Source of the DNA: Nitrospiraceae bacterium | Lineage (GTDB): Bacteria; Nitrospirota; Thermodesulfovibrionia; UBA6902 | Length of the DNA: 56,631 nucleotides | Direction of reading: 5' to 3' | Assembly: GCA_020356065.1 (NCBI GenBank) | Contig: CP070632.1 | Span: forward strand, 1,145,030-1,201,660 | Shown here: piece by piece, positions 1 through 56,631 of the stretch | Position numbering within the stretch: position 1 is the stretch's first letter | How the letters are laid out: the number at the start of each line of letters is the position of its first letter | Made by a program: the position numbers and the translations under genes | Notes under the pieces: generated by a model | What the model saw: the letters and a program-made list of their open reading frames with translations, nothing else | Database searches by the model: none | Told to the model about the DNA's origin: nothing

Positions 1-114
1 TTTCATGGCCATGGCCCGGTCAGGACTGCCATGATGGGTGACACGGTGTTGCGCGTCGTAAAACAGTCGAGAATTCCTGTTCTCGTTGTACGCGTACCGG
101 AAAATGATGATTGA
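1..114 (+). CDS. Universal stress protein, C-terminal end (partial)
   Basis: Only the last 37 codons are in the window, ending at TGA 112-114. The visible peptide begins FHGHGPVR and ends with PVLVVRVPEN. The pattern of a small glycine-rich ATP-binding stretch, then a helix, then a final hydrophobic strand with a P-V-L-V-V core is the usual end of UspA-fold proteins. These are small cytoplasmic nucleotide-binding stress proteins. The 5' part lies off the window, so full length and any tandem Usp domain cannot be judged. Confidence 0.75.
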   Translation, partial: FHGHGPVRTAMMGDTVLRVVKQSRIPVLVVRVPENDD

Positions 115-120
115 TTTGTA

Positions 121-145
121 GGGAGCGGGTTTGAAACCCGCCCCT
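121..145. repeat. Intergenic palindrome, short interspersed repeat type
   Basis: A perfect 8+1+8 inverted repeat (GCGGGTTT G AAACCCGC, 125-141) lies between the Usp gene and the FAH-family gene. Palindromes of this kind around gggtttgaaaccc are common as scattered intergenic repeats in many bacterial genomes. No second copy is visible in this window. It contains a TTG that would extend the next ORF upstream, which is one reason to prefer the ATG at 158 for that gene. Confidence 0.5.
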
Positions 146-157
146 GCCATTTTACAT

Positions 158-1015
158 ATGAAACTGTTTCGCTTTGGAGAGCCTGATAAAGAGAAGCCGG
201 GCATTATGTTACCTGACGGCAGGAAATTCGATGTATCTTCGTTTGGAGAGGATTATGATGAAAACTTTTTTGCGACCGACGGGTTATCACGGCTTGAGAG
301 ATGGCTGGAAGAAAGCTCAGAAGAGCTTCCTGTTATTGATCGTGCAATAAGGCTTGGACCGCCGGTCTTCAGACCCGGCAAAATCGTCTGTGTCGCCTTT
401 AACTATCTTGATCATGCCCGTGAGACGGGAAAATCCATCCCGGAAGAGCCGGTCTTTTTTTTAAAAGCCCCTTCAGCCTTGGCAGGTCCTAATGATAATA
501 TTTGCATCCCGCGGACAAGCGCAAAGACTGATTGGGAGGTAGAACTGGCCGCTATCATGAACAGGAAGGCCTCATATGTGAAAAAGGAAGATGCCATGAA
601 TTGCGTGGCAGGCTTCGCACTTGTGAATGACTACTCGGAGAGGGAATTCCAGTTTAACAGGGGAGGACAATATGTAAAGGGAAAGAGCGCAGATACGTTC
701 GCCCCATTGGGCCCGTTTCTCGTCACAAAAGATGAGATCAAGGATTATAAGAATCTGAAGATATGGTTGAAGGTAAACGGCGAGATTATGCAGAACAGCC
801 GTACATCCAATATGATTTTTGATCTTCCTGCCATTATCTCATCTGTAAGCCGGTATATGTCACTTATACCGGGTGATATAATCTGCACAGGCACGCCTGC
901 CGGTGTTGGTTATGGAATGAACCCGCCCCGATATCTCAGGACTGGTGATGTGGTGGAGTTTGGCATTGAAGGGCTTGGTGAAGCTGTCCAGAACGTTGTA
1001 GCATGGGGTGGTTAA
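158..1015 (+). CDS. Fumarylacetoacetate hydrolase (FAH) family protein
   Basis: A 285-residue cytoplasmic enzyme of the FAH superfamily: metal-dependent hydrolases, decarboxylases or isomerases acting on beta-diketo acids. The core motifs are in order: GKIVCVAFNYLDHA, the FLKAPSAL segment, DWEVELA with its metal-ligand Glu, the NDYSERE region, and the C-terminal PGDIICTGTPAGVG turn. The open frame extends to a TTG at 131, but that start sits inside a palindrome; ATG 158 is preferred although its ribosome site is weak. The substrate cannot be assigned: members include fumarylpyruvate hydrolase, oxaloacetate decarboxylase/tautomerase and HHDD isomerase. The succinate dehydrogenase genes immediately downstream fit a role in C4-acid metabolism, for example an oxaloacetate tautomerase protecting SDH, but that is inference. 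Confidence 0.88.
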   Translation: MKLFRFGEPDKEKPGIMLPDGRKFDVSSFGEDYDENFFATDGLSRLERWLEESSEELPVIDRAIRLGPPVFRPGKIVCVAFNYLDHARETGKSIPEEPVFFLKAPSALAGPNDNICIPRTSAKTDWEVELAAIMNRKASYVKKEDAMNCVAGFALVNDYSEREFQFNRGGQYVKGKSADTFAPLGPFLVTKDEIKDYKNLKIWLKVNGEIMQNSRTSNMIFDLPAIISSVSRYMSLIPGDIICTGTPAGVGYGMNPPRYLRTGDVVEFGIEGLGEAVQNVVAWGG

Positions 1016-1085
1016 AGCAGACTTGGAATTAATATAGTAATATAGTCTATAAATTATTATCAGATGCTGATTCGAGGCTGATAGT

Positions 1086-1760
1086 ATGCAATCATTCATA
1101 AACAGCTCTGTCGGTAGAAAAATGCTGGTGGCAGTTACCGGTCAGTTCATGATCCTGTTTATATTCGTGCATGTGCTAGGTAACTCAACGGTTTTTTTTG
1201 GTGGACTTAATGCATACGCTGCTAAGTTACATTCTTTGCCACTGCTCGTCTGGATAACCCGCATTATAATGAGTACGGTAATAACAGTTCATGTATTTTT
1301 CAGTATTCAGCTCACTCTGGAAAACTGGAAATCCAATCCTGGTTCCTATGCAGTGTCAAAATATCAGCGCAGCACGTTTGCATCAAGAAACATGATCTGG
1401 ACAGGAGCTTTAATTGGGACCTTTCTTCTGTTTCACCTTCTTCATTTCACATTTCAGGTCATTAATCCTTCATTTGCAGCCAGTGCTAACATGGATGCAC
1501 TGGGAAGACCTGATGTTACGTTCATGGTGATTTCGAGTTTTCAGCATTTTATTTCTTCAATTATTTATATAGCAGCAATGATTGCGCTTGCACTTCACCT
1601 GTTTCATGGAATTCAGAGTTCATTTCAGACCCTTGGAATAAACAATGAAAGGTCTATGCCGTTTATAACAAAATCAGGTTCTGTAGCATCAGTAATTCTA
1701 TTTCTTGGATACATAGCGATCCCGGTCATTATTTTGCTGGGATTGTTGAAAGGTCAATAA
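1086..1760 (+). CDS. sdhC: Succinate dehydrogenase/fumarate reductase cytochrome b558 subunit
   Basis: A 224-residue integral membrane subunit of the Bacillus/Wolinella type, with one polypeptide and about five transmembrane helices. Histidines in the helices (FVHVLGN, TVHVFFS, LFHLLHF, ALHLFHG) are the expected ligands of two b-type hemes. It anchors the flavoprotein and iron-sulfur subunits and exchanges electrons with the quinone pool. A GAGG lies 12 bases before the ATG. The stop overlaps the sdhA start by one base (TAATG), a sign of translational coupling. The order C-A-B and the single-polypeptide anchor separate it from proteobacterial SdhCD. Whether it works as succinate dehydrogenase or quinol:fumarate reductase cannot be read from sequence alone. 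Confidence 0.93.
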
Positions 1761-3673
1761 TGATACTTGACGGAAAATCGCCATCAGGCCCTCTTGCAGA
1801 GAAGTGGGACAGAAGACGGCAGGAACTGAAGCTCGTTAACCCGGCCAATAAGCGAAAATATAAAATCATCGTGGTCGGAACAGGTCTTGCAGGAGCTTCT
1901 GCTGCTGCCACTCTTGGTGAACTTGGCTACAATATTGAGGCATTTTGCTATCAGGACAGTCCGCGAAGGGGGCACAGCATTGCTGCTCAGGGAGGGATTA
2001 ATGCAGCAAAGAACTATCCCAATGACGGCGACAGTATATACAGACTTTTTTATGACACGATCAAGAGTGGTGATTTCCGGTCACGTGAAGCTAATGTATA
2101 TCGCCTCGCCCAGGTAAGTAATAACATTATTGACCAGTGTGTTGCGCAGGGCGTGCCCTTTGCCCGCGATTATGCGGGCTATCTTGATAACCGCTCATTC
2201 GGGGGTGCACAGGTCTCGCGCACCTTTTATGCGAGGGGACAGACCGGCCAGCAGCTTCTTTTAGGGGCTTACTCAGCCCTGTCACGTCAGATCAGGGCAG
2301 GAACCGTGAAGCTTTATCCCCGTTCAGAGATGCTTGACATAGTAATCGTGAACAATGAAGCAAAAGGCATTATTGTGCGTGATCTTGTAACTGGCAGGAT
2401 CGAGTCGTTTGCCGGAGATGCTGTCTGTTTATGTACAGGAGGGTTTGCAAATGTCTTCTACCTCTCCACAAATGCCATGGGTTCCAATGTAACAGCGGCT
2501 TACCGTGCATATAAAAAAGGTGCCTATTTTGCAAATCCATGTTATACACAGATTCATCCCACATGTATTCCTGTATCAGGCGATCATCAGTCCAAGCTTA
2601 CACTTATGTCAGAATCGCTCAGAAACGACGGCAGAGTGTGGGTGCCACTCAAAAAGGGAGATACGCGGGCTGTAAAAGACATCCCGGAGAATGAAAGGGA
2701 CTATTACCTGGAGCGTAAATATCCGAGTTTTGGCAATCTGGCGCCAAGAGATATTTCATCACGTTCAGCAAAAGAGGTCTGTGATGAAGGCCGGGGGATA
2801 GGTGCAAGCGGTCGCGGCGTGTACCTTGATTTTGCCGATTCCATTCAACGGTTGGGGGAGGATACGATCAGGGAGAGATACGGAAACCTGTTTGAAATGT
2901 ATGAGCGGATAACGGGAGAGAATGCCTATAGACAGCCTATGAGGATCTATCCTGCTCCTCATTATACAATGGGAGGTTTGTGGGTAGATTATAATCTCCA
3001 GAGCAACATCCCGGGACTGTTTGTTCTGGGTGAGGCCAACTTTTCAGATCACGGTGCAAATCGCCTGGGTGCAAGTGCCCTGATGCAGGGCCTGGCTGAT
3101 GGATATTTTATCATCCCGTATACTATTGCTGATTATCTTGCCCGTACAGAACCGGGTAACATAACCACTGAACATGAAGAATTCGGGCATTCACGAGAAA
3201 AAATTGCCTCGCTTACAGATAAACTGCTTTCGATAAAAGGGGATAAAACCGTGACCAGGTTCCATTATGAGCTTGGCAGGATCATGTGGGATTATGTAGG
3301 CATGTCAAGGAGTGAAAAGGGCCTGAATACGGCCCTTGAAAAAATCCCTGCTCTGAGGGCCGAGTTCTGGAAGAATGTCAGAGTTACCGGACAGGGACAT
3401 GAGCTTAACCAGGAACTTGAAAAAGCTGGTCGCGTGGCTGATTTTCTGGAATTTGGTGAACTCATGGCCCGTGATGCATTGGAGCGGAATGAATCCTGCG
3501 GCGGACACTTTCGTGAGGAATACCAGTCACTGGACGGTGAGGCAACGCGTGACGATCAGAACTTCAGTCATGTTGCTGCCTGGGAATATAAGGGCGCTGA
3601 CAATGCCCCTGAGATGCACAAGGAACCATTGGAGTTTGAGAATGTTGAACTTGCTGTGAGGAGTTATAAGTGA
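1760..3673 (+). CDS. sdhA: Succinate dehydrogenase/fumarate reductase flavoprotein subunit
   Basis: A 637-residue catalytic subunit interconverting succinate and fumarate. The N-terminal dinucleotide fold ([13 protein letters not shown]) is followed by [12 protein letters not shown], whose His carries the covalent 8-alpha-histidyl FAD in this family. The fumarate-site segments follow, including NGRVWVP-like and PRDISSRS sequence and [12 protein letters not shown], then [15 protein letters not shown], and an intact C-terminal domain. The length is typical for the B. subtilis/delta-proteobacterial form. It sits between sdhC (one-base overlap) and sdhB (112-base gap that holds a palindromic repeat). 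It works at the cytoplasmic face of the membrane complex. Confidence 0.95.
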
Positions 3674-3689
3674 TGTATAAATTCATTCA

Positions 3690-3765
3690 CCCTTCTGTAT
3701 CTCCTCTTGGTAAAGGGAGAATAAACATCCCCTCCTTAATAAGGAGGGGCAAGGGGAGGTTTATC
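3690..3765. repeat. Palindromic intergenic repeat between sdhA and sdhB
   Basis: The core is a perfect 10+1+10 inverted repeat (CCCCTCCTTA A TAAGGAGGGG, 3729-3749). An outer pair of pyrimidine- and purine-rich arms surrounds it (ctcctcttgg near 3711 and gcaaggggaggt near 3749). This resembles a widespread class of CCCCTCCTT-type interspersed repeats. It sits inside an operon, so the hairpin could alter sdhB expression or mRNA stability. It also supplies purine-rich sequence just upstream of the sdhB start. Confidence 0.65.
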
Positions 3766-3784
3766 AAATAATGTGGATAGTTCC

Positions 3785-4543
3785 ATGAACCTTACTCTCT
3801 ATGTCTGGAAACAGAAATCCAAAGACCAGCCGGGCGAGCTTGTTCAGTATGATGCAAGAAATGTGAGCCCTGATATGTCATTTCTTGAAATGCTGGACGT
3901 TGTAAACGAAGGGCTTATCAGAGAAAATAATGAGCCGATCGCATTTGACCATGACTGCCGTGAGGGGATTTGCGGCACCTGCTCGCAGGTGATAAACGGC
4001 ATTCCACATGGACCACAGGAGAGAACAACTGTCTGCCAGCTGCATATGAGAAACTTCAAAGACGGGGATACGATTTATATCGAACCATGGCGTGCAAAGG
4101 CATTTCCGGTTATTAAAGATCTGATAGTAGACAGGAGCGCCTTTGAAAGTATTATCCAGTCAGGAGGCTATGTGTCTGTGCATACAGGGGGTGTGCCTGA
4201 TGCCAATGCTATTCCGATTCCCAAGGAAGATGCTGACATATCAATGGATGCGGCAGAGTGCATAGGGTGTGGCGCATGTGTTGCAGCCTGTCCTAATGGA
4301 TCAGCCATGCTGTTTACTGCCGCAAAAATTACAAATCTTGCCATGCTGCCGCAGGGAAAAGTGGAAGCCAAGAAACGGGTGTGCATGATGACTGAAGAGA
4401 TGCTGAATCAGGGATTTGGCAACTGCTCGAATCATTATGAATGCCAGGCTGCATGCCCCAAGGGTATTAAGGTCTCTTTTATAGCAAAGCTGAACCGGGA
4501 GTTTACAAAGGCCGTCAATATCTTTTCTGAACCCGGGGAATAA
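3785..4543 (+). CDS. sdhB: Succinate dehydrogenase/fumarate reductase iron-sulfur subunit
   Basis: About 252 residues. The N-terminal ferredoxin fold carries the [2Fe-2S] motif CREGICGTC plus the later Cys in TVCQLH. The C-terminal part has [14 protein letters not shown] and, further on, [15 protein letters not shown], for the remaining two clusters. It passes electrons between the flavin of SdhA and the hemes of SdhC. The frame extends to a GTG at 3773, four codons upstream; ATG 3785 starts directly at the conserved N-terminus ([10 protein letters not shown]). It is the last gene of the sdhCAB operon. Confidence 0.94.
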
Positions 4544-4576
4544 CAGGTTTATTGTCAGCAAACCAAATTCAAATCA

Positions 4577-5503
4577 ATGAACCTTAATACATCCATAGTC
4601 GGAGCTCTTATCCCGGTCTTTTTTGTAATCCTGACAGGGTATCTTCTCAGATGGTTTCAATTTCCGGGAGATGAATTCTGGTCACGTGCTGAGCGGCTAA
4701 CCTATTTTGTCCTGTTCCCTTCACTGCTTTTTCAGAAAACAGCCACTGCCTCGCTGGGACCGCAATCTGTATCGCTCATGATAATTGTGCTGACCACTGC
4801 CGTATGTATCATGGCGGGACTTTTATTTTTTATAAAAAGGTGGTGGTCATCGGGTGGGCCTGCTTACACATCTTTTTTTCAGGGGAGTATCCGCTTTAAC
4901 ACCTATGTGGGCCTGGCCGCAACATTTGCGCTCATGGGTAACAACGGGCTGTCCATCGCAGCCATTACTCTGGCTGTTTTAATACCTTTAATGAATTTTC
5001 TTTGTGTAACAGTTCTTATACTATTCAATGATCAGAAGAAGGGGAGTTTACAGACAATTTTCAAGGAACTGATCAGGAACCCTCTTATTATTGCCTGCAC
5101 TGCTGGGATACTTCTCAATTATTCAGATATAGGACTGCATCCTGTTGTTGACGAGATATTCATGATTTTCGGCCGGGCAGCTCTGCCCATCGGGCTGCTC
5201 AGCGTAGGAGCCGCACTTGACATTGCAGCTGCACGCAATTCAGGAAAAACTGTTGCCTTCAGCTCTGTTCTCAAACTCATTGTATTTCCGCTGCTTATGT
5301 GGACGATGTGTAAGCTGCTGAGTCTCGATCCTCAATTATCTGCGGTTGCTATTCTCTTTGCAGCACTGCCTGGGTCTCCGGCTGCATACATTTTGTCCCG
5401 TCAGCTTGGAGGCGACAGTCCTCTTATGGCAGGGATTATAACGGTCCAGATAGTTGCTGCAATGATTACTTTTCCTGTGATTATGACCATTATCATAAAT
5501 TAA
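4577..5503 (+). CDS. AEC (auxin efflux carrier) family permease
   Basis: A 308-residue, very hydrophobic protein with about ten predicted transmembrane helices in two halves. The N-terminal sequence (ALIPVFFVILTGYLLR) and the central conserved asparagine-rich RNPLIIACTAGILLN segment match the AEC/malonate transporter family. Bacterial members move dicarboxylates such as malonate or malate, or are uncharacterised. It follows sdhB by 33 bases on the same strand and could be co-transcribed, which would fit organic-acid transport. The substrate is not determinable here. Confidence 0.85.
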   Translation: MNLNTSIVGALIPVFFVILTGYLLRWFQFPGDEFWSRAERLTYFVLFPSLLFQKTATASLGPQSVSLMIIVLTTAVCIMAGLLFFIKRWWSSGGPAYTSFFQGSIRFNTYVGLAATFALMGNNGLSIAAITLAVLIPLMNFLCVTVLILFNDQKKGSLQTIFKELIRNPLIIACTAGILLNYSDIGLHPVVDEIFMIFGRAALPIGLLSVGAALDIAAARNSGKTVAFSSVLKLIVFPLLMWTMCKLLSLDPQLSAVAILFAALPGSPAAYILSRQLGGDSPLMAGIITVQIVAAMITFPVIMTIIIN

Positions 5504-5556
5504 CACGATTAATCAGCATGAATATCCAATTCACTTAGTAATTACGGACACATATA

Positions 5557-5585
5557 TTGACACAATTTGTGGTATAAATTATAAT
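5557..5585 (+). promoter_or_regulatory. Perfect-consensus sigma-70 promoter
   Basis: TTGACA at 5557-5562, exactly 17 bases, then TATAAT at 5580-5585. All twelve consensus positions match. Transcription should begin near 5592, about 45 bases before the start codon of the 34-residue peptide. A matching ribosome-binding site is present downstream, so this looks like a strongly expressed transcript. Confidence 0.75.
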
Positions 5586-5637
5586 GATCGCTAAATTGCG
5601 CACTTGTGCAAATATATTGCAAAGGAGAGACTTAACG

Positions 5638-5742
5638 ATGCTGTGGTTATTACTTGGCGCAGGTTTTCTGACAGCAGCAGCATTCTGGATGTTGATAAGC
5701 ATTTCCTCACGGCAGGAGCTGCCAAGGTGTGGTTCAACCTGA
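5638..5742 (+). CDS. 34-residue single-span membrane peptide
   Basis: ATG 5638 follows a strong ribosome site (AAAGGAGAG, nine bases upstream) and the consensus promoter at 5557-5585. The peptide starts MLWLLLGAGFLTAAAFWMLI, one transmembrane helix, followed by a short hydrophilic tail (SRQELPRCGST). It stops at TGA 5740. The same frame reopens and reaches a second small ORF at 5761. I do not recognise a family. The signals around it argue that it is real; the function is unknown. Confidence 0.55.
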   Translation: MLWLLLGAGFLTAAAFWMLISISSRQELPRCGST

Positions 5743-5760
5743 TTTCAATTAATCAGGATC

Positions 5761-5835
5761 ATGTTTCAGTGTGCCATATGCGGTAGTTTTTCTAATTACG
5801 GTTTTACCGGACCTCGTTGTCCGCATTATGTTTAA
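5761..5835 (+). CDS. 24-residue CxxC / RCPHY zinc-ribbon-like peptide
   Basis: ATG 5761 is preceded by AGGA at a proper distance. The peptide begins MFQCAICG and ends RCPHYV, giving a Cys-x2-Cys and a Cys-x-His pair like a minimal rubredoxin or zinc-ribbon knuckle. It is in the same frame as the membrane peptide upstream, 18 bases past that gene's stop, so it is probably on the same mRNA. It could be a separate micro-protein or the tail of a formerly longer membrane-anchored zinc-ribbon protein split by a stop. It is too short to place in a family. Confidence 0.35.
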   Translation: MFQCAICGSFSNYGFTGPRCPHYV

Positions 5836-6420
5836 AAATCTTAGTTTCCTTATCCCAGCCAAAAATTCGAGGACGTCTATCGAAGTTGAACTTCGATATG
5901 TATGAAAATTACATAAAAAATAGAGTCATCATCCAGCCTGCTTCTTTGGACAACTGAAACGTCGGCACGTTCTGCTAATGCCACTCCGTTTGACAGCGAA
6001 CCAATTGCTTTCTGATGGCTCTATTATTTATAAGCGATGCCCCGGTTCCGGAGAAACCGAAGAGCTTTTTCTATGATAGAGCTTCGGCAGATGCTTTTAG
6101 CTTCCTTTCATGCTCCAAAGGCCTGCACAATGTATCTGTCTCCCGCTCTCTTGCAAAGTTGCTTGGTCCTCTGGGTTTAACCTTTCCAGGGTATCGCAAA
6201 CTGTAGTTCTAGCTTTATTTTAACCTACCTATTCTGTATGTCAACCCTCTCCGGAAAGCCTTTAAACAGGGCTTTCAGACTACTACAAGCTATAGAAACT
6301 CTATAGATAAGCCTTTGTACAGGTCCTTTTTTTTCATTCTGCACTTTGCCCTTAATATGTGTTTTTTATTCACAGGAAAGCCCTCAGTATATTCATCAGA
6401 AGCTGGGTTATAATCTCTGT
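5836..6420. other. Non-coding stretch between the micro-ORFs and uvrC
   Basis: No convincing gene. An 8-bp-arm hairpin (TATCGAAG loop CTTCGATA) lies at 5878-5898. A near-identical hairpin occurs at 45056-45076, at the end of the NRDE gene. A 63-codon open frame at 6015-6206 has no recognisable family and poor start signals. No tRNA, tmRNA or RNase P signature is seen. Confidence 0.5.
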
Positions 6421-8286
6421 ATGGACAAAAAGCAGAAACTTTCACAGGTTCCAACATCTCCCGGAATCTATATCATGAGAGGGCAGAGAGAACGGGTCAT
6501 TTATGTAGGCAAGGCAAAAAATCTCAGAAACAGACTGCGTTCGTATTTTCAGAAGTCGGCCGCCCTGGACGACAGAAAAACCAGAATGGTACAGGACATC
6601 GTTGATTTTGATTATATAGTGACCAAAAACGAACTTGAAGCCCTGATCCTTGAAGCCAATTTTATAAAAAAGACCAAGCCGCGGTATAACATCATTTTGC
6701 GTGATGACAAGCATTATCCTTACCTTAAATTAACGGTTAATGAGGAGTGGCCAAGACTGGAGGTTGTACGCAGGATAGAGAGAGACGGTGCACTGTACTT
6801 TGGTCCTTATGTGCCGGCAGGAGCAATGAGAGATATGCTCGATTTTATCCATTGGAATTTTCCCATACGCACCTGCAGATATAAGATGGACAGGCCTTTC
6901 AGGCCCTGTGTTCAGTATCAGATGGGACGATGTCCTGCTCCCTGTGCAAAGGACAGGCGATCTCCTGAAGATAAAAAAAAATATATGGAAGTGGTAGAAG
7001 AAGTTAAGAGTTTTATCAAGGGAGAAAAGAAAGAGCTTGTTGCAAACCTTCAGGACCGTATGCAGAAACTGTCTGATAATCTCTTATATGAAGATGCGGC
7101 AAAAATAAGGGACAGGATGACTGCTATTAAAAAGTCCCTGGAGTCGCAGAGAGCAATAGCGGCTGAACTTAATGATGTGGATGTTATCAGCTTATACAGG
7201 GAAAAACAGGAAGCAGTTGTTTATATGTTTTTCATAAGAAATGGAACGGTTATCGGTCAGAAGGATTTTTTTCTGAAACACCTCGGAGAAATGGATAACA
7301 GAGAACTTATCGCGGGATTTTTGGAACAGTTTTATTTCAAAGAAATTCTGATCCCTCCCAGAATAATACTGCCTCTGAAGGCAAGACTGACCACTGAAAA
7401 AAGATGGCTTACGGAAAAACGGGGAAGCACTGTGAATATAAGCCATGCAAAGACTGACACCGAAAGAAAAGTACTTAAGATGACAGATGATAATGCCCTG
7501 TATTCTTATAACAAACACAAGGAACAAAAAGTTGATGAAACAATTCTCAAGGTCAAAGACCTTCTCCATCTGAATACCGTTCCTGCACGCATAGGATCTA
7601 TTGATGTTTCAAATATATCCGGATCTGAATCAGTTGGGGCCCTGATCATATATGAAAATGGAAGGTTTCTTAAAGACGGGTACAGACAGTTTAAGATACG
7701 GACAGTGAAACGTATTGATGATTTCGCAATGATCGGAGAGGTGGCCGGACGGTATTTAAAAGGCCTTTCAGAAGACGGCGGGGATATACCTGATTTATTG
7801 CTTATTGACGGAGGAAAGGGACAGTTGTCCCATGTTGTTGAAGCATTGAAACCTTTTGATATCCAGTTTGAAATCGCTGCTATTGCAAAGGCTAAACATG
7901 ACACATCCGGCAAAGTGCAATTACGCGTACAGAAGGACCTTGACAGAATATATCTGCCGGGTAAAAGGGCACCCATATATCTTGAACCCGCACTTGATAC
8001 GACTCATCTGCTTCAGAGAATAAGAAATGAAGCTCATCGCTTTGCCATCACATGCCACAGGAAATTAAGGGCAAAAAAAACGTTTCAGTCACCCCTTGAA
8101 CAAATGAAAGGTATTGGGAAAGCCAGACGGTTTGAGCTTCTGAAACATTTCAGCAGTATTGAAGCTATGAGAAATGCACCTGTTGATGAGATAGTGGCAG
8201 TAAAGGGCATGAACAGAAAACTGGCGGAAGAATTAAAAATTCATCTAAAGAATCTGAAAAAGAGCGGAGCGGTTCGGAATGATTAA
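6421..8286 (+). CDS. uvrC: Excinuclease ABC subunit C
   Basis: A 621-residue nuclease that makes both incisions in UvrABC nucleotide excision repair. The N-terminal GIY-YIG domain has SPGIYIMRG, VIYVGKAKNLRNRLRSYF and the catalytic-site Glu in LEALILEANFIK. Then come a Cys-rich segment (CRYKM to CPAPC), a UVR motif near residues 205-240, the RNase H-like domain starting at IGSIDVSNISG and DLLLIDGGKGQL, and C-terminal helix-hairpin-helix repeats. The frame extends to 6346, but ATG 6421 (MDKKQKL) begins at the usual UvrC N-terminus. Its last 8 bases overlap the next gene. No uvrA or uvrB is present here. Confidence 0.95.
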   Translation: MDKKQKLSQVPTSPGIYIMRGQRERVIYVGKAKNLRNRLRSYFQKSAALDDRKTRMVQDIVDFDYIVTKNELEALILEANFIKKTKPRYNIILRDDKHYPYLKLTVNEEWPRLEVVRRIERDGALYFGPYVPAGAMRDMLDFIHWNFPIRTCRYKMDRPFRPCVQYQMGRCPAPCAKDRRSPEDKKKYMEVVEEVKSFIKGEKKELVANLQDRMQKLSDNLLYEDAAKIRDRMTAIKKSLESQRAIAAELNDVDVISLYREKQEAVVYMFFIRNGTVIGQKDFFLKHLGEMDNRELIAGFLEQFYFKEILIPPRIILPLKARLTTEKRWLTEKRGSTVNISHAKTDTERKVLKMTDDNALYSYNKHKEQKVDETILKVKDLLHLNTVPARIGSIDVSNISGSESVGALIIYENGRFLKDGYRQFKIRTVKRIDDFAMIGEVAGRYLKGLSEDGGDIPDLLLIDGGKGQLSHVVEALKPFDIQFEIAAIAKAKHDTSGKVQLRVQKDLDRIYLPGKRAPIYLEPALDTTHLLQRIRNEAHRFAITCHRKLRAKKTFQSPLEQMKGIGKARRFELLKHFSSIEAMRNAPVDEIVAVKGMNRKLAEELKIHLKNLKKSGAVRND

Positions 8287-9325
8287 TAAAAAAAGTATAG
8301 AAACATATATGCTTAAGCTTCTCGGCAAAAAAGCCCTGAGCGTTCACATTGAAAAACTCGGTGCCGGCGTGCAGGGTGCAGGCTTTCTCATAGACGTTAA
8401 AAAAAAGGACGGTCATGAGTCGTATGTTATTAAGGGGTTATATCCTGAAGGTCTTGAACATGATTATCCCGCAGACAGGGCAGGAGTGTTTCTTCTTGAT
8501 CTGGAAGAATTTCAAAACCTGCCAAGGCATGTCAGGGCAATTGATGTTCTTGCTGAGAAAAAAAATGGTGTCATTCAATCCATCGGAGGAGGAAAAGAAT
8601 ATTATCTTTTAATGGAAAAGGCAGAGGGGGATCATTATTTTCATGATCTGCAGGCATTTGCCGGAAGAGACAGGCTTGAAATTTCAGATATGGAAAAAAT
8701 CCAGGCCCTGTCATCGTATCTTGCCAAGATCCACTCTGTTAAGAAGGAGTCCAAAGCTTTACACTGGAGAAAAGTCAGAGACACGATCGGACACGGAGAG
8801 TGTTTAATGGGAGTGTTTGACACTTATCCTGATGGCATACTGTCATATGAGGAGATGGCTGAGATCGAGAAGAAATGTGTTGACTGGAGGGCCCGGCTAA
8901 AACCAAAATACAGGCGGTTATGCCAGGTACACGGTGATTTTCATCCCGGGAATATCTGGTTTCAAAACAACAGGGACTTTATCCTGCTTGACAGGAGCAG
9001 AGGGCCATGGGGTGATGCAGCAGATGATGTCACAGCATTAACCATTAATTATATTTTTTTTTCCATACGCTGTTTTGGCAGGTTGGAGGGTGCGTACCGG
9101 GAAGCTCTCGATCTTTTTTACAGCAAATATGTAAACCAGTCAGGAGATTACGAACTTCTTGAGGTTGTTGCCCCCTTTTATGCCTTCAGGGGCGCTGTAG
9201 TTGCCAATCCGGTTTTCTATCCCGATGTATCAAAAGAAAACAGGCAAATGATAATGAATTTTGTAAATGCAGTCCTTGATGACAATTCCTTCAGAATTGA
9301 TAAAGTCAATGAATATATTGGATGA
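8279..9325 (+). CDS. APH-fold phosphotransferase (aminoglycoside phosphotransferase-like)
   Basis: A 348-residue protein of the APH/choline kinase fold. It has the catalytic loop HGDFHPGNIW, where Asp is the base, followed by a metal-binding Asp in the ILLDRSRGPWGD segment. The latter is unusual because most relatives have IDFE or DFG-like residues after that Asp. The N-terminal nucleotide-binding lobe includes VIKGLY, a likely ATP-contact Lys. It overlaps uvrC by 8 bases and so is translationally coupled to it. The substrate is unknown; environmental members of this family phosphorylate diverse small molecules and should not be read as antibiotic resistance from sequence alone. Confidence 0.75.
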   Translation: MINKKSIETYMLKLLGKKALSVHIEKLGAGVQGAGFLIDVKKKDGHESYVIKGLYPEGLEHDYPADRAGVFLLDLEEFQNLPRHVRAIDVLAEKKNGVIQSIGGGKEYYLLMEKAEGDHYFHDLQAFAGRDRLEISDMEKIQALSSYLAKIHSVKKESKALHWRKVRDTIGHGECLMGVFDTYPDGILSYEEMAEIEKKCVDWRARLKPKYRRLCQVHGDFHPGNIWFQNNRDFILLDRSRGPWGDAADDVTALTINYIFFSIRCFGRLEGAYREALDLFYSKYVNQSGDYELLEVVAPFYAFRGAVVANPVFYPDVSKENRQMIMNFVNAVLDDNSFRIDKVNEYIG

Positions 9326-9391
9326 TAAGGAAGAGGTGAGAAGTTAAAAGGAAGATGCTGAAAAAGAGAAATGTGGATATGCCTGTGACGC

Positions 9392-10024
9392 TTATTTACG
9401 CCAACCCCTGAACATAACTCTCTTCAAATTCCAGAAATGTAACAGACGCTGGGTAAAGGAGTTTTGATTCACCTGTGTTGCAAGATCTTTTATGAGCTGG
9501 CGATTTTTAGTTATTTCTTTATCACGTGATGTATCCAGTCCGCCGTCTGCGATGAAATGCTGTATCTTTTCCAGTTCGCCTGCTTCGAGCCATACACCGT
9601 GCTTACTGCATCTGTCTATGATCACGCCGGAAATTTTACCAAAGTTTCCACGGTTCATTAATTTCGCACACCTGACGCAGGGTACATACTCTATCGGTCC
9701 TCTTATAGGTACCCTTCGGTATTCACTTTTTGTGGTTACGCTCTTATACACATCCCGCTCCCTAGTTGCTCTGTAAAACTCGTCCTTGTCCAGCCACATC
9801 CCGCCGCATTCAGGGCATATATCATACTCCTCATCATTGCTGATAAAAAGTTGAAGCTCTATTCCGCAGCGGGGACATTCCGGATGTATGCTGCTTTGGG
9901 ATTCAGATTGATGACCACCGCAAATAGGACATACATCATATTTAATGTTAATATCTTTTTCACAGTGTTCGCATAATTTTGTCTGTTTCTCCACTCCTGT
10001 TGACATATGATATTTATCGGTCAA
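9392..10024 (-). CDS. zf-TFIIB-type zinc-ribbon protein
   Basis: A 210-residue protein with three Cys-rich units. There is an N-terminal ribbon (CEHCEKDIN ... CPICGG). It is followed by two copies of the zf-TFIIB motif: CPRCGIEL ... CPECGGMWLDKDEF and CVRCAKLM ... CSKHGVWLEAGELEKI. In the second the final knuckle is C-x2-H rather than C-x2-C. The family is widespread in bacteria with no firm function; it may bind nucleic acid or assist metal handling. The C-terminus is basic. It is a single gene convergent with the APH gene. Confidence 0.75.
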   Translation of the reverse strand: MTDKYHMSTGVEKQTKLCEHCEKDINIKYDVCPICGGHQSESQSSIHPECPRCGIELQLFISNDEEYDICPECGGMWLDKDEFYRATRERDVYKSVTTKSEYRRVPIRGPIEYVPCVRCAKLMNRGNFGKISGVIIDRCSKHGVWLEAGELEKIQHFIADGGLDTSRDKEITKNRQLIKDLATQVNQNSFTQRLLHFWNLKRVMFRGWRK

Positions 10025-10252
10025 TTATGGAAAAACTTAATTATGAATGGCATTATTATGTTAACTATTTTTACTTAAATTATCTGACAATTATCATAAT
10101 AAAAAAGTTTAAATAATCTAATCTTATTAAATTCCTTTTTATTACAAGATCTTAAAGATAAGTAAGCAATCATTCTTAAGTTTTTGAGTGTTTTTACCGA
10201 AAAGAAATATGTAAAATTAATTTACATTAATAACGACTCTGGAGTCGAAATT

Positions 10253-11098
10253 ATGATTAATGAGATTTCAAACAAAATACCCGCCTTCAACAACTCCAGA
10301 AAATCTGATGTAAAAAATACCGCAAAGGCAACTTCATCAGGACCAGAACTTTATAACCGCTCTCATCTGAATCAACCTGATACTATTGAGATTTCACCCT
10401 ATCAGACTGTTGATGTCCCTGCTGAAAAAATAATAGCACCTGTGCAGGGACATGATAACGATGTACATCTTCCGCCAGACATTAATCAGAAGGAATCAAA
10501 TGCCGAGGGTTCTGCAAATCCGGATATTCAGGAAGCAGGGAAAAACAGTAATGCTATAAACGGTCAGACCGAACTCACAGAAGAAGAGCAAAAAGAGATC
10601 GCAGATCTTCAAAAGCTCGATGCAGAGGTCCGTCAGCATGAAAATGCTCACATTGCAGCTGCAGGTGCATATGCACATGGAGTTTCATTTGTATATCAGG
10701 CCGGTCCTGACGGACGAAGGTATGCTGTAGGAGGTGAGGTCTCAATCGATACATCCCCGGTCCATGATAATCTTGACGCCACTATCGCCAAAGCGCAAAC
10801 TATCAGAGCAGCTGCCAATGCTCCGGCAGAACCGTCTCCCCGGGACAGACAGGTAGCAGCTGCAGCAACGCGCATGGAGACAGCTGCAAGAGCAGAAAAA
10901 ATGCGTGACTTAGCCGAGGGAAGGGAAAGCGCAGAGGTCAATGTTCAGAACACTGATAACAAAACTCCGACTGGAGATATAGCCGAGAAACAGTACGTTA
11001 TTCAGTCCGCAGAGGAAAGTTCACTGGTTGATGCTTTGACTGAAGCCTATGGAAAGAAGGAAACCGGGATCGGCAAAATTATTCGTCTGACCGTTTAA
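10253..11098 (+). CDS. Putative metalloprotease-like protein with HExxH (CJM1_0395/SprA-related family)
   Basis: About 281 residues. The N-terminal half is low-complexity and hydrophilic. The conserved core begins near DLQKLDAEVRQHENAH, containing an H-E-x-x-H zinc-protease signature, and continues AAGAYAHGVSFVYQAGPDGRRYAVGGEVSID, which is characteristic of this family of secreted or surface-linked putative metalloproteases. A TTG start at 10184 would add 23 residues; ATG 10253 is preferred. No classical signal peptide is visible. The C-terminus has an alanine-rich helix (RDRQVAAAATRMETAARAEK). Proteolysis has not been firmly shown for the family. Confidence 0.75.
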   Translation: MINEISNKIPAFNNSRKSDVKNTAKATSSGPELYNRSHLNQPDTIEISPYQTVDVPAEKIIAPVQGHDNDVHLPPDINQKESNAEGSANPDIQEAGKNSNAINGQTELTEEEQKEIADLQKLDAEVRQHENAHIAAAGAYAHGVSFVYQAGPDGRRYAVGGEVSIDTSPVHDNLDATIAKAQTIRAAANAPAEPSPRDRQVAAAATRMETAARAEKMRDLAEGRESAEVNVQNTDNKTPTGDIAEKQYVIQSAEESSLVDALTEAYGKKETGIGKIIRLTV

Positions 11099-11106
11099 GC
11101 TCAATA

Positions 11107-11469
11107 TCACGGCATCTGAACATTCATTTCATAACTGCCAACAGAAGCCTTGTCTGCCATACCATTTTTCCATAAAATATCCAGCACCCTGGGCTTCCAT
11201 GCCTTGGGAACCATCAAAATTAACTTGGCCCCCAAACCGGCCATGGTCTTCCACTGGTCAGCTTTTTCAGAAATTATCGTCTGTTCTGTTTCCACTTCCA
11301 TCACGGCAAGTACCAGACCATGGTTTTCCAGAATCAGATCAGGGTAATGGCCATTATACTCATTACTCCTGTCCTGTTCCAGATTAATCCTGATATCGTC
11401 ATAATCTCTTGAGAGTCTGTTTTTAAGGTAGGATATCATCCAGTCATGAATAAGATCGTCATTCTGCAT
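11107..11469 (-). CDS. Small PD-(D/E)xK-like hypothetical protein
   Basis: A 120-residue protein with a YPDLILENHGLVLAVMEVET segment. The spacing of Asp, then a hydrophobic strand with Glu-x-Glu, resembles the core of PD-(D/E)xK nucleases, though the usual Lys is not evident. I do not recognise a family beyond this. It starts four bases after the pgk stop on the same strand, so it is translated from the pgk message. It converges on the HExxH gene with an 8-base gap. Confidence 0.5.
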   Translation of the reverse strand: MQNDDLIHDWMISYLKNRLSRDYDDIRINLEQDRSNEYNGHYPDLILENHGLVLAVMEVETEQTIISEKADQWKTMAGLGAKLILMVPKAWKPRVLDILWKNGMADKASVGSYEMNVQMP

Positions 11470-11473
11470 ATCT

Positions 11474-12793
11474 CTAATTACCCTTTCTTAACCTTTCTTT
11501 ATTCTCTATCAGACCTTCTACCGGTTTGAGCCCGTATGGACTTCCCTGCTCAATTGCCTTCAGTACAGTACCACCACCCGTGAAAAAGTAATACTGCTCA
11601 TCATCAAGCACAGATAAATACGTCCCGGGGCAGAGATTCTTAAACTCCTGAAGAGTATCTCCGCCACCGAACATTTTCTTGCCGGCAGTATTTTTACTCA
11701 GCTCGCTATATAGTGCCCTTGAGCCGTCAGGGAACTGTGGAGTAAGCCCCATCACTGCGTTGACAAAAATTGTTTTGGCGCTCAGTATAGCATTTGATAC
11801 GTTTTCGTCTTCAAATGATTTCGGATCAATATCGAGCACATAATTGTAGCTGTCTCCACTCTTGACATCACTGAGCGATACAGCCCTGTGTTTTCCCTCT
11901 GCCTTTTCCTCAAGCACATCAGACTCCATGATATAAGGCATTTCAAGGATTTTTTTCTGCTCCCTGTCCTTTTTGACCAGATTACGGGCCGCCTTAATAT
12001 CGTCTTCTGCGATCCCTTTGATAGATATATTATATTTGGCGCAGAGATATGCATTGTACAAAACACCGCCCAGAATTACATGGTCGGCCTTCTCATAAAT
12101 CTTTGTCAGCGGACCTATTTTTGTATCATATTTTGATCCGGCAACAACAGCCAGAAATGGAGGCTCCAGATTGGTTACCCTGTTGAGATTGATGATATCC
12201 TGCTGCATGAGAAAACCGGCATAGGAAGGAATGAACTTGGTAATATCGTATGTAGATACGTGGGGCTGCCAGGACCCGAATGCATCATTGACATAAATGT
12301 CTGCAAGATCAGACAGATAGACAGCCAGATTATCTCTGAAGAATCCTTCATCTTCTTCCCCTCTGAACCATCTCGTATTGGGCAGATAGATTCCGCCTAT
12401 TTTACGGTCCTTCATGTCTCCAATCGCACGAAAGACTGAATTACTGAGATTTGATATACCCAGTTCCGGGTCGATAGTACATTCCGGAATGAAAAAATCC
12501 GTTTGCAGTTTACGTTTCAGGTATTCAACAATAGGTTTTACAGAATCGTTTTCGCTGCACGTGATTTTTCCTGTTTTTTTGTCCTTTGGCCTGCCCACAT
12601 GTGTCATAAGTATGGGCCTGCCGCCGCGGTCTATGATGTGGTAAAGTGTGCCAATAGTCCGCTCAATTCTAAAGGGATCCTTGATGACGCCTTTCTTAAC
12701 AACATTATGGTCAAACCTTATGAGCACGACCTTTCCGTTAAGGTCAGCATCCTGAATCAGGGGTAAACCTTTGGATAACATATCTGATGACAT
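11474..12793 (-). CDS. pgk: Phosphoglycerate kinase, divergent
   Basis: About 439 residues. It transfers a phosphate between 1,3-bisphosphoglycerate and ADP in glycolysis and gluconeogenesis. Recognisable blocks: the substrate-binding strand LIRFDHNVVKKG (usually RVDFNVP), THVGRPKDKKTG, NDAFGSWQPHVST, the nucleotide domain VVAGSKYDTKIGPL, FVNAVMGL, and the C-terminal GGGDTLQEF ... FFTGGGTVLKAIE. It is clearly diverged and slightly longer than the usual 390-400 residues, so this may be an atypical PGK or a paralogue. The frame extends to a TTG at 12853; ATG 12793 gives the better N-terminus, although no strong ribosome site is visible. Confidence 0.78.
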   Translation of the reverse strand: MSSDMLSKGLPLIQDADLNGKVVLIRFDHNVVKKGVIKDPFRIERTIGTLYHIIDRGGRPILMTHVGRPKDKKTGKITCSENDSVKPIVEYLKRKLQTDFFIPECTIDPELGISNLSNSVFRAIGDMKDRKIGGIYLPNTRWFRGEEDEGFFRDNLAVYLSDLADIYVNDAFGSWQPHVSTYDITKFIPSYAGFLMQQDIINLNRVTNLEPPFLAVVAGSKYDTKIGPLTKIYEKADHVILGGVLYNAYLCAKYNISIKGIAEDDIKAARNLVKKDREQKKILEMPYIMESDVLEEKAEGKHRAVSLSDVKSGDSYNYVLDIDPKSFEDENVSNAILSAKTIFVNAVMGLTPQFPDGSRALYSELSKNTAGKKMFGGGDTLQEFKNLCPGTYLSVLDDEQYYFFTGGGTVLKAIEQGSPYGLKPVEGLIENKERLRKGN

Positions 12794-13475
12794 AGCACAT
12801 TTTAACAGAAGTAAAAATATTTGAAAAGAATTAGGGTCTAATTGTATTTGCAAAAAAATGTTGGAATCCGATTTATAATAATTCTAGTCAATTTTTTTGC
12901 AAAGAAGGATTTCAACGATCAATTTCTGTTTTTTAGTGGAATCTCTTCCTGGAAGAAACCTTAGTATCACCTGCAAGTGAAGACTATTGATGAACGCTAA
13001 TATTGAGGATTAACGTAAAATATCTTCAAAATTATCAGCGGGGACGTCAAGACTTACGTCTTCCTACCAGAATGTGTAATTGCTTTGAGGCTCAAGAAAT
13101 AACTATTGAAGACAGAACTCTGTACTAATAAAAATCAGTTTGCAGATATTTATACTTCTTTATTGTCTTGATTTTGGTACTTGGGGTAATTTTGAAAATA
13201 AATATCTATTATGTTCAGAATTGGAGAACAATGAAAAACTACTATATATCAGTCTTATCATTGAATATTCGTTTCGTATAATATTGAAAGTTTTAAACGT
13301 TAATCAGTAAGTATTCTAAAAATTTTTATTAGCAACTCTCTTATAAAAAACAACCTTAGTTTAGAATTAATCTTACTTTGCCGATAATAGCAGTATATAT
13401 TGCAGTTAACTAAAAGAAAGCAAGAGATAATTGGACAATTAAGTATTAAATCTCAAGTTAAATAGAAGCAGAATA
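12794..13475. other. AT-rich stretch without a convincing gene
   Basis: This region upstream of pgk is AT-rich and full of stops. An inverted repeat is visible: TTGCAAAAAAAT around 12848-12859 against ATTTTTTTGCAA around 12891-12902. A short GACGT ... ACGTC hairpin lies in a 'gacgtcaagacttacgtcttcc' context near 13045-13065. Neither has a clear role. It adjoins the broken PilZ gene and looks like decayed sequence. Confidence 0.4.
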
Positions 13476-13848
13476 ATGAAAAGAAAAATAGAGAAGAATA
13501 TTTATCAATCTAATGTAGTAGAGCGACCCAAAAGGATAGGGATACGCATACCAGTTCTATTAACTATTGAAGATAAGAAGCATGATGGTTTCATAATAAA
13601 CATATCGGAACGTGGTGTAAAGGCGTATATCTATACTAAAGATGAGGGCATGATTGATTGAAAAAAAAAACACCCCGGTTGAGTTAGAAGTGAAACCTGC
13701 TTTTGGAGTCATTTTTACTTTACTGTGTAAGATAAAAAACATTCATATTCAAGAAAACGCTGAGGATGGTCTTATAATGAGTTTTGGTATGGAAGTTATT
13801 GATCCTCCACAGAACTTTAAAATAGTACTCCAAAAAATATTGCAATAG
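13476..13848 (+). pseudogene. PilZ-domain protein interrupted by a 4-bp tandem duplication
   Basis: Two overlapping frames together make one PilZ-like domain of about 120 residues. The first frame (13476-13661) has the RPKRIGIRIPV entry and the later N-I-S-E-R-G motif (the D/NxSxxG element), then stops. The second frame (from 13654) continues NTPVELEVKPAFGVIF and ends FGMEVIDPP. The break lies exactly at a duplicated ATTG (tgATTGATTGaa, 13651-13662). Removing one copy gives an uninterrupted reading through M-I-E-K-K-N-T-P. PilZ domains bind c-di-GMP, and an intact version might have been a receptor for the GGDEF-EAL output elsewhere in the window. A ten-A run follows the duplication. Confidence 0.7.
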
Positions 13849-13990
13849 TCGAATTATTCTTCAGATAACACATCATGAGAATGAGTCAGTAATGGCTTTG
13901 CCTTATTCCTTGACTTAAAGCTATTACCCGTAATTTCATTAACTCAGTGAATCATTGATAATATTTATTTATCCTCCCCAATGACTGCAC

Positions 13991-14100
13991 ATCAAAATCA
14001 TCGATCACGTCTCTGTTCTCTCTGTCCTAAAACAACCCGGAATTCCTGGCCATGGATTCCCATGGTCCGGTAAAAATGCTTTCAAATGAGAAAATCTTTG
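13991..14100 (+). pseudogene. Decayed partial copy of the 5' part of the gene at 14473
   Basis: About 110 bases align to 14533-14650 of the downstream 391-residue gene. Shared runs include 'tctctctgtcct', 'ggaat.cctgg.catggattcc' and 'gctttca.atgaga'. The match is strong but gapped and out of frame, as expected for a remnant of a tandem duplication now under no selection. Confidence 0.65.
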
Positions 14101-14203
14101 AGCCTCTTCTTGTCAATTGCCCCCTATATGGACAATGTCTGAAAAACAATCAGCCAACATACATTATTTAAATTTTTAAATAGTAAAAAAGGCAAACAGC
14201 CAT

Positions 14204-14386
14204 ATGTTGTTGACCAGCATATGGCTCAATGCCGCCCGACTTTCAAACACTATCAGAACGAAAGGCATAACGTTACCACCATCTGACGTCTTTCTTGCCC
14301 AACTTTCTCTCGAACATGATTTATCAATATTCACTATAGACGATCATTTCAAATCTATTCCCGGTATTAAGCTGATCAGCGCCTGA
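14204..14386 (+). pseudogene. PIN-domain (VapC-type) C-terminal remnant
   Basis: The 60-codon frame ends with GITLPPSDVFLAQLSLEHDLSIFTIDDHFKSIPGIKLI. This matches the C-terminal third of VapC-like PIN ribonuclease toxins: the conserved D-x-x-x-A helix, then L-x-x-x-D-x-D/H-F and P-G-x-x-L/I. The N-terminal part with the first acidic residues is absent and no antitoxin gene is adjacent. It is a leftover of a toxin-antitoxin module, not a working toxin. Confidence 0.65.
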
Positions 14387-14472
14387 CGATTACATATCTT
14401 CTCCGTCAAGTTTTATTCACGTTTAATAACATTTGATTATACGTTCTCCTAAGCCTGATAATACTATTAATC

Positions 14473-15648
14473 ATGCACGAAATCAGAATTCCTTATCCTG
14501 TGCTTGCCGGCACACCATTAATAGGCGAGGGCAATATCATTGATAACCGCTCTATTCTCTCTGTCCTTGAACGGGCCGGAATCCCTGGTCATGGATTCCA
14601 TCCACATGGTCTATTTGTGAATATGGGGAGACGCTTTCATATGAGAATGTCGATGAGTACAAAAGAAACCATGGACTATGCATTGAATAGTGAACGAAAA
14701 AGATCAGCAATGATGGTGCAGCCTTTACGGTGGGAATTAAGAAAGGCACTTAAAAAGGCCGTCGCAGATTACCCTGATTCATTTTGCTTTATTACTTCGC
14801 AAAGCATGATGGCAGAAGAATCCTCAGGCTGTCTTGATCATATTCCTACCGTTATGGCCTCATCTGACGTAAACGGAAAATATACTCACAGCAGCAGGTT
14901 ATCAGATATCCAAAAGAAAATAACATATCTGGTCTGGAATAAAGAAGCCCTTCATTTATACAAAAACGTCCTCAATCTTGAAAACGTCCATTTGATTAAA
15001 CCTGTTGATCCCATACAAGCTTTCGTTTCAGACGAAAATGATAATTTGCCGTTTCAATATGTACGTAATGATCCTGATGTATGTTTTATTAAGCTGTCGG
15101 GAAGCGGAGGAGACCCTCAACTCATCAATGCTGTCATAACGTCGTTATGGAACAAAAGCGGGGTAAAAAGCATTGTATTTCCGGGAACAATGGAGACGCT
15201 GCGGCACATCATAAAAACTGTCGGCGGAAATGTAACGGTAGATACAAGCCTGGATGTATCGGTTTTTTATCATCTCGCAAGACTGATATTATCCAGTGAA
15301 CAGATGCTGCTTGCATTTCCGTCCGAACAGGTAAAGCACCTGGCGCTTCTTGCATATTATAAGATCTTTCCCAAAGTTGTCTGGCTTCCTCCACGGGGTG
15401 TGCACGAACTTGAAAATATGGCCTGGGCAATGAAAAAGGGTTTTTCGACTACGGTATGCATCCCTTCGGAATATCATGTCACTTTAAAAAAGAGCCTGGA
15501 CAGAATGGGAATTGCCCCTTCGTTACCTGAATGTGTTGAACCTGATAAAATTTCAGCAGGACATTTCAGAACATCTCCCGGATACCAGATTGATGATGAT
15601 GCCTGCTCCCTGGAGAGCATTGTAACAAAGCTTGCAACAAAGACATAA
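14473..15648 (+). CDS. GT-B-like protein of unknown function
   Basis: A 391-residue cytoplasmic protein without signal peptide. The layout suggests a GT-B glycosyltransferase-type fold. An N-terminal half has a Gly/His-rich stretch (RAGIPGHGFHPHG) and an ASSDVNGKYTHSS segment. A second half begins with CFIKLSGSGGDPQLINAVI, reminiscent of the MurG/UDP-glycosyltransferase nucleotide-binding start. No full diagnostic motif is present, so donor and acceptor are unknown. It stands alone, with a decayed copy of its own 5' region about 400 bases upstream, which points to past tandem duplication. Start ATG 14473 has no strong ribosome site. Confidence 0.55.
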   Translation: MHEIRIPYPVLAGTPLIGEGNIIDNRSILSVLERAGIPGHGFHPHGLFVNMGRRFHMRMSMSTKETMDYALNSERKRSAMMVQPLRWELRKALKKAVADYPDSFCFITSQSMMAEESSGCLDHIPTVMASSDVNGKYTHSSRLSDIQKKITYLVWNKEALHLYKNVLNLENVHLIKPVDPIQAFVSDENDNLPFQYVRNDPDVCFIKLSGSGGDPQLINAVITSLWNKSGVKSIVFPGTMETLRHIIKTVGGNVTVDTSLDVSVFYHLARLILSSEQMLLAFPSEQVKHLALLAYYKIFPKVVWLPPRGVHELENMAWAMKKGFSTTVCIPSEYHVTLKKSLDRMGIAPSLPECVEPDKISAGHFRTSPGYQIDDDACSLESIVTKLATKT

Positions 15649-15796
15649 TATTCTTCATCTTTCTGGGCATTGATGCATTATTCCTGATTCCCTTGCAGTT
15701 GATTGTCTTTATTGTTAGAATTTATCTGTAAATTCACTTGACTAATGATTGTACATATCATCATTTCATAAATAATACACAGGAAAGGATAGAACG

Positions 15797-16303
15797 ATGG
15801 GTGACCAGACTCTAAAAAATCTAAAGGAAGCTTTTGCAGGTGAATCCCAGGCCAACCGCCGGTATCTGGCCTTTGCGGTAAAGGCGGAAGAGGAGGGATT
15901 TACAAACCTTGCCCGTATGTTCCGTGCAATTGCCCGTTCAGAAACCATTCACGCTCATAATCACTTGAAAAATCTTGGGGCTGTCAAATCATCACTTGAG
16001 AATGTGGAAGAAGCATATCAGGGTGAAACAGATGAGTTTAGCAGCATGTATCCGATGTTCATGGACCAGGCGAAACGGGATACAAATAACGATGCGCTTA
16101 AATCTTTTTTCTGGGCCAATGAGGCTGAAAAGATACATGCAGATTTTTTTGATAAGGCTTTAAAAACCTTAAAAGAGGGAAATGATGTACAGGTAGCTGA
16201 TTTACATATCTGCTCAGTGTGCGGCTATACAGTTGAGGGAGAACCGCCTGCAAAGTGCCCGTTATGTGGAGCAGGCAAAGAAGCGTTTGAAACGATCGAA
16301 TAG
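15797..16303 (+). CDS. rbr: Rubrerythrin
   Basis: A 168-residue peroxide-detoxifying non-heme iron protein. The N-terminal four-helix diiron domain has the first ExxH-type ligands in AGESQANRRYLAF and SETIHAHNH and the second set in NEAEKIHADFF. The C-terminal rubredoxin-like domain has the Cys pairs CSVCGY and CPLCGA. It reduces hydrogen peroxide using electrons from reduced rubredoxin or similar donors, and is typical of anaerobes. A GGAAAGGA ribosome site precedes the ATG. It leads a likely operon with mdh (21-base gap) and gdh. An imperfect dyad (TGAT-N7-ATCA, 15747-15761) upstream could bind a PerR/Fur-type regulator, but that is speculative. Confidence 0.95.
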   Translation: MGDQTLKNLKEAFAGESQANRRYLAFAVKAEEEGFTNLARMFRAIARSETIHAHNHLKNLGAVKSSLENVEEAYQGETDEFSSMYPMFMDQAKRDTNNDALKSFFWANEAEKIHADFFDKALKTLKEGNDVQVADLHICSVCGYTVEGEPPAKCPLCGAGKEAFETIE

Positions 16304-16324
16304 CATTTATGACAGGATAAGCAC

Positions 16325-17380
16325 ATGAATCAGGAAACATCAAACAGCTGCAGGAGCTGGATCAGATTAAAAGAGCGTGACAGGATCGGGGTATGGGGGT
16401 TTGGCAGTGTCTCTACCGATGTTGTCCAGTCGCTTGTGGAGCAGGGGCTGGGTAAGGAGATTGTTTTTTATGGACGACCAAAGGGTGATTATCCCAACCG
16501 GGCAGGGGCCTGGGTTGATGATCTGAAGGCAAACACCTTGAGGAGCCCCCGAATAATCGGCACAAACTGTATTGATGATATGGCAGAGCTCGATGTCATT
16601 TTTATCGGTGTTGGAGTACCCAGAAAAGAAGGGCAAAGCCGAAGTGACCTGCTTACCACGAATGTGGATGTTATAGCCAGCACCTCTCTTGAAATCCGCA
16701 GACTCTATGAAAACAGTTCTGAAAAAGATTATCCGGTCCTTGTCTATATGGGCAATCCCGTAACAACCATGACATGGGTCGGCTACAAGGTGACGGGCTT
16801 TCCCCGTTCTCATGTCATGGGACAGGCCGGTAACCTTGATTCCCGCAGAATATGTCATGCCTTATCAGAGGTCTTTGGTCTGTCAGGCAATGTTATGATG
16901 GGCATTGTATTTGGAGACCATGGGGATTCCATGGTAGCAGACCCGGCGTTTTTCTCAGTGGGAGGCATTCCGCTTGACGAGTTTGCAAGAATAGAGCACA
17001 TTGATATGAATAAAATATCGGAAGTTATACATAACGCAAAAAAAGGCGGGACTCATTTTGTAAATGAAACCGGCCGTAGTGCCTCAGCAGGTCCTGCGCG
17101 GGCTGCATGTGACATGCTCCGCAGCATTATTCTGGGGCAGCCCGAGGTTCAGCCTGTCGTTGCCATTATAGAGAATGAATACGGCCTGCTGAAGCCTGAA
17201 GACGGGCTTGACTCATTGAGCTTCGGAGTACCGGCAAAGATCGGACGGAATGGGATTGAAAAAATTTATGAATTGTCAGTTGATAATTTACGTGAACAGA
17301 TATATGAATCAGCGAACATCATCAAGGAAGACATTAAGATTGCATCTGCTGTGCTTAAAGAAAGATATGCAATCGGGTAA
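16325..17380 (+). CDS. mdh: Malate dehydrogenase (LDH/MDH superfamily)
   Basis: A 351-residue NAD(P)-dependent enzyme converting malate and oxaloacetate. It has a Rossmann start at residues 22-33 (GVWGFGSVSTDV). The substrate-loop segment VGVPRKEGQSRSDLL (residues 96-110) has the Arg expected for a dicarboxylate. GNPVTTMTW, GQAGNLDSRR and the catalytic-His motif FGDHGDSM (His near 199) follow. The third Gly of the Rossmann loop is Ser and the sequence is diverged, so the exact keto-acid substrate is likely but not certain. It lies between rbr and gdh and supplies the MDH step of the TCA set in this window. Confidence 0.85.
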   Translation: MNQETSNSCRSWIRLKERDRIGVWGFGSVSTDVVQSLVEQGLGKEIVFYGRPKGDYPNRAGAWVDDLKANTLRSPRIIGTNCIDDMAELDVIFIGVGVPRKEGQSRSDLLTTNVDVIASTSLEIRRLYENSSEKDYPVLVYMGNPVTTMTWVGYKVTGFPRSHVMGQAGNLDSRRICHALSEVFGLSGNVMMGIVFGDHGDSMVADPAFFSVGGIPLDEFARIEHIDMNKISEVIHNAKKGGTHFVNETGRSASAGPARAACDMLRSIILGQPEVQPVVAIIENEYGLLKPEDGLDSLSFGVPAKIGRNGIEKIYELSVDNLREQIYESANIIKEDIKIASAVLKERYAIG

Positions 17381-17390
17381 TTAGATTATC

Positions 17391-18662
17391 ATGAGCAAGA
17401 ATCATGAGCGGATCCATATTGACGAAAAAAATTTATGCAACCTCTGCGTGAGTGAACTTGAGAGTATTTACGCTGAACTTAAATTAACTGAATCAGAGCT
17501 TGAGATCCTGAGCATGCCCCGACGTATCGTTACTGTTCAATTTCCTGTAAGACTTTCGAACGGATCAACGCATATGTTTATTGGCCACAGAGTGCAGTTC
17601 AATGATGCCAGGGGTCCATCAAAAGGCGGGATCAGGTTTCATCCTGATCTTAAAGTGGATCATGTGAGCGATCTTGCTTTTTTGATGTCCCTTAAATGCG
17701 CTGTTGTGGATATCCCATTTGGGGGAGCAAAAGGCGGAGTTGTGGTGAATCCGAAGGAAGTAAGCAGGGGCGAGCTTGAACTCATTACCAGAGCATACAC
17801 CCGTGAGATCGCAGACTTCATCGGACCATTTAAGGACATTCCTGCTCCAGATGTGTACACCGATGAGAAGGTCATGGTATGGATACTGGATGAATATGAG
17901 CACCTCATGCGTGAGCATGCCCCTGCAGCAGTAACAGGCAAGCCTGTCGGGCTTGGCGGGCTTAAGGTGCGCACCTATTCAACATCGCTGGGCGGAATAT
18001 ACGTACTCGAAGAAGCCTTAAAAAAAGAGGGCATGAAAAAATCCGAGGTCCGGGTCGCAATCCAGGGATTTGGGAATGTCGGAGAAAACGCAGCCCGCAT
18101 TCTTCATGAAAGGGGGTACACAATAACAGCTGTCAGCAATTCCAAAGGGGGGATAATCAAACAGAACGGTCTGAACATACCTGAGGTAATCAAATACAAG
18201 AGAACAGAGGGCAGGCTCGAGGACTTTGATACAGCTGAAAATATTTCTAATGAAGAACTGCTTGTCTCTGACTGCGATGTACTTGTTCCTGCGGCACTGT
18301 CAGACCAGATTGATCAGTTCAATGCAGATAACATCAAGGCAAAAATAGTGCTTGAACTTGCCAATGCCCCGACAACAACAGTTGCAGACATTATGCTTTT
18401 TGACAGGTCGGTCAGGGTGATCCCTGATGTACTTGCCAATGCAGGCGGAGTTGCAGGGAGTTATCTTGAGTGGATCCAGAACCTGAGTAATGATTACTGG
18501 GAGGATAACAGAGTCGCGGATAGACTCAGAAGCATTATGATCTCTGCATTTAATGATGTATACGCAACATGTGAGCAGGATGCAAGCACAATGAGAAAAG
18601 CCGCATTTAAGATTGCAATCAAAAGAATACTGGATGCTGAAAGACTGCGGGGCAATCTGTAA
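17391..18662 (+). CDS. gdhA: Glu/Leu/Phe/Val dehydrogenase, probable glutamate dehydrogenase
   Basis: A 423-residue oxidoreductase interconverting glutamate and 2-oxoglutarate plus ammonia. The N-terminal domain has KGGIRFHPDL and the catalytic region MSLKCAVVDIPFGGAKGGV. Then follow D-I-P-A-P-D-V and the NAD-binding IQGFGNVGENAA. The length and sequence type fit the hexameric short (about 420-residue) glutamate dehydrogenases. It follows mdh by 10 bases and ends just before a bidirectional terminator. Substrate assignment to glutamate is by overall resemblance; leucine or valine dehydrogenases are shorter. Confidence 0.9.
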   Translation: MSKNHERIHIDEKNLCNLCVSELESIYAELKLTESELEILSMPRRIVTVQFPVRLSNGSTHMFIGHRVQFNDARGPSKGGIRFHPDLKVDHVSDLAFLMSLKCAVVDIPFGGAKGGVVVNPKEVSRGELELITRAYTREIADFIGPFKDIPAPDVYTDEKVMVWILDEYEHLMREHAPAAVTGKPVGLGGLKVRTYSTSLGGIYVLEEALKKEGMKKSEVRVAIQGFGNVGENAARILHERGYTITAVSNSKGGIIKQNGLNIPEVIKYKRTEGRLEDFDTAENISNEELLVSDCDVLVPAALSDQIDQFNADNIKAKIVLELANAPTTTVADIMLFDRSVRVIPDVLANAGGVAGSYLEWIQNLSNDYWEDNRVADRLRSIMISAFNDVYATCEQDASTMRKAAFKIAIKRILDAERLRGNL

Positions 18663-18726
18663 AATTCAAAACATCCCTTATTTATTCCTGAACCTGTGCA
18701 AATGCAATTATCATATGTAGGCTAAT

Positions 18727-18760
18727 AAAAAAACAGAGTCAGGAATGACTCTGTTTTTTT
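18727..18760. terminator. Bidirectional intrinsic terminator
   Basis: A perfect hairpin: seven A, CAGAGTCA, loop GGAA, TGACTCTG, seven T. Both strands give a stem followed by a T-run, so it ends the rbr-mdh-gdh transcript and the minus-strand 51-residue gene at 18778-18933. Confidence 0.9.
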
Positions 18761-18777
18761 ATTATAAATTAATAGGT

Positions 18778-18933
18778 TCAGGCAATTTTCTTTTTCGATT
18801 TTTTGCGCACCTTATGTTCGGTTAAGTCTGACCTGTGCTTGATCTGGCTTAAAACATTGGTCACGCCCTGACAGAACTGCTCAATTTCCGTATCTATGAG
18901 GTTTTTACTCTTCGAACGCCTCGGTTTGGTCAT
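18778..18933 (-). CDS. 51-residue basic protein, paralogue of the 38624 protein
   Basis: ATG 18933 has a strong ribosome site (GGGAGGGA, six bases upstream). The product begins MTKPRRSKSKN, has a central amphipathic segment IEQFCQGVTNVLSQIKH, and ends in a Lys-rich tail. The central segment resembles IDQFCSSIEKLLTNIKS in the 61-residue protein at 38624-38809: the I-[ED]-Q-F-C and L-x-x-I-K spacing is shared. The high positive charge suggests nucleic-acid or membrane-surface binding. I do not recognise a named family. It has its own terminator downstream, which supports it being a real gene. Confidence 0.6.
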   Translation of the reverse strand: MTKPRRSKSKNLIDTEIEQFCQGVTNVLSQIKHRSDLTEHKVRKKSKKKIA

Positions 18934-19066
18934 GATGTCCCTCCCATTTGGTATTATTATTAATAGTTTAATCTATTTTCGTGAAAAAAAAATGAAGATT
19001 GGATAAGAAAGCTCTGAATACGTCAAAAATATCAGATAATGAGCAAACGATATGCGCTACTTCTGA

Positions 19067-19942
19067 CTATTGCTCCACCTTTTGTTTGCGGTTCTGGAAG
19101 TATGCATCACGTACCGATATATAGGGATCAAAGGCAGCTTTTTTCAGAATTTCATAGTCGTCCGGATTAAATGATAACCTGTTCATCTCTTCATATGTGT
19201 AAATGCCAAGAGACAGAAACCTAGGCCTTATATACCCGATGGGATAGAGAAACAGGTCTCCGACTAAACCCACGGTATCGCGGATCGATGACGGTCCAAG
19301 CAATGGCAGGATAAAATATGCACCATGACCGAGTTGATATTTCCCCAATGTCTGACCAAGATCCTCGTCGCTGCTCTTTAATCCATATTCTGTTTTTGCT
19401 ACATCACGTAACCCCGCAACACCAATAGTTGAATTGATGCCAAACCTGAGCAGCTCGGTGCCGGCTGATTTCATTTTAAACTGGAGCAGGCTGTTTACAA
19501 ATCGGATCGGCACCGAAATATTAAGAAAAAAGTTATTTATTACCGTCCTGAGGTCCTCATGCACAAATCCTGCATATCCTTTTGTTATCGGTCTGGCCAG
19601 GAGAAAATAAAACCTGTCATTGAATGCAAACATTGCCTTGTTCCATTTATAGAGAGGGTCCTTGACCGCGGGAGCGATTTCTTCCTCATCTTCCAGCAAA
19701 AACAGGTCATCATCAGTAGTATCATCTTCACTTAATCCGGCGTTCTGCTGCCCCATATTTATGCTTACAGCCAATTTAGAGTTCTGGACAACCTGATCTT
19801 CCATTACCGCAGGTGAGGATGTTTTCCCGGTATGGGCACATCCCGAAATGATGAATAATAAGATAAGCAATAATGATGTAGCGTGTTTTAAAGAACAAAA
19901 AGAGATGGTACGCAATATTAGTCCTGTATGTTTATATTTCAC
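19067..19942 (-). CDS. mlaA: MlaA family outer-membrane lipoprotein
   Basis: A 291-residue lipoprotein (VacJ). A hydrophobic signal ends in the lipobox I-I-S-G-C (Cys near residue 34). The MlaA core runs from DPLYKWNKAMFAFNDRF through PSYAGF-like and GINSTIGVAGLRDVA segments to the GQTLGKYQLGHGAYFILPLLGPSS block. In the Mla pathway it removes phospholipid from the outer leaflet of the outer membrane and hands it to MlaC. The start overlaps the mlaC stop by 11 bases. It is the last gene of mlaEFDCA. Having mlaA inside the operon is common outside the gamma-proteobacteria. Confidence 0.9.
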   Translation of the reverse strand: MKYKHTGLILRTISFCSLKHATSLLLILLFIISGCAHTGKTSSPAVMEDQVVQNSKLAVSINMGQQNAGLSEDDTTDDDLFLLEDEEEIAPAVKDPLYKWNKAMFAFNDRFYFLLARPITKGYAGFVHEDLRTVINNFFLNISVPIRFVNSLLQFKMKSAGTELLRFGINSTIGVAGLRDVAKTEYGLKSSDEDLGQTLGKYQLGHGAYFILPLLGPSSIRDTVGLVGDLFLYPIGYIRPRFLSLGIYTYEEMNRLSFNPDDYEILKKAAFDPYISVRDAYFQNRKQKVEQ

Positions 19943-20525
19943 CGACCTTCTGTCTCATTACATCCAGCAATTCCGAAGGTGTCTGTTTGGCAAGTATCTG
20001 CCTGAACTGTGTCCGGTAATTTTTTACAAGACTCACTCCCTCAATGATCACATCATACACCTTCCACGTGTCCTCTGTTTTGAGTACTCTGTAGTGCATC
20101 GGGATATCCGCGTTTCTTGCCATAAGAGTACTTTGAACTTCAACCCGCGTAGGAGAGAGCGATCGCTCACCGATAAAAACCGCCTTTTCGTCAGTATAGC
20201 CAAGAATTTTGCTCACGTATGCATTTTCAAGCATTGCTTTTAAAAGCTTGATAAATTCAGTGCGCTGGTCTTTATCAAGTTTATTCCAGTTGTTTCCGAG
20301 AGTGGCCTTTGACATGGCGGTAAAATCGAACATTCTGCCAGCGATTACTCTTATCTCAGCCTTTTTTGCTTCATCTGACCGCTTTGATCCGTCAGGGGAA
20401 GCTCTCAGAACATTCAGAACTTCATCAACATGTGCCTTTATTGTGTCGGTAGGTGTCCCTGCATATATGTTCATCGGTACGATCAGTGTTAATAACATTA
20501 AGAGTACAACGTGCAATGTTTTCAT
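19932..20525 (-). CDS. mlaC: MlaC family periplasmic phospholipid carrier
   Basis: A 197-residue exported protein with an N-terminal signal peptide ending near IYAGTP. The family region ARMFDFTAMSKATLGNNWNKL, the FIKLLKAML helix and the final segment WKVYDVIIEGVSLVKNYRTQF are all diagnostic of the ABC-type MCE-linked substrate-binding (Ttg2D/MlaC) family. It ferries phospholipids across the periplasm between MlaA and the MlaFED complex. It lies 23 bases downstream of mlaD. Confidence 0.92.
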   Translation of the reverse strand: MKTLHVVLLMLLTLIVPMNIYAGTPTDTIKAHVDEVLNVLRASPDGSKRSDEAKKAEIRVIAGRMFDFTAMSKATLGNNWNKLDKDQRTEFIKLLKAMLENAYVSKILGYTDEKAVFIGERSLSPTRVEVQSTLMARNADIPMHYRVLKTEDTWKVYDVIIEGVSLVKNYRTQFRQILAKQTPSELLDVMRQKVGEI

Positions 20526-20548
20526 TCATTCTCCTCTATGGACTTATA

Positions 20549-21004
20549 CTATTTTTCCTTAACATCCCCGAATGCATACTTACCTATTATCTCCTGAAGA
20601 TCAATCGGGGCCTCTGTTTCGATTATACTGTCTCCGTGGTTAAGTTTTTCATCTGCCCCCCCCGGATCAATCTGGATATACCTGTCACCAATTAAACCGG
20701 ACGTCTTGACCGAGGCAATTGCGTCGGCAAATATCTCTACATCTTTATGTATCTTCAGCTCTACGACAGCTACCTGATCATTCTGGTCCATTGACAGCTT
20801 TCCCACCCTGCCTACCTCTATGCCGAACATTTCCACAGAATTCCCTGTCCTCAGTCCTGACACAGATGTAAACCGGGTATTTAGCGAATAGGTGTCACTG
20901 TTGATTAAGGACAGGTTCCCTAGTTTGATCGTTATATATCCCAGACATAATAATCCGATTATGACAAAGATACCGACAGTGGTCTCCATGTTATACTTTT
21001 TCAC
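20549..21004 (-). CDS. mlaD: MlaD family MCE-domain protein
   Basis: A 151-residue inner-membrane-anchored protein. One N-terminal transmembrane helix (VGIFVIIGLLCLGYITIKLG) is followed by a single MCE domain (FTSVSGLRTGNSVEMFGIEVG ... VKTSGLIGDRYIQIDPGG). It forms the hexameric ring of the MlaFEDB transporter. Its start overlaps the mlaF 3' end by 14 bases, so it is translationally coupled. Confidence 0.93.
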   Translation of the reverse strand: MKKYNMETTVGIFVIIGLLCLGYITIKLGNLSLINSDTYSLNTRFTSVSGLRTGNSVEMFGIEVGRVGKLSMDQNDQVAVVELKIHKDVEIFADAIASVKTSGLIGDRYIQIDPGGADEKLNHGDSIIETEAPIDLQEIIGKYAFGDVKEK

Positions 21005-22256
21005 GCTCTAATTCCCTCCTGCTTTCGCACCGGTATTGTGCGATGATATTTTCAACTGCCCTGGCCTTGATTATGATCTTTTCGATTTCTTCATTGGATT
21101 TGCTTTCGGTCACACCCGCATATACATTGATTTCAAAACCGCAGACTTCATGCTCTCCATCATCTGTACTACCTGCCTGGTTGTTGCACACCAGAAGTCT
21201 GTTTAATCCTTGGGCAAAATCATTCAGCATGTTTTGTGCTTCTTCCATCCCGGTATATGGAAGTATGGTCAAAATCTGCTCTGTACTCTGCCGTGCCGAA
21301 AACCCGCCCTTACTGTCCATCTGTTTGCTGATATATTCACCCAGTGACCTCAGACTCTGAAATGCAAGTTCACTTCCCATAATTTCGCACATATGATCAA
21401 GCTCCAGTTTGAAAAGGATCGCTGCAAACGTCTTTTCTTTTTGTTTGCGTCTTAATATTGAATCATAGCGCGTCCTGAAGGCCTGTTTCGAGAGCAGTCC
21501 GGTCAGTTCATCCTGAAATCCTTCGAGGCTCGCGAGAAATTCGTCAATCATTGGATGGTCCAGGGAGGTAGACTCTTCATAAGTGCCCTGAAAAGCGATC
21601 TTTCCATCCCATAAAAGAATGATCCTGTCAGATATGAAAAACATGTCCGGGATATCATGGCTTATCAGGATTGCGGTAAAACCGAATTTCTTCTTGTACT
21701 GGGCTATCATCGTGAGGATGGAATTGCGCCGGATAGGGTCCTGCCCTGTGGTTGGTTCGTCAAAAAGCACAATTTCCGGATCTGTGACCAGGGCACGGGC
21801 AAGGGCCACCCTTTTCTGCATACCTCCTGACAGTTCAGACGGGTATTTATGCACAACCTCATGGAGCTCCATCTGGTTTATCCTGCTCATGACCTTGGTC
21901 TTTATCTCTTTTTTTCTCATCCTTGTGGTCTGCTCAAGGGGTAAGGCAATATTTTCAAAGACGGTCATTGAATCAAAAAGGGCATTGCTCTGAAACATAT
22001 AGCTGATTCTGCTTCTATAATCATTAAGCTCTTTCTTCGTCATATTCTCAATAGGTTTGCCGTCAAACAATATGCTCCCGCTGTCAGGTGTCAGCAGACC
22101 GATTATATGCTTGAGCAGGACACTCTTGCCTGTACCGCTTTTACCTATCAGTGTGGTTATCTGGCCCCTGTATATCTTCAGGTCAACTCCCTGCAGAATA
22201 GTCCGGTCGCCAAAACCTTTTACTACATTTCGAAATTCTATTAACGGAGTTTCCAC
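20991..22256 (-). CDS. mlaF: MlaF-type ABC ATPase fused to a degenerate GGDEF domain
   Basis: A 421-residue protein where MlaF is normally about 250-270. Residues 1-245 are a standard ATPase: Walker A GKSGTGKS (38-45), the LSGGM signature near 142, Walker B with DEP near 166, and the switch His at 200. From residue 249 a second domain follows the GGDEF fold line by line: DELTGLLSKQAF, then LFKLELDHMCEIMG where active enzymes have DLDHFKxIND, then ARQSTEQILTILP at 321-333 where active enzymes have ARxGGDEFxxLLP, and finally a VYAGVTES strand. The G-G-D-E-F signature is lost, so it should not make c-di-GMP. It may sense nucleotide or act as a scaffold. It energises lipid transport with MlaE and MlaD. 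Confidence 0.9.
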   Translation of the reverse strand: METPLIEFRNVVKGFGDRTILQGVDLKIYRGQITTLIGKSGTGKSVLLKHIIGLLTPDSGSILFDGKPIENMTKKELNDYRSRISYMFQSNALFDSMTVFENIALPLEQTTRMRKKEIKTKVMSRINQMELHEVVHKYPSELSGGMQKRVALARALVTDPEIVLFDEPTTGQDPIRRNSILTMIAQYKKKFGFTAILISHDIPDMFFISDRIILLWDGKIAFQGTYEESTSLDHPMIDEFLASLEGFQDELTGLLSKQAFRTRYDSILRRKQKEKTFAAILFKLELDHMCEIMGSELAFQSLRSLGEYISKQMDSKGGFSARQSTEQILTILPYTGMEEAQNMLNDFAQGLNRLLVCNNQAGSTDDGEHEVCGFEINVYAGVTESKSNEEIEKIIIKARAVENIIAQYRCESRRELEREKV

Positions 22257-22264
22257 ATATCCTC

Positions 22265-23074
22265 TTATATATAAAATGATGTCACTACATAATCTGATAT
22301 CAGTATAAGTACACAGGAAAGTACCACTGCTGTTGTTGTTGATATGCTCACACTGCGGGCGCCGGAACTCTCCTCACGCATATGAGTAAAATACCCCTGG
22401 AAACAGCAGATCGTTGAAACAAGGGCTCCGAATATCAATGACTTAACTATCCCGCCGGTTATGTCGGACAATTCCAGACTGGACTGGATTCTATGAAAAT
22501 AGGCACCGGAGTTAACACCGAGAAGCAGCACGCCTGTCAAATATCCACCGATGATGCCGATAAGATTAAAAAACGCGGTCAACAGCGGGAAACTGATTAT
22601 GGAAGCTGCTATTCTGGGGCTAACAAGATACCGGAGAGGATTTATTCTCATGGTGTGCAATGCATCGATCTGGTCTGTGATGCGCAGAATACCTATCTCT
22701 GCTGTCATTGACGAACCGGCTCTCGCTGTCACCATGATAGCCGTAAGCACCGGTCCCAGCTCTCTGAACAGAGACAACGCAAGCACTGATCCCAGTATCC
22801 CTTCAGATCCGAGTTTTACCAGGGCATAATAAAGCTGCAGTCCAAGCACCATGCCTGTGAACAGACCCACAAGCATTACTATATTGGCTGATTTCGCGCC
22901 TATGTGGTAAACCTGTTTAAGAATTTCCGTAATCTGTTTTGACCGGAATATCATTTCAAATGATTTATAGAAAAATATTGCAGAGGCGCCAAGACTGTTT
23001 ACTGCTATAAGCGCCTGTCTGCCTATGTAATTAAAAGGTGACATCAATGTAGAGTTTTGTCCGGTTGTTTTCAT
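22265..23074 (-). CDS. mlaE: MlaE family ABC permease
   Basis: A 269-residue inner-membrane protein with about five to six transmembrane helices. The permease core reads LSLFRELGPVLTAIMVTARAGSSMTAEIG, with the coupling segment that contacts the ATPase, followed by ALHTMRINPLRYLVSPRI. It forms the lipid-transfer channel of MlaFED. It is the first mla gene, 85 bases downstream of citrate synthase on the same strand, so mla expression may depend partly on the acn-gltA promoter. Confidence 0.93.
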   Translation of the reverse strand: MKTTGQNSTLMSPFNYIGRQALIAVNSLGASAIFFYKSFEMIFRSKQITEILKQVYHIGAKSANIVMLVGLFTGMVLGLQLYYALVKLGSEGILGSVLALSLFRELGPVLTAIMVTARAGSSMTAEIGILRITDQIDALHTMRINPLRYLVSPRIAASIISFPLLTAFFNLIGIIGGYLTGVLLLGVNSGAYFHRIQSSLELSDITGGIVKSLIFGALVSTICCFQGYFTHMREESSGARSVSISTTTAVVLSCVLILISDYVVTSFYI

Positions 23075-23159
23075 ATCTCAGTATGTAAAGTAAGATGTGC
23101 AGCCTTTTTGGTAACTTTTAGTATAATCATCTTATTCAGGTTATCACACATATAAAAAA

Positions 23160-24332
23160 TTATGTACTTTTCGGCTTGTATTCACATCCCATCATTCCGC
23201 AGTAGTTGCCCACATACTCGGCTGCAGGCCGGTATAAAGCTGGTTTTTCCTGGGCAAGACCGAACCTCTCCTCAATAATATGCGCGCACCATCCCGCAAT
23301 TCTTGATACAGCAAAAAGCGGAGTAAACAGGTCATGGGAAAAGCCCATCATTTTATACACGGTCCCGCTGTAGAAATCTATGTTGGGCTTGATCTTGTCT
23401 TTGCCTTTTTCTGAAAGAACTTTGACTGCAATATCTTCTACGAAAGCGCAGAGATCATATAACTCGGACTGGCCTGTTTTTGCACTCAGGTTTTCAAGCA
23501 GTTTCTTGAGTATTGTTGCCCGTGGATCATAGGTCTTGTACACTGCATGACCCATTCCGTATATTTTCTCTTTATTCGATAACTTGTTCCTAATCCAGCT
23601 TTCGATGTCTGATTCATTCTTAAGTTCATCCATCATGTTCATGGCCTTTTCATTTGCCCCGCCATGCAGAGGACCGGACAATGCTGCCAGCCCGGCCAGC
23701 GCACCGGCGTATATGTCTGCCTGTGTTGATGCAACTTCCCTGCATGCAAACGTCGATGCATTGAAGGTATGATCAGCATGAAGGATCAGACATATGTCCA
23801 GGACTCTTGCGACCTCAGGGTCCGGCTTTTTCCCGGATATCATGTGAAGAATATTTTCAGCATGGGTCATCTCCTCTGAATATGGAACAGGTTCCCTGTT
23901 GTTTCGAATGCGCTCCCAGACAACCATTGCAGCTGCCATGGCAGAAATGAGAGCTGCAGCTTTGTCCTCATAAGCATCCAGGCTGACATCATCAATCCTG
24001 TCATCATATGCAGCAATTGATAGAGCAGCTGACAGCACTCTCATTGGGGTTGCATCTTTCGGCCAGAGCTTCATCGAGTGTATCAGGTATTCAGGGGGAG
24101 AAGCGGCGCGAGCTATTTTATTTTTAAATTCATTCAGTTCAGAGGCTGTCGGCAGCTCACCTTTAATCAACAGGTACGCCGTTTCCTCAAACGTAGAATT
24201 CGCCACAATATCTTCTATACGATATCCCCTGTAAATGAGAACTCCCTTTTCACCATCAATATAACTGATTTTTGTATCAGCTACGGTAACTCCTCTCAGA
24301 CCTGTATTTTTTATGACTGCTTCCTCTGCCAT
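23160..24332 (-). CDS. gltA: Citrate synthase
   Basis: A 390-residue enzyme of the short (type I-like) citrate synthase group. It condenses oxaloacetate with acetyl-CoA. Catalytic residues sit in GPLHGGANEKAM (His), MGHAVYKTYDPRA (His) and NIDFYSGTVYKMMGF (Asp). The N-terminus GLRGVTVADTKISYIDGEKGVLIYRGY is typical. 2-methylcitrate synthase is an alternative within the same family, but no prp genes are nearby, whereas aconitase lies directly upstream. It is 59 bases downstream of acn in one transcript. Confidence 0.93.
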   Translation of the reverse strand: MAEEAVIKNTGLRGVTVADTKISYIDGEKGVLIYRGYRIEDIVANSTFEETAYLLIKGELPTASELNEFKNKIARAASPPEYLIHSMKLWPKDATPMRVLSAALSIAAYDDRIDDVSLDAYEDKAAALISAMAAAMVVWERIRNNREPVPYSEEMTHAENILHMISGKKPDPEVARVLDICLILHADHTFNASTFACREVASTQADIYAGALAGLAALSGPLHGGANEKAMNMMDELKNESDIESWIRNKLSNKEKIYGMGHAVYKTYDPRATILKKLLENLSAKTGQSELYDLCAFVEDIAVKVLSEKGKDKIKPNIDFYSGTVYKMMGFSHDLFTPLFAVSRIAGWCAHIIEERFGLAQEKPALYRPAAEYVGNYCGMMGCEYKPKST

Positions 24333-24391
24333 GATATCCTCCCATTCAATAATTCAATCGTCATCCGACGAGAATCGTTTGACATCATTTT

Positions 24392-26317
24392 TTAATGCAC
24401 CATGTTAATCAGGCTTCCCTTCAGTACCATTTCGATCTGTCTGGCACTCATGTCATGTAAGGCGGTAAAATGTTCATTTCTGGTTTTATTGAAAACAGTC
24501 AATGCGTGACTACTGCTGAGAGCATTTCTTACATGTTCAATCGTAAGGATATCTCCCTGATCATTTTTTTCCCAGTCACCGGAATGGGCAAAAGTAAGGG
24601 GTAATATACCGAAATTGCAAAGGTTTTGCCAGTGAATGCGTGCAAAGCTTTTTGCTATGACTGCCCGTAATCCGAGATATCTTGGTCCGAGCGCTGCATG
24701 CTCCCTGCTGGAGCCCTGTCCATAATTGAGTCCCCCGACTATAAAAGAACCGCTTTTCCGGTACATTTTAGACCGTTCGGAATATGTTTCATCTATACGT
24801 TGAAACGCAAACTTGCTTATTTCAGGGATATTGCTTCTGAAAGGAAGGACCTCTGTGCCCGCCGGCATGATATCATCGGTTGATATATCATCCCCGACCT
24901 TAAGCAGCACTGGACCTTCAAGTCTTTCTGGCAATGCAGTTAATGCAGGCAGAGGCTGTATGTTAGGGCCTTTCTCAATCTCAACTTCTTCTCCTTCCTG
25001 AGCCGGCGGAATCAGCATCTCACTATGAACCGTCAGGTTTGTCGGTTCTTTGATGATCGGATACTGTATATCCAGCGTGCGGGGGTCGGTAATTACACCG
25101 CTTAAGGCAGATGCTGCTGCTGTCTCAGGGCTGCAGAGATAGACCTTGTCATTTTTTGTCCCTGACCTTCCGGAAAAGTTTCTTGGAACCGTCCTGAGAC
25201 TGATCTTGCCGGAAGCAGGTGCTTGGCCCATTCCGATGCACCCATTGCATCCTGCCTGATGAATGCGTGCGCCCGCATGGATCAGCTTCTGAAGATACCC
25301 TTCTGACGTGAGGTGTTCAAGAATCTGCCGTGATGCCGGATTTATATCAAGGGACACGCGATCATGCACCTTTTTTTCATCCAGGATATATGCTGCAATA
25401 GCAAGGTCGCGAAAACCAGGATTAGAAGATGATCCGATATAGGACTGATAAATATCCCTGCCTGCAACCTCAGTGACAGGCACAACATTACCGGGACTTC
25501 CGGGCAGCGCTATTAAAGGTTCCAATGATGACAGATCAATTTCTTCATCGATATCATAACCTGTATTCTCATCAGCAGTGATCTCAGTAAACATATCCCC
25601 TCTTCCGTGCAATTGCAGAAAGTTCCTGATCTCGCTGTCTGAAGGAAAGACAGACGAGGTGGCCCCCAGTTCAGCTCCCATATTTGCTATTACGTGCCTG
25701 TCCATGGCGCTGAGGCATTCCAGGCCCGGACCGTAATATTCAATTATTTTACCTCTACCGCCTGATACCCCGTGACGTCTGAGCATTTCGAGGATTACAT
25801 CTTTTGCACTGACCCATTCAGGCAGTGTTCCGGTCAGTCTTACACCCATGATTTCAGGCATGCGGACAAAAAAAGGCTGACCTGCCATGGCCATGGCCAC
25901 TTCCAGCCCTCCAGCTCCAAAGGCAAGCATGCCCAGCGAGCCTGCAGAGCAGGTATGACTGTCCGAGCCAAGGAGTGTTTTGCCCGGTACTCCAAGGTTC
26001 TCCATATGCACGGGATGGCTGACGCCGTTGCCCGGCCTGCTGAACCAGACGCCGAATTTCCTGCAGGCGCTCGCGAGAAACAGATGATCGTCCGGATTTT
26101 TATGGTCCGTCTGGAGAATGTTATGATCCACGTATTGAGCTGACACTTCTGTCCGGACGCGGGATATATTCATCGCCTCGAACTCAAGCATGACAAGAGT
26201 ACCTGTGGCATCCTGGGTCAGCGTCTGGTCAATCCTGACGCCGATCTCTTCACCTTTTTTCATCTGCCCGCTTACAAGATGAGATGCGATCAGTTTGTGA
26301 GTGACATTACTGCCCAT
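24392..26317 (-). CDS. acn: Aconitate hydratase, Aquifex type
   Basis: A 641-residue monofunctional aconitase with the catalytic and swivel domains in one chain. This length matches the Aquifex-type group and is much shorter than AcnA or AcnB. [4Fe-4S] ligands lie in GSDSHTCSAGSLG and GCNGCIGMGQAP. The swivel domain has DDISTDDIMPAG and the GGLNYGQGSSREHAAL substrate loop. It isomerises citrate to isocitrate in the cytoplasm. It precedes gltA, and the two are divergent from the ThDP-enzyme gene across a 189-base AT-rich promoter region. Confidence 0.92.
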   Translation of the reverse strand: MGSNVTHKLIASHLVSGQMKKGEEIGVRIDQTLTQDATGTLVMLEFEAMNISRVRTEVSAQYVDHNILQTDHKNPDDHLFLASACRKFGVWFSRPGNGVSHPVHMENLGVPGKTLLGSDSHTCSAGSLGMLAFGAGGLEVAMAMAGQPFFVRMPEIMGVRLTGTLPEWVSAKDVILEMLRRHGVSGGRGKIIEYYGPGLECLSAMDRHVIANMGAELGATSSVFPSDSEIRNFLQLHGRGDMFTEITADENTGYDIDEEIDLSSLEPLIALPGSPGNVVPVTEVAGRDIYQSYIGSSSNPGFRDLAIAAYILDEKKVHDRVSLDINPASRQILEHLTSEGYLQKLIHAGARIHQAGCNGCIGMGQAPASGKISLRTVPRNFSGRSGTKNDKVYLCSPETAAASALSGVITDPRTLDIQYPIIKEPTNLTVHSEMLIPPAQEGEEVEIEKGPNIQPLPALTALPERLEGPVLLKVGDDISTDDIMPAGTEVLPFRSNIPEISKFAFQRIDETYSERSKMYRKSGSFIVGGLNYGQGSSREHAALGPRYLGLRAVIAKSFARIHWQNLCNFGILPLTFAHSGDWEKNDQGDILTIEHVRNALSSSHALTVFNKTRNEHFTALHDMSARQIEMVLKGSLINMVH

Positions 26318-26506
26318 GGAGTTTCCCCGGAATTATTTTTCATAAAATTACATACGATGCCAAATTATATCTTAAATTATTCAAAATCATTATGATTTAT
26401 ATCATTTTTTATAAAACTGGACAAGCTTCTTAATAAACTATATATTTATATTAATAAGTTAACCGGACGAAACAACAGGTAATCGTATATCCGGCTAAAA
26501 TCAGCC

Positions 26507-28138
26507 ATGATGAAAACATCTGATCTACTGGTCAAAGCCCTTGAAAATGAAGGGGTAAAATATATCTTTGGCATTCCGGGTGAGGAAAACCTTGATCTTC
26601 TGAACTCCCTGAAGAATTCAGACATACAGTTTATCTTAACCCGTCATGAACAGGGAGCGGGTTTCATGGCAGCCACATACGGACGCCTTACAGGAGAACC
26701 TGGCGTCTGTCTTTCCACACTGGGGCCCGGAGCGACCAATTTAGTAACCGCTGCAGCATTTGCCCAGCTTGGTGCCATGCCGATGATTATGATTACCGGG
26801 CAAAAGCCTATTACAAAAAGCAAGCAGGGACGGTTCCAGATAGTGGACGTAGTAGAAATGATGGATCCACTTACAAAGCTTTCCAAGCAGGTGGTGCATG
26901 AGCATACAGTGACGGCGGTTATTCGTGAAGCCTTCCGGCTGGCCGTGGAAGAACGCCCCGGTGCCATTCATATTGAACTTCCCGAAGATATTGCCCGTGA
27001 ATTTTCAGACGCTGAGATATTTGAAAAAACAACCCACCTCAGACCGGTTGCCGACAGTGAAGCCATCATTGACGCAGTGGGAAAAATCCACAAGGCACGA
27101 TCTCCCTTGATTCTTCTTGGTGCGGGCGCAAACAGGCGGAAGACCCATGATGTTATAACTTTTCTTATTGAAAAAACGGGCATCCCCTTTTTCACGACTC
27201 AGCTGGGAAAAGGCGTTGTTGATGAGCGGTCTCCACTCTGTCTCGGGACCGCAGCCCTTTCAAGTGACGACTGTGTTCATATGGCAATTCAAAAGTCAGA
27301 CCTCATCATCAATATCGGCCATGATATCGTAGAAAAACCCCCCTTCCTCATGACCAAAGAAGGATTCGATGTTATCTCGATCAATTTTCTCCCGGCAAAT
27401 GTGGATGAAGTATACTTCCCCCAGCTGGAAATTGTGGGAGATATCTCCCACAATATAATGGAAATTACTAGCCGCATTGAAAAACAGTCCCACTGGAATT
27501 TTGATCACATACTGAATATCAAGCATATACTTGACAGGAGCATTGAAGAGGGAACGCACAACAAAAGCTTTCCCATACTGCCTCCAAGGCTGGTCAGCAT
27601 TGTCAGGGACGTCATGCCTGCTGATGGAATCATTTCTCTGGACAACGGGATGTACAAAATATGGTTTGCCCGTAACTATAAGGCATATGAGCCAAATACC
27701 ATTCTCCTGGACAACTCGTTGGCTGCAATGGGAGCCGGACTGCCTGCTGCCATTGCAGCCAAAATCATCTATCCGGGGAAAAAAGTTATGGCAATATGCG
27801 GTGACGGCGGATTCATGATGAATTCACAGGAGCTTGAGACCGCTGTCAGGCTCAGGCTGAATCTCGTGGTAATGATAATCAATGACAGCGCCTACGGTAT
27901 GATCAAATGGAAGCAGAAGGATATGGGATTTGTTGACTATGGCCTTGATTTCAATAACCCTGACTTTGTTCAATATGCCGCCAGTTACGGAGCGAGCGGT
28001 CATCGCGCAGAAACAGCAGAAGGCCTGGGGCCTCTGATCACTACATGTCTTGAATCAGAGGGAGTTCATGTCATCGATGTCCCCATGGACTATTCAAGAA
28101 ACCAGGAACTTTTAAACCAGTGTGTCTCCGGAATTTAA
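26507..28138 (+). CDS. ThDP-dependent enzyme, acetolactate synthase large-subunit type
   Basis: A 543-residue thiamine-diphosphate enzyme. It has the N-terminal catalytic-Glu loop (LTRHEQGAGFMAATYGRLTG) and GPGATNLVTAAAFAQLGAMPM. The central FAD/ADP-binding-like domain is followed by the ThDP/Mg motif GDGGFMMNSQELETAVR ... NDSAYG. No regulatory small subunit (ilvN/ilvH) is adjacent and no leu/ilv genes are in the window. A catabolic or acyloin-type role is therefore as likely as branched-chain synthesis. The next gene is an aldehyde dehydrogenase, a pairing that suggests the ThDP enzyme makes or uses an aldehyde or keto acid. Confidence 0.82.
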   Translation: MMKTSDLLVKALENEGVKYIFGIPGEENLDLLNSLKNSDIQFILTRHEQGAGFMAATYGRLTGEPGVCLSTLGPGATNLVTAAAFAQLGAMPMIMITGQKPITKSKQGRFQIVDVVEMMDPLTKLSKQVVHEHTVTAVIREAFRLAVEERPGAIHIELPEDIAREFSDAEIFEKTTHLRPVADSEAIIDAVGKIHKARSPLILLGAGANRRKTHDVITFLIEKTGIPFFTTQLGKGVVDERSPLCLGTAALSSDDCVHMAIQKSDLIINIGHDIVEKPPFLMTKEGFDVISINFLPANVDEVYFPQLEIVGDISHNIMEITSRIEKQSHWNFDHILNIKHILDRSIEEGTHNKSFPILPPRLVSIVRDVMPADGIISLDNGMYKIWFARNYKAYEPNTILLDNSLAAMGAGLPAAIAAKIIYPGKKVMAICGDGGFMMNSQELETAVRLRLNLVVMIINDSAYGMIKWKQKDMGFVDYGLDFNNPDFVQYAASYGASGHRAETAEGLGPLITTCLESEGVHVIDVPMDYSRNQELLNQCVSGI

Positions 28139-28263
28139 CGATATAAGTCAGATAGGCGCAAAGGTGCAGAGGCCCATATTTAAATACTATTTTTATTGAC
28201 ATTACGTTGTCTCTTTGATGCTATGGCCCCATGTACCTTATAAATTTATGAAGGAGATTAGTC

Positions 28264-29661
28264 ATGTCAGGATCAATCTTAAAAGTCACTGCTCCCTACG
28301 ATGAACATCTCATAAAGGAAGTGCCAATGACCTCAATGGAAGAGGCGGAAGCGCTTCTTCAGCAGGCGTATACGCTGCATCAGGACCGCTCAAAACGCCT
28401 TCCGAAGTTCGAACGTTTAAAAATCCTGAAGCGCTTTGGTGTACTGCTATCGGAACATGTCGAAACACTTGCCAGACAGGCTGCAGAAGAGGGAGGCAAA
28501 CCCCTTGTTGATTCGATCATTGAGGTACACAGGGCGGTCAACGGAATTGAAGTGGCCATCCAGGAGCTGGGACAGCTCAGAGGAATGGAAATCCCGATGG
28601 AGCTCAATGAGGCTTCAAAAAACCATATGGCATATACAATGCTTGAACCTGTTGGAGTAGTAGCTGCCGTCAGTGCCTTTAACCATCCGGTAAACCTTAT
28701 CATCCATCAGGTGGTGCCTGCAGTAGCAGCGGGATGTCCTGTGATTGTAAAGCCGGCAGCTGCAACACCACTCTCATGTTTTGCTGTTGTTGAGATGCTC
28801 TATGAAGCGGGATTGCCTGAAGAATGGTGTAAGGCGATTGTATGCGACAGAGAGGTCACAAATAAAATAGTCTCAGACAGCAGGATAACATTCGTCACAT
28901 TTATCGGTTCTGCAAAGGTTGGATGGAAGTTTCGCAGCAGTCTTGCACCCGGTACCGACTGTTCACTTGAGCATGGCGGTGCGGCGCCTGTTATTGTTGA
29001 ACCTGATGCGAATGTTGATGCCATATTGCCCGGTCTGGTCAAGGGAGGGTATTACCACGCCGGCCAGGTCTGTGTCTCGGTGCAGCGCCTGTTTGTTCAC
29101 AAACAGATCATGTCAGACGTCAAGGAAAAGATGATCGGCATGGTTAAGAAGCTGAAAGTGGGTGATCCGGTGGACAAAGCTACTGAAGTCGGACCGCTTA
29201 TCAAGCCCGCTGAAGTTGACAGGGTAGATGAATGGGTACAGGATGCGGTCAATGGTGCTGCTGAACTGTTATGCGGCGGTAATAAAATTTCCCGTACATG
29301 CTATGAACCCACACTGCTTCTGAATCCGCCGATGGAATCAAAATGTTCAACCGAAGAAATTTTCGGCCCTGTTGTCTGTCTGTATGAATATGAAGACTAT
29401 CGTGATGCTGTTGAGCTTGCAAACCGGGTGCCCTTTAATTTTCAGGCAGCGGTGTATACTTCCTCGCTTGATACTGCACTGGATTGTGTGAAACGCCTAA
29501 AGGCCAAGGCCGTTATGGTCAATGAACATACCGCGTTTCGGGTGGACTGGATGCCCTTTGGCGGTGCAGAAATGTCAGGCCTTGGAGTTGGGGGTATAGG
29601 CTACACCATGCGGGACATGTGCCATGAGAAACTGATGGTGATAAAATCAGGGATGGTATAA
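28264..29661 (+). CDS. Aldehyde dehydrogenase family protein
   Basis: A 465-residue NAD(P)-dependent ALDH. Residues visible: the Asn-containing VVAAVSAFNHPVNL segment; cofactor-site VKPAAATPLS; TFIGSAKVGW; the general-base Glu in the altered motif LEHGGAAPVIV (most family members have ELGGKSP); and the catalytic Cys in GYYHAGQVCVSVQRLFV. The C-terminal EEIFGPVV is intact. A strong GAAGGAG ribosome site lies before ATG 28264. Sequence type is near the lactaldehyde or phosphonoacetaldehyde dehydrogenase groups; the substrate is unassigned. It follows the ThDP enzyme by 125 bases. Confidence 0.85.
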   Translation: MSGSILKVTAPYDEHLIKEVPMTSMEEAEALLQQAYTLHQDRSKRLPKFERLKILKRFGVLLSEHVETLARQAAEEGGKPLVDSIIEVHRAVNGIEVAIQELGQLRGMEIPMELNEASKNHMAYTMLEPVGVVAAVSAFNHPVNLIIHQVVPAVAAGCPVIVKPAAATPLSCFAVVEMLYEAGLPEEWCKAIVCDREVTNKIVSDSRITFVTFIGSAKVGWKFRSSLAPGTDCSLEHGGAAPVIVEPDANVDAILPGLVKGGYYHAGQVCVSVQRLFVHKQIMSDVKEKMIGMVKKLKVGDPVDKATEVGPLIKPAEVDRVDEWVQDAVNGAAELLCGGNKISRTCYEPTLLLNPPMESKCSTEEIFGPVVCLYEYEDYRDAVELANRVPFNFQAAVYTSSLDTALDCVKRLKAKAVMVNEHTAFRVDWMPFGGAEMSGLGVGGIGYTMRDMCHEKLMVIKSGMV

Positions 29662-29686
29662 ATGGGAATAAAATCAAGGAAGTAAT

Positions 29687-30208
29687 GTGATTAGAGAATG
29701 GAACGGGCACAGGCCCCGTATTGATCCTACCGCTTATGTCCATGAAACTGCTGAGGTGATCGGGAAGGTTGTCCTTGGAAAAAATGCCTCTGTCTGGCCA
29801 AATGCCGTTCTGCGCGGTGATATAGAGGAAATAGTGATTGGTGAAGAGACCAACATCCAGGACAATACGGTTATTCATACTGATTACGGATCACCGACTA
29901 TTCTCGGTAAAGGAATTTCTGTCGGTCACTCTGTCATTTTGCACGGATGTACCATTAAAGATAACTGCCTTATCGGAATGGGCTCGATCATACTGGACGG
30001 CGTCACGGTTGAAACTGAATGCCTCATCGGAGCAGGGGCACTGGTCTCTCCCGGCAAGACTATCCCCAGAGGATCACTCGCAGTCGGCGTACCTGCCCAG
30101 GTAAAAAGGGCTCTTGAGCCTGATGAAATTGAACATTTTAAAAACAATGCAAAAGATTACCTCAGACTGGCCGAGACTCATAGGAAGACGTCCAGGAAAC
30201 TGACATAA
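29687..30208 (+). CDS. Gamma-carbonic anhydrase family protein
   Basis: A 173-residue left-handed beta-helix protein with hexapeptide repeats from IGKVVLGKNASVWPNAVLRGD onward. The three metal-ligand histidines expected for gamma-CA/YrdA proteins are in NTVIHTD and SVGHSVILHG. It ends with a C-terminal alpha helix. The start is GTG 29687 with AAGGAAG upstream. Members hydrate CO2 or act as acyl-CoA thioester-linked proteins; the activity of small YrdA-like forms is often uncertain. It is probably co-transcribed with the ALDH gene (25-base gap). Confidence 0.87.
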   Translation: MIREWNGHRPRIDPTAYVHETAEVIGKVVLGKNASVWPNAVLRGDIEEIVIGEETNIQDNTVIHTDYGSPTILGKGISVGHSVILHGCTIKDNCLIGMGSIILDGVTVETECLIGAGALVSPGKTIPRGSLAVGVPAQVKRALEPDEIEHFKNNAKDYLRLAETHRKTSRKLT

Positions 30209-30286
30209 ATTACAAAATTCATATTCCCGATATCAAATTAAAAAAATCTATTTCTGATAAATCTGTAATCTATAATTAATTATAGG

Positions 30287-30703
30287 ATGATTCGATGGAA
30301 ACATGTTCTGGCTTTTCTCATTACCCCACTCGGGACCCCGATTGCATTTGCCGTATGGAGTAATATTGCTTTTACACCCGGGAGCTTTAGTGGAATTATA
30401 TCTGTTTTCCCGACATTCGTATTTTATACAGCTCCAGCGGCTTATGCAGTTACTCTGTTGTTCGGCATACCTGCCATTCTGATTTTATCTCGTAAGAAGC
30501 GGCTTTCTTTCCCGGTCATTGTTTTTACAGGGACTCTTACAGGAACCATCACCGGCTTATATGCAGGATTTTATATTAGTGGATATGACATTAGCGGGAT
30601 GAAAGACTACTTCACTTTTGATCTCATCTCTATTTACGCTCCTTCCACAATATCGGGAATGGTCTGCTCACTTATGTACTGGCTAATTCGCAGGATTAGA
30701 TAG
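30287..30703 (+). CDS. Four-helix integral membrane protein of unknown function
   Basis: A 138-residue protein with four predicted transmembrane segments (starting near residues 6, 42, 70 and 110) and a short basic C-terminus (WLIRRIR). No soluble domain and no family I recognise. It follows the gamma-CA gene by 78 AT-rich bases. A purine-poor start region gives no clear ribosome site. Confidence 0.55.
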   Translation: MIRWKHVLAFLITPLGTPIAFAVWSNIAFTPGSFSGIISVFPTFVFYTAPAAYAVTLLFGIPAILILSRKKRLSFPVIVFTGTLTGTITGLYAGFYISGYDISGMKDYFTFDLISIYAPSTISGMVCSLMYWLIRRIR

Positions 30704-30714
30704 GGTGCCCGTTT

Positions 30715-30795
30715 TAACCGCCTGAAGCGATAGATCTGTTTGAACAGTTTAACGGCTCAAACGGTCAAAGCGGTTGGAACAGTTCGATCGGCTGG
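30715..30795. repeat. AACGGYT-unit interspersed repeat, copy 1
   Basis: The stretch is built of related 8-10-base units such as AACGGCTCAAACGG, GCGGTTGGAACAG and CGGCTGGAAC. A second copy with the same vocabulary is at 49389-49445. Both lie at gene ends. The units are partly self-complementary (GTTTGAAC-like), so they can form imperfect hairpins. Confidence 0.6.
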
Positions 30796-30831
30796 AACAT
30801 ATCCAGCTATTGAGCTTGAGATGAATACGTA

Positions 30832-31209
30832 CTACATGGGCTGTTTGGACAAACAATACGCTGTTTTCAGTTCACATAGTCTCTTAAGCATTCCTTCATA
30901 TTCCTTATTAATGACAGCTTTCTCTGTCATTCCAACACTCTTGATCATGTATCCATGAGGACCCTGATTGATGATAAAGAGATGCGGACTTAACATTTCC
31001 CCTCCTATATCTTCATTGGAAACGTCCGGGGCATAGAACATGTAATGGGGATAGTTGACGGTCATGACCGCGTCGCTGTTGTCAGGATTCTGGTACGCCC
31101 TTAATATTGGAGAAAGGATGTTATAAAAAGACTGCTCATGAGACAGAGAACAGTGAAATAAAGTTGCCCAGGCATACGGACTGTACCCAATTAAACCCTG
31201 ACCAGTCAT
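30832..31209 (-). CDS. Unknown protein, probably truncated at the 5' end
   Basis: A 125-codon frame from ATG 31209 without a ribosome site. The reading frame stays open about 15 codons further upstream (…QFINRWFDFTA) with no usable start, then meets a TGA. This suggests that the original N-terminus is lost. The peptide has a conserved-looking PHYMFYAPDVSNEDIGG and INQGPHGYMIKSVG region and two C-terminal Cys. No family name can be given. It is bordered by an interspersed repeat on its 3' side and the GGDEF-EAL gene upstream. Confidence 0.45.
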   Translation of the reverse strand: MTGQGLIGYSPYAWATLFHCSLSHEQSFYNILSPILRAYQNPDNSDAVMTVNYPHYMFYAPDVSNEDIGGEMLSPHLFIINQGPHGYMIKSVGMTEKAVINKEYEGMLKRLCELKTAYCLSKQPM

Positions 31210-31290
31210 CGCGGTGAAATCAAACCATCGGTTGATGAATTGGGCCCTTATTCTTATTACTGTTCAAATCGGGGGTAATGCTTTCTTACT

Positions 31291-33087
31291 TTATTTCCAG
31301 ATGAGTTCATGACCCATATGCCTGCTTTTAATAAAAGACCCGGCTTCTTCTGCATCTAAAGGCTTTGAGAATAAATAGCCTTGTGCATATTCACATCCCA
31401 GTTTTTTTATTTCCAGTAACTGGGCCTCTGTCTCGACTCCTTCAGCTATTACACCCATTTCAAGGTTAGACGCGAGATTCATGATTGATCGGACGATCTC
31501 CAGATGCGTTTTATCACTCATCATATTATTAATGAAGGATTTATCAATCTTCAATGCATCTGACGGGAATTTCCCCAGATAGCTCAGTGATGAGTAGCCT
31601 GTACCAAAATCATCAATATATAATTGAATATGCAGGTCTCTCAGCTGCATCATTTTTAATGCTGACTTTTCAGGATGCTCCATGATTACGCTTTCAGTAA
31701 TTTCAAGACAGATGCTGGATGGTTCAATGTCAGTTTTTAAAATCGCCTCCTTGATCTTCTCAATGAAATCCGGTTGTAAAAATTGTTTGCCGGAAATATT
31801 GACACTGATTTTAAAGGGTGGATAGTTGGGAAACTGCTTATGCCATGAGTTCATCTGACGAAATGCCTCACAGAGCACCCATTCACCAATAGGTAATATC
31901 AGGCCTGTTTCTTCAGCCACCGGAATAAAATCCATGGGAGGCACTAATCCGCTATCCGGATGCTTCCAGCGAACCAGGGCTTCGAAACCGTATAATTTAT
32001 CCTCCGTCATATTTATTACCGGCTGGAAGTGAAGCAGAAATTCTTCACGCTCAAGTGCTCTGCGAAGATTTGTATCTAACGTCAGGAACTTTGCTACCTT
32101 CTGGTGCATGGTAACGTCGAATACTACATGGCGTGCCCTGCCAAGAGACTTTGCCATGTTCATGGCCGTGTCAGCATCACGCATCATATTGTCAGGGTGA
32201 CTGTACTCGGAATTACTAAATGCAATGCCTATGCTGACAGAAGAGTATACTTCACGCTCATCCGGATAAAAGGGTGTCTGGAATTTTTCAAATATACGAT
32301 CAACAACGGGGATAACCGTCTTTACACTTACGATATCATCGAGGAGGATCGCAAATTCATCTCCTCCGAGTCGTGCAAACGTATCATTAGCCCGTATACA
32401 CCCTCGCAGGGTTTGTGCAATTTCGATCAACAGCTGATCGCCTGTCATATGCCCGAGACTGTCATTTATGTTTTTAAAATGATCGATATCCAAAAATAAG
32501 ATAGCAAACAAATAATCCGGGTTTCTCATTGATCGGGCATGGGAAACTTTCAGGATCTCCTTAAATGTGGTACGATTTGGAAGACTCGTCAGTGAATCGT
32601 GATATGTCAAATGCTTGATTTGTTCTCCTGCATGCGAGCATTCTATCAATTTTTGTTCAAGCAATATGTTATTTTTATTAAGCTGTTCAAGTAAATTCCT
32701 TTTTTCCTGCTGCTCATTAAACAGGTGAACTGCCTGCTTTACAATTATTTTTAGTTCCCTGTCATTCCATGGTTTACTGATATAGCGATACACATTTCCC
32801 TCGTTTGTGGCTGAGAGAATGGAATCACTGTCAGACATCACTGACAAAACAAGACGAATAATATGCGGATCATACTGTTCAATTTCCTTTAGCAATGATA
32901 ATCCGTCCATTTTCGGCATCTTGAGATCTACAACAACAACATGTACATCTTTACTTTTCAGTATATTGAGTGCATCCTCCCCGCTTTCGGACAACAGAAC
33001 ATCATAAGGTTCGTCAATCATTAACCTTTTAATGGCGCTTAATATGTCCGGCTCATCGTCAACAAACAGTACTGATCGCTTTTTCAC
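31291..33087 (-). CDS. Response regulator with GGDEF and EAL domains
   Basis: A 598-residue c-di-GMP turnover regulator. Residues 1-120 are a receiver with acidic pocket DDE at 10-12 and phospho-acceptor Asp54 (VVVDLKMP). A coiled linker follows. Then comes a GGDEF domain with an intact GGDEF (FARLGGDEFAILL) and an RxxD inhibitory site five residues before it (RAND). The C-terminal EAL domain has EALVRW, EITESV, DDFGTGYSSL and AEGVET, all intact. Both synthesis and hydrolysis residues are therefore present. No histidine kinase is adjacent, so it is an orphan regulator. It may set local c-di-GMP for the riboswitch-like and GGDEF-derived parts of this window. Confidence 0.93.
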   Translation of the reverse strand: MKKRSVLFVDDEPDILSAIKRLMIDEPYDVLLSESGEDALNILKSKDVHVVVVDLKMPKMDGLSLLKEIEQYDPHIIRLVLSVMSDSDSILSATNEGNVYRYISKPWNDRELKIIVKQAVHLFNEQQEKRNLLEQLNKNNILLEQKLIECSHAGEQIKHLTYHDSLTSLPNRTTFKEILKVSHARSMRNPDYLFAILFLDIDHFKNINDSLGHMTGDQLLIEIAQTLRGCIRANDTFARLGGDEFAILLDDIVSVKTVIPVVDRIFEKFQTPFYPDEREVYSSVSIGIAFSNSEYSHPDNMMRDADTAMNMAKSLGRARHVVFDVTMHQKVAKFLTLDTNLRRALEREEFLLHFQPVINMTEDKLYGFEALVRWKHPDSGLVPPMDFIPVAEETGLILPIGEWVLCEAFRQMNSWHKQFPNYPPFKISVNISGKQFLQPDFIEKIKEAILKTDIEPSSICLEITESVIMEHPEKSALKMMQLRDLHIQLYIDDFGTGYSSLSYLGKFPSDALKIDKSFINNMMSDKTHLEIVRSIMNLASNLEMGVIAEGVETEAQLLEIKKLGCEYAQGYLFSKPLDAEEAGSFIKSRHMGHELIWK

Positions 33088-33212
33088 TCAGTCCTCCTGA
33101 TGAATGATACATGTACGCTATTCTCATATCGGACAGGGCACATAAGTTCCACATAGGATTTGCCCTGTTTTTATCATAGTGAAGATCCCCATGCCTTTGG
33201 AGAGGTTATGTC

Positions 33213-33365
33213 ATGAGTGATAGCGCTTTATTAATAAGTTCAATTCACGGGTGCAGGCCTGGCCCTGAGACAATAAAAGAATCGTACATACAGATTCCTG
33301 ACTGTGAGAAGGGAATATGCCAGATCGCTGTTTCAATCACATCCGGAATTATGAGAATGAGATAG
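33213..33365 (+). CDS. 50-residue small ORF
   Basis: ATG 33213 with GGAGAGG eight bases upstream, ending at TAG 33365. The product (MSDSALLISSIHGCRPGP...) has two Cys in the middle (PDCEKGIC) and no transmembrane helix. It sits in the divergent gap between the GGDEF-EAL gene and marC. No family is recognised. The support is the ribosome site and complete small frame only. Confidence 0.35.
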   Translation: MSDSALLISSIHGCRPGPETIKESYIQIPDCEKGICQIAVSITSGIMRMR

Positions 33366-33371
33366 AACGAA

Positions 33372-34022
33372 TTAACCTTCAAATGCCCTGTATATGTTCC
33401 AGACACCTTCTGCAATAAAGTTAACTGCTATCGCTCCCAGAATGAGCCCCATGATTCTTGTTATTACATGTGATACAGTAACCCCAAGCACTTTATTGAT
33501 TTTGACAGCTGATCTAAAAATAATGTATGAAAGAATAAAAATTAGCAATATGGTGAGAATAGTTATTATTTTGAGTTCTATGGTTTTCCCCGTTCGTATG
33601 ACGACAATTACCGTGGTTATGGCACCGGGACCTGTTAAGAGCGGGGTAGCCAGAGGAAAAACGGAAACATCCTCTTTTTTTGATGCTTCCTTGATTTCTT
33701 CCTGGGTCACGCTTTCCCTCGACGTACGGGCGTGAAGCATATCAATGGCAATAAGAAATAACAGTACCCCTCCTGCAACTCTCAAGCTGTCAACAGTTAT
33801 GTTAAAAAGACGAAGGATAACTTCACCGGCCAATGCAAATAATATGGCAAGTATACATGCGACAGTTACTGCACGCCTGGCCGTCTGCCTTCTTTCTTCA
33901 ATGCTCATGCCGTCAGTGAGGGATATAAACGTTAAAATCCCCCCGACAGGATTTACAATGACAAATATCGATGTGAAGGCATATATGGTGAAAGCTGCAA
34001 TGTCAGCAAAGGATCCGGGCAT
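33372..34022 (-). CDS. MarC family integral membrane protein
   Basis: A 216-residue inner-membrane protein with six predicted helices. The family landmarks are present: FVIVNPVGGILTFISLT near the N-terminus, the cytoplasmic loop, and PLATPLLTGPGAITTVIV, then IMGLILGAIAVNFIAEG at the C-terminus. The function of MarC/UPF0056 proteins is unresolved; the old link to multiple antibiotic resistance was withdrawn. Single gene. Confidence 0.9.
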   Translation of the reverse strand: MPGSFADIAAFTIYAFTSIFVIVNPVGGILTFISLTDGMSIEERRQTARRAVTVACILAILFALAGEVILRLFNITVDSLRVAGGVLLFLIAIDMLHARTSRESVTQEEIKEASKKEDVSVFPLATPLLTGPGAITTVIVVIRTGKTIELKIITILTILLIFILSYIIFRSAVKINKVLGVTVSHVITRIMGLILGAIAVNFIAEGVWNIYRAFEG

Positions 34023-34065
34023 TTATTTAATTAGACCTTATCTCAAAATTAATGGTGTTGTTTCT

Positions 34066-34245
34066 GTCATACCCGCAGGTCGAAAACGGGTATCCAGAAC
34101 GCTTTAAAAAAACTTGATTCCCCGATCCAGAGGCTGTGTCGTAATCCAGTAACTCATATTTTGTCATTCCGGGCTTGACCCGGAATCCAGTCTTTTTAGC
34201 ATATACGGATCACAAGATCCTATAAGTCGTTCAGGATGACCCTTA
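34066..34245. repeat. Two GTCATxCC-type palindromic repeat units
   Basis: Unit one is near 34066-34104 (GTCATACCCGCAGG ... CGGGTATCCAG). Unit two, 34171-34245, starts TCATTCCGGGCTTGACCCGGAAT (a 9-base-arm palindrome) and ends TTCAGGATGACC, so its ends form an imperfect terminal inverted repeat (GTCATTCC / GGATGAC). Elements with this wording are scattered through many genomes and behave like MITEs. They abut the transposase remnant at 34283, fitting a decayed mobile-element landing site. Confidence 0.65.
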
Positions 34246-34282
34246 CATAAGAGGAACATCCCAGATTAAAAAATCAGGGATA

Positions 34283-34516
34283 TTAGCCCTGCACTGTTAT
34301 TACCCTCGCAACAAAGCCCTGTACCCCGCCAAGCAGCGTTATTATACGAGCTATATTAAAGCAGGTTGCTTTAAGGGATATTTCTGCTTTAACTCCCTCT
34401 CGCCCTCGAAGTAGAAAATTCCTTATCCCAAGATTATGCTTTATATGCCCGAATGGATGTTCCACTTTTGTCTTTCGTCGTGAATATATCCTCTGAGATT
34501 CTTCCTCATTAAACTG
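34283..34516 (-). pseudogene. IS1182-like transposase, C-terminal remnant
   Basis: The C-terminal part of an IS transposase: YSRRKTKVEHPFGHIKHN and GIRNFLLRGREGVKAEISL, including the Glu of the DDE triad in K-V-E-H-P-F-G, and a final helix. The DDE core and the N-terminus are missing, and no intact inverted repeats are seen. The frame continues upstream into a chaperonin fragment, so the piece was produced by recombination and decay. Confidence 0.75.
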
Positions 34517-34673
34517 CTTCTCGAGTTTTGCGCCAATGTCTTCAGAAATCATTTTTCCCCCGGTCAGCACTGCAATATCATCAAGCATGGCCTTTCTCCG
34601 TTCTTCTTGCCTTGACCTGCGGCAATCACTTTTCCTTTCCATGTTTTTCCTTCGCTGTGTCCGGAAGATACAT
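34517..34673 (-). pseudogene. groES-groEL fragments fused to the transposase remnant
   Basis: Directly upstream and in frame with the transposase tail lies ERRKAMLDDIAVLTGGKMIS followed by EDIGAKLEK, an unmistakable GroEL apical-domain segment (34517-34603). Before it, in another frame, the bases 34604-34673 encode YLPDTAKEK and then GKVIAAGQGKKNGE, the middle of GroES. So a groESL pair has been collapsed by an internal deletion, frameshifted, and joined to an IS end. It cannot make a working chaperonin. Confidence 0.8.
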
Positions 34674-35372
34674 AGTCTTTCTTACCCACCTATTAGCACT
34701 AAATTCAATCGAAGTCAACAATAAAAAAGCAACATATTAAACCATACAATGTAACTCGTTACCTCTTTCTATCCGTTTCAGCAATGTTCTGCTGAACCTA
34801 TTGATGCATCTGAAACATGTCTTGAGGTTTTCTGAACAGCTTTATATTTTCCGCTGAAAAATAACTGATATATTCGGGACTCATGGTTCCAAAAAAAAGA
34901 AATGAACAGCTCCCGGAACATGACAGGGATATTTCTGAATAAATCAATATCGTTCATAAAAGGCATTTTAATATTAAAACAAAAAACTTATCAGAATTTA
35001 AAAGATGAAAATTGCTCATTAAATTGAGCTGTTATATATTAAATGCATGGGAGAAGCTAATAATTTCCTTAAAGCTGTTGGCAAGTATGTCAAATTGGCA
35101 TATCGGTTTTGTTAAAAGAATTGATTTAACCAATATCGTATAAATGATGAAACAGATGTAGAAAGGTACGGGTAAATAATAATTAATGACCAATACCAGC
35201 ATTTCCTGAGTAGCTACATATGAAACCTCCCAGACGCAGCAAGCGGTTTTTATTTACATTAAGTCAAAACAACATATATCATAAAACGATCGATCTTATA
35301 GCAATGCTACTGATTTATATACTCAGATGTGCTCAGATACATGCGGAAAGGCCATGGAGTTTTTAAAATTGG
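34674..35372. other. Stretch of about 700 bases without a convincing gene
   Basis: AT-rich sequence. A 62-codon minus-strand frame (34778-34966) and a 48-codon plus-strand frame (35220-35366) are present, but neither has family resemblance or good start signals. It probably contains more decayed insertion-sequence material upstream of the chaperonin-transposase remnant, but I cannot align it to a transposase. Confidence 0.4.
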
Positions 35373-36101
35373 ATGAATAAAAAAGTTCATTATGTCTCTT
35401 TTAATCTCGAACCCGGTCGGATTCTGGCCAGGAAATACCAGGTCATATCCAGGCTCGGAAGTGGCTGGGAGGGGGAGGTTTACAATATACGTGAACTGGA
35501 CACGAATATTGAAAGGGCCGCAAAGCTGTTCTATCCTGACCGCAACCTGAAAAACAGGGCATCCCTTGCCTATGCAAAGAAACTTCATGCCCTGCGCGAA
35601 TGCCCTTCCGTCATACAGTATCATACCCGGGAAACAATAGTGCATAAAAAAATACCAGTCACAATATTAGTTTCTGAATACGTGGAAGGCGAACTCCTGT
35701 CGGACTATTTGTCCCAACTTCCCGGCAAAAGGTTACCTGTATTCCAGGGGATACATCTCCTGCATGCATTAAGTACAAGTCTTGAGTGTATACATCGTCT
35801 TGGAGAGTACCATGGTGACCTGCATACCGATAATATTATTGTACGAAGGCATGGGTTATCATATGATCTTAAGCTGCTCGACTTTTTTCACTGGGGGAGG
35901 GTAAAAAGGGATAATATGAACGACGATATCTGCGACCTTATCAGGATTTTTTTTGATGCCATTGGCGGCCGCATAAGATATAGCAGGCAGCCTCCGGAAG
36001 TTAAAGAAATCTGCTGCGGTCTGAAACGTTCACTTATTCGCAGGAAATTTCGTACTGCCACGGCACTGCGCATGCACCTTGAAACACTGGTATGGTCCTG
36101 A
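35373..36101 (+). CDS. Protein-kinase-fold protein
   Basis: A 242-residue compact kinase domain without signal peptide or transmembrane helix. The glycine loop is LGSGWEGEVY, the likely ATP-contact Lys is in ERAAKLFYP, and the catalytic loop is HGDLHTDNII, with HGD rather than the HRD of eukaryotic-type kinases. The metal-binding segment reads KLLDFFHWG, lacking the G of DFG. These differences point to a divergent Ser/Thr kinase or a lipopolysaccharide/ABC1-type kinase. Orphan gene; the substrate is unknown. Confidence 0.75.
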   Translation: MNKKVHYVSFNLEPGRILARKYQVISRLGSGWEGEVYNIRELDTNIERAAKLFYPDRNLKNRASLAYAKKLHALRECPSVIQYHTRETIVHKKIPVTILVSEYVEGELLSDYLSQLPGKRLPVFQGIHLLHALSTSLECIHRLGEYHGDLHTDNIIVRRHGLSYDLKLLDFFHWGRVKRDNMNDDICDLIRIFFDAIGGRIRYSRQPPEVKEICCGLKRSLIRRKFRTATALRMHLETLVWS

Positions 36102-36576
36102 AACGCTCATACTATGTGTAATGAAAAAATGAATTCATACAGATCATTGATAACTATAATTTATCCTGCCGTGGAGCTGCTCTGTTAAGATCATGACAAG
36201 AGGGGACTGCCTCAGAACGAGACTTGCATAATCACAACAGATAAAAGGTTTTAAATCAGCCTGCATCGATATGTATACCTCATATCGGGAATCTTCACTC
36301 AGAATTGAGCATTGTTTTTTCCCATTTCAAAATCCGCTCTCTGGATGCTACGTCACTTTGGCATGTTTCTTCAGAATAATATATTTCGATGCGTCAATTT
36401 GACGTCTTACGAAGAAACAATCTTCTTTAGTAATGAAAAAGAAAACAAAAGACAAAGTAACCATTTGTTATTATTGCTTTTTTAATGTCAAATATACGTG
36501 GCATGGATTTTGTATACAGTGTTGATATTTTCAGGTCCCTTTTTTCAGGGACTCTATGCACAGAGAGGATCTGTCC
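36102..36576. other. Intergenic stretch with a sigma-54-like promoter
   Basis: No coding frame of note between the kinase gene and the acidic exported protein. It carries the sigma-54-like site at 36499-36514, and a short dyad (TTCAGGTCCC tttttt CAGGGACT) at 36531-36553, just before the start region. Confidence 0.45.
36499..36514 (+). promoter_or_regulatory. Sigma-54 (RpoN)-like promoter
   Basis: TGGCATGGATTTTGTA matches the -24/-12 consensus TGGCAyGrnnnTTGyW with correct spacing between GG and the downstream TG. It lies about 63 bases upstream of the start codon at 36577. An activator site is not identifiable. Confidence 0.5.
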
Positions 36577-36831
36577 ATGAAATCGCTATTGATTTCATTC
36601 GTGATGCTACTCTTAACCGGGGGTTTGCTCTTCGCAGCACCTGGTCATCTTGGTTCGGCAGAGGAAACTGAACCGGATACTGAAATGGTTGAAAACAGTG
36701 ACTCGGAATCAGAGGGCATAGAGGGCGAAGATCGGGTCGATGTGGTTGATTACCTGCGGATTCTTGAAGAAGAAAAAGGTGAGGCCGAAGAAGATACGAA
36801 TGATCCCAAAGAAGAACATATTAATAATTGA
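36577..36831 (+). CDS. Small acidic exported protein
   Basis: An 84-residue product from ATG 36577, with GAGAGG eight bases upstream (the frame also contains ATG 36556). A clear signal peptide, MKSLLISFVMLLLTGGLLFA, is followed by a strongly acidic mature region rich in Glu and Asp (EETEPDTEMVE and so on). There is no Cys. No family is recognised. Its 3' end overlaps the receiver gene by 32 bases, so the two are translationally coupled. Confidence 0.6.
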   Translation: MKSLLISFVMLLLTGGLLFAAPGHLGSAEETEPDTEMVENSDSESEGIEGEDRVDVVDYLRILEEEKGEAEEDTNDPKEEHINN

Positions 36832-37204
36832 AGACAATCTGATTCTGGCCGATTACTTTTCATACATAACAGAGACGTATGGAAATGTTGATACTGCCCA
36901 CACCATCGCGGTTGCCCTTAAGAAGCTGACTGATAATACGTACGATGTGATTATCTTTGATGTCAGACTGCCCGCCATGAACGGCATAGCGTTTTTTAAG
37001 AAAGCGAGGGGTCTGGATCCAGCGATAAAAAAGAAGTTTTTATTTTTTATACATACGGCCTTTAAAAAACAGATCAAATTTATGCACAGCAATCACATTC
37101 GGTTCATAAGAAAGACCTTACAGTCTGAGGATATTAAGTGTGCACTCGAAGAAATGCTATATCAAAGCAGGTCTTGCTGTAAGTCATTAAGCCACATAGC
37201 GTAA
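36800..37204 (+). CDS. Single-domain response regulator (receiver only)
   Basis: 134 residues from ATG 36800. Receiver signature: ILIIEDN with acidic residues at 11-12, phospho-acceptor Asp54 in IIFDVRLPAMNG, Thr in FIHTAF, and a Lys near RKTL. No output domain follows, only a short Cys-containing tail. It may act as a phosphorelay carrier or bind a partner. The longer frame back to 36740 has no supporting start. It is coupled to the acidic exported protein and may share its sigma-54-like promoter. Confidence 0.8.
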   Translation: MIPKKNILIIEDNLILADYFSYITETYGNVDTAHTIAVALKKLTDNTYDVIIFDVRLPAMNGIAFFKKARGLDPAIKKKFLFFIHTAFKKQIKFMHSNHIRFIRKTLQSEDIKCALEEMLYQSRSCCKSLSHIA

Positions 37205-37361
37205 ATAACAGGTTGATTTCGTACATCATTCAGGAGCCCGTTTAATGTTAAGAGGCATTGTTAATTTATTTGAAACACAAACATTTTTATTTCATTGAGA
37301 ACGATGACAGGCAGGACATCCATGTGCATTCCTTATCAATAAACAGCGATAACATGAGACA

Positions 37362-38591
37362 ATGAAAGAAGAATTCACCATGTATGGTCACCCCTCAGTT
37401 TTGAAAACGATTGGATTGCATTTAATTGCAATGTTCGTGTTAATATGGCCGGTAAAATCAAGTGCCATTCAGGATAGCACATACTCTATTACTCCTCCCC
37501 CCGGACACGGCACCGCACGTGATGATAATACAGACAAAGCTGAAACCGCACCTTTTAACGTTTCCGTTATACAGAGAGGTGACTGGGAGCCACCCGATTT
37601 CCTGCTGATAGTTGAGAACGAAGAGTGGCAGGACTCCGTTGATACGATTATCCATGCCGCACATAAAGACATGACACCTGTCTTTATTTTAATAGACAGT
37701 GATGATGAAGGGTACGCTGACGACATACTGCATGAAGATCAGGGCAATGAGAATTACCTGAATCTTTCCCTCGATTCTCCATGGATCCGCGACTATGGCC
37801 CCCTGCAGGTAAAGTCAAATAACCGATATGTGAAATGGATAGATTTCTTTTACTCGGGCGACCGTATTCATGACGATACGGTTCCGGATCAGCTTGCAAA
37901 ACAGATGGGTATCTCCATAGAGCACGGGGACTACTATCTTGACGGGGGCGCTGTCATAAGTAACGGCAATGGACTGTGTGCGATAACTGAAATGAGCCTG
38001 CAAGAAGCATCAGTGGATCCGCATTATCCTGAAGAATTTGAACGTTTTCGAAATATCCTCGGGTGTAAGGGGCTGGCTGTACTCCCGGCCCTTACAGGCG
38101 AACCCACGGGACACGCTGACATTATCGCCCAGTTTCTGTCTCATGACGTAGTTGCAGTGGCAATGACTGATCAGGATGAACAGCAAGTGATATCAGCAGA
38201 ACTGGAAGAATCTGTCAGATTACTGAAAAAAGCGGCCGCTGACATTGTTCAGCCATTAAAAGTCATTCGACTACCATTGATTGTGGAAAACGAATTTTTT
38301 TATTCATATATAAATGGAACACGACTGAAGTATATCTATTTAATGCCATCATTCAGTTCCGTGCCACTGGAAATTGAATATCTCGCTGTTAATGCGTTAC
38401 AATCCGCACTGCCGGATATAGAAGTGTCATTAGTTCCGGCAGATAGAATCGTTAAGAAGGGAGGAGCTGTCCACTGCATAACCCTGGGACTCAACCTTCC
38501 GGGGAGTGCTGAAGATATCCAGTACTGGGTTAAGAACACCCTGAAATCTTTTTTTATCAGGCATGATTCTCTTAAATTGAGAGGATCTTGA
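37362..38591 (+). CDS. Exported agmatine deiminase / peptidylarginine deiminase family protein
   Basis: A 409-residue protein (or 403 from ATG 37380) with an N-terminal signal-like helix (IGLHLIAMFVLIWPVKSSA). Catalytic features of the guanidino-modifying enzyme fold: SPWIRDYGPL, YYLDGGAVISNGNG, the catalytic His in GEPTGHADII, and the nucleophilic Cys near the C-terminus in KGGAVHCITLGLN. These hydrolyse agmatine or peptidyl-arginine to citrulline derivatives plus ammonia. The export signal makes a periplasmic peptidylarginine-type or guanidino-compound role more likely than cytoplasmic polyamine synthesis, but the substrate is not resolved. Confidence 0.82.
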   Translation: MKEEFTMYGHPSVLKTIGLHLIAMFVLIWPVKSSAIQDSTYSITPPPGHGTARDDNTDKAETAPFNVSVIQRGDWEPPDFLLIVENEEWQDSVDTIIHAAHKDMTPVFILIDSDDEGYADDILHEDQGNENYLNLSLDSPWIRDYGPLQVKSNNRYVKWIDFFYSGDRIHDDTVPDQLAKQMGISIEHGDYYLDGGAVISNGNGLCAITEMSLQEASVDPHYPEEFERFRNILGCKGLAVLPALTGEPTGHADIIAQFLSHDVVAVAMTDQDEQQVISAELEESVRLLKKAAADIVQPLKVIRLPLIVENEFFYSYINGTRLKYIYLMPSFSSVPLEIEYLAVNALQSALPDIEVSLVPADRIVKKGGAVHCITLGLNLPGSAEDIQYWVKNTLKSFFIRHDSLKLRGS

Positions 38592-38623
38592 CCCTGGTCC
38601 CCTTGCAGGACAGCATAATTAAA

Positions 38624-38809
38624 ATGAAAAAAACTGCATCATCTATGGACACATCCATAACTGACAAAAACATTGATCAGTTTTGCTCGAGCATCGAAAA
38701 GCTGCTTACGAACATAAAATCTAAACGCAGCAAGCCGCGCACATATGACAACAGGCATGATCAGAATATGCTCGATAATGAGATGGATGATCGATTGTTT
38801 GACTTTTGA
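38624..38809 (+). CDS. 61-residue protein, paralogue of the 18778 protein
   Basis: From ATG 38624 the product starts MKKTASSMDTS and contains ITDKNIDQFCSSIEKLLTNI with K-S-K-R following, then an acidic tail ending DDRLFDF. The I-D-Q-F-C and L-L-x-x-I-K pattern matches the 51-residue protein encoded at 18778-18933. The ribosome site is weak (CAGGACAG). It lies 32 bases after the deiminase gene on the same strand. The function is unknown. Confidence 0.5.
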   Translation: MKKTASSMDTSITDKNIDQFCSSIEKLLTNIKSKRSKPRTYDNRHDQNMLDNEMDDRLFDF

Positions 38810-38899
38810 GTTACTGCAACATTGCTGACTGCATCAGCTGATGTGACCTGAAATATTTTACGAGATACCATTCTTAAAAAAAGAAAGTGTTCTTTTCGA

Positions 38900-39835
38900 T
38901 TACAGGTTAAAAGATCTGCCGATGTTGATAACAGCCATAACAAATAACATGTACACATTCATTGCCTTAAACATTGTGTAATATGTACCTGTTTCATTCG
39001 ACTTTTGCATATTATGTAATCCACACCATATGAGCCTCACCGATGCAATGCCCAGCAGACATACTTCAATGTCAGAGAGCATAATCCCGAATAACGGGAT
39101 TAAAAATAATGATACCGCAGCTGCAGCCGTCCATATGACCACAATCCTGCCGCATTGATCTCTGTTAAATATCTTGACGAAAGCAGGGGGGTCAGATTTT
39201 TTATAGTCCTCTTCATGGGAGCATAATAAAAACCAGAAGTGAGGGATCTGCCACATAAAGAAAAAGAAACATACTGGCAGTAATGCAAAGTCAATCAGAC
39301 TGCCTCCTCCTGCAACCCAGCCCATGGCAGGAGGTATGGCCCCCACAATTGCTCCCGGCACAGCAGCAAAGGCGGTTCTCTGTTTAAGATATGTGTAAAT
39401 AAGGTTGTACCAGACTAGGGCAAACATTCCAAGCCCTGAGATGGTCCAGCTTCCAGACAGAGCAATGATTGTTATCCCTGCAACAATAAGAAAGAATGCG
39501 ATATATACCGCATGGGATGACTCAACCGCACCAATGGGAACAGGCCGGAATGCAGTTCTTCTCATAAGGGCGTCACTATCTCTCTCCTGATACTGGTTAA
39601 GGGCTCCTGCACCACAGGCGAGAATAAACACCCCTGCCATCACAACGAATATCTCAGCTGATAATGCTGAGGTTGCAAGTACGCTGCCGGTAAAAGCAGA
39701 CAATGCAGCAAACATGGATATCCGAGTCTTGCACAATTGGCTATATGCCATAATCACACCAGCTTTTGTTTGGACTGTCTTATGTGTGCTGTATGATCTG
39801 TACCAGTGCCTCTTATCTATTGAATCCATGTTCAC
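38900..39835 (-). CDS. ctaB: Protoheme IX farnesyltransferase (heme O synthase)
   Basis: A 311-residue UbiA-superfamily membrane prenyltransferase with about eight to nine helices. The first Asp-rich motif reads GALNQYQERDSDALMRRT followed by RPVPIGA, diagnostic of heme O synthases. The second Asp-containing loop, HEEDYKKSDPPAF, is also present. It attaches farnesyl to heme b for heme-copper oxidases. No oxidase genes are in the window, so the terminal oxidase must be elsewhere. Alternative starts (MDSIDK at 39829, or MAYSQL further in) exist. Confidence 0.88.
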   Translation of the reverse strand: MNMDSIDKRHWYRSYSTHKTVQTKAGVIMAYSQLCKTRISMFAALSAFTGSVLATSALSAEIFVVMAGVFILACGAGALNQYQERDSDALMRRTAFRPVPIGAVESSHAVYIAFFLIVAGITIIALSGSWTISGLGMFALVWYNLIYTYLKQRTAFAAVPGAIVGAIPPAMGWVAGGGSLIDFALLPVCFFFFMWQIPHFWFLLCSHEEDYKKSDPPAFVKIFNRDQCGRIVVIWTAAAAVSLFLIPLFGIMLSDIEVCLLGIASVRLIWCGLHNMQKSNETGTYYTMFKAMNVYMLFVMAVINIGRSFNL

Positions 39836-39954
39836 TTCAAAGCTTTCATAAGGTGTCTGATCAGTTCCAACGCGTATTAAGATGTGTCATCTTTACTTGA
39901 CGGTATGCCTTCAGGGTCACCCTATGATTATAACAGAAGACTTCTATCAGGAGA

Positions 39955-40225
39955 TTAAGTGTTATATTTCTCAGATCCCTGCATATGCCGGACAGGCGTA
40001 AAACCCTTTCGTATCGTGATTTCGCTAATGCTTCTGGTATTCAAGAACTGAAGGAGATAATCCGGGCCGCCTTCCTTGGAACCGACACCGGACATGCCGA
40101 ATCCTCCATCAGGCTGTCTTTCCACCATGGTGTCTGTGATCTTTCTGTTGATGTATATTTTCCCGTCCCTCAGTTCTTTTTTTTACCTTCCGGATATAAG
40201 AGGGGCTCCTTGAATAAAGTGCGCC
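39955..40225 (-). pseudogene. 1-pyrroline-5-carboxylate dehydrogenase, C-terminal remnant
   Basis: On the minus strand the bases encode YSRSPSYIRKVKKELRDGKI, then YINRKITDTMVERQP, then GGFGMSGVGSKEGGPDYLLQF and a tail ending at TAA 39955-39957. This is the characteristic end of delta-1-pyrroline-5-carboxylate dehydrogenase (PruA/PutA C-terminal). The upstream catalytic parts are missing. An A-run of eight just before GAACTG shifts the frame by one base. It is a decayed fragment of a proline-degradation gene. The plus-strand 89-codon frame over it is a shadow. Confidence 0.8.
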
Positions 40226-40343
40226 TGCACCAGCGCTGCCTCGTTACTCAGTGACCGTGGATTCCGCATTCATGAAATCAATCTTTCGGAGTTCATAAAA
40301 GCAGGGGGAAGCGCAAAATGTCTGACGCTTCAGATATAAATGG

Positions 40344-40937
40344 TTACTTCAGCAATGAATTGACAAAGTCCCAGTTAATCAGGTGCTGAATAAAGGTGCT
40401 TAAATAATCGGGCCGCCTGTTTTGATAATCAAGATAGTATGCATGTTCCCATACATCAATAGTCAACAATGGTTTCAGTCCGTGTGCAACCGGGGTATCG
40501 GCATTGCCGGTCTTCATGATCTCCAGACGTTCCTCTTTCAGTACCAGCCATACCCAGCCGCTACCGAATTGTGCTATCCCGGTATCCTTCAGTTGTTCCG
40601 TGAATTTTTCATAACCTCCAAGATCTGCATTGATTTTATCCGCTATGGCACCAGAGGGAGTCCCCCCGCCGCCGGGTTTCATGCATTGCCAATAAAAAGA
40701 ATGGTTCCAGACCTGTGCCGCATTATTAAAAATCCCCGTCAATGAACTGTCATTTACCGCCTTCCTTATGATCGTCTCCAGGTCTTTCCCTTCAAGGTCC
40801 GTTCCCTCAATCAGTGTATTTGTCTTTTCTACATAGGTCTTATGATGTTTTCCATAATGAAACTCAAGCGTCTGCTCAGTGATGTGGGGTGCAAGTGCGT
40901 CCTTTTTAAATGGTAATTCAGGTAATGTGATAGTCAT
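40344..40937 (-). CDS. sodB: Superoxide dismutase, Fe type
   Basis: A 197-residue enzyme dismutating superoxide. Metal ligands: His in HYGKHHKTY, His in WNHSFYWQCM, and the Asp/His pair in DVWEHAYYLDY. The Gln in the AAQVWNHSFYW segment (rather than in the later QFGSGW position) favours the iron form. It is cytoplasmic, with no signal peptide. An AAGGAGG ribosome site precedes the start. With rubrerythrin it gives two oxygen-defence enzymes in this window. Confidence 0.95.
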   Translation of the reverse strand: MTITLPELPFKKDALAPHITEQTLEFHYGKHHKTYVEKTNTLIEGTDLEGKDLETIIRKAVNDSSLTGIFNNAAQVWNHSFYWQCMKPGGGGTPSGAIADKINADLGGYEKFTEQLKDTGIAQFGSGWVWLVLKEERLEIMKTGNADTPVAHGLKPLLTIDVWEHAYYLDYQNRRPDYLSTFIQHLINWDFVNSLLK

Positions 40938-41416
40938 GGTTCCTCCTTAATTTTTGAAAGATAACCTTCCTCTGAAACGCGGCCGGGAAGGGCACATATA
41001 TACCGGATTTCGAAATACCAATACTCCTGTCATAACCGCTCATTCAAAATTATATCAGGAAAACAGGATAGAGCAAACTTTTTTTATATGTTCGCCTTTC
41101 CTGGAATTTATCGGGTCTGTAAAAGGAAAAAAAATTAATATGTGAGAAATACTTCAGACCCAAGGGAAAAGCGAGTAATGATGCACTGTATTAATTGTAA
41201 AGTTAATTCGTAACACCAGACTACTCGTCGATCCATTTTACCATTGCCATTTTATATTCTCCCTGCGAGTACATCTGGTCTTCTAAAACCTGATTAGTTA
41301 TGAAGTAAAGCAGGTATGAAGAATGTGATTTAAGTATCTTTACGGCCAAATTATTTTTTTTGGGCCTAACAAGAAATAATACTAAACATGATATAATGAC
41401 GTATTTCCGGAGAGCT
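40938..41416. other. Intergenic stretch of about 480 bases
   Basis: No supported gene. A very short minus-strand frame (nine codons, MAMVKWIDE) near 41220-41255 has a GGGAGA ribosome-like site but is too small to call. No hairpin with a T-run is evident. Confidence 0.4.
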
Positions 41417-41653
41417 ATGAATATGTCAAAGTATCAAGTAATTATTCCATATCGTGAACCAACGTATGAAACCCACAGTAGTAAATCTGACGGGAAACAG
41501 TATCGCGCTCCATACACGGTTACAGCCTTATCCAAAGAAGATGCCATTAAAGAAGCCCTTGACTTGTTTGCAAAAGAAGCACTTTATTCAAATGTCGGCT
41601 GGAGGCACGACCCGGAATACGATCAGATTGAAGTGAAGATATTAGAGAAATAA
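41417..41653 (+). CDS. Small hypothetical protein
   Basis: 78 residues from ATG 41417, which has CCGGAGAG just upstream (the frame extends to 41360 without better signals). The sequence starts MNMSKYQVIIPYREP and includes VTALSKEDAIKEALDLFAKE, then WRHDPEYDQIEVKILEK. This reads like a small alpha/beta domain with a strand-helix-strand layout. No family is recognised. Confidence 0.55.
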   Translation: MNMSKYQVIIPYREPTYETHSSKSDGKQYRAPYTVTALSKEDAIKEALDLFAKEALYSNVGWRHDPEYDQIEVKILEK

Positions 41654-41823
41654 GTCCTTGATTAAGGTATATCACGAACTTTATCCGTTCCAATTGATAA
41701 TTTCCTGAAGAAAAAGTCTCTCATCTTACTCAGGAACACCCGATTACCATTATTTATCACACCCCCACATTTCAATACACTGTTATATAACTTAAATTTA
41801 TAACGCCTATAAATATTATTAAG

Positions 41824-41852
41824 TTGACAGTTCATGCGGTTAGTGATAAGTA
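41824..41852 (+). promoter_or_regulatory. Sigma-70-like promoter of the structured leader
   Basis: TTGACA at 41824-41829, a 17-base spacer, then TAAGTA at 41847-41852. Expected start near 41859, immediately before the closing helix of the GEMM-like RNA. Confidence 0.5.
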
Positions 41853-41864
41853 AGAATCAAAGAA

Positions 41865-41955
41865 TATACTCTCCTACAAAGCCAAACCTTCCATAAAATG
41901 GAGACGGAATGTATCAGGTCTTAAAAAGTGAGATGGCTGAGCTGCCGAGAGTGTA
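41865..41955 (+). ncRNA. GEMM (c-di-GMP-I)-like riboswitch candidate
   Basis: A nine-pair closing helix joins 41865-41873 (TATACTCTC) to 41947-41955 (GAGAGTGTA) with one G-U pair. Inside are the ordered elements of the GEMM-I class: AAACC; a short hairpin TCCA-TAAAA-TGGA; GACG followed by GAA; CAGGTCT; and the late segment ATGGCTGAGCTGCCGA, which parallels the usual ATGGC-AGCC-GGTTGCCGA. The usual GAAA tetraloop and CAAAGC core are not exact, so this may be a variant with altered ligand preference (c-di-GMP versus cGAMP) or a new related class. It is followed by a second hairpin (TGCCC ... GGGCA) just before the ribosome site of the 34-residue membrane peptide, consistent with translational control. 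Confidence 0.55.
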
Positions 41956-42005
41956 ATGAACGGTATGCCCGGTTTTTATTGGGCAAAAAAGGGGGAGTAC
42001 GGAAA

Positions 42006-42110
42006 ATGCGATTATTATCTACAGAAAAAACATGGGAAGGTTTGCTGCTCGCAGCTGTTATCATGTCATGTATATTGGTATTGGCTATGCTGGTGGGTAA
42101 TTATCTCTGA
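42006..42110 (+). CDS. 34-residue membrane peptide downstream of the GEMM-like RNA
   Basis: ATG 42006 has a strong ribosome site, GGGGGAG, about ten bases upstream. The peptide begins MRLLSTEKTWEGLLLAAVIM and continues as one transmembrane helix (CILVLAMLVGNYL). Its position directly behind the leader RNA suggests it is the regulated gene. A frame extension upstream (41928) runs through the RNA and is not credible. The function is unknown; small single-span peptides often tune membrane enzymes or transporters. Confidence 0.6.
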   Translation: MRLLSTEKTWEGLLLAAVIMSCILVLAMLVGNYL

Positions 42111-42212
42111 TACATAATTCGATAATTTCGGCAGATGAGGTTCTGATAATGTCAGGGGCGGAATCCCGTACACGATTCGCTTTTAATTCCGCTATACGAT
42201 TCCCCGAATCGT

Positions 42213-42845
42213 CTATCTTCCTTCCAGCGTTTTATTAATGCTCTCAACAATTGATTTTAATTCCTGGTTCTCCTTTTCCAGCTTTGTCATCCTCTGTTGG
42301 ATGTCTTCGCCTGTCATTAACGTTTCTTTTTCTTTCATTAATTGAGCCCTGAGCGCAGAAACATCAGATTGCAGCTGATTTATCAAATCTGCTGAATTGG
42401 TGATTTCATCCTGAGCCGACTGTAAATCCATCTTGAGGTTCTGATTTTCTTTTTCAAGGGAAGATATGGTGATTTCATGTTTCTCGCTTAATGACTTTAA
42501 AGCTGCTTTATCAGCATTGTCTTTTGGCTTTTGCGATTTTAACTGGCTGACGATACCCTTCAGGTCCCTGTTTTCAAGCTGTGCTTTATTTAATTGCACT
42601 TTAAGAGAGCTGAGTTCTTCTGTACGTTTTTTATCCGCTTCAGATTTTTCCTTGGCCGTTGCTGCCAGGGCCTTTAACTCTTTATTTTCTCTTTCAAGGT
42701 TTTCAAATTCCTGAACTGTTTCCTGCAGGACCTGCTTTATAGCCGGTTTTTTTACTTTTTTGTCTCCCTTCAAGCCTGTGCCGATCATGATGCCAATGAT
42801 TAAACTTGCAATCACAGCTATTATTAATTTCTTCTTATCCTCCAT
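42213..42845 (-). CDS. Membrane-anchored coiled-coil protein
   Basis: A 210-residue protein with one N-terminal transmembrane helix (KLIIAVIASLIIGIMIGTGL) after a basic start. An almost continuous alpha-helical coiled coil follows from about residue 40 to the end, with repeated Leu at heptad spacing and motifs such as LERENKELKALAA and LEKENQNLKMDLQ. There are no enzymatic motifs. It is a likely periplasmic or cytoplasmic-facing scaffold. AGGGAGG lies before the ATG. Confidence 0.6.
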   Translation of the reverse strand: MEDKKKLIIAVIASLIIGIMIGTGLKGDKKVKKPAIKQVLQETVQEFENLERENKELKALAATAKEKSEADKKRTEELSSLKVQLNKAQLENRDLKGIVSQLKSQKPKDNADKAALKSLSEKHEITISSLEKENQNLKMDLQSAQDEITNSADLINQLQSDVSALRAQLMKEKETLMTGEDIQQRMTKLEKENQELKSIVESINKTLEGR

Positions 42846-43081
42846 AACTGACCTCCCTACATACGATAGAATAAATTTTTTATAAAAAATATTTTATTAG
42901 GACAAAGATTGTGGTAATACTGCCTGTCACAAGATGTACCTGATAGTAATGATATCGTATTACTTTCCTCTTTACAAGCACTTCTCTTCCTTTTACGATA
43001 ATTATTCTTATTGAAAGCAGGAACCAGATTATGCGGACAGTTGATGCAGGATGAGTCTTGTATTAAAAACGATACGTGCAG

Positions 43082-43423
43082 TTAATAACCACTTGACATT
43101 CTGTCATATTCATACACAGCTATATATACCTGAATATTTTTTCCCCATGGGTATTTTGATAAAATTATCGGGATTTTTTCTCGAAATCTCTTAGCCAGCA
43201 TTTCTGCTTTCTGCTTCTTCTGAGTTTTTAGATCGTAATAAATTCCTACAGATACAGAGTCATCAAGTGCGATAACGGACGTACCGAATTCTTTAAACCC
43301 ATGAACATAACTGGTTACCATTAAACTTATTGCATCAGATTTATTAAACTTAACAGTCTCAGCAGTACACCATCCCGGGATGGCGCAAATCAGGATTATT
43401 ATTAATATCTTTTTCATGATCAT
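43082..43423 (-). CDS. Small exported protein of unknown function
   Basis: A 113-residue product with a signal peptide (MKKILIIILICAIPGWCTAE, from ATG 43417). The mature part contains GTSVIALDDSVSVGIYYDLK and IPIILSKYPWG, suggesting a small mixed alpha/beta periplasmic domain. There is no lipobox. No family is recognised. Confidence 0.55.
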   Translation of the reverse strand: MIMKKILIIILICAIPGWCTAETVKFNKSDAISLMVTSYVHGFKEFGTSVIALDDSVSVGIYYDLKTQKKQKAEMLAKRFREKIPIILSKYPWGKNIQVYIAVYEYDRMSSGY

Positions 43424-43731
43424 CCTTTAATTCTTTATCGTAATAAAAAAAGAAATACTTTAATAAATCAGGTTTAGAGGTGCCAGAGTCCCCGCATCTT
43501 TCAGAGTACCGGCAATTATATGAAGATGTATGACAAATGCGTTTTTATTGACATCCCATATTGCATATGATACGTTATTTGTATAAGCTCTTGAACAAAA
43601 AATCTGGATACGTCATGTATTTGTTCATCCGCAGACCAGAAGTAACCTTCCCCCTTCGTTTCTGGGGTTTTGATTTGTCTCCTCCAAGTTCATTCCTTCC
43701 ATAATGACATATATTCAGAGAGGAGAAAACA
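43424..43731. other. Intergenic stretch of about 310 bases
   Basis: Nothing coding. A possible promoter (TTGACA at 43548-43553, 17-base spacer, weak TACGTT) precedes the 43732 gene by about 160 bases. GAGAGGAG directly precedes that gene's ATG. Confidence 0.35.
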
Positions 43732-44148
43732 ATGGGGTTTTTGAATAAATTATTCAGTAAAGAAAAGGATTTTCCCGAACTGGAGACATCCAGTCCGATT
43801 GCTCAGCGGCTGGATAACTTCAGAGATGACCTTGAGCATCTTGCCAGGGACGTCAGTGATCCTATTGAGGTTGTTCCTGCTGAAGATACAGCCTATGTAT
43901 TCATCGGCAAGCCTCCTAAAAAATTCGGTATGGCCTGGATCAGGGATGGAAAGATACATAATTTCAAGACCATGGCCGAGGAAAAGGGTATTCCCGAAAT
44001 GAAACTCCAGTTGATGTCGGAGAAATTACGTAAGGCATATGAAACGAATGATACCGCAAACCGCTATTCTACTACCATTGCAGACCATAAGGTTTTGGTT
44101 ACTCGATCAGAATCTCTTGAAAAAGACCTGCGAAAGATTATTCAGTAG
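43732..44148 (+). CDS. Hypothetical cytoplasmic protein
   Basis: A 138-residue soluble, charged protein starting MGFLNKLFSKEKDFPEL, with a strong GAGAGGAG ribosome site. The middle has AYVFIGKPPKKFGMAWIRDGKIHNF, which reads as two beta strands, followed by two helices with many Lys and Glu. No recognised family. It stands alone. Confidence 0.6.
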   Translation: MGFLNKLFSKEKDFPELETSSPIAQRLDNFRDDLEHLARDVSDPIEVVPAEDTAYVFIGKPPKKFGMAWIRDGKIHNFKTMAEEKGIPEMKLQLMSEKLRKAYETNDTANRYSTTIADHKVLVTRSESLEKDLRKIIQ

Positions 44149-44318
44149 CAAACCGGGGAAACTGACACATCGATCAGACTTTTGACTGATTATTGAGGGG
44201 GTAGGCTACAGGGCTTGCCCTGATGTAAATCTGTAAATGAGATCGCATCTTAAGCTGTGACAAATAATGGCTTATGACAAGCACCAGTGAATTCTGTAAT
44301 ATTCAGTAAAATACAAGT

Positions 44319-45067
44319 ATGTGCTTATTACTGATGGCCTTTAAATATCACCCTGAATATGATCTTATCATTGCCGCAAACCGGGACGAATACCATACCC
44401 GGCCTTCAGCAGAAGCACAATTCTGGAATGATAAACCATTCTGGCAGGAAAAGACCTGCTTGCAGGCGGCACATGGATCGGCATATCAAAACATGGACGA
44501 TTTGCAGCTGTTACAAACTGTCTCGAGCAGAATCCTGATCAATTGCCTCCAAGATCCCGTGGCGCCCTTGTAATTGACTATCTTGAATCGGACAACACCT
44601 CACGTGACCATGCGCATCATGTTTTAAAAAATGGCAATGAGTATCAGGGTTTTACCCTTGTATTTGGCACAGTGAACGATCTGTACTACTGCTCTAACAG
44701 ATCGAAGAGATCTGAACAGATTAAACCGGGCATTCATGGATTAAGTAATCATCTCTTCAATGAAGGTTCTCGCAAGGTCAGGAAAGGAACGGAATCTCTT
44801 CATAAATTATTGTCCGGACCGGACAGCATATATGCTGAAGAGCTGTTTTTGTTACTTCAGGACAGGACCCTCGAAAGGCAGAGCAAGATTACAGTCGTTA
44901 AGGAAAGTCAGTCCCCGATCTTTATTAAAGGACAAGAGTTTGGAACGCGCTGTTCGACAGTCATTTTGATTGATAAAGATGGGAAGGTCCTTTTTTCAGA
45001 AAGAACCTTTTTACCGGAAGGAACTCCAGAGAAAACGGTGGAGTATGAATTCGTCTATCGAAGGTGA
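44319..45067 (+). pseudogene. NRDE/TANGO2-family protein with a one-base frameshift
   Basis: The first frame (44319-44573) has the family start MCLLLMAFKYHPEYDLIIAA followed by N-R-D-E, then goes out of frame. The second frame (through to 45067) reads LAGKDLLAGGTWIGISKHG, RFAAVTNCLEQNP, PPRSRGALVIDYL and a normal C-terminus. Joining them needs one inserted base near 44440 (after GATAAACCA). Otherwise the gene is full length, about 250 residues. It is either a recent inactivation or a sequencing/assembly error. NRDE proteins are Ntn-hydrolase-like with poorly known function. The stop codon lies within the hairpin at 45056-45076. Confidence 0.8.
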
Positions 45068-45076
45068 ACTTCGATA
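45056..45076. repeat. TATCGAAG hairpin, second copy
   Basis: TATCGAAG, five-base loop GTGAA, CTTCGATA. It matches the hairpin at 5878-5898 (loop TTGAA), including the preceding GTC. It overlaps the end of the NRDE gene, so it may act in 3'-end processing or be a short mobile palindrome. Confidence 0.55.
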
Positions 45077-45192
45077 GTGATCAATGAACATTATCCCAAA
45101 ACCTGCATATCAAACTAATCATGATACAATTGGACATACTCAGAAACTATGGTATAACTTGATATGAAATCATCATGCATAGGAGATAAAAA

Positions 45193-45630
45193 ATGGAGCA
45201 AAATCGGGCTATGCACATTATGACACAGGGTTACGCCTGATCGGAGTCAGTACTGCTGGCCGTGTGTCAGAAATTTGGGCTTGAGAACGAGATCATTCCA
45301 AGGATAGCCACCTGCTTTGCCGGCGGAATCGGTAACACAGGGGCCGTCTGCGGTGCCGTCGCAGGAGCCGTAATGGCTATCGGCCTCACGAAAGAGCGGA
45401 GTAACACCATGGAGGAAATGCTCGGCACTCTGGCAGTGGCGAAGGAGTTTCGTTGCCGCTTCGAGGCAGAGATGGGGACCATTGACTGCAGCGAATTGAC
45501 AGGAGCGGATCTGACCACGCCGGAGGGGATCGAGCAGTTTATGAACTCAGACATACCCCATACAGTCTGCTTTCCGGCCGTCGGCACAGCTTACCGGCTG
45601 GTGAAGGATCTGCTAAAGGATTCCTCGTAG
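45193..45630 (+). CDS. C_GCAxxG_C_C family redox protein, probable selenoprotein
   Basis: Starting at ATG 45193 (AGGAGA ribosome site), the frame reads MEQNRAMHIMTQGYA, then TGA at 45238-45240, then SESVLLAVCQKFGLENEIIP and on to TAG-type stop 45628-45630. Reading TGA as selenocysteine gives a 145-residue protein, the normal length of the family. The residue replaced is the first of the conserved cysteines (G-Y-x-C-[SA]-E/Q-S-V). The rest of the family pattern is present: IATCFAGGIGNTGAVCGAVAG, FRCRF, and IDCSELTG. A Geobacter member of this family is known to carry Sec at this position. A standard caller would start late, at GTG 45262, and lose the active site. A candidate SECIS follows at 45256. 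Confidence 0.85.
45256..45270 (+). promoter_or_regulatory. Candidate bacterial SECIS hairpin
   Basis: CTGGC, loop CGTGT, GTCAG: a five-pair stem (one G-U) beginning 15 bases after the in-frame TGA. Bacterial SECIS elements lie inside the coding region just after the UGA and need a small stem with a G and U in the apical loop. The spacing and loop fit, but the stem is short. Confidence 0.45.
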
Positions 45631-45790
45631 GCAGGGATCTACAACTGAAGAATAAGAATGGGGTTAAGTCTCTGAATTTAGTATTTTTCTGATAGACTTC
45701 TAAAATTAAAGACCTCCCCCAAAGCTGTGTATAGGTCTGCAAATACTATCTGTTAGCTGTAAGAAAATAAGCGAATATGAGAAAGTCAAT

Positions 45791-46396
45791 ATGAATCTTC
45801 TTGCAATCATGGGAAGTCCTCGAAAAGGTAAAGCTACCGACAGTCTCGTTGATAAGGCAATAGACGGTGTGAAATCTCACTTACCAGACTGCAGCGTTAA
45901 TAAGATTAATTTAATTGAGCATGAAATCAAATTCTGCAGGAACTGCCTTGCCTGCAGGGACAGTAAAACAAACGAACCAGTAGCCAAATGCTCCATTCGG
46001 GATGATATGGACGATATAAAAGAGGATGTCCTCAACTCGGACATTCTTATATTTGGCACCCCCGTACATATGGGATATGCAACAGCAGTCATGATGACAT
46101 TCCTTGAAAGAATTTGCTGGACCTTTGCGAAGCCTGAAAGAACAGTGCTGACAATTAAAGGTTGTCCACTTCCCAGATCGGATAAGACGCGGAAAGCCAT
46201 TATCATTGTTACCTCAGGGATTGTACCTCCCATGTACAGAAAATTTTGTGACTGGGCAACTGACCAGATTAAGGGTGTTGTTAAAGATTCATTAAACGGA
46301 AATATAGTGGGTGATATGTATGCCGGTGATATTGAACACAGAGGAGTTGAACACTATTTTAATAAGGCATTTAATCTCGGCAAAAAACTTGTATAA
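45791..46396 (+). CDS. Flavodoxin-fold NAD(P)H-dependent oxidoreductase / iron-sulfur flavoprotein
   Basis: A 201-residue protein. The FMN-binding loop is MGSPRKGKATDSLV. The Cys-rich segment CRNCLACRD plus the later C in AKCSIRDD is typical of iron-sulfur flavoproteins and related NADPH-dependent FMN reductases. The FMN-contact segment IFGTPVHMGYATAVMMTFLER follows. It likely shuttles electrons between FMN and a small redox partner. It lies 160 bases downstream of the selenoprotein gene on the same strand, so it could be that protein's reductase. This is inference from context. Confidence 0.8.
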   Translation: MNLLAIMGSPRKGKATDSLVDKAIDGVKSHLPDCSVNKINLIEHEIKFCRNCLACRDSKTNEPVAKCSIRDDMDDIKEDVLNSDILIFGTPVHMGYATAVMMTFLERICWTFAKPERTVLTIKGCPLPRSDKTRKAIIIVTSGIVPPMYRKFCDWATDQIKGVVKDSLNGNIVGDMYAGDIEHRGVEHYFNKAFNLGKKLV

Positions 46397-46569
46397 ATGA
46401 CATTATTATTTGCTATCAATAAAAGCAGATAACTATTTGATGCTATAGGTGGTGTCATAGACATTTAAAGTTAATACCACTTTGAACGAAGCAATTTTGC
46501 ATTGAGTTCCAGGATACCATTAAAACGTTCTTATGGACATCTATCTCAACATTTGCACTGAATGCCTGG

Positions 46570-47607
46570 TTATTTTGTCGAATATTTCCTGTAATTCAGA
46601 GGCACTGCTTCAATATTCATGGTTGTAGGGACCATTGCACGAAGTGAAGACGCGCTGATGAGTGAGAAGACCTCATTGTTCAGTTCCCCGAGAATCCTTA
46701 ATTTCACAATGCTGTCGCTATGAAGGTGATCGAGCTTTTTGCAGATGACCGTCTTCAACCGGGCAGCACCCATCCCTTCTGCATTGATTTCAATCTGAAA
46801 CATCGGGCGGTTTTTGAGGGGATGAAATGTCCATTGAAGGCTTTTCTGTTTAGCATTAATCTCTATAACAACATACCCCTTTTGTTCGCCACTCTCCTGA
46901 AATGAGGTCCTCTCTGTTGATCCGGCATAGATGACCGGGACAGAGACCCTGTTGCCCGCATGGTCTTTCTGCAATACCTGATACCGGTGAATATGACCTG
47001 AAAGCACCGCAGTAAATGCCACAGGGATATCATTGATCTTTATTACATCATTCGTGTATCGAAAGGTGTAATGGTAATTCTGTGTCCCCACAGACGCACC
47101 TTCAACACAGTGATGAATGCACAGCAGATATATATCAGCCTTGAGATTCTTCCATCCTGTCTGAAGCATCACGTCCGGAAATCTTCTTCTGATATTATCG
47201 CGTTCATAGGGAAAACCGGTAAAGAGGATGGAACCCATTGCGGTCCTGAGAATGTATGAGCGGGGAGTGTCGAATATATGAATGTTCGAATGGGATGCGA
47301 TGAGCCTGTATGGTATGGACGAGCGCTCATGATTTCCTGGCACTACATATACCGGGACACCCTGTGAAGCAATCTCGGTTAACGGCGCAAATGCCTTCTG
47401 CACCAGATCAACAGGCACCCTGCTTCTGAAAAAGATATCTCCCCCGTGTACAACACCATCAACATCACCTGAAAAAGCCGGTTCCAGCGCCTTATGGTAA
47501 TGGATAAAAAATTCCTCTCCTCTCCGTCTGCGCTGAATACGGGGTTTCTGGGGCATATCAAATCCCAGATGCGTGTCAGACAGAAAGAGGAGCCTGATTA
47601 CACCCAT
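46570..47607 (-). CDS. SbcD/Mre11-like metallophosphoesterase (putative DNA exonuclease)
   Basis: About 345 residues from ATG 47607, which overlaps the upstream gene's stop by ten bases (the frame runs back to 47661). Metallophosphoesterase motifs are in order: LFLSDTHLGFD, VVHGGDIFFRS, VVPGNHERS, HHC and LSGHIHRYQVL, all with the expected metal ligands. A C-terminal beta-rich extension follows. This fits the DNA-repair exonuclease group of SbcD/Mre11. No SbcC/Rad50 ATPase accompanies it. It ends an operon with a GIY-YIG protein and a nuclease-helicase. Confidence 0.82.
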   Translation of the reverse strand: MGVIRLLFLSDTHLGFDMPQKPRIQRRRRGEEFFIHYHKALEPAFSGDVDGVVHGGDIFFRSRVPVDLVQKAFAPLTEIASQGVPVYVVPGNHERSSIPYRLIASHSNIHIFDTPRSYILRTAMGSILFTGFPYERDNIRRRFPDVMLQTGWKNLKADIYLLCIHHCVEGASVGTQNYHYTFRYTNDVIKINDIPVAFTAVLSGHIHRYQVLQKDHAGNRVSVPVIYAGSTERTSFQESGEQKGYVVIEINAKQKSLQWTFHPLKNRPMFQIEINAEGMGAARLKTVICKKLDHLHSDSIVKLRILGELNNEVFSLISASSLRAMVPTTMNIEAVPLNYRKYSTK

Positions 47608-49358
47608 CGGAGAAACCGTGACAGACTGTCTTTCTTTATTCTTCCCTGTGGACCGAGACAAAGCTCAAGCAGTCGGTCTTCTTTAATCAACCGCCGTATT
47701 TCTGTGGTCAGCACCCTCATCCTGTCATAGACGGCAAGATTAAAATTCCTTCGACGCACGGGAAAGCCTTTGCAATACCCCGGGGGTACGGGAGTGGCCT
47801 GATGTACTGGCACTGATGCGTGTTTTTTTATTGTTCCGTTATGAATGATCATGAGCATCTTTTCAGATGAAGACCCGTTCCCCGGCTTCCATGAAATGGA
47901 TGATTCACTGAGCATACAGAACCAGCGTGCCCTGCGCAAAAGAAATGATGAGCGCGACAACACTGATTCAAGAGCTTTTGCTGTCCTCTCCGGTGTCCAG
48001 ACAAACTGCTCTTCCCTATTATCCTCTTCTTTATCACTTTCTTCATCAGACAGGTCAGCTGCCTCTTCCTCTTCCCTGTTTTTCAGTTTTTCTCTCCAGA
48101 CAAGCGCCCCTATATGAAGAAGTGTGGAAATTTCCACATCACCACTGAGATATGTTTTGTACGTATCCCTGAAGATTGCAAGACCCTCTGCAAATGTATC
48201 ATGGTCAGGCTGATATTCAGCCGGTAATCCCGGGACGAGAAATGATTCGGCTGATGATATGTCCGTTTTTTCCGTTTTCAACAATGATTTCAAATAATGC
48301 AGACAGTCAAAAAGGTCATTTGAAGGGACAGGGCCTGTACAGTATTTCCGGGTCGGGCCGGAATTGCATGCATCAAGCCCCTGTGTATAAAAACAGACGT
48401 CCCTGCTTCCCTGTTTCAGTGACATATTATATGGGGGAGAAAGAGCCTTTATCATATCGGACTCGAGCATTGCCGCTTCAAGGGTGGACAGTGTCAGGGT
48501 ATAATCAAGGTCCTGTGCCTGGCTTAGCATTTCAAGAATATGCTCTGCATGGCCGGTTTTTTTCTGGAAGTAGGATCGGACTCGCTGCTTTAGTGATGCA
48601 GCCTTGCCAACGTACAGAACGTCCCCGTTCAGGCGCCGCATTCTATAGATGCCGGGCCGGGCCGGGATATTCTTTCTCTGGGCATCCTTCATGGGGTATG
48701 CGCGGCTTTTTGATATGCTTCTGCCAGTATCCGCCATCCAGGCAATAAGATCTTCCATCGATCTAATGTCATATGTTTTTTTCAGAACCGGTATGATCGT
48801 CTGCCAGATAAACGCAGTAGCAGCGGTGTGATGGGATGCGCGTCTCATTTGATCAGTAGAGTATCCGAGATACCCAGCTATGGCACGCAGTCCTTTTCTC
48901 GGGAGTTCAGGGAACAGCCTTTTGGAAATTTCATGGGTACAGACTATTCGGAATGGAAACAATCCCCCGCCATTATACTGTTCATGAAGAAGTCTCAGGT
49001 ATGGCTCCTCGAACCGGGAGTAATGAATTACAAGCGGGCATGTATCAGTTCCATTTGTCTTGTTAATGTTTTTCGCCGACCGCATCACACGTTTCCAGAC
49101 TGCAGGAAGCCGCAGGCCGTTCTCAAAATCATCGTCTGATAATCCGGTAATCTTAAGGACGCGTCTTGATACTTCAGCATCATCAGGCAGCTTCACGCAG
49201 GACGACCGGATGCGAGGTGCACTCCCGTTGCACCCTGTACCGATCGTTGACCAGCCGATTTCGAGTATATGGTTTACCCCGGGATCTGCTCCAGTTGCCT
49301 GGATGTCCAGGATGAGGACGTGAGTGTCTTTTATAGATTGGGTAACCTTATACATCAT
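47598..49358 (-). CDS. DnaQ-like domain fused to a GIY-YIG (UvrC N-terminal-like) nuclease
   Basis: A 586-residue protein. Residues 10-195 have the RNase H-like exonuclease layout. The DEDD catalytic set is damaged: motif I is LDIQATG (Gln20 where Glu is needed), motif II is IHYSRFEEPY, and motif III is HHTAAATAF with no Asp. Residues 236-305 form a GIY-YIG nuclease like UvrC: PGIYRM, VLYVGKAASLKQRVRSYF and the metal-site Glu in AAMLESDMIKAL are intact. The C-terminal 280 residues include an acidic linker (EEEEAADLSDEE) and a basic end. The layout resembles DnaQ-UvrC hybrids of repair (DEDDh plus GIY-YIG), but here only the GIY-YIG half looks active. Confidence 0.82.
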   Translation of the reverse strand: MMYKVTQSIKDTHVLILDIQATGADPGVNHILEIGWSTIGTGCNGSAPRIRSSCVKLPDDAEVSRRVLKITGLSDDDFENGLRLPAVWKRVMRSAKNINKTNGTDTCPLVIHYSRFEEPYLRLLHEQYNGGGLFPFRIVCTHEISKRLFPELPRKGLRAIAGYLGYSTDQMRRASHHTAATAFIWQTIIPVLKKTYDIRSMEDLIAWMADTGRSISKSRAYPMKDAQRKNIPARPGIYRMRRLNGDVLYVGKAASLKQRVRSYFQKKTGHAEHILEMLSQAQDLDYTLTLSTLEAAMLESDMIKALSPPYNMSLKQGSRDVCFYTQGLDACNSGPTRKYCTGPVPSNDLFDCLHYLKSLLKTEKTDISSAESFLVPGLPAEYQPDHDTFAEGLAIFRDTYKTYLSGDVEISTLLHIGALVWREKLKNREEEEAADLSDEESDKEEDNREEQFVWTPERTAKALESVLSRSSFLLRRARWFCMLSESSISWKPGNGSSSEKMLMIIHNGTIKKHASVPVHQATPVPPGYCKGFPVRRRNFNLAVYDRMRVLTTEIRRLIKEDRLLELCLGPQGRIKKDSLSRFLRWV

Positions 49359-49388
49359 TGTATTTCAAAAAGGCCTGAACCTTTTTTA

Positions 49389-49445
49389 ACGGTTTCAGCC
49401 GCTTGCACCATTAACGGCTGGAACGGTTCAAACGGTTGAAACTGT
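49389..49445. repeat. AACGGYT-unit interspersed repeat, copy 2
   Basis: Units AACGGTTTCAGCC, AACGGCTGG, AACGGTTCAAACGGTTGAAAC in tandem. Related to 30715-30795. It overlaps the 3' end of the helicase gene, so the last residues of that protein (PTVSTV) are encoded by the repeat. Confidence 0.65.
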
Positions 49446-51809
49446 TGGAATAAAATTTTTCCACCAGAACTGATTCAATCTGTCTGTCAACTGTGCCGGT
49501 GACTGAATATAATGTGCCTTCCAGTGATCCGGCATAAGGTTGCGATATCCATACGAGGCAAAACGCCGGTCAATCAGCAGGACCACGCCCATATCATGTT
49601 CGGTCCGTATTACCCTGCCCGCAGCCTGGAGCACTTTATGTACCCCCGGGAACTGATAGGCAAAAGCATATCCCATGTTTTCTGTTTCATCGAAATACTG
49701 CCTGATGCAGTTTCTCTCAGGCGATATCCCGGGCAGTCCGACCCCGACTATGGCAGCGCCTGTTAACCGGTCTCCGGTCAGGTCTATGCCTTCTGCGAAC
49801 ACCCCTCCGAGCACGGCAAAACCGGCCAGTGTTCTCTCATTTCCGGCCTTGAAGTGGTTCAGAAAATGATGGCGTTCCCGTTCGCTGAAATCAGGTTTCT
49901 GAATAATTGCGGGGATGGCAGGAGCGATTTCCGTAAAGACATTGAATACAAGATTCAGATACACGTATGAAGGAAAATAAAAGATATAATTGCCTGGTTT
50001 CGATTGTGCCAGGCTGGCCAGCATTTCCGCTACTTTTGTTTTTGTGAATTCCCTGTCCCGGTATAATGTCGAGATGCGGGAAGCAATAATGACCTCAAGG
50101 TTTTCTTTCGGAAAGGGGGAAGACAGTATTAATCTCTGCGCTTGTCTGTCCAATCCGAGGATCTTGATAAAATAGTCCATTGGTTCGAGCGTGGCTGAAA
50201 GAAATACTGCGCTCGATCCGCGGCTTAATGCAGCATGCATATCTGATGAGGGATCAATGCAGTACAGCTTTATCTTCAGGTCCTTTGCTTCGGTTTTGTA
50301 ACTGGTGATGTACCGGGAGTCATACAGATCCAATATCGTTAAGAAATGATTTATGGTAGAGTAAAGTTCAACCATTTTCTGCCGGAATGCTGTCTTTCTG
50401 TTTTCAGCAAGCCAGCGCCGGGCTGAGAAGGTAAATTTCAAAAGAAGGGCGTCAAGATCAGGCGGCAGGTCCCTGTCATAGAAAGCACCTTGTCTCAGCT
50501 CACACTCTTTTCGCATTGCCAGAAGTTTTGTATTGATCCTGCCCAGAATTTTATACATGTCAGGCAGCCTGTTCTTTATCATCCTCCTCAGGTCAAGAAT
50601 GGCCTGCTTGTCGATTTCAGCGGAGAACATGTCACGTGCACGGTCAACGAGGTTGTGGGCCTCATCAATGATAAAGGCATATCTTCTCTTTACATCATCA
50701 AAGTACCTCCGTAGGTGCACGCGCGGATCAAAAATATAGTTGTAATCACATATGATACAGTCAACCAGAAGGGAAAGATCGAGGGAAAACTCAAAAGGAC
50801 AGACCTCATGTGTATGGGATAATTCTGTAATGATATCCTCTGTGAGCGCATCCTGCTGAAAGGCAACTTCAAGCGCACTTGGTATCCTGTCATAGTGCCC
50901 CCTGGCGTATGCACATTCTGCCGGGGAGCACATGCTTTCCGGAAAGGCGCATATCTTGTCCTTTGCAGTCAGGGACAGTGCCTTCAGACGCAGTCCCCTG
51001 TCTCTCATTGCAGCCAGCGCCTTTTCCGCTGCAAGCCGTCCGGTTGAACGTGCCGTCAGAAAGAACACTTTTTCCGTTCTCTCTTTTCCAAGGGCCTTTA
51101 CTGCCGGGAACAGGGCCGCCATTGTCTTTCCGATACCTGTCGGCGCCTGGACCAGCAGCTGCCCGTTGTTCTTGATTGCAGCGAACACCTCATCTGTCAT
51201 TGTCTGCTGTCCGGGACGATAATCGGGAAAAGGGAAAGACATCTTCTGCGATGAGACATTTCTGGCAACCTTCCAGTTTATCAGGACCCTTGCCCGGGCA
51301 ATATATTGCGATACAATATTGTTGAAAAAGCTTTCCAGATACAAAAATGTACAGACCTCCTGCGTCTCTTTCCTGGTGCGGGTTTCAATATTGCAGTATG
51401 TTAATTGAACAGTGATCTCATCCAGATTATGTTCATCGGCGTACATATATGCATAACACTTTGCCTGCGCCCAGTGAAGCGGTATTCTGCTGCTCGCGGC
51501 CTTCTCAGGGTCATCGACTGTTGTTTTGATCTCATCAATTATGGTCCGGTCCGGGCAGGTATATACGCCATCCATTCTCCCACTTATCTCAAGACTCAGG
51601 TCATCTTCAGAAACGCACTTGGATACAGGGACTTCGCTTTCATATTCAGCCGCCCTGGTTCTCTGGATCCACTGGTGAATGAGAAGAGGATCCAGGGTAT
51701 ATTCCTTTGAAAACGTGGTGAGATCCAGGTCACCCGAGCGATAGGAAAACTCCACCAGCTCTCTTACCGATACTGATATATGGTGTATGCTTTCTTTGCG
51801 GATAGACAT
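49428..51809 (-). CDS. RecB/Cas4-like nuclease fused to an XPD/DinG-type FeS helicase
   Basis: A 793-residue protein. The N-terminal domain carries the PD-(D/E)xK set of RecB/Cas4 nucleases: GRMD (77-80), IIDEIKTT with Asp/Glu/Lys at 92-95, and QAKCYAY (115-121). The superfamily 2 helicase has Walker A APTGIGKT (222-229) and DEAH at 382-385. Four iron-sulfur Cys lie in KICAFPESMCSPAEC and HEVCPF (287, 294, 299, 337). Conserved C-terminal motifs follow, including LSATL, GGVFAEGIDL and QAAGRVIR. It would unwind 5'-3' and may cut DNA. It is first in a minus-strand operon with the DnaQ/GIY-YIG protein and the phosphoesterase. The start at 51809 is the only good ATG. Confidence 0.88.
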   Translation of the reverse strand: MSIRKESIHHISVSVRELVEFSYRSGDLDLTTFSKEYTLDPLLIHQWIQRTRAAEYESEVPVSKCVSEDDLSLEISGRMDGVYTCPDRTIIDEIKTTVDDPEKAASSRIPLHWAQAKCYAYMYADEHNLDEITVQLTYCNIETRTRKETQEVCTFLYLESFFNNIVSQYIARARVLINWKVARNVSSQKMSFPFPDYRPGQQTMTDEVFAAIKNNGQLLVQAPTGIGKTMAALFPAVKALGKERTEKVFFLTARSTGRLAAEKALAAMRDRGLRLKALSLTAKDKICAFPESMCSPAECAYARGHYDRIPSALEVAFQQDALTEDIITELSHTHEVCPFEFSLDLSLLVDCIICDYNYIFDPRVHLRRYFDDVKRRYAFIIDEAHNLVDRARDMFSAEIDKQAILDLRRMIKNRLPDMYKILGRINTKLLAMRKECELRQGAFYDRDLPPDLDALLLKFTFSARRWLAENRKTAFRQKMVELYSTINHFLTILDLYDSRYITSYKTEAKDLKIKLYCIDPSSDMHAALSRGSSAVFLSATLEPMDYFIKILGLDRQAQRLILSSPFPKENLEVIIASRISTLYRDREFTKTKVAEMLASLAQSKPGNYIFYFPSYVYLNLVFNVFTEIAPAIPAIIQKPDFSERERHHFLNHFKAGNERTLAGFAVLGGVFAEGIDLTGDRLTGAAIVGVGLPGISPERNCIRQYFDETENMGYAFAYQFPGVHKVLQAAGRVIRTEHDMGVVLLIDRRFASYGYRNLMPDHWKAHYIQSPAQLTDRLNQFWWKNFIPTVSTV

Positions 51810-51859
51810 TGTCCTGTTATTTTATAAGAAGTGATGAGAGAAGTACCACACTGCATGAG

Positions 51860-52030
51860 CCCTGAGTAAGATTGTTGGCATTCCAAGGGGATTTGAATCC
51901 CTGTTATTAGTGTGAAATTTCGTTAATGACGAATTGAAAAAAGGTTTTCTGGCAGTAACTTGGGCGCTTATTATTGATTTAAAAAAATTTTCTGTATAGT
52001 GCGGTATTTTCAACGACGATTTTACGAAAG
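51860..52030. repeat. Direct repeat A flanking the toxin-antitoxin cassette (tRNA T-arm-like)
   Basis: About 170 bases that align to 52772-52979. Shared blocks: CCCTGAGTA-GATTG-TGGCATTCC, AAGGGGATTTGAA-CCC, GAATTGAAAAAA, TGGCAGTAACTTGGGCG, CTGTATAGTGC and the ACGA-ATTTTACGA end. Read on the minus strand, GGTTCAAATCC-type sequence looks like a tRNA T-arm, here with a mismatched stem. It marks one border of the RelE/Phd cassette. Confidence 0.75.
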
Positions 52031-52043
52031 CAGCAAGTTGTAG

Positions 52044-52334
52044 TCAGCGACCAGTTTTAATCAATCGGTATGTCTCTTCATATATTCTTTCTCGTGGTCC
52101 TATGGCAACAAGTTCCACCATACGGCCCTTACCAATACGGTAAATAATTCTCAACTTACTCACCCGAAAGCTTTTCAGCCCAGTTAGCTCATATTTTAAT
52201 GATTTGCCTGAATGGGGATCAGAAAGAATAATTCGAAGTGATGATGTGATCTTCTTTTTAATGTGCGGGTGAAGGGTCCTGATAAGTTCTGCTACTTCGT
52301 TAGGTACTAATAACTTATAATGTTTCTCAGGCAT
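52044..52334 (-). CDS. RelE/ParE family toxin
   Basis: A 96-residue small basic protein of the RelE/ParE superfamily. The conserved strand-helix pattern includes HIKKKITSSLRIILSDPHSG and LTGLKSFRVSKLRIIYRIGKG, with Arg residues in the last strands (R-V-S-K-L-R-I-I-Y-R) used for RNA binding in RelE-like mRNA interferases. ParE-like gyrase poisons have the same fold, so the target is open. It lies 11 bases downstream of its antitoxin gene. Confidence 0.88.
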   Translation of the reverse strand: MPEKHYKLLVPNEVAELIRTLHPHIKKKITSSLRIILSDPHSGKSLKYELTGLKSFRVSKLRIIYRIGKGRMVELVAIGPRERIYEETYRLIKTGR

Positions 52335-52345
52335 GGTTTTGACGA

Positions 52346-52606
52346 TTACTTGAAAAGCTCTTCAAGAGTGTAAAGCTTTGCCTTTTTACTTCTCAGCCCT
52401 TTAAGCCCTTTTTTGATGTCATTCATAAGTGAAGCATCATTCTGCACAGCCAAAGTTTCCTTCAGGCTTTCAAACTCATCAGGACTGATTAAAACGGCTG
52501 CGGGGGATCCGTTTTTGGTTATAACAACTTCTTCATCAGTGGAGTTCACTGAATCGACCAGTCCGCTCAGCTTCATCTTTGCTTCTGAAATGGAAAGTGT
52601 TTTCAT
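52346..52606 (-). CDS. Phd/YefM family antitoxin
   Basis: An 86-residue protein. The N-terminal DNA-binding part (MKTLSISEAKMKLSGLVDSV and EEVVITKNGSPAAVLISPDEFESL) is the standard Phd/YefM fold. The C-terminal part is a helix, likely the toxin-neutralising tail. It is the first gene of the pair and should repress its own promoter through the palindrome at 52621-52636, just upstream of its ribosome site. Confidence 0.9.
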   Translation of the reverse strand: MKTLSISEAKMKLSGLVDSVNSTDEEVVITKNGSPAAVLISPDEFESLKETLAVQNDASLMNDIKKGLKGLRSKKAKLYTLEELFK

Positions 52607-52620
52607 GTATCTAACCTCCT

Positions 52621-52636
52621 TTCTGGTTGACCAGAA
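52621..52636. promoter_or_regulatory. Operator palindrome of the toxin-antitoxin module
   Basis: Perfect 7+2+7 inverted repeat TTCTGGT TG ACCAGAA, 15 bases before the antitoxin start and adjoining its AGGAGG ribosome site. Position and symmetry fit autorepression by the Phd-type antitoxin. Confidence 0.7.
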
Positions 52637-52644
52637 TTGAGACT

Positions 52645-52673
52645 ATAATATCACTTTTAATGAAGATAGTCAA
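52645..52673 (-). promoter_or_regulatory. Sigma-70 promoter of the toxin-antitoxin module
   Basis: On the minus strand: TTGACT (52668-52673), 17-base spacer, TATTAT (52645-52650). Transcription would begin near 52638, at the edge of the operator palindrome. Confidence 0.7.
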
Positions 52674-52743
52674 TGCTCAGAGGGCTTTCCTTTCTCCTAC
52701 GCCTGGTTCGCTTTTTTGTGCAGTGGACAGGAATGTTGTAGAC

Positions 52744-52775
52744 AAAAAGGGATGAACCACGTTGGGTTCATCCCT
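52744..52775 (-). terminator. Intrinsic terminator, minus strand
   Basis: On the minus strand AGGGATGAACC, six-base loop, GGTTCATCCCT, then TTTTT. A perfect 11-pair stem. It lies at the border of repeat B and separates the upstream HepT/MntA module from the RelE/Phd promoter. Confidence 0.85.
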
Positions 52776-52979
52776 GAGTATGATTGCTGGCATTCCAAGG
52801 GGATTTGAACCCCTGCTATCGGCGTGAAAGTTCTTAGCTCATAAATTGAAAAAATGGTCCCATGGCAGTAACTTGGGCGATTTTCTTAACTATTAAAACA
52901 ATTTTTTCTGTTCTGTACATTCCATATATCCCATATCATCTGTATAGTGCCCTATTTTCTACGACAATTTTACGACAGT
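52772..52979. repeat. Direct repeat B flanking the toxin-antitoxin cassette (tRNA T-arm-like)
   Basis: About 208 bases homologous to 51860-52030, with an extra segment of about 30 bases (CTGTACATTCCATATATCCC region) inside. On the minus strand it carries a perfect T-arm-like hairpin, AGGGG TTCAAAT CCCCT, followed by TGGAATGCC, like the 3' end of a tRNA. No anticodon or D-arm half lies upstream, so it is not a complete tRNA gene. Confidence 0.75.
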
Positions 52980-53089
52980 GGATACCCTGATCTCAAGATA
53001 CCCTATCAATATTAATAGAAGTGAAAGATTTTTGAGATGTGTGTGAATCGAAAAAAGACTGCAAATTGAGTATTGATATTGGAATAGAA

Positions 53090-53440
53090 TTAATTCTTCT
53101 TAACCTCTTTCAAAATCTTTTTTACTTCAGCTTCCAACTTGGGAATTTTATTTGTGATAACATCCCAGATGATATCTTTATTAATTCCAAAATATTCATG
53201 CACCACTATATCTCTCAGTCCAGCTGCCTTCTTCCAATCCACATTCTTGTATTTCTTACGAACATCGGCAGGCAAATGCTTTATCGCTTCACCAATAATC
53301 TGAATGTTTCTCATCACCGCGTCATAGGTTTTGTCATCTTTAAAGAATTCCTGCATGGACAGGTCTACTGTATAAGCACGGATTTTTTTTGAATGTGCCA
53401 GGATATCCTTTAGAAAAAGTGTCCAGTCTCTCTCAGGCAT
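53090..53440 (-). CDS. hepT: HepT-like ribonuclease toxin
   Basis: A 116-residue all-helical HEPN-domain protein. The catalytic RX4HXY motif is intact in LRDIVVHEYFG. The start MPERDWTLFLKDILAHSKKI is typical of the DUF86/HepT family, which cleaves RNA or is itself modified by its partner. It overlaps the upstream nucleotidyltransferase gene by 8 bases. Confidence 0.9.
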   Translation of the reverse strand: MPERDWTLFLKDILAHSKKIRAYTVDLSMQEFFKDDKTYDAVMRNIQIIGEAIKHLPADVRKKYKNVDWKKAAGLRDIVVHEYFGINKDIIWDVITNKIPKLEAEVKKILKEVKKN

Positions 53441-53738
53441 GGACTGCTTCCTTGAAGATAATCGGCTTCAGCTCTCTCCTGATAGAATTTTTTATGACAA
53501 GGTCTATTTTTTTTGAAGTAATCTTTTGAAGATAGAATTTCAGATCCATGAAATTGTCAAAAGTTCTGAATTTTGGCTTAAGCTCTACGAATATATCAAT
53601 ATCGCTTTTGCTGTTCTGTTCATTCCGAACATAAGACCCGAAAATAGCGATATCTGTTACTCCATATTTTTCAGACAAGGTCTTTTTATTAATCTTTAAA
53701 ATATGGAGAAGATTATTTATGGCTATCATTTTTCGCAT
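53433..53738 (-). CDS. mntA: MntA-like nucleotidyltransferase antitoxin
   Basis: A 101-residue minimal nucleotidyltransferase. The GSx10DxD motif is intact: GSYVRNEQNSKSDIDIF. In HepT/MntA modules this protein adds AMP to the Tyr of RX4HXY and so neutralises the toxin. It is the first gene of the pair on the minus strand. It may start at the second Met. Confidence 0.9.
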   Translation of the reverse strand: MRKMIAINNLLHILKINKKTLSEKYGVTDIAIFGSYVRNEQNSKSDIDIFVELKPKFRTFDNFMDLKFYLQKITSKKIDLVIKNSIRRELKPIIFKEAVHA

Positions 53739-53834
53739 TGTAAATCATCTATAGTATTCTTTATACTCTTTAAATTATAACAAAATTCAATTGATTCATC
53801 AGAAATACATACTTATAAATGATACTTCCCAATT

Positions 53835-54368
53835 ATGAATGAAACGAACAGAGATAAGATGCCCTGGCGAGGAAGGATTCTATCTGTTCAACCCCGAATT
53901 CGTCTTATGAGGTCTTTTGATGAGAGAAGTCATACCTATCTGGGATACACCCTTCAAGTGGAAGGTATTATCGGCGATGAAAAAAAGGTGTTTATAATTG
54001 CATTAGGCAAGGGAGTACATTCAAAACATCAGTTTCGTACTGGCAACACAGTAAGCGGAATGTCGCTCCCTGTATCTGATCCCCGAACTGAAACAGCAGA
54101 ATATTACAAGACAAGCAAACTGAAAATAATCGATCGAGGCTACTATTCTCAAAATGATGCTCCTCCCTATCACATGGTTCCACCATCATTGGAAGTATAC
54201 CGTGAGAGAGGGCATCGCAGACTTGATTCACGGACATATGGATCAAAATGTAAAACCTGTATATGGGGTTGCCTCATGCCAGTAGAAATAATAGTTGATC
54301 ACTGGAATCCTTCAAATAAAAATTACAGCATGGATTTAAGGTTGAGAAAATTGAAACGATCTATGTGA
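53835..54368 (+). CDS. Hypothetical protein with a CxxCxxxC cluster
   Basis: A 177-residue soluble protein. The N-terminal half looks beta-rich (GYTLQVEGIIGDEKKVFIIAL, FRTGNTVSGMSLPV), compatible with an OB-like fold. The C-terminal third has a tight Cys cluster CKTCIWGCLMP followed by HWNPSNKNYSM, possible zinc or iron-sulfur ligands. No family is named with confidence. It is transcribed convergently with glnA and divergent from the MntA/HepT module. Confidence 0.55.
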   Translation: MNETNRDKMPWRGRILSVQPRIRLMRSFDERSHTYLGYTLQVEGIIGDEKKVFIIALGKGVHSKHQFRTGNTVSGMSLPVSDPRTETAEYYKTSKLKIIDRGYYSQNDAPPYHMVPPSLEVYRERGHRRLDSRTYGSKCKTCIWGCLMPVEIIVDHWNPSNKNYSMDLRLRKLKRSM

Positions 54369-54377
54369 ATCACACAC

Positions 54378-55700
54378 TTAAATATCAATATACTTCTCTA
54401 CCTCCCACTTTGTTACTTGCATTTTAAATTCATTCCATTCTCTTGTTTTAATATTAATATATTTTTTATAGAGGTGATCACCCAGTACTTCCTGCATTAA
54501 TTTATTTTTTTTCAACTCATAAATTGCCTCAAAGAGAGAAGATGGTAGCGTTTCTATTTTTCTGGATAATAATTTGGCTTCGTCAAACTTATATAAATCT
54601 TCCTCTACGGGAGCAGGTAATTCTATTTTATGTTCAATGCCGTCAAGCCCTGCTGCCAGCATCACTGCGAAGGCAAGATAAGGGTTGCATGCAGGGTCAG
54701 GACATCTCAACTCCATCCTTGCTGTATTAGGCTTGTCTTCAAACCAATGCGGGACCCGTATAAGCGCTGACCTGTTTATTCTCGCCCACGCAATATACAC
54801 CGGGGCTTCAAATCCTGTAACCAGCCTTTTATATGAATTGACCGTGGGGCACAGAATTGCCATCATTCCTTTTATGTGCTTAAGCTGGCCTGCAATAAAA
54901 TTATATGCAGTCTTTGAAAGATTATATTCATCATTGGGGCTGAAAAATACGTTTTTTTTCAGTTTAGTGCTGAAGAGACTCTGATGCACATGCATCCCCG
55001 AACCGGCCAAGTTCATAACCGGTTTTGGCATAAATGAAGCCCTTAATCCGTGCCTTTGCGCAATAGACTTGACCGTGACTCTTAATGTGAGCAGCCTGTC
55101 GGCTGTCGTAAGGGCATCATCATATCTGAAGTCTATCTCATGCTGACCGGGAGAGACTTCATGATGAGACGCTTCCACCTCAATTCCAAGTGTTTCAAGC
55201 GCGGCGGTAATATCTTTCCTTATGGTATGCGCTTCGTCGGTAGCCAGGTCAAAATATCCACCGTTATCGACCGGGGTGAGAGTAACGGAATCATTTCTGA
55301 AAAGGAAAAATTCGGGCTCTGGGCCTGTATTATATACATAACCCATTTTACGTGCCTTCTTTAAAATAGTCTTTAAAATGAATCTTGGATCACCCTGAAA
55401 TGGATTGCCGTCGGGTTTGTAAATGTCGCAAATAAGTCTTGCCGTATTGCCTTCCGGTGAGTTGAGCCAAGGAATTACCGCATACGAATCCGGAGCGGGT
55501 TTCAGATAAAGGTCACTTTCATGAATCCGCGCAAACCCCTCAATAGAAGAACCGTCAAACCATGCGCCTGATTTCAGGATATCCGGCAGGTTCTTGATAG
55601 GAGCTGTGACCTGTTTTAAAGAACCCATCATATCTGTGAACTGAAGATTAAGGAACATTACCTTATCTTTTTTTGCCTTTTCTAATACTTCTTTTATCAT
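54378..55700 (-). CDS. glnA: Glutamine synthetase, type I
   Basis: A 440-residue cytoplasmic enzyme making glutamine from glutamate, ammonia and ATP. It has the N-terminal DMMGSLKQVT and WFDGSSIEGF, the metal-binding PEPEFFLF and EASHHEVSPGQHEID, NLAGSGMHVHQSLF, and RIPH-type RINRSALIRVP. The length and absence of the extra GSI-beta loop indicate the GSI-alpha class, so adenylylation control is unlikely. Its start overlaps the glnB stop by four bases. It is regulated together with PII and the NrpR-like gene. Confidence 0.95.
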   Translation of the reverse strand: MIKEVLEKAKKDKVMFLNLQFTDMMGSLKQVTAPIKNLPDILKSGAWFDGSSIEGFARIHESDLYLKPAPDSYAVIPWLNSPEGNTARLICDIYKPDGNPFQGDPRFILKTILKKARKMGYVYNTGPEPEFFLFRNDSVTLTPVDNGGYFDLATDEAHTIRKDITAALETLGIEVEASHHEVSPGQHEIDFRYDDALTTADRLLTLRVTVKSIAQRHGLRASFMPKPVMNLAGSGMHVHQSLFSTKLKKNVFFSPNDEYNLSKTAYNFIAGQLKHIKGMMAILCPTVNSYKRLVTGFEAPVYIAWARINRSALIRVPHWFEDKPNTARMELRCPDPACNPYLAFAVMLAAGLDGIEHKIELPAPVEEDLYKFDEAKLLSRKIETLPSSLFEAIYELKKNKLMQEVLGDHLYKKYINIKTREWNEFKMQVTKWEVEKYIDI

Positions 55701-56041
55701 TTTATAGCCTCCTCATTTTTCTCGCCTGTTCTAATCCTCACTATATTCTGCATATTGTACACAAATATCTTTCCATCTCCAATCTCTCCTGTTTTGGCTG
55801 ATTTAATTATTATATTCACCACTTCTTCCACTTTTTCATCAGGGACTGCAACCTCTATTTTTATCTTTGGGAGAAAGATTACTTCTTCCTTATCTGCTTC
55901 CCCATTAATCCTGAAGTGCCCTTTTTGTCGACCAAAACCTTTCACTTCAACAATGGTCATCCCCTGTATACCCGCATCTGTCAAGGCCTTCTTTACATCA
56001 TCAAGTTTGAAGTGCTTTATTATTGCAGCAACATTTTTCAT
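55697..56041 (-). CDS. glnB: PII nitrogen regulatory protein with an unusual T-loop
   Basis: A 114-residue PII protein. The start MKNVAAIIKHFKLDDVKKAL, VKGFGRQKGH, FLPKIKIEVAV and the C-terminal TGEIGDGKIFVYNM segment are standard. The T-loop between GRQKGH and FLPK reads FRINGEADKEEVI. It has no Tyr at the usual uridylylation site (Tyr51 of E. coli GlnB) and one residue more than the common loop. Control by uridylylation is therefore unlikely; binding of 2-oxoglutarate and ATP/ADP can still operate. It probably regulates GlnA or the NrpR-like protein, being flanked by both. Confidence 0.92.
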   Translation of the reverse strand: MKNVAAIIKHFKLDDVKKALTDAGIQGMTIVEVKGFGRQKGHFRINGEADKEEVIFLPKIKIEVAVPDEKVEEVVNIIIKSAKTGEIGDGKIFVYNMQNIVRIRTGEKNEEAIK

Positions 56042-56631
56042 AAATGCATCTTTAGGGAATCCTTGAAACTCATCAACTTTGAGTATTCATAAAGAGTTGA
56101 CATGGCTTTGCTTTCTGAATTAATTCCAGATTCTTCAAGCGCTGCAATGGGATTTAAACCACCCACGATTACAATGCCTGCTTTATCAATACCAACCGGC
56201 ATCTCAAGTAATGGCTGATTTGGTTTGCCTATAAGTAAAATGCCACCAATGCCTATTTTGGCAATTTTTTTAGCAAGCATATGTGCCTCATCCACGCATA
56301 CTACAGGCACTTCCCTGAAACTTGCAAGGATTCTTCCGGTGCCGTTTCTGACTGCACTGATTACATCAGTCATATTACTTCTGATGAAAATTTCGAGGGG
56401 GTCTAATGAGGAACCCTCATAGCTTATTAACGCAGCGAATCTTGACGGTTCGGTATCTTCTGTCTGAAGCACACCGCCGAATTTCGACACAAGAGGGATT
56501 CCAGACTTTAAAAATATACCGTTAATAGTAACACTGCAAACCGTGCCCAGCCCGACCTTTCCCTCAGGCACAATAACATCGCCTATTTGTTCTCCTTCTC
56601 CCGCAATAACCAGTCTGTCGCTCATTACATA
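56038..56631 (-). CDS. NrpR-like (DUF128) nitrogen regulator, partial
   Basis: At least 195 residues, with the frame open through the window edge, so the N-terminus is missing. The visible part has the DUF128 regulatory domain: GLGTVCSVTINGIFLKSGIPL, FGGVLQTED, ISYEGSSLDPLEIFI, and the ligand-pocket region IGIGGILLIGKPNQP followed by IVIVGGLNPIAALEESG. In archaea NrpR represses nitrogen genes and is released by 2-oxoglutarate. A wHTH DNA-binding domain would be expected off the window. It overlaps glnB by four bases, so it is first in the operon nrpR-glnB-glnA. Confidence 0.85.
   Translation of the reverse strand, partial: YVMSDRLVIAGEGEQIGDVIVPEGKVGLGTVCSVTINGIFLKSGIPLVSKFGGVLQTEDTEPSRFAALISYEGSSLDPLEIFIRSNMTDVISAVRNGTGRILASFREVPVVCVDEAHMLAKKIAKIGIGGILLIGKPNQPLLEMPVGIDKAGIVIVGGLNPIAALEESGINSESKAMSTLYEYSKLMSFKDSLKMHL

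Follow-up and report, generated by a model that had tools for sequence, protein, structure and literature searches.

The window, by which we mean the whole 56,631-nucleotide stretch of DNA analysed, very probably carries a gene for a selenoprotein of the C-GCAxxG-C-C family (PF09719/TIGR01909); from the sequence comparisons set out below, we put the probability of this reading at about 0.93. The coding frame is opened by an ATG with a ribosome site upstream, and the TGA at codon 16 is the only in-frame stop before the terminal TAG (Table 1), just as the sequence-only reading had described. That reading also warned that standard annotation would truncate the gene, and this is borne out: at this locus a mechanical ORF list yields just a 122-residue ORF beginning at GTG 45262. 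One might take this shorter ORF, without residue 16, to be the real product, as it matches the ORF call; but the homology, the coding-type pattern of change and the ribosome site all start at 45193, the GTG falls within the loop of the putative SECIS element, and the product would be without an invariant residue, such that we regard this alternative as hardly tenable. Reading through the TGA corrects the truncated gene and adds a divergent Nitrospirota clade to a poorly understood selenoprotein family.

Table 1. Coordinates of the features discussed in the text (window positions unless a genome or locus is given)
Feature	Position	Strand	Basis or remark
Shine-Dalgarno-like AGGAG	45181..45185	+	7 nt 5' of the ATG; read directly
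Predicted selenoprotein gene, C-GCAxxG-C-C family (PF09719/TIGR01909), 145 aa with Sec16	45193..45630	+	Profile matches; orthologues 71-80% identical; 145 codons, ATG 45193, stop TAG 45628-45630
Putative Sec codon TGA (codon 16), first invariant Cys site of the family	45238..45240	+	Codon counts; invariant column
Candidate bSECIS apical hairpin, 5 bp, loop CGUGU	45256..45270	+	Conserved in TGA homologues; compensatory changes at one pair
Cys53 codon (CGA motif)	45349..45351	+	Invariant column
Cys99 codon	45487..45489	+	Invariant column
Cys126 codon	45568..45570	+	Invariant column
FMN-reductase-like (flavodoxin-like) gene	45791-46396		Next to the selenoprotein gene
Second PF09719 gene (L001, P0002)	G000:C1:2007735-2008112	minus	TGA at the codon-16 column
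selD	L024 3202-4113 = G000:C1:1606201-1607112	minus	328.9 bits; itself a predicted selenoprotein, with in-frame TGA and Sec in AGGUAAKLG
selC, 5' half (53 nt, TCA anticodon)	G000:C1:2032116-2032168 (L117 1474-1526)		Followed by a 100-N scaffold gap

Conservation of the TGA codon

The read-through protein is matched by PF09719 over residues 14–139 (E 9.8e-26; 90.6 bits against a cut-off of 27) and by TIGR01909, which NCBIfam entitles 'C-GCAxxG-C-C family (seleno)protein', over residues 14–141 (72.9 bits; cut-off 47.4). The four conserved cysteines of the family, the first of which may be Cys or Sec and the second of which lies in the CGA motif, correspond to U16, C53, C99 and C126. In an alignment of 54 sequences, eight columns are invariant, and these include the codon-16 column (Cys or Sec) together with Cys53, Cys99 and Cys126. 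Across 102 distinct loci (104 rows from whole-genome HMM searches and a database scan, minus duplicates), the codon at the aligned position is TGA in 39, TGT in 34, TGC in 28 and TAA in 1, with no other residue represented; within the 30 loci fetched by HMM, 19 have TGA and 11 have TGT or TGC. The alignment-based database scan matched 72 loci, a set skewed towards Cys and against TGA, because one of the two scan patterns includes the Cys; a scan with the single window protein gave zero matches. The in-frame UGA sits where the family has either Cys or Sec, and the sequence is conserved to both sides of it, in agreement with the earlier proposal that the TGA takes the place of the first conserved Cys and that homology continues past it.

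Three close orthologues have TGA at the same codon and retain the downstream hairpin: L130 (G006 C236; 79% identity), L126 (CP070644.1, from Nitrospiraceae bacterium bin899; 71%) and L208 (G006 C28; 72%). In L126, GGGAGGAG occupies the position matching the window AGGAG. Relative to L126, the window gene has 4 synonymous and 3 other codon changes before the TGA, and 32 synonymous and 36 other changes after it. An in-frame TGA flanked by homology, with frame, TGA and hairpin all kept in close orthologues, is far beyond what chance would produce. Among the 230 genomes of the class, three encode a protein of this clade, which is defined by 71–80% identity to the window protein.

A sequencing or assembly error, with a true codon of TGC or TGT and an ordinary Cys protein, might be entertained given the many 100-N gaps in the scaffolded assembly of the host genome. 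Against this, TGA is found at codon 16 in independent assemblies (the three orthologous loci) and in many other family members, and those with TGA differ from those with Cys in the downstream hairpin. This explanation is already largely refuted, and we consider an error barely credible. The three observations that the sequence-only reading had named as refuting it (a genome without selABCD, a Cys codon at 45238, and homologues with neither Cys nor Sec at the column) all turned out in its favour, with one TAA copy as the exception among the homologues and selC seen as its 5' half.

Decay of the gene through a nonsense mutation is also very unlikely. The observation in its favour is a close copy in the sister genome bin899 (L127 1608-2051, equivalent to L131 6001-6444; CP070644.1, G003), in which the Sec codon is replaced by TAA, a codon not read by the Escherichia coli Sec machinery. 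The TGA has, however, been retained across lineages at an invariant Cys/Sec column; among the codons that differ from L126, roughly half leave the amino acid unchanged (36 synonymous and 39 not); and selA, selB and selD are intact. The TAA copy itself keeps both frame and hairpin, and over 911 bp it shares 96.7% identity with L126, which has TGA. As L126 adjoins a scaffold gap, the pair could possibly reflect a mixture of strains in the metagenome-assembled genome; otherwise, L127 may be a freshly inactivated copy. The TAA copy might also be taken to imply that this genus reads ochre codons, too, as Sec, but this seems scarcely plausible.

The hairpin downstream of the UGA

The sequence-only reading had suggested that a hairpin shortly after the TGA could be a SECIS element. 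The hairpin in question, CTGGC-CGTGT-GTCAG, begins 15 nt 3' of the TGA and presents its loop 20 nt 3' of the UGA, with an MFE of -9.3 kcal/mol. It satisfies the rules of a published bacterial SECIS model, namely, a loop of 3–9 nt, a stem of 4–16 bp, a G within the first two loop positions, a spacing of 16–37 nt and an MFE of at most -7.5 (PMC13188914). Taken alone, the hairpin is not above chance (z = 0.16), 46% of synonymous recodings are equally good, and single-sequence folding was dropped as uninformative evidence for a SECIS. By comparison among the TGA homologues, however, it makes a convincing SECIS candidate. It is kept in five of five close homologues; a helix of four or more base pairs with its loop starting exactly 20 nt after the UGA occurs in 17 of 18 window-type TGA homologues, but in only 9 of 49 Cys homologues, and the loop contains NGU in 18/18 and 12/49, respectively. 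The difference in SECIS geometry between TGA and Cys members has a p-value of 1.4e-8, which is indicative, as the sequences are related. When the same 18 genes were recoded synonymously, the mean number with this geometry was 4.9 and the maximum 11, compared with the 17 observed. Additionally, one pair of the helix shows compensatory change (seven homologues).

Selenocysteine machinery in the host genome

The proposed decoding would require SelA, SelB, SelC and SelD, and the earlier expectation that the host encodes all four holds, with selC present as its 5' half. Both selA (629.6 bits) and selB (353.4 bits) were found in the host genome (G000), near each other and with a transposase gene between them; this transposase-like gene (IS element; L022 6975-8192, minus strand) was recognized by eye. 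The selC gene is less readily found: in the host, no tRNA-Sec was detected above cut-off with the Rfam model, or with ARAGORN, and the Rfam search of its three genus mates likewise found none, whereas 47 of 61 relatives gave Rfam hits above cut-off (some of those at 47–60 bits may be other tRNAs). In the host, selB is followed by a 100-N gap at the place where some relatives have selC. The possibility that the host is without tRNA-Sec was rejected, since a direct pattern search located the 5' half of selC at a different site, where a second gap interrupts the gene. The fragment matches the anticodon-arm pattern exactly and its 53 nt resemble the corresponding part of the relatives' tRNA-Sec, with the 3' half falling outside the assembly; the tRNA searches missed the gene because the scaffold gap cuts it after these 53 nt. 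Elsewhere, the contig of G009 starts inside selC and that of G006 stops just after it, and therefore assembly breaks at selC recur. This is a practical trap, as tRNA-Sec may seem absent when assemblies break within its gene.

On this basis, SelB and tRNA-Sec would decode the UGA of codon 16 as selenocysteine, directed by the hairpin beginning 15 nt 3' of it. The predicted product is a 145-residue, all-helical C-GCAxxG-C-C protein with Sec16 in place of the first of four invariant cysteines.

Predicted structure, function and relatives

An AlphaFold2 model of the window protein is all-helical, with a mean pLDDT of 93.7; a Foldseek search of this model against the PDB gave no fold match at E ≤ 1. 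In the model, helices begin at Sec16 and Cys99, and Cys53 directly precedes a helix, a placement that would favour reactive thiolates. We found no characterized catalytic activity for the C-GCAxxG-C-C family. A role in selenol/thiol redox chemistry (or in metal binding) may be proposed for this small, helical protein, with U16, C53, C99 and C126 as its basis. A redox pair is the mechanism that we are inclined, with some reservation, to favour: within a small thiol/selenol redox site, the reactive nucleophile would be Sec16, whose cycle would pass through a selenenylsulfide formed with Cys53, Cys99 or Cys126.

The main rival to such a redox site is that the protein is indeed a selenoprotein, but that it uses the four Cys/Sec residues as ligands of a metal or Fe–S cluster and not as a thiol redox pair. 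This derives from a distant, short match to the split-Soret cytochrome c (PDB code: 1h21; NF047622), with weak similarity around the CGA motif. Split-Soret cytochrome c holds an extra iron centre. Nevertheless, the matched stretch of 1h21 is just 35 residues long (domain E 0.044), the window protein falls far below the NF047622 family cut-off, and the PDB search with the model gave no fold match; moreover, Sec would be unusual as a structural Fe–S ligand. We consider metal binding possible, albeit doubtful, and return to the thiol/selenol site as the preferred reading. The Sec form provides a good handle on the function of the family.

The suggestion that the flavodoxin-like neighbour may be an electron partner found no support. 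The FMN-reductase-like gene is absent beside the bin899 orthologues and in the short contig stretch around L208, and the contig of L130 ends too soon to count; the candidate was rejected for want of conservation beside the orthologues in bin899.

Sec-containing members of PF09719 feature in published reviews (forms 1 and 2 in PMC13188914; also PMC9312934), and the window protein belongs by sequence to the same family (PF09719; TIGR01909); it therefore adds to an already known selenoprotein family. The examples given in these reviews are other than the Geobacter member mentioned in the sequence-only reading. Unlike the published members, it sits in the small, divergent clade described above. 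The host also encodes a paralogue (L001; Table 1), which is predicted to have Sec at the same column and shares the four-residue pattern, but is only ~29% identical to the window protein and has its putative SECIS loop 23 nt after the UGA with NGG, compared with 20 nt and NGU for the window gene. Among genes of the paralogue type, an NGG loop starting 23 nt after the UGA is present in 22 of 22, and 20 of the 22 have the helix, against a null mean of 0.8. In a quick tree of 98 proteins, parsimony gives at least 13 changes between Sec and Cys, of which well-supported branches force only 2. Two observations concern the family more widely: each of its two types keeps the candidate SECIS loop at its own fixed spacing from the UGA (20 nt with NGU in one, and 23 nt with NGG in the other), and one paralogue-type TGA gene (L129; G002 C176) is apparently split over two frames, either by a frameshift or by an assembly error.
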